A stretch of 11,930 nucleotides of DNA from Deltaproteobacteria bacterium (lineage in GTDB: Bacteria; Desulfobacterota; Desulfobacteria; Desulfobacterales; ETH-SRB1), in contig QMMZ01000021.1 of NCBI GenBank assembly GCA_003647525.1, positions 1-11,930 of the forward strand. The letters are read 5' to 3'. The position numbers and the translations under genes were made by a program. The notes beneath the pieces were generated by a model that saw only the letters and a program-made list of their open reading frames with translations, was not told the DNA's origin and did no database searches. This document shows, piece by piece, positions 1 to 11,930 of this stretch; the stretch's first letter is position 1, and each line of letters opens with the position of its first letter.

Positions 1-882
1 GGACTCTATGATTCCGGAAAAGTTGATAAAATAATAAATGATTTCCGCAAACAAAATATTATATTTGAGGATGATGGGGCGCTATGGTTTAGAACTAAAG
101 ATTTTGGAGATGAGAAAAATCGTGTTGTTGTTCGTAATAATGGTCTGACAACCTATTTTGCTTCAGATATAGCTTATCATCAAGATAAGTTTGATAGAGG
201 TTTTGAAAGAGTTGTCGATGTTTGGGGAGCTGATCACCACGGATATATTCCCAGAGTATCAGCCGCAATTGAGGCTTTAGGTTACGGCAGAGACAAATTT
301 AATGTTATTCTGATTCAACTTGTCAATCTGCTGCGCGAAGGAGAACCTGTTGCGATGTCAACCAGGGCAGGCGAGTTTGTTACTCTCAGAGACGTAATCA
401 GGGAAGTCGGCAGTGATGCGGCAAGATTTATTTTTTTAACGCGCCATTATGAGAGTGCACTTGATTTTGATCTTGAACTTGCCAAAAAGAAAACAAACGA
501 TAACCCTGTGTATTATGTTCAATATGTGCATGCCAGGATATCAAGCATTGCCCGGAAGGCACAAGAAAGGGGAATAAGTGATATAGCCTGGAATGATGCT
601 GCAATATCCAGGCTTACTGAACCTGAGGAAATACAATTAATTAAGACTATGGCGCGTTATCCCGAGATAGTAAGGTGCAGTGCGGAGTATATGGAACCCC
701 ACCGGATCACGTATTATCTGATGAATCTTGCATCAGCTTTTCATGCCTATTATAATAAACACAGAGTGCTTACAGATGATGCTGAATTGACCATTGGAAG
801 ACTTTATCTCGTGCTTGCGATTAAAAAGATAATCCGAAACGGTCTATCACTGCTCGGCGTGTCTGCACCTGAAAAAATGTGA
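1..882 (+). CDS. argS: Arginyl-tRNA synthetase, C-terminal part (5' end outside window)
   Basis: Charges tRNA-Arg with arginine in the cytoplasm; class I aminoacyl-tRNA synthetase. The frame is open from base 1 to the TGA at 880-882, about 293 codons, so roughly the first half, including the HIGH motif, lies upstream. Visible in order are the catalytic-core segment with WGADHHGY (near 226-249), then the KMSKS-loop equivalent AMSTRAG (352-372), followed by [19 protein letters not shown] and [12 protein letters not shown], typical of the ArgS anticodon-binding helical domain. The tail has the usual AFHAYYN segment. The KMSKS loop has Ala where Lys is usual; ArgS enzymes are known for degenerate versions of this loop, so this is not a sign of decay. 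The downstream SPOR gene starts on the stop codon, so the two are probably co-transcribed. Confidence 0.97.
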
Positions 883-1550
883 TGAAGAATAAAAAAGATA
901 AAAAAAAGCCTTCTCTTCAATTTATTCCTAAAGAGCCTTCAGTCTGGATTTTTTTGATTATTTTTGTTTCCGTATGGATGTTTGTTTTAGGTGTTCTTGT
1001 GGGGAGGGATACGGCTCCTGTAAAATTTGACATTGAGAAACTTCAGAAAGAATTGGTTGCTTTAAAAGAAGCGGCTATCAAGAAAGAGCAAAAACTTTTT
1101 AAAATTGATTCAGATGTGGTTAAGAATGAAACAGATTTTGGCTTTTACGAGGCGCTGAAAGAAACCAAAAAAGATAAGAATAATGAAGCTGGTATATCTA
1201 AAAAACAAGCAAAAAAACATCTGTCCAACAATAAGACTGTAAAAGTTAAGAAAAAGGTAATTCCCGACAAATCTAAAATAATAAATAAAGACAAGCAAAA
1301 AAACTTAACAGAAACTGATAAAAAACTTACAATCCAGGTTGCATCTTTAAAGGATTCAAAAGATGCTGATGAAATGGTGGCAAAGCTTAGGGGAAAAGGG
1401 TATCCTGCTTACAGGATTTCAAGAAATATTCCTGAGAAAGGTATCTGGCACAGAGTAAGGATAGGTTATTTCAAAGATAAGGCAGAGGCCGGCAGTACTC
1501 TTAATAAGTTAAAAAAGGAAAAGTTTAAAGCGTTTCTGGTAAATAGATAG
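882..1550 (+). CDS. SPOR-domain inner-membrane protein (FtsN-like architecture)
   Basis: A 222-aa bitopic membrane protein. A short Lys-rich cytoplasmic tail (1-20) leads into a transmembrane segment (about 21-41, VWIFLIIF to GVLVG). A long Lys-rich, probably disordered or coiled periplasmic linker (about 50-147) follows, ending in a SPOR domain (about 148-222) with LTIQVASL, the K/YPAYRI strand and HRVRIGYF. SPOR domains bind denuded-glycan peptidoglycan, usually at the septum, so a cell-wall or division role is likely. The ATG at 882 shares one base with the argS stop (TGATG); a GTG three bases upstream (879) is an alternative start that overlaps argS by four bases. Either way translation looks coupled to argS. 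The argS-SPOR pairing recalls gene order in Desulfobacterota. The exact function is not known from sequence. Confidence 0.88.
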   Translation: MKNKKDKKKPSLQFIPKEPSVWIFLIIFVSVWMFVLGVLVGRDTAPVKFDIEKLQKELVALKEAAIKKEQKLFKIDSDVVKNETDFGFYEALKETKKDKNNEAGISKKQAKKHLSNNKTVKVKKKVIPDKSKIINKDKQKNLTETDKKLTIQVASLKDSKDADEMVAKLRGKGYPAYRISRNIPEKGIWHRVRIGYFKDKAEAGSTLNKLKKEKFKAFLVNR

Positions 1551-1610
1551 GGATCGGGTGTCAGGTGTCGGGAATCAGGGGATAGAGGACAGGGTATTAG
1601 GAATCAGGAG
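1551..1610 (+). repeat. G-rich iterative intergenic repeat ending in the gatC ribosome binding site
   Basis: The gap between the SPOR gene and gatC is almost entirely made of degenerate G-rich units. GGTGTCAGG and GGTGTCGGG lie back to back near 1557-1573, and GGAATCAGG occurs twice (1571-1579 and 1600-1608). The last unit runs into AGGAG (1606-1610), which sits 6 bases before the gatC ATG and appears to serve as its Shine-Dalgarno sequence. There is no inverted symmetry and no coding potential. It resembles simple heptamer-like intergenic repeats seen in some bacterial genomes, but this was not verified. Confidence 0.6.
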
Positions 1611-1616
1611 AGATTA

Positions 1617-1904
1617 ATGAAAATTACTAAAGAAGAAATAGTTCATGTTGCGAATCTTGCCCTGCTTGATCTGGATGAAGAGTCCATCGGCAAGTTTGCT
1701 GGACAAATAGATAATATACTGAAATACATTGATATACTCAATCGTGTTGACACCGAAGGTGTGGCCCCGACTTCACATGCGATTTTTCTGACCAATGCTT
1801 TTCGTGAAGACAAAGTAAAAGAGCATCTTGATAGAAATAAAGCTCTTGCAAATGCTCCTGAAAAAGAGGATGGGAATTTTGTGGTTCCGAAAGTTATAGG
1901 TTGA
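1617..1904 (+). CDS. gatC: Aspartyl/glutamyl-tRNA(Asn/Gln) amidotransferase subunit C
   Basis: GatC is the small (95 aa, normal length) scaffold subunit that wraps around GatA and GatB in the GatCAB amidotransferase, which converts misacylated Asp-tRNA-Asn and/or Glu-tRNA-Gln to the amide forms. The sequence has the family's N-terminal helix (ITKEEIVHVANLALLDL), the FAGQIDNILKYIDILNRVDT helix, the VAPTSHA turn, and the C-terminal NAPEKEDGNFVVPKVI tail. The ATG at 1617 is preceded by AGGAG at a 6-base spacing. gatA follows after 16 bases, so the two form one operon. gatB is absent from the window and must lie elsewhere. Confidence 0.95.
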   Translation: MKITKEEIVHVANLALLDLDEESIGKFAGQIDNILKYIDILNRVDTEGVAPTSHAIFLTNAFREDKVKEHLDRNKALANAPEKEDGNFVVPKVIG

Positions 1905-1920
1905 AAAGGATCAATAGAAA

Positions 1921-3381
1921 ATGAATCTTTATGAACTTACTATACATGAAGCCCACAATCTACTAAAAAACAGAGAAATATCTTCACAGGAGCTGACAAA
2001 AAGCGTTCTTGATCGAGTTGAGTCTGTGGAACCGCGTGTGGGGGCATATATCACTGTTGCGGGTGAAACAGCGATGGCTCAGGCGGAACTTGCCGACAAA
2101 GCTATTGCAGAAGGCAATATTACACCCCTTACGGGCATACCTTTGGCTATAAAAGATCTTATTTGCACAAAAGCTCTTCGTACTACCTGTGCATCAAAAA
2201 TTCTTGAAAATTTTGTGCCCCCTTATGATGCATTTGCAATAAAAAAGCTGAAAAAAGCAGGTGCAGTAATTGTGGGAAAGGTGAACATGGATGAATTTGC
2301 TATGGGTTCATCTACAGAGCACTCAGGCATTCAACTGACAAATAATCCATGGAATTTATCATATATTCCCGGAGGTTCAAGCGGAGGGTCAGCCGCGGCT
2401 GTTGCTGCTGATATGTGTTTAGGGTCTCTGGGTTCAGATACAGGTGGATCAATAAGGCAGCCCGCTTCTCATTGCGGAGTAGTTGGCATGAAACCTACAT
2501 ACGGAAGAGTTTCACGTTTTGGCCTTGTAGCCTTTGCTTCTTCGCTTGACCAGATTGGCCCCCTGACAAAGGATGTTACGGATTGTGCTGTATTGATGAA
2601 TGCTATTTCCGGTTATGACGATAGAGACTCCACATCAGTGCCGATGGATGTGCCTGATTATACAACATTTCTTAAAGAAGGATTAAAACGGGTTAAAATC
2701 GGCATTCCAAAGGAATATAATGCATTGCTCGGGCTGGATGCTGAAGTTTCAAAAGCAGTAAAAAATGCAGTAAAGACCATTGAGAGCCTTGGCGCTGAAT
2801 GTATAGAAGTCTCTCTTCCACATACTGAATATGCGGTTGCTGCCTATTATGTTATTGCTCCTTCAGAGGCCAGTTCAAATCTTGCCAGATATGATGGTGT
2901 AAAATATGGGTTAAGAGATAAAGGTAAGAATGATCTTATAGAGATGTACAGAAGCACAAGATCGATGGGATTCGGTTCCGAGGTCAAGCGTCGTATAATC
3001 ATAGGGACATACTGCCTTTCAGCCGGTTATTACGATGCATATTATAAGAAGGCTTCTCAGGTACGTACATTGATTATAGAAGATTTTAAAAGAGCATTTA
3101 AATCCTGTGATGTGTTGTTATCTCCTGTAGCGCCGACGCCGGCCTTTAAAACAGGAGAAAGAACAGAAGATCCCCTGAAGATGTATCTATCCGACATATT
3201 TACTCTTTCGGCAAATCTTGCAGGGATACCTGGTATGTCGGTTCCATGCGGATTTTCAACACAAGGACTTCCAATAGGCCTGCAGATAATGGGAAAACAT
3301 TTTAATGAGGAAAAAATAATTAAAATAGCATACAATTTCGAGCAGGCAACAGATTTTCACAATAAAAAGCCTAAGTTATAG
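1921..3381 (+). CDS. gatA: Aspartyl/glutamyl-tRNA(Asn/Gln) amidotransferase subunit A
   Basis: Catalytic amidase subunit of GatCAB: hydrolyses glutamine and passes ammonia to the GatB active site. It is 486 aa, full length for the family. The amidase-signature Ser-cisSer-Lys triad is complete: K78 (GIPLAIKD), S153 in [10 protein letters not shown] (151-160) and S177 in [12 protein letters not shown] (171-182). The [22 protein letters not shown] block and the C-terminal [13 protein letters not shown] and [10 protein letters not shown] blocks are also typical. The start ATG follows an AAAGGA at 1906-1911 with a rather long spacing. The TAG stop (3379-3381) overlaps the left tip of an inverted-repeat element. 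Removing that element would restore TTA-TAA, so the protein end would be unchanged. Confidence 0.97.
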
Positions 3382-3480
3382 ACTTTCAGATAATTAATTT
3401 CACAAGGCCGGAAGGAGGAAGGCGTATTAGTTATACGTCGACGACTGATAACACAGTGAAATTATTTATCTGAAAGTCTA
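3379..3480. mobile_element. 102-bp near-perfect inverted-repeat element (MITE-like or structured repeat) at the gatA 3' end
   Basis: The arms 3379-3403 and 3456-3480 are inverted copies matching at 24 of 25 positions, beginning TAGACTTTCAG and ending CTGAAAGTCTA. The 52-base interior has a second hairpin (GGCGTAT at 3421-3427, loop TAGTT, ATACGTC at 3433-3439, one G-T pair). If the outer TA pairs (3379-3380 and 3479-3480) are taken as a target duplication, the element is 98 bp, GAC...GTC. Deleting it with one TA joins gatA directly to AAAGGA, the ribosome binding site of the next gene, and leaves a TAA stop in the same place. A TA duplication is typical of IS630/Tc1-mariner elements. No transposase is present, so if mobile it is non-autonomous. 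It could instead be a structured RNA or 3'-end hairpin; it has no T tract for intrinsic termination. Confidence 0.6.
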
Positions 3481-3493
3481 AAGGATAAAAAAC

Positions 3494-3670
3494 ATGAGTG
3501 TTCAACCAGAAGGTGAAGAAATAAGAAAGGCGGTTAAGTGGGTTTCTGAGCATAGGAAGTTTGAGCCGGGAAAGGACCTGAATAAAATTATAGAGGAAGC
3601 TTGCATCAAATTTGACCTTTCTCCAAAGGAAGCGGAATTTTTGCGGCGCTTTGTTCTTGATAAATCGTAA
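3494..3670 (+). CDS. Small hypothetical protein, 58 aa, between gatA and mutL
   Basis: An ATG at 3494 with AAAGGA (3480-3485) 8 bases upstream opens 58 codons ending in TAA at 3668-3670. The protein starts MSVQPEGEEIRKAVKWVSEH and ends in a segment with FDLSPKEAEFLRRFVLDK. It is charged, with no signal peptide or membrane segment. It is predicted to be two or three amphipathic helices, the last resembling a small helical nucleic-acid or protein binding module. The clean ribosome binding site, coding-like codon use and position in the operon argue that it is real despite its length. I do not recognise a named family. It follows gatA on the same strand and may be co-transcribed with gatCA, or separated from it by the inserted inverted-repeat element. 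Confidence 0.72.
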   Translation: MSVQPEGEEIRKAVKWVSEHRKFEPGKDLNKIIEEACIKFDLSPKEAEFLRRFVLDKS

Positions 3671-3682
3671 CACTTTAGCGCT

Positions 3683-3709
3683 TTGAAATATATCCGCTTC
3701 AGGTATAAT
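3683..3709 (+). promoter_or_regulatory. Candidate sigma-70 promoter upstream of mutL
   Basis: TTGAAA (3683-3688) and a perfect TATAAT (3704-3709) are separated by 15 bases (16 if TTTGAA is used). They lie in the gap between the 58-aa gene and mutL, with the start site expected near 3716. This would give mutL its own promoter. The -10 match is strong, but the spacer is short. Confidence 0.45.
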
Positions 3710-3721
3710 CAAATTCAAACC

Positions 3722-3817
3722 ATGAAAAACTCACGTATAAGACATCGTAAAGAAAGAATCGGCCACAACTATAAAGAAATTTTGGCTAAACGTGTCCCAA
3801 ATAAAAATACTTCCTGA
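3722..3817 (+). CDS. Possible 31-aa basic leader peptide overlapping the mutL start
   Basis: The ATG at 3722 opens 31 codons to the TGA at 3815-3817, in a different frame from mutL and overlapping its first 26 bases. The product, from MKNSRIRHRKERIGHNYKEI to the end, is very basic. There is no Shine-Dalgarno sequence; if the promoter candidate at 3683-3709 is used, the ATG lies about 6 bases from the transcript start, so translation would be nearly leaderless. The mutL GTG also lacks a clear ribosome binding site, so translation through this ORF could expose it. It could equally be a chance ORF. Confidence 0.25.
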   Translation: MKNSRIRHRKERIGHNYKEILAKRVPNKNTS

Positions 3818-5501
3818 AATTCTTTCCAATAAGATAGCTGCCGGCGAAGTCGTGGAACGGCCTTGTTCGGTTGTCAAGGAACTCATAGAAAATTCACTGG
3901 ACGCAGGCAGCACAAGAGTTATAATCGAAATTGGAAACGGCGGTTTGTCTCTGATGCGGGTTTCTGACAATGGCATTGGAATGAACCATGATGATGCACT
4001 CCTTTCCCTGGAACGCTATGCAACCAGTAAAATCTATAAGGACAGAGATTTATTTTCTATAAATACACTTGGTTTTAGAGGTGAAGCGCTTCCCAGCATT
4101 GCCTCTGTTTCCAGATTTTCTCTTATCACAAAAGATGAAATATCCGAAGCCGGCACAGAGGTCTTTGTAGAGGGAGGAACAATAAAAAGGGTCGCTGAAA
4201 TCGGTGCTCCAATGGGCACAATGATAACTGCCAGGCATCTTTTCTTCAATACTCCTGCCAGACGGAAATTCTTAAAGACAGTAAAAACAGAAATGGGGCA
4301 TATTGTAGAAACTGTTGCAAATATTGCATTGGGATGGCCTGATGTCCAATTTAAACTATATCACAATGAAAAAACAGTTAAAAACTGGTACTCATCGTCT
4401 GATCCGTTTAGCAGAGTCCTGGATGTTGTCGGAAATGATATGAGAAATGATCTTTTAAAAATCAAGGTTGAAGACAGGTTTGTTTCCGCCGAAGGATGGA
4501 TTTCATCTCACCGGGTTTCAAGAAAAACTTCCAGGGGAATCTCTCTATATATAAACGGCAGGTTTGTACGGGATAGAGGAATACAGCGAGCTCTTTTTGA
4601 AGGATATGCAGGAAGATTGATCAAGGGGCAGTTCCCTGTTGCGGTTATTTTTATAAAGGTGCCCTGTGACCAGGTGGATGTAAATGTTCACCCAACAAAA
4701 CACGAGGTTCGTTTAGCACAGCAAAAACAGGTTCATAAAGCATTGACAGGGGCTGTATCAGAAGTACTGCATACAACTGACAGGCCAAAATGGAGTGCGG
4801 AAAATTTTTCCGGACAAAAGCCTTTTTTGGTTTCAGAGCCTGTTGCCCAGTACAACAAATCCATCAAAGATATTCCTGATTCTCCTGCTATACAGAAAAG
4901 TCTCTGGGAGGAAAGGCGTTTTAGTGATTTAAGGGTAGTTGGTCAGTTTCATGATACATATATACTGTGCGAATCTGATGAAGAACTGGTGCTTATTGAT
5001 CAGCATGCAGCTCATGAGCGGGTTCTTTTTGAGCATCTGAAAAAACTTTCCATGAATTCAAAAATAGAAATTCAGAAACTTCTAATGCCTGAAACCATTG
5101 ATCTCGGATATAGAGAAGCACACATGCTTGAGAATCTTATTCCGGATCTGAAAAAACTTGGACTTGAAATTGAGCCTTTTGGCGGAACGACTTTTGTGGT
5201 TAAGTCTGTTCCTGCTATTCTTGCAGACAGGGAGATTAAGCCGATTGTGTTGGAAATTGCGGAGAAAATGCTGGAATCCGGTTTAACGCAAGGTCTGGAG
5301 AAGACAATTGATCAATGCCTGATGCTTATTGCCTGCCATGGAGCAATCAGAGCGAATCAGCGGCTTTTGGATAAACAGATAATGGCTCTGCTTGCGCAGC
5401 TTGATGAATGCGAAAACCCGTCACATTGCCCTCACGGACGTCCCACCTGGATAAGCTGGACTTTAGAATCTATAGAAAAATCCTTTAAAAGAATTGTGTA
5501 A
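3792..5501 (+). CDS. mutL: DNA mismatch repair protein MutL, endonuclease type
   Basis: MutL couples mismatch recognition by MutS to strand incision and excision. At 569 aa it has the N-terminal GHKL ATPase with E30 and N34 (VVKELIENSLDAGST), DNGIGM (59-64), TLGFRGEALPSI (92-103), FNTPARRKFLK and NVHPTKHEVR, then a short linker. The C-terminal dimerisation/nuclease domain carries DQHAAHE followed by E at +5 (403-414, the DQHA-X2-E-X4-E metal motif), ACHGAIR (514-520), CPHGRP (546-551) and F-K-R (565-567). These are the nicking-endonuclease motifs of MutL from organisms without MutH. The GTG start is forced: it places IAAGEVVERP at the usual distance, and the frame upstream has no ATG before the TAA at 3738-3740. 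No good Shine-Dalgarno precedes it. Confidence 0.97.
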   Translation: MSQIKILPEILSNKIAAGEVVERPCSVVKELIENSLDAGSTRVIIEIGNGGLSLMRVSDNGIGMNHDDALLSLERYATSKIYKDRDLFSINTLGFRGEALPSIASVSRFSLITKDEISEAGTEVFVEGGTIKRVAEIGAPMGTMITARHLFFNTPARRKFLKTVKTEMGHIVETVANIALGWPDVQFKLYHNEKTVKNWYSSSDPFSRVLDVVGNDMRNDLLKIKVEDRFVSAEGWISSHRVSRKTSRGISLYINGRFVRDRGIQRALFEGYAGRLIKGQFPVAVIFIKVPCDQVDVNVHPTKHEVRLAQQKQVHKALTGAVSEVLHTTDRPKWSAENFSGQKPFLVSEPVAQYNKSIKDIPDSPAIQKSLWEERRFSDLRVVGQFHDTYILCESDEELVLIDQHAAHERVLFEHLKKLSMNSKIEIQKLLMPETIDLGYREAHMLENLIPDLKKLGLEIEPFGGTTFVVKSVPAILADREIKPIVLEIAEKMLESGLTQGLEKTIDQCLMLIACHGAIRANQRLLDKQIMALLAQLDECENPSHCPHGRPTWISWTLESIEKSFKRIV

Positions 5502-5510
5502 TAAATAAGT

Positions 5511-5653
5511 AACCGTTCACGGTTAACAGTTTGCAGTTAACGGTTGATCAAAACATAATAGCAAGGGGCTCAGTTGTGAGAACTCAAGAATTGAGAACAA
5601 TATCAAATATGCTTCAATTATTACAAAATTCATTAAAAAAACCGTGAACCGTG
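5511..5653. repeat. Intergenic inverted CCGTGAAC-type repeats after mutL
   Basis: Just after mutL, AACCGTTCACGGTT (5511-5524) is itself a dyad around a 2-base centre. It is matched in inverse orientation by AACCGTGAACCGTGG at 5640-5653 (12 of 13 bases). Between them lie GTTAAC twice (5522-5527, 5536-5541), a small hairpin CTCAA-GAA-TTGAG (5583-5595) and no ORF with coding character. The pair frames about 140 bp and may be a degenerate repeat element. There is no U tract, so it is not an obvious mutL terminator. Confidence 0.45.
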
Positions 5654-5719
5654 GAAAACCTGGGCAGTTACAAATAACCACATATAACATTTTATATTTA
5701 TTGTAAAAGTATAAAAAAC

Positions 5720-5748
5720 TTGACATTTATCTTACAACTTAGTAAAAA
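5720..5748 (+). promoter_or_regulatory. Candidate sigma-70 promoter for the porin at 5922
   Basis: A perfect TTGACA (5720-5725) in very AT-rich DNA is followed 17 bases later by TAAAAA (5743-5748), a poor -10. A 7-bp dyad, CTTACAA (5731-5737) with TTGTAAG (5758-5764), spans the -10 and could be an operator. A second possible -10, TATAAT at 5808-5813, has no good -35. The rest of the 420-bp gap between mutL and the porin is AT-rich with no RNA gene that I recognise. Confidence 0.4.
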
Positions 5749-5837
5749 AATTGAATTTTGTAAGCAGAGCCCATTTGTTAATAATCATATTAAGATATTA
5801 AGTACTATATAATAGTTTTGTCTTTATTTCGCTTAGA

Positions 5838-5847
5838 AAGGAGGTGA
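5838..5847 (+). promoter_or_regulatory. Perfect Shine-Dalgarno sequence in the porin leader without a clear ORF
   Basis: AAGGAGGTGA is fully complementary to the 16S rRNA 3' end but lies about 75 bases before the porin ATG. It opens a purine-rich stretch (5835-5879) that contrasts with the AT-rich surroundings. The only starts after it are a TTG at 5857 giving 6 codons and a GTG at 5844 (inside the motif) giving 17. The porin has its own AAGGAG (5910-5915), 6 bases before the ATG. It may be a leader-peptide site, a ribosome standby site or an RNA structure element. Confidence 0.45.
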
Positions 5848-5921
5848 AGAGGGGGCTTGATTGGACGGAAGGTGTAGGGCAAACGGTTATTTTATAAATT
5901 TGGCTACTTAAGGAGAAATTT

Positions 5922-7016
5922 ATGATGAAGAAATTATTTGTTATTTTATCAGCAACAATGCTTGCAATTGTATTTGCAGTCCCTGCCGGTGCAACAACAG
6001 ACTGGGATTTTTATGGAAGCGTGCGGATGCAGACTTTTAGAGTGGATCAGGATAAAAATGCTAGTGCAACTGGTTACGACGATGAAGATTCTAGATGGGA
6101 TCTCAATACTGTTTCGCGTATTGGCGCAACAGTACAGAATGGCGATATAGGCGGTCGTTTTGAATATGGTATGAATGATAATAGTACTGATGCTGATGAC
6201 GTTGCCTTACGTAGACTCTACGGAACCTGGAATTTTGGTCATGGTGAACTGCTTATAGGAAAAGAATATACACCCATTCATTTTGTTACAAACCAGGTTT
6301 ATGATAATGACTATGGTTTGAGAGGCTTTGGTGGATTCTTTACATTTCGGCCCATGATTCAGGTTAAGATTGACGGCTTTAAACTGGCATTAATAAAGCC
6401 AGGGACAGGACGTACTATCCAAACCACAACGGGTGGCACTGAAACGGCAGCAGATCTTGATACTACACTCCCCAAGATCGAAGCAAGTTACACTCTTGCT
6501 CTGGATAACGTCAGCTTAAGAGTTTTTGGCGGTTACAATCAATTTGATGCCGTCGATGATTTGGATAATGATTACGATATTACCAGCTATATCTATGGTG
6601 TTGCTGGAGTAGTTAATACGGGCCCTGTAACATTAAAGGCTATGATCTGGGGCGGCCAAAACATAGACACTTACGGACTTACCAATGATCCTGAGGCAGA
6701 TGCTGCACCTAAGCTCGATATAGACGAAGATAAAATTAAAGACAATGACGGTTACGGCGGTATAGCATCTATAGGCGCTAAATTTAACGATATGGTTGGT
6801 GTCGAGGCCGGAGTTGGCTATATATCCTTTGAAGATGATATCGACGGTGCTGAAGCTGATGAAGTTCTGGCTGCTTATCTCCAGGCACCAATTACACTGG
6901 CACAAGGCGTAACCGTTGTTCCTGAAATCGGTCGTTATGATTATAAGGACGATGGAAGTGGTGCAGATCAAGGCGATGAGACTTATTTTGGCGCAAAATG
7001 GCAGATCAACTTCTAG
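5922..7016 (+). CDS. Porin-like outer-membrane beta-barrel protein
   Basis: A 364-aa exported protein. The signal peptide is clear: MMKK, a hydrophobic stretch (5-20) and cleavage after PAGA (about residue 24). The mature part starts TTDWDFYGSVRMQTF and consists of alternating strand-like segments with many Asp, Gly and Tyr, and acidic loops such as DEDKIKDNDGYGG. It ends in GAKWQINF with the C-terminal Phe that marks outer-membrane barrels for BAM assembly. Length and style match general porin-like proteins of Desulfobacterota; the substrate cannot be read from sequence. The start at 5922 has AAGGAG (5910-5915) upstream; ATG 5925 is an alternative. It is a single-gene unit, ending at a strong terminator (7044-7076), and converges on a second, unrelated-looking porin gene. 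Confidence 0.85.
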   Translation: MMKKLFVILSATMLAIVFAVPAGATTDWDFYGSVRMQTFRVDQDKNASATGYDDEDSRWDLNTVSRIGATVQNGDIGGRFEYGMNDNSTDADDVALRRLYGTWNFGHGELLIGKEYTPIHFVTNQVYDNDYGLRGFGGFFTFRPMIQVKIDGFKLALIKPGTGRTIQTTTGGTETAADLDTTLPKIEASYTLALDNVSLRVFGGYNQFDAVDDLDNDYDITSYIYGVAGVVNTGPVTLKAMIWGGQNIDTYGLTNDPEADAAPKLDIDEDKIKDNDGYGGIASIGAKFNDMVGVEAGVGYISFEDDIDGAEADEVLAAYLQAPITLAQGVTVVPEIGRYDYKDDGSGADQGDETYFGAKWQINF

Positions 7017-7043
7017 TCATTTAAAAAAACATTTTACGATAAT

Positions 7044-7076
7044 AAAAAACCCGGGCCAAATTGACCCGGGTTTTTT
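7044..7076. terminator. Bidirectional intrinsic terminator between two convergent porin genes
   Basis: AAAAAACCCGGG (7044-7055) pairs with CCCGGGTTTTTT (7065-7076) around a 9-base loop. The 6-bp GC core has T runs on both strands, so it can end transcription of the + strand porin (stop at 7016) and of the - strand porin (stop at 7103). Confidence 0.93.
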
Positions 7077-7102
7077 TAGTTAGGTTGGTTATACAAGATT
7101 CT

Positions 7103-8341
7103 TTAGAATACGAACTGTAAGGTGAGACTGTAGTCAGTGAAAGAGTCTTCTTTGTTCTCGGCTACTAGATAATCTTTTGCACCATCCTTATATTTTACAT
7201 TATCAAGACCAAGAGATATCCATGCAGAGTATCCCTTGAAGTAGTAATTAAGAGCAACTGACAAACGATCAGACTTAGCATCTTTATTATCATAAGCCTT
7301 ATCTGACTCCATTCTCTCAAATTTTGCCCCAATAGCAGGTTTTCCAATACCAACCACCTTATCATAAAGGAGTTGCCCCTGAACAAACCAGAATGCACTA
7401 TCTTGGGCTTTATCATCAATTCTATGAGTCTCTTTTGCCTCAATATATCCAAATCCCAAATTAGGGACTACACTACCAAATTTCTTTTCAAAAAATGCAT
7501 CAACAGCATACAACTCATTGTCAAGACCCTCATATATCTCTTCCATGGAATATCCTGCACCAATAGTTAATATATCTTTTTTCCCAAGATAAGAATCTTT
7601 TCTTGTTCCTTTAAGTGAGGATTCGGGTTTAAATCCTAACATGGTAGGAGTAAATGCAAGCCTTGCTGTGTATCTGAGACCTTTATAGTTATGATCTTCC
7701 CCATCCTTTTCGTAATGACTCTCATTGTGAGGTTGATTAAATAAACCTATGTGATATCTGAGCATCCCGTCAACAGGATCTCCATAAAACACAACACCCG
7801 GCTCTCTAATATTAAGAGCGGTCTTATTTACATTAAGGTCAAGAGCACCTTTAAATACCTCATGGACATCATACCTATAGAAATAGTCAGTAGCAATTAT
7901 TTTACCGTAATCAGATCTTTGGTGATATCTGCTGACAGGTATACGAATCCTCCCAAATCTTACCTTAAATTCAGGAGCAAATAAAAAATTCATCCCTGTC
8001 TCTTTCATAACGACTCCATCTTTTTTGTAACCTGATTGGTCAGTTCCATTTAATTTTAATGGTTTATAAACACACTCCCATTGGGTAAAGAACTGAATTA
8101 AATCGTTAATCTGCCCTTTAACATAAAATTCTGCCTCTGTAAGTTCAAAATAGTTCTTACGATAATCTATGACGTCACTTCTTTTATCAAAATTCTTATA
8201 AGACAACTGACCCCTTACAGCAAAATCAGCCCAGGTATCCTCATCAACTTGAACCTTAAACGCATCAGAAGTTACAGCGCAGCTTAAAACCAAAGCCACT
8301 GCAATACTCAGGACCTTCCATAAACTTACTTTCATCTTCAT
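7103..8341 (-). CDS. OprP-like (Porin_O_P-type) outer-membrane porin
   Basis: A 412-aa exported barrel protein. The start is set at the ATG at 8341: AAGGAG (8349-8354) lies 7 bases upstream, and this start gives a proper signal peptide (MKMKVSLWKV, hydrophobic 10-22, cleavage after TSDA, residue 27). The longer frame up to 8404 adds 21 charged residues and is rejected. The mature chain has the FAVRGQLSYK opening strand, the block with KVRFGRIRIPVSR that recalls the phosphate-selective porin O/P family, many Tyr/Trp girdle residues and a terminal LTLQFVF with C-terminal Phe. It probably carries anions or small solutes across the outer membrane; the ligand is unknown. It lies 62 bases after a receiver-only regulator on the same strand, so the two are probably co-transcribed. 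The lipobox-like VLSC in the signal peptide is a weak match and is not favoured. Confidence 0.82.
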   Translation of the reverse strand: MKMKVSLWKVLSIAVALVLSCAVTSDAFKVQVDEDTWADFAVRGQLSYKNFDKRSDVIDYRKNYFELTEAEFYVKGQINDLIQFFTQWECVYKPLKLNGTDQSGYKKDGVVMKETGMNFLFAPEFKVRFGRIRIPVSRYHQRSDYGKIIATDYFYRYDVHEVFKGALDLNVNKTALNIREPGVVFYGDPVDGMLRYHIGLFNQPHNESHYEKDGEDHNYKGLRYTARLAFTPTMLGFKPESSLKGTRKDSYLGKKDILTIGAGYSMEEIYEGLDNELYAVDAFFEKKFGSVVPNLGFGYIEAKETHRIDDKAQDSAFWFVQGQLLYDKVVGIGKPAIGAKFERMESDKAYDNKDAKSDRLSVALNYYFKGYSAWISLGLDNVKYKDGAKDYLVAENKEDSFTDYSLTLQFVF

Positions 8342-8348
8342 AATTTTT

Positions 8349-8354
8349 CTCCTT
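8349..8354 (-). promoter_or_regulatory. Ribosome binding site that fixes the OprP-like porin start
   Basis: AAGGAG on the - strand, 7 bases before the ATG at 8341, supports the internal start over the upstream in-frame ATG at 8404. Confidence 0.85.
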
Positions 8355-8403
8355 TTTAATTGAAATTGTTCCGTACAAATATTTTCTAGTTTTCGTTCGG
8401 GCA

Positions 8404-8784
8404 CTACCTATCTACATTTAATAAACGTTTCAAAGAATCCTCAATGGTTTCAGATGTAAAAGGTTTTTCAATACAATCATGTATGCCCATATTCAAGGCT
8501 TTTGCAAACAGTTCTTTGCTTCCATACGCGGTTATTAGTATCTTAACAGCTTCAGAATTTAGTTTATCAGCTTTTTTAAAAAATTCCATACCATCAATAC
8601 CGGGCAGTTTGTAGTCAGCAATAATTATATCAAAGCTTTCATTAATTAAAGCTTCAAGAGCATCTTCGGCACTTCTAAGCGTTTTCAGATAACAACCTTC
8701 ATCTTCAAAGTACATACTCATTGAATCCCTTATCCACTCATCATCATCTATTAGTAATATTCTCAAATTTTTAATTAATTTCAT
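8404..8784 (-). CDS. Single-domain response regulator (CheY-like receiver only)
   Basis: A 126-aa protein made of one receiver domain. The acidic pocket is D13-D15 (LLIDDDEW), the phospho-acceptor is D57 (IIIADYKLPGIDGMEF), the switch Thr is T85 (ILITAYGS) and the conserved Lys is K107 (IEKPF). All catalytic positions are intact, and there is no output domain, so it must act through a partner protein or as a phosphate sink or relay. The Shine-Dalgarno before the ATG at 8784 is weak. A sigma-54 promoter candidate lies 100 bases upstream on the same strand, and the OprP-like porin follows after 62 bases, suggesting a two-gene unit. The partner kinase may be the one truncated at the window end, since the NtrC-like activator of that pair has its own receiver. 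Confidence 0.93.
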   Translation of the reverse strand: MKLIKNLRILLIDDDEWIRDSMSMYFEDEGCYLKTLRSAEDALEALINESFDIIIADYKLPGIDGMEFFKKADKLNSEAVKILITAYGSKELFAKALNMGIHDCIEKPFTSETIEDSLKRLLNVDR

Positions 8785-8883
8785 TTTTTCAAATAACTTA
8801 ACCTTGATACCGTTTTCCCCTTAGATCCACTCAGATGCGAGTTTCAGAGCTTGAAAGCTTTATATGTTTTGAAAATATTAATT

Positions 8884-8899
8884 AGCATTAAACATGCCA
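8884..8899 (-). promoter_or_regulatory. Candidate sigma-54 (-24/-12) promoter for the receiver-porin unit
   Basis: On the - strand, TGGCATGTTTAATGCT matches the sigma-54 consensus TGGCACGRNNNTTGCW with exact GG-N10-GC spacing and three mismatches outside the GG and GC. Transcription would begin near 8873, leaving a leader of about 89 bases before the receiver gene. A sigma-54-dependent activator is encoded about 1.5 kb away in the same locus. The match is by eye, so a chance hit in AT-rich DNA is possible. Confidence 0.55.
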
Positions 8900-8982
8900 T
8901 TATTGAGCCTTAAAGATAAAAGCTTTAATTTCAAATAATTAGTTTATCAACAATATTTTTCAAATTTATTTTTTTACTAAAA

Positions 8983-9018
8983 AATAGAAAAATTTCTATA
9001 TTTAAATAGAAAAATTTC
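8983..9018. promoter_or_regulatory. Two tandem palindromic sites 22 bp apart, possible activator binding sites
   Basis: AATAGAAAAATTTC occurs at 8983-8996 and again at 9005-9018, a period of 22 bp (about two helical turns). Each repeat is the core of a dyad: TAGAAA-AA-TTTCTA at 8985-8998 and a one-mismatch version at 9007-9020. On the - strand they lie about 85-135 bp upstream of the sigma-54 promoter candidate, the usual position for enhancer sites of NtrC-type activators. A TATCAA (8945-8950) between them and the promoter loosely resembles an IHF site. An alternative is that the AT-only hairpins followed by a T run are a weak terminator of the lipoprotein gene. Confidence 0.4.
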
Positions 9019-9027
9019 CACTTCCTT

Positions 9028-10314
9028 TCACTCCAAGTTTTTATGGAGCATTTCTCCAGTCCTGCAGAATTGCTCCAGGGATTGCTCAATGCACGACATT
9101 TTTTTGTGGTGATCCCAGTCAGTGTAATGTGCGATGAATTTATTGCCGCGTTCCGTTGTGGCAGTGAATGTGTGAGTCCAGTTTGCTTGTGTGCCGCCAT
9201 TTCCATTCGGCTTCAAGGTGATGTCCACTTTCAAAACATAAAAATCGAAACTGAACACTGTGAATTCAATGGCGCGGGGAGCGTCATACCGGGTAACGAC
9301 CCAGATCATTTTTCCGCGATGGGGATAATCGGTTTGAAAAACACAATTGTTTTCAGCTAGGCCGGAATCTGAATAGATCATGTCACTTTTCCAATCTTCG
9401 AGCCATTCGTGCCTGCGGGTCGGGCACAATTGCGGAAATAATTCTTCAGGGGGAGAAGAAAGGTTCATGGCATACGTCTTCACTATTCGATTGGCCTTGA
9501 ATGCCGTCATCTGGGTAATCTCGGCGGCTGCCGGGACCTGTTTCTCATGATCTGGTTCCCATATCTTTAAGCCGACCAAGCTTAATCCTTTTGAGATTGC
9601 GCCATCTAAACTTTGGCGTAGTTTTTCCGCTAATACGGCAGCGCTCTTATTTTCAATAGTTAACAAGGCCTTTTCTTTGACCTGGTCCTTGTAGCTATCT
9701 TTAAAGTACTCAGGGGCGACAAACTCGTAATCGAAGCTCTTCTTCACCATTACTTTTTTGAATGGTTTGGGTGTAATAAGTTCAAAGCGTAAATTGCTAT
9801 ATAGAGCTGTAGTCGGCGCACTTAACAGAGTGAAGCATTGATACAAACCGTAACCCGGGAGACGTTCTTCGCTATGCCCGACATAGTCTTCATGATATGT
9901 ATTGTATATTACTAAAAATGTATCGATTCCCTTGTCTCCCGCTAATTTGGCCAGGTAATCTTCGACATATTCGGAATATGTACCGTAACCAGGCTCTGGA
10001 TTGTTATATGCTTCTAACAGCGGCGCTTTTTCATAGGATAATCGTTTAACAATGTAGCTGTTCTGTTTTAAGTTGTCTTCTGTTTTTGTAACAACAAAAT
10101 TATCTATATCCCATTCGGAAACATCCGCGGTGCTATGTCTGTTGCCGAAAACCGTCGGTCCTATGTAGTTTATATTCAGCGTGTCGCCCAATACAGATAG
10201 TACGGCAACCGTGCCTAATTCGTCAGAAGGAGTAAGATCTTCAACACTTGCAGGAATGGTGGCACATGCCGGCAAGGCAAGTAGCACAAATAAGAAAAAT
10301 AATCTTGCTTTCAT
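9028..10314 (-). CDS. Lipoprotein with unknown N-terminal domain fused to a C-terminal SRPBCC/START-like domain
   Basis: A 428-aa predicted lipoprotein. The start at 10314 is preferred over the in-frame ATG at 10326: it follows GGGAGG (10319-10324) and gives a clean lipoprotein signal, MKARLFFLFVLLALPAC, with C17 as the lipidated residue and Ala at +2, which favours the outer membrane. Residues about 18-265 form a domain that I do not recognise (TVAVLSVLGDTLNINYIG; a long acidic middle). Residues about 272-428 look like a complete SRPBCC/polyketide-cyclase-like ligand-binding fold: FPQLCPTRRHEWL, MIYSDSGLAENNCVFQTD, a WVVTRYDAPRAIEF strand, TLKPNGNGGTQANWTHTFTA and a C-terminal helix ending in TGEML. 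Such domains usually occur alone in the cytoplasm. The gene is more GC-rich by eye than its porin neighbours. It follows the NtrC-like gene by 40 bases on the same strand. Confidence 0.75.
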   Translation of the reverse strand: MKARLFFLFVLLALPACATIPASVEDLTPSDELGTVAVLSVLGDTLNINYIGPTVFGNRHSTADVSEWDIDNFVVTKTEDNLKQNSYIVKRLSYEKAPLLEAYNNPEPGYGTYSEYVEDYLAKLAGDKGIDTFLVIYNTYHEDYVGHSEERLPGYGLYQCFTLLSAPTTALYSNLRFELITPKPFKKVMVKKSFDYEFVAPEYFKDSYKDQVKEKALLTIENKSAAVLAEKLRQSLDGAISKGLSLVGLKIWEPDHEKQVPAAAEITQMTAFKANRIVKTYAMNLSSPPEELFPQLCPTRRHEWLEDWKSDMIYSDSGLAENNCVFQTDYPHRGKMIWVVTRYDAPRAIEFTVFSFDFYVLKVDITLKPNGNGGTQANWTHTFTATTERGNKFIAHYTDWDHHKKMSCIEQSLEQFCRTGEMLHKNLE

Positions 10315-10318
10315 AGAA

Positions 10319-10324
10319 CCTCCC
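10319..10324 (-). promoter_or_regulatory. Ribosome binding site that fixes the lipoprotein start
   Basis: GGGAGG on the - strand lies 4 bases before the ATG at 10314 and inside the longer reading frame that begins at 10326. It favours the downstream start, which directly begins the lipoprotein signal peptide. Confidence 0.7.
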
Positions 10325-10354
10325 ATAGAGCCATTCGGGCTATTTTTTGTTGTA

Positions 10355-11737
10355 TTAGTTAAGTTTATTCCTACGGTAACGAAAGGTGTGATAGTTTATG
10401 TTCAGGAGTTTTGCTGCTTTGCTTTCATTGCCTCCAGTCATCTTGAGCGCTTCTTTGATATAAAATTTTTCTAAAGATTCCTGAAGAGATGAAAGATTAA
10501 TGCCGGCAGGTGTAAGCACTGGAAAACATGGTATATTTCTGTCTGGCTTGTTAATTTCCCCACTATTAACCCAATCTATTCCAAGATCCTGGAGTGTCAG
10601 CTCTGGCCCCTTTCCGGTAAGCACCCCTCTTTCAACAAGATTTTTCAGCTCACGTACATTGCCTACCCAGTTGTATTCTTTCAAGACCTTTTCAGCTTCT
10701 GGGGCAATACCTGTAAATGTTTTGTCGAATTTCTTGCTGAATTCGTATAAGAAATGCTTGGCAAGAGAAATAATATCTCTGCGGCGTTCCTTCAGCGAGG
10801 GAATCTGCACCTTGATAACTCCCAGCCGGAAATAGAGATCTTTTCTAAGAAGGCCTTTATCTACCAGTTTTTTTATGTCTTTGTTTGTGGCGGAGACCAC
10901 TCTTGTTTTAATTTTAAGTTTTTTTGTACTGCCTATTCTGTAAAATTCGTTATATTCAAGAAAACGGAGAAGTTTTGCCTGGGCGTCCAGGCTCAGGTCA
11001 CCTACTTCGTCGAGAAACAAGGTGCCATGCTCTGCTTCTTCAATTAATCCCTTTTTGCCGGATATGTTAGCTCCGCTAAACGCTCCTTTTTCATAACCAA
11101 ACAACTCGCTTTCAATAAGTTCTTTTGGAATGGCCGCACAGTTTACGGTAATCAAAGGGCCATTGAAGCTGGGGCTTCTGGCATGTATGGCGCCGGCAAT
11201 TAATTCTTTGCCCGTACCTGTTTCTCCCAGGATAAGAATGGGGGTGTCAGGGCTTTTCGCCACTGTTTCTATAAACTCCACCACATCCTGAATTGCGTTG
11301 CTTTCTCCTATAAAGCAAGGAAGGTTTTCCTTGAAATATTTATCCTGAAGAGATTTAACTTCTTTTCTAAGCCTGATAGTTTCAAGTGCATTGCTGATAA
11401 TTATTTCTAATTCATCCATGTGAATGGGTTTCACCACATAATCATAGGCCCCAAGTTTCATGGCAGAAATTACAGTTTTGATATCTTCATAGGCAGTTAT
11501 CATTATTACCAGAATTTCCGGGCAAAGCTTTTTGATCTCGCGTAGAGCATTAATACCATTAATCCCCGGCAGTTTGATATCAAGAAGAATAAGGTCCGGA
11601 GGGCCGCTTTTAATGGCCTTGATTGCTTTTTCGGCTGAGGGAAATGCATTTACCTTGTAATCAGACCCAAGGGCCATGGTTATCCCTTCCCTTATGACCG
11701 GCTCGTCGTCGATTATGAATATGGAGTATGAAATCAT
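10355..11737 (-). CDS. NtrC-family sigma-54-dependent response regulator (AtoC/ZraR-like)
   Basis: A 460-aa transcription activator with three domains. The receiver (1-115) has D10/D11, phospho-acceptor D53, T81 and K103. The AAA+ sigma-54 interaction domain (about 141-370) has Walker A GETGTGKE (171-178), the sigma-54 contact loop GAFSGA (218-223), Walker B GTLFLDEVGD (238-247), arginines at 298 and 304, and sensor II GNVRELKN (359-366). A Fis-type helix-turn-helix lies at the end (NESKAAKLLNINYHTFRYRR, 437-456). The contact loop has Ser for the more usual Thr of GAFTGA, a tolerated variant. When phosphorylated it should remodel RNA polymerase-sigma-54 at a -24/-12 promoter. Its ATG overlaps the stop of the upstream kinase gene by four bases (ATGA), a typical cognate pair. 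The likely target in view is the promoter candidate at 8884-8899. Confidence 0.96.
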   Translation of the reverse strand: MISYSIFIIDDEPVIREGITMALGSDYKVNAFPSAEKAIKAIKSGPPDLILLDIKLPGINGINALREIKKLCPEILVIMITAYEDIKTVISAMKLGAYDYVVKPIHMDELEIIISNALETIRLRKEVKSLQDKYFKENLPCFIGESNAIQDVVEFIETVAKSPDTPILILGETGTGKELIAGAIHARSPSFNGPLITVNCAAIPKELIESELFGYEKGAFSGANISGKKGLIEEAEHGTLFLDEVGDLSLDAQAKLLRFLEYNEFYRIGSTKKLKIKTRVVSATNKDIKKLVDKGLLRKDLYFRLGVIKVQIPSLKERRRDIISLAKHFLYEFSKKFDKTFTGIAPEAEKVLKEYNWVGNVRELKNLVERGVLTGKGPELTLQDLGIDWVNSGEINKPDRNIPCFPVLTPAGINLSSLQESLEKFYIKEALKMTGGNESKAAKLLNINYHTFRYRRNKLN

Positions 11738-11930
11738 CTTTGTTTTTTTCTTCTTTCCAGCGGAAGCTCAATCTTAAATTCAGCTCCGCCCCATTTACTG
11801 TCAAACACGCCCAGAGATCCACCGTGGTCTGTAATTATTCTGTGGCAGATGCTGAGCCCAATTCCGGAGCTGTCGTTTTTAGTAGTAAAAAACGGATCAA
11901 ATATTCTGTCTTTAAGGCTGGAAGGCACAC
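11734..11930 (-). CDS. Sensor histidine kinase, C-terminal end only (5' part outside window)
   Basis: The last 65 or so codons of a histidine kinase, reading off the window edge. The HATPase_c F-box DPFFTTK and G2 box GIGLSICHRIITDHGG are clear, followed by the final ATP-lid strands (GAEFKIELPLE) and a basic tail ending KKQR. A GTG at 11926-11928 is simply a Val codon inside the domain, not a start. The N and G1 boxes, phospho-acceptor His and sensor region are beyond the window, so the signal cannot be inferred. The stop overlaps the start of the NtrC-like gene by four bases, so the two are translated together and are almost certainly cognate partners. Confidence 0.93.
   Translation of the reverse strand, partial: VPSSLKDRIFDPFFTTKNDSSGIGLSICHRIITDHGGSLGVFDSKWGGAEFKIELPLERRKKQR

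Follow-up and report, generated by a model that had tools for sequence, protein, structure and literature searches.

The stretch of DNA analysed here (the window, 11,930 nucleotides) contains on its minus strand a gene for a protein of 428 residues, in which a lipoprotein is followed by an SRPBCC/START-like domain. The frame opens with an ATG at 10312-10314, its last codon extends to 9031 and its stop is at 9028-9030; the plus-strand frame from 9028 has many stops. The sequence-only reading, which gave no strand, had described an uninterrupted frame at 9028..10314, a lipobox LPAC with C17 and a Met at residue 269 (9508-9510). The frame is present, the lipobox is found at residues 14-17 and the coordinates of Met269 are correct. 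The gene, its parts and its neighbours, all on the minus strand, are listed with the basis of each assignment in parentheses.

9028-10314, minus: fusion gene, 428 codons and stop (open reading frame, protein relatives, genome copies)
10319-10324, minus: GGGAGG, resembling a ribosome-binding site, 4 bases 5' of the ATG (sequence)
10264-10314, minus: signal peptide and lipobox LPAC with Cys17, residues 1-17 (sequence; conservation of the Cys)
9556-10263, minus: N-terminal domain, residues 18-253, kin of stand-alone lipoproteins (profile match at 34-188; beyond 188, alignment only)
9511-9555, minus: variable linker, residues 254-268 (7-residue insertion there in P0006)
9508-9510, minus: Met269, where stand-alone SRPBCC relatives start (alignments)
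9031-9510, minus: SRPBCC/START-like helix-grip domain, residues 269-428 (relatives, structure model)
11737-11930, minus: histidine kinase, C-terminal end, truncated where the window ends (100% identity with the second kinase fragment of L001, residues 188-251)
10355-11737, minus: NtrC-type sigma-54 response regulator, neither a conserved neighbour nor part of the fusion (domain match, locus comparison)
8982-9018, minus: tandem A/T-rich palindromic repeats just past the fusion gene (similar repeats directly 3' of the NtrC end in L002)
8404-8784, minus: stand-alone receiver domain (open reading frame, domain match)
7103-8404, minus: porin-like protein (ExtI model at 45.6 bits, below the cut-off of 150)

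A signal peptide with a lipobox ending in Cys, the feature by which a bacterial lipoprotein was judged, is present. Cys17 is invariant in all seven aligned fusion proteins, and the box reads LSAC in four of them (P0003-P0006). The lipobox of the window protein has Pro at -2 and that of L001 has Thr at -1, both of which deviate from the usual lipobox consensus; the Pfam lipoprotein model does not match the window protein.

Conservation of the fused frame

Six full-length relatives of 428-438 amino acids came out of about 5.8 billion proteins searched (E <= 0.01 among 6576 candidates), under length limits that left out single SRPBCC proteins. They cover 99-100% of the query and are 70-95% identical to it; two of the six are named SRPBCC family protein by their sources. 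A scan of genome contigs found the fusion gene at four loci, complete in L001-L003 and cut at a contig end in L004. Treating P0001 as the same gene as L002, nine complete copies can be counted, namely those of the window, P0001 (L002), P0002-P0006, L001 and L003. Two further copies are cut at contig ends: the one in genome G004, whose pieces are spread over contigs C260 and C136, and the one in G694, which consists of residues 1-245 in locus L023. The genomes with the fused gene are those of a few uncultured deltaproteobacteria. A truncated relative of 211 amino acids, P0127, came from the searches that yielded the stand-alone SRPBCC proteins, in which the length limits left out fusions.

The genes of the window, L001, L002 and L003 each run for 1284 nucleotides without a stop, and since these four complete genes are equal in length and have zero internal stops, an indel near 9500 is very unlikely. 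In all six pairs of the four genes dN/dS is below one for both halves (0.24-0.47 for the N half and 0.19-0.88 for the C half), values that derive from a small number of changes (9-34 differences in each half). By sequence comparison, the fused frame is a conserved fusion, with chance excluded by relatives down to 70% identity. An assembly or stop-loss artefact was considered as well and is ruled out by nine complete copies of the same order and near-equal length. The true fusion of a lipoprotein with an SRPBCC protein that the sequence-only reading offered as one of its two options is thus supported: homologues with the same domain order exist (the six proteins and four genome loci), and both halves are separate genes elsewhere. 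A viral collection had no relative of the fusion or of two N-type proteins, PADLOC and Rfam scans gave no matches, and by title and abstract opening none of the papers retrieved in literature searches deals with an SRPBCC-lipoprotein fusion.

The conserved frame could also be a recent and dispensable fusion in decay, with no selected function of its own. Its sparse and scattered occurrence (two of the 17 genomes of the G001 family), surroundings that change among genomes and the existence of the truncated P0127 would fit such a history. However, its near-constant length, motifs conserved down to 70% identity and dN/dS below one in both halves all speak for a maintained protein, and we consider decay unlikely.

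The two halves and the origin of the fusion

Residues 269-428 make up an entire SRPBCC protein of a large stand-alone family with 530 matches, as the sequence-only reading had suspected of this segment. Among the 120 stand-alone matches listed, 26 carry a precomputed PF10604 assignment. One stand-alone relative, P0008, scores 32.0 bits with this model, above the cut-off of 27.4; the window protein is below it, with 21.2 bits for the whole and 23.7 bits for the C-terminal half. A model of residues 271-420 has pLDDT values of 90-98 and displays a helix-grip fold, with a curved sheet around a long C-terminal helix, which is the SRPBCC-like fold that had been expected at 272-428. Judged by predicted fold and sequence relationship together, residues 269-428 belong to the SRPBCC/START-like superfamily. 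The family-conserved Glu301 is replaced by Arg or Lys in all seven fusion rows, which may mean an altered pocket or an altered function.

The N-terminal half, described beforehand as an unrecognised domain of about 250 residues, indeed matches no Pfam or NCBIfam model (one chance match, E 0.15, in one of seven rows). Profile comparison places it in an un-named family of lipoproteins, members of which also occur alone. Complete stand-alone members have about 240-280 amino acids with a lipobox at the start, and none of those scanned rose above a Pfam cut-off. With the fusion rows kept apart and signal peptides removed, the fusion N profile (7 rows) matched the stand-alone profile (14 rows) with a probability of 97.8 and an E of 7e-13 over 154 columns, residues 34-188, the best of 40 column shuffles reaching 2.2. 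An earlier comparison of N with N gave a probability of 100 that was partly circular, as two of the 16 profile rows were fusions. Residues 189-253 align with the stand-alone C-termini in the multiple alignment only.

The first distant stand-alone lipoprotein to appear in the genome profile searches was L009, and the next was L012. Within one order, nine of 194 genomes matched the N family (E <= 0.01), but two of the nine are false. Across the class 18 of 389 did (E <= 0.001); among the 18, five have complete or cut fusions, and the matches in G232 and G681 are interrupted. Weak matches (L010, L013 (internal stops), L029 and L030) were left out of the family. L012 is matched on plasmids by two Variovorax records (tblastn 2e-7 and 8e-7; profile 6e-16 and 4e-15), and the plasmid search gave no match for the N half of the window protein or for L025.

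The structure of the N half is modelled poorly, as mixed strands and helices, with ten-residue pLDDT means of at most 69 and most below 50; a first structure model from seven rows had a pLDDT of 34.8. The VIA-align rows cover residues 273-421 and barely touch the N fold. The best match of the N profile to solved structures, a signal peptide at E 0.15, is no better than chance. Known envelope lipoproteins include CsgG, LpoB and the GNA1162-like proteins (PF03783, PF13036 and PF05643), and with signal peptides included hhalign gave probabilities of 31, 24 and 28, respectively, for the N half against these three. Once the signal peptides were cut (the CsgG set was left untrimmed), the probabilities dropped to 1.2, 0.3 and 0.7, and the scores of 21.4, 15.5 and 18.1 are at or near those of the shuffled controls (21.1, 17.1 and 17.2, each the best of 39 column shuffles).

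Met269 is in the start column of most stand-alone SRPBCC members, in an alignment that took 99 of the 120 listed C-type proteins together with the fusions. In sixteen of these 99 rows the first residue lies far upstream, which is either an effect of the aligner or a real extension. The Met is retained in five of the seven fusion rows and is changed in P0004 and P0006. The C family is found in 64 of 389 class genomes (E <= 1e-6), and both families together in 11 of the 389: fused in one frame in G001-G003, in pieces at contig ends in G004, and as separate genes on different contigs in the other seven (G081, G148, G230, G232, G251, G681 and G758). Separate neighbouring halves, which the sequence-only reading had proposed to look for, did not turn up; loci that match both profiles have the fused frame in 16 of 16 cases, and none of 14 regions around stand-alone halves has both families. 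Its other option, two ancestral genes that were joined, gains support from halves that both occur alone and from the position of Met269 at the stand-alone start column.

A tree of C-domains with 93 rows takes in 60 of the 120 stand-alone proteins listed as well as 27 loci, and leaves out FUS_P0003. Its six fusion rows group in a single clade (100/96), with stand-alone proteins around them. This makes a single fusion event the simplest explanation, and judging from the tree there was probably one. In the simplest origin, a lipoprotein gene and a downstream stand-alone SRPBCC gene would have been joined once by loss of the intervening stop, and the old SRPBCC start codon would remain as Met269.

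Export-like N-termini were noted by eye at three other places in the tree (P0057; P0022; P0105 with P0122). The three places are an eye reading of a tree with partly unsupported deeper forks, an internal Met leaves the true start of P0022 and of the P0057 group uncertain, and the tree tool itself, which leaves out unlabelled rows, counts one change for the exported rows. P0105 and P0122 are stand-alone SRPBCC relatives, the latter with a lipobox-like Cys, and by the same by-eye judgement they may represent a separate route of the SRPBCC domain out of the cytoplasm.

A retained start codon raises the prospect of a dual product, in which an internal start at Met269 would also give the free cytoplasmic ancestral SRPBCC protein. 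Its location at the ancestral start column agrees with this, as does a weak GAG 9 bases before Met269 in all four genes compared. However, the Met is missing in P0004 and P0006 and by eye there is no good ribosome-binding sequence before it, which leaves a second product quite improbable.

Changing surroundings of the fusion gene

The window and L001 share the gene order kinase, NtrC-type regulator, fusion, receiver and porin, with about 40 bases from the NtrC gene to the fusion gene. The kinase gene upstream of NtrC in L001 (L001:4947-6478) is split over two frames, by a frameshift or an assembly error. L002 and L003 likewise have a porin close to the fusion gene; in L003 it is upstream, and neither a kinase nor an NtrC or receiver gene was matched in the 12.8 kb examined. 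In G004 a dapA-like gene lies 2 kb upstream and the downstream genes resemble toxin/antitoxin genes (both by eye), and G694, where one side of the gene is visible, has a dus-like gene nearby upstream. Altogether, the fusion gene has five different surroundings among six genomes. The flanks conserved with it are short, from about 12-33 bases before the ATG to about 20-35 bases after the last codon.

Positions 1940-2052 of L002 match the window up to the NtrC stop and positions 2050-2096 match just beyond the fusion gene; that is, the NtrC 3' end directly abuts the A/T-rich repeats in a junction that lacks the fusion gene. The fusion gene of L002 is upstream of that junction, with an inverted-repeat stretch (1632-1942) between them. 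In view of this junction, the fusion gene is best read as an insert in a regulator-porin unit in the window lineage and not as part of that unit, the alternative being a rearrangement in L002. The inverted repeats of L002:1632-1942 are nested over about 310 bases, with 19-nt outer and 25-nt inner arms; the stretch adjoins an NtrC gene remnant and resembles a small mobile element.

These comparisons bear on the suggestion of the sequence-only reading that the protein is a ligand sensor for the adjacent kinase/NtrC pair or a ligand donor to the porin. The position of the gene in the window and L001, just after NtrC and before the receiver and porin, and the porins of L002 and L003 would favour such a role. 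However, the 12.8 kb of L003 gave no match to the regulatory genes, G004 and G694 have other neighbours, and the NtrC gene end of L002 meets the repeats without a fusion gene between them. With five surroundings in six genomes the link to kinase or porin is unsupported, and we think the role quite unlikely.

G003, G004 and G694 are outside the 17 genomes of the G001 family; over the parts present, identity to the window is 94-96% in G003 and G004 and 77% in G694. The distribution of these sequences suggests horizontal spread of the fusion gene; alternatively, metagenome assemblies may have been mis-binned. Around the stand-alone halves no neighbour recurs broadly in 14 regions inspected by eye. 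Close pairs share neighbours, a patatin-like gene in L129 and L130 and two flanking genes in L135 and L141.

Some other features of the region were also noted. A sigma-54-like TGGCATGTTTAATGCT site with two mismatches (8884-8899, minus strand) precedes the receiver and porin genes, as do the repeats at 8982-9018. The site is also present in L001, a similar one with three mismatches is in L002, and it is predicted to be a plausible target of the NtrC-type regulator. Across the window 16 such sites with at most three mismatches were found and 13.0 were expected (46 of 200 shuffles had as many), so the window-wide count is no more than chance. A strong palindrome with T runs at 7044-7076, between convergent porin genes, has matches in L001-L003 and reads as a predicted two-way terminator. 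The second, convergent porin (5922-7016; L001:11412-12431) is 90% identical in L002 and 58% in L001. The neighbouring MutL end is about 95% identical in both, and so this porin appears to be fast-changing or replaced.

Proposed placement and comparison with known systems

Taking the two halves together, we consider it fairly probable that the fused lipoprotein and SRPBCC domain make an envelope-anchored periplasmic pocket that binds a hydrophobic ligand. The lipoprotein of the un-named family (residues 1-253) would be exported and lipidated at Cys17. An Ala at +2 of the lipidated Cys directs outer-membrane sorting, and the Ala at this position would presumably send the protein to the outer membrane. 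The SRPBCC domain (269-428), behind its short variable linker, would fold in the periplasm and there bind a hydrophobic small molecule, as is described in outline for other Bet v 1-fold proteins (PMC2577659). The protein would then carry, store or bind its ligand while tethered, instead of serving the adjacent kinase as a sensor. A more specific version, which we put forward tentatively and as possible rather than probable, is a periplasmic carrier of lipids or small molecules that hangs from the outer membrane, arose from one fusion and later spread, as a free-standing single-gene unit, to other families of the class and into unrelated surroundings.

SRPBCC/START-like domains are mainly known as cytoplasmic binders and enzymes. 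By all signs, the domain appears here to have been moved out of the cytoplasm through gene fusion; separate genes related to either parent persist, and the former start codon can still be seen. Known kinds of protein are combined in an unusual domain order, lipoprotein and then SRPBCC domain, and none of the Pfam or NCBIfam models scanned matched the family that the lipoprotein half defines. Given the three other places in the tree, the SRPBCC pocket may be used outside the cytoplasm more often than has been assumed. The fold of the C domain is known and there is a periplasmic precedent.

The closest known relatives of the C domain are the stand-alone bacterial members of PF10604 (Polyketide_cyc2, FPLLCPVREYEW motif), which have the motif, length, start and fold of the fusion's domain. 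They mostly lack an export-like N-terminus, whereas the domain of the fusion follows a lipoprotein. The description of such proteins as mostly cytoplasmic fits the family, with the qualification that seven of the 120 stand-alone matches listed have export-like N-termini (by eye) and that MxaD is described as periplasmic (PMC2577659). The un-named stand-alone lipoproteins (for example L012, L009, L025, L026 and L018 of Variovorax) are related to the N half and share the lipobox Cys, but they have no SRPBCC domain and are 14-23% identical to the fusion N half.

MxaD of Methylobacterium extorquens is described as a periplasmic Bet v 1-fold protein of 17 kDa that stimulates methanol oxidation (PMC2577659). 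It has a Bet v 1/SRPBCC-type fold in the periplasm, as is proposed for the fusion, and is likened to it by description and not by sequence. As described there, MxaD is a precedent, and a periplasmic protein of this fold is not unheard of. The sterol carriers BstA, BstB and BstC of Methylococcus are likewise described as envelope proteins that bind a hydrophobic ligand; unlike the fusion protein, they have other folds, act as a multi-protein system and have a ligand that was shown (PMC10942540).
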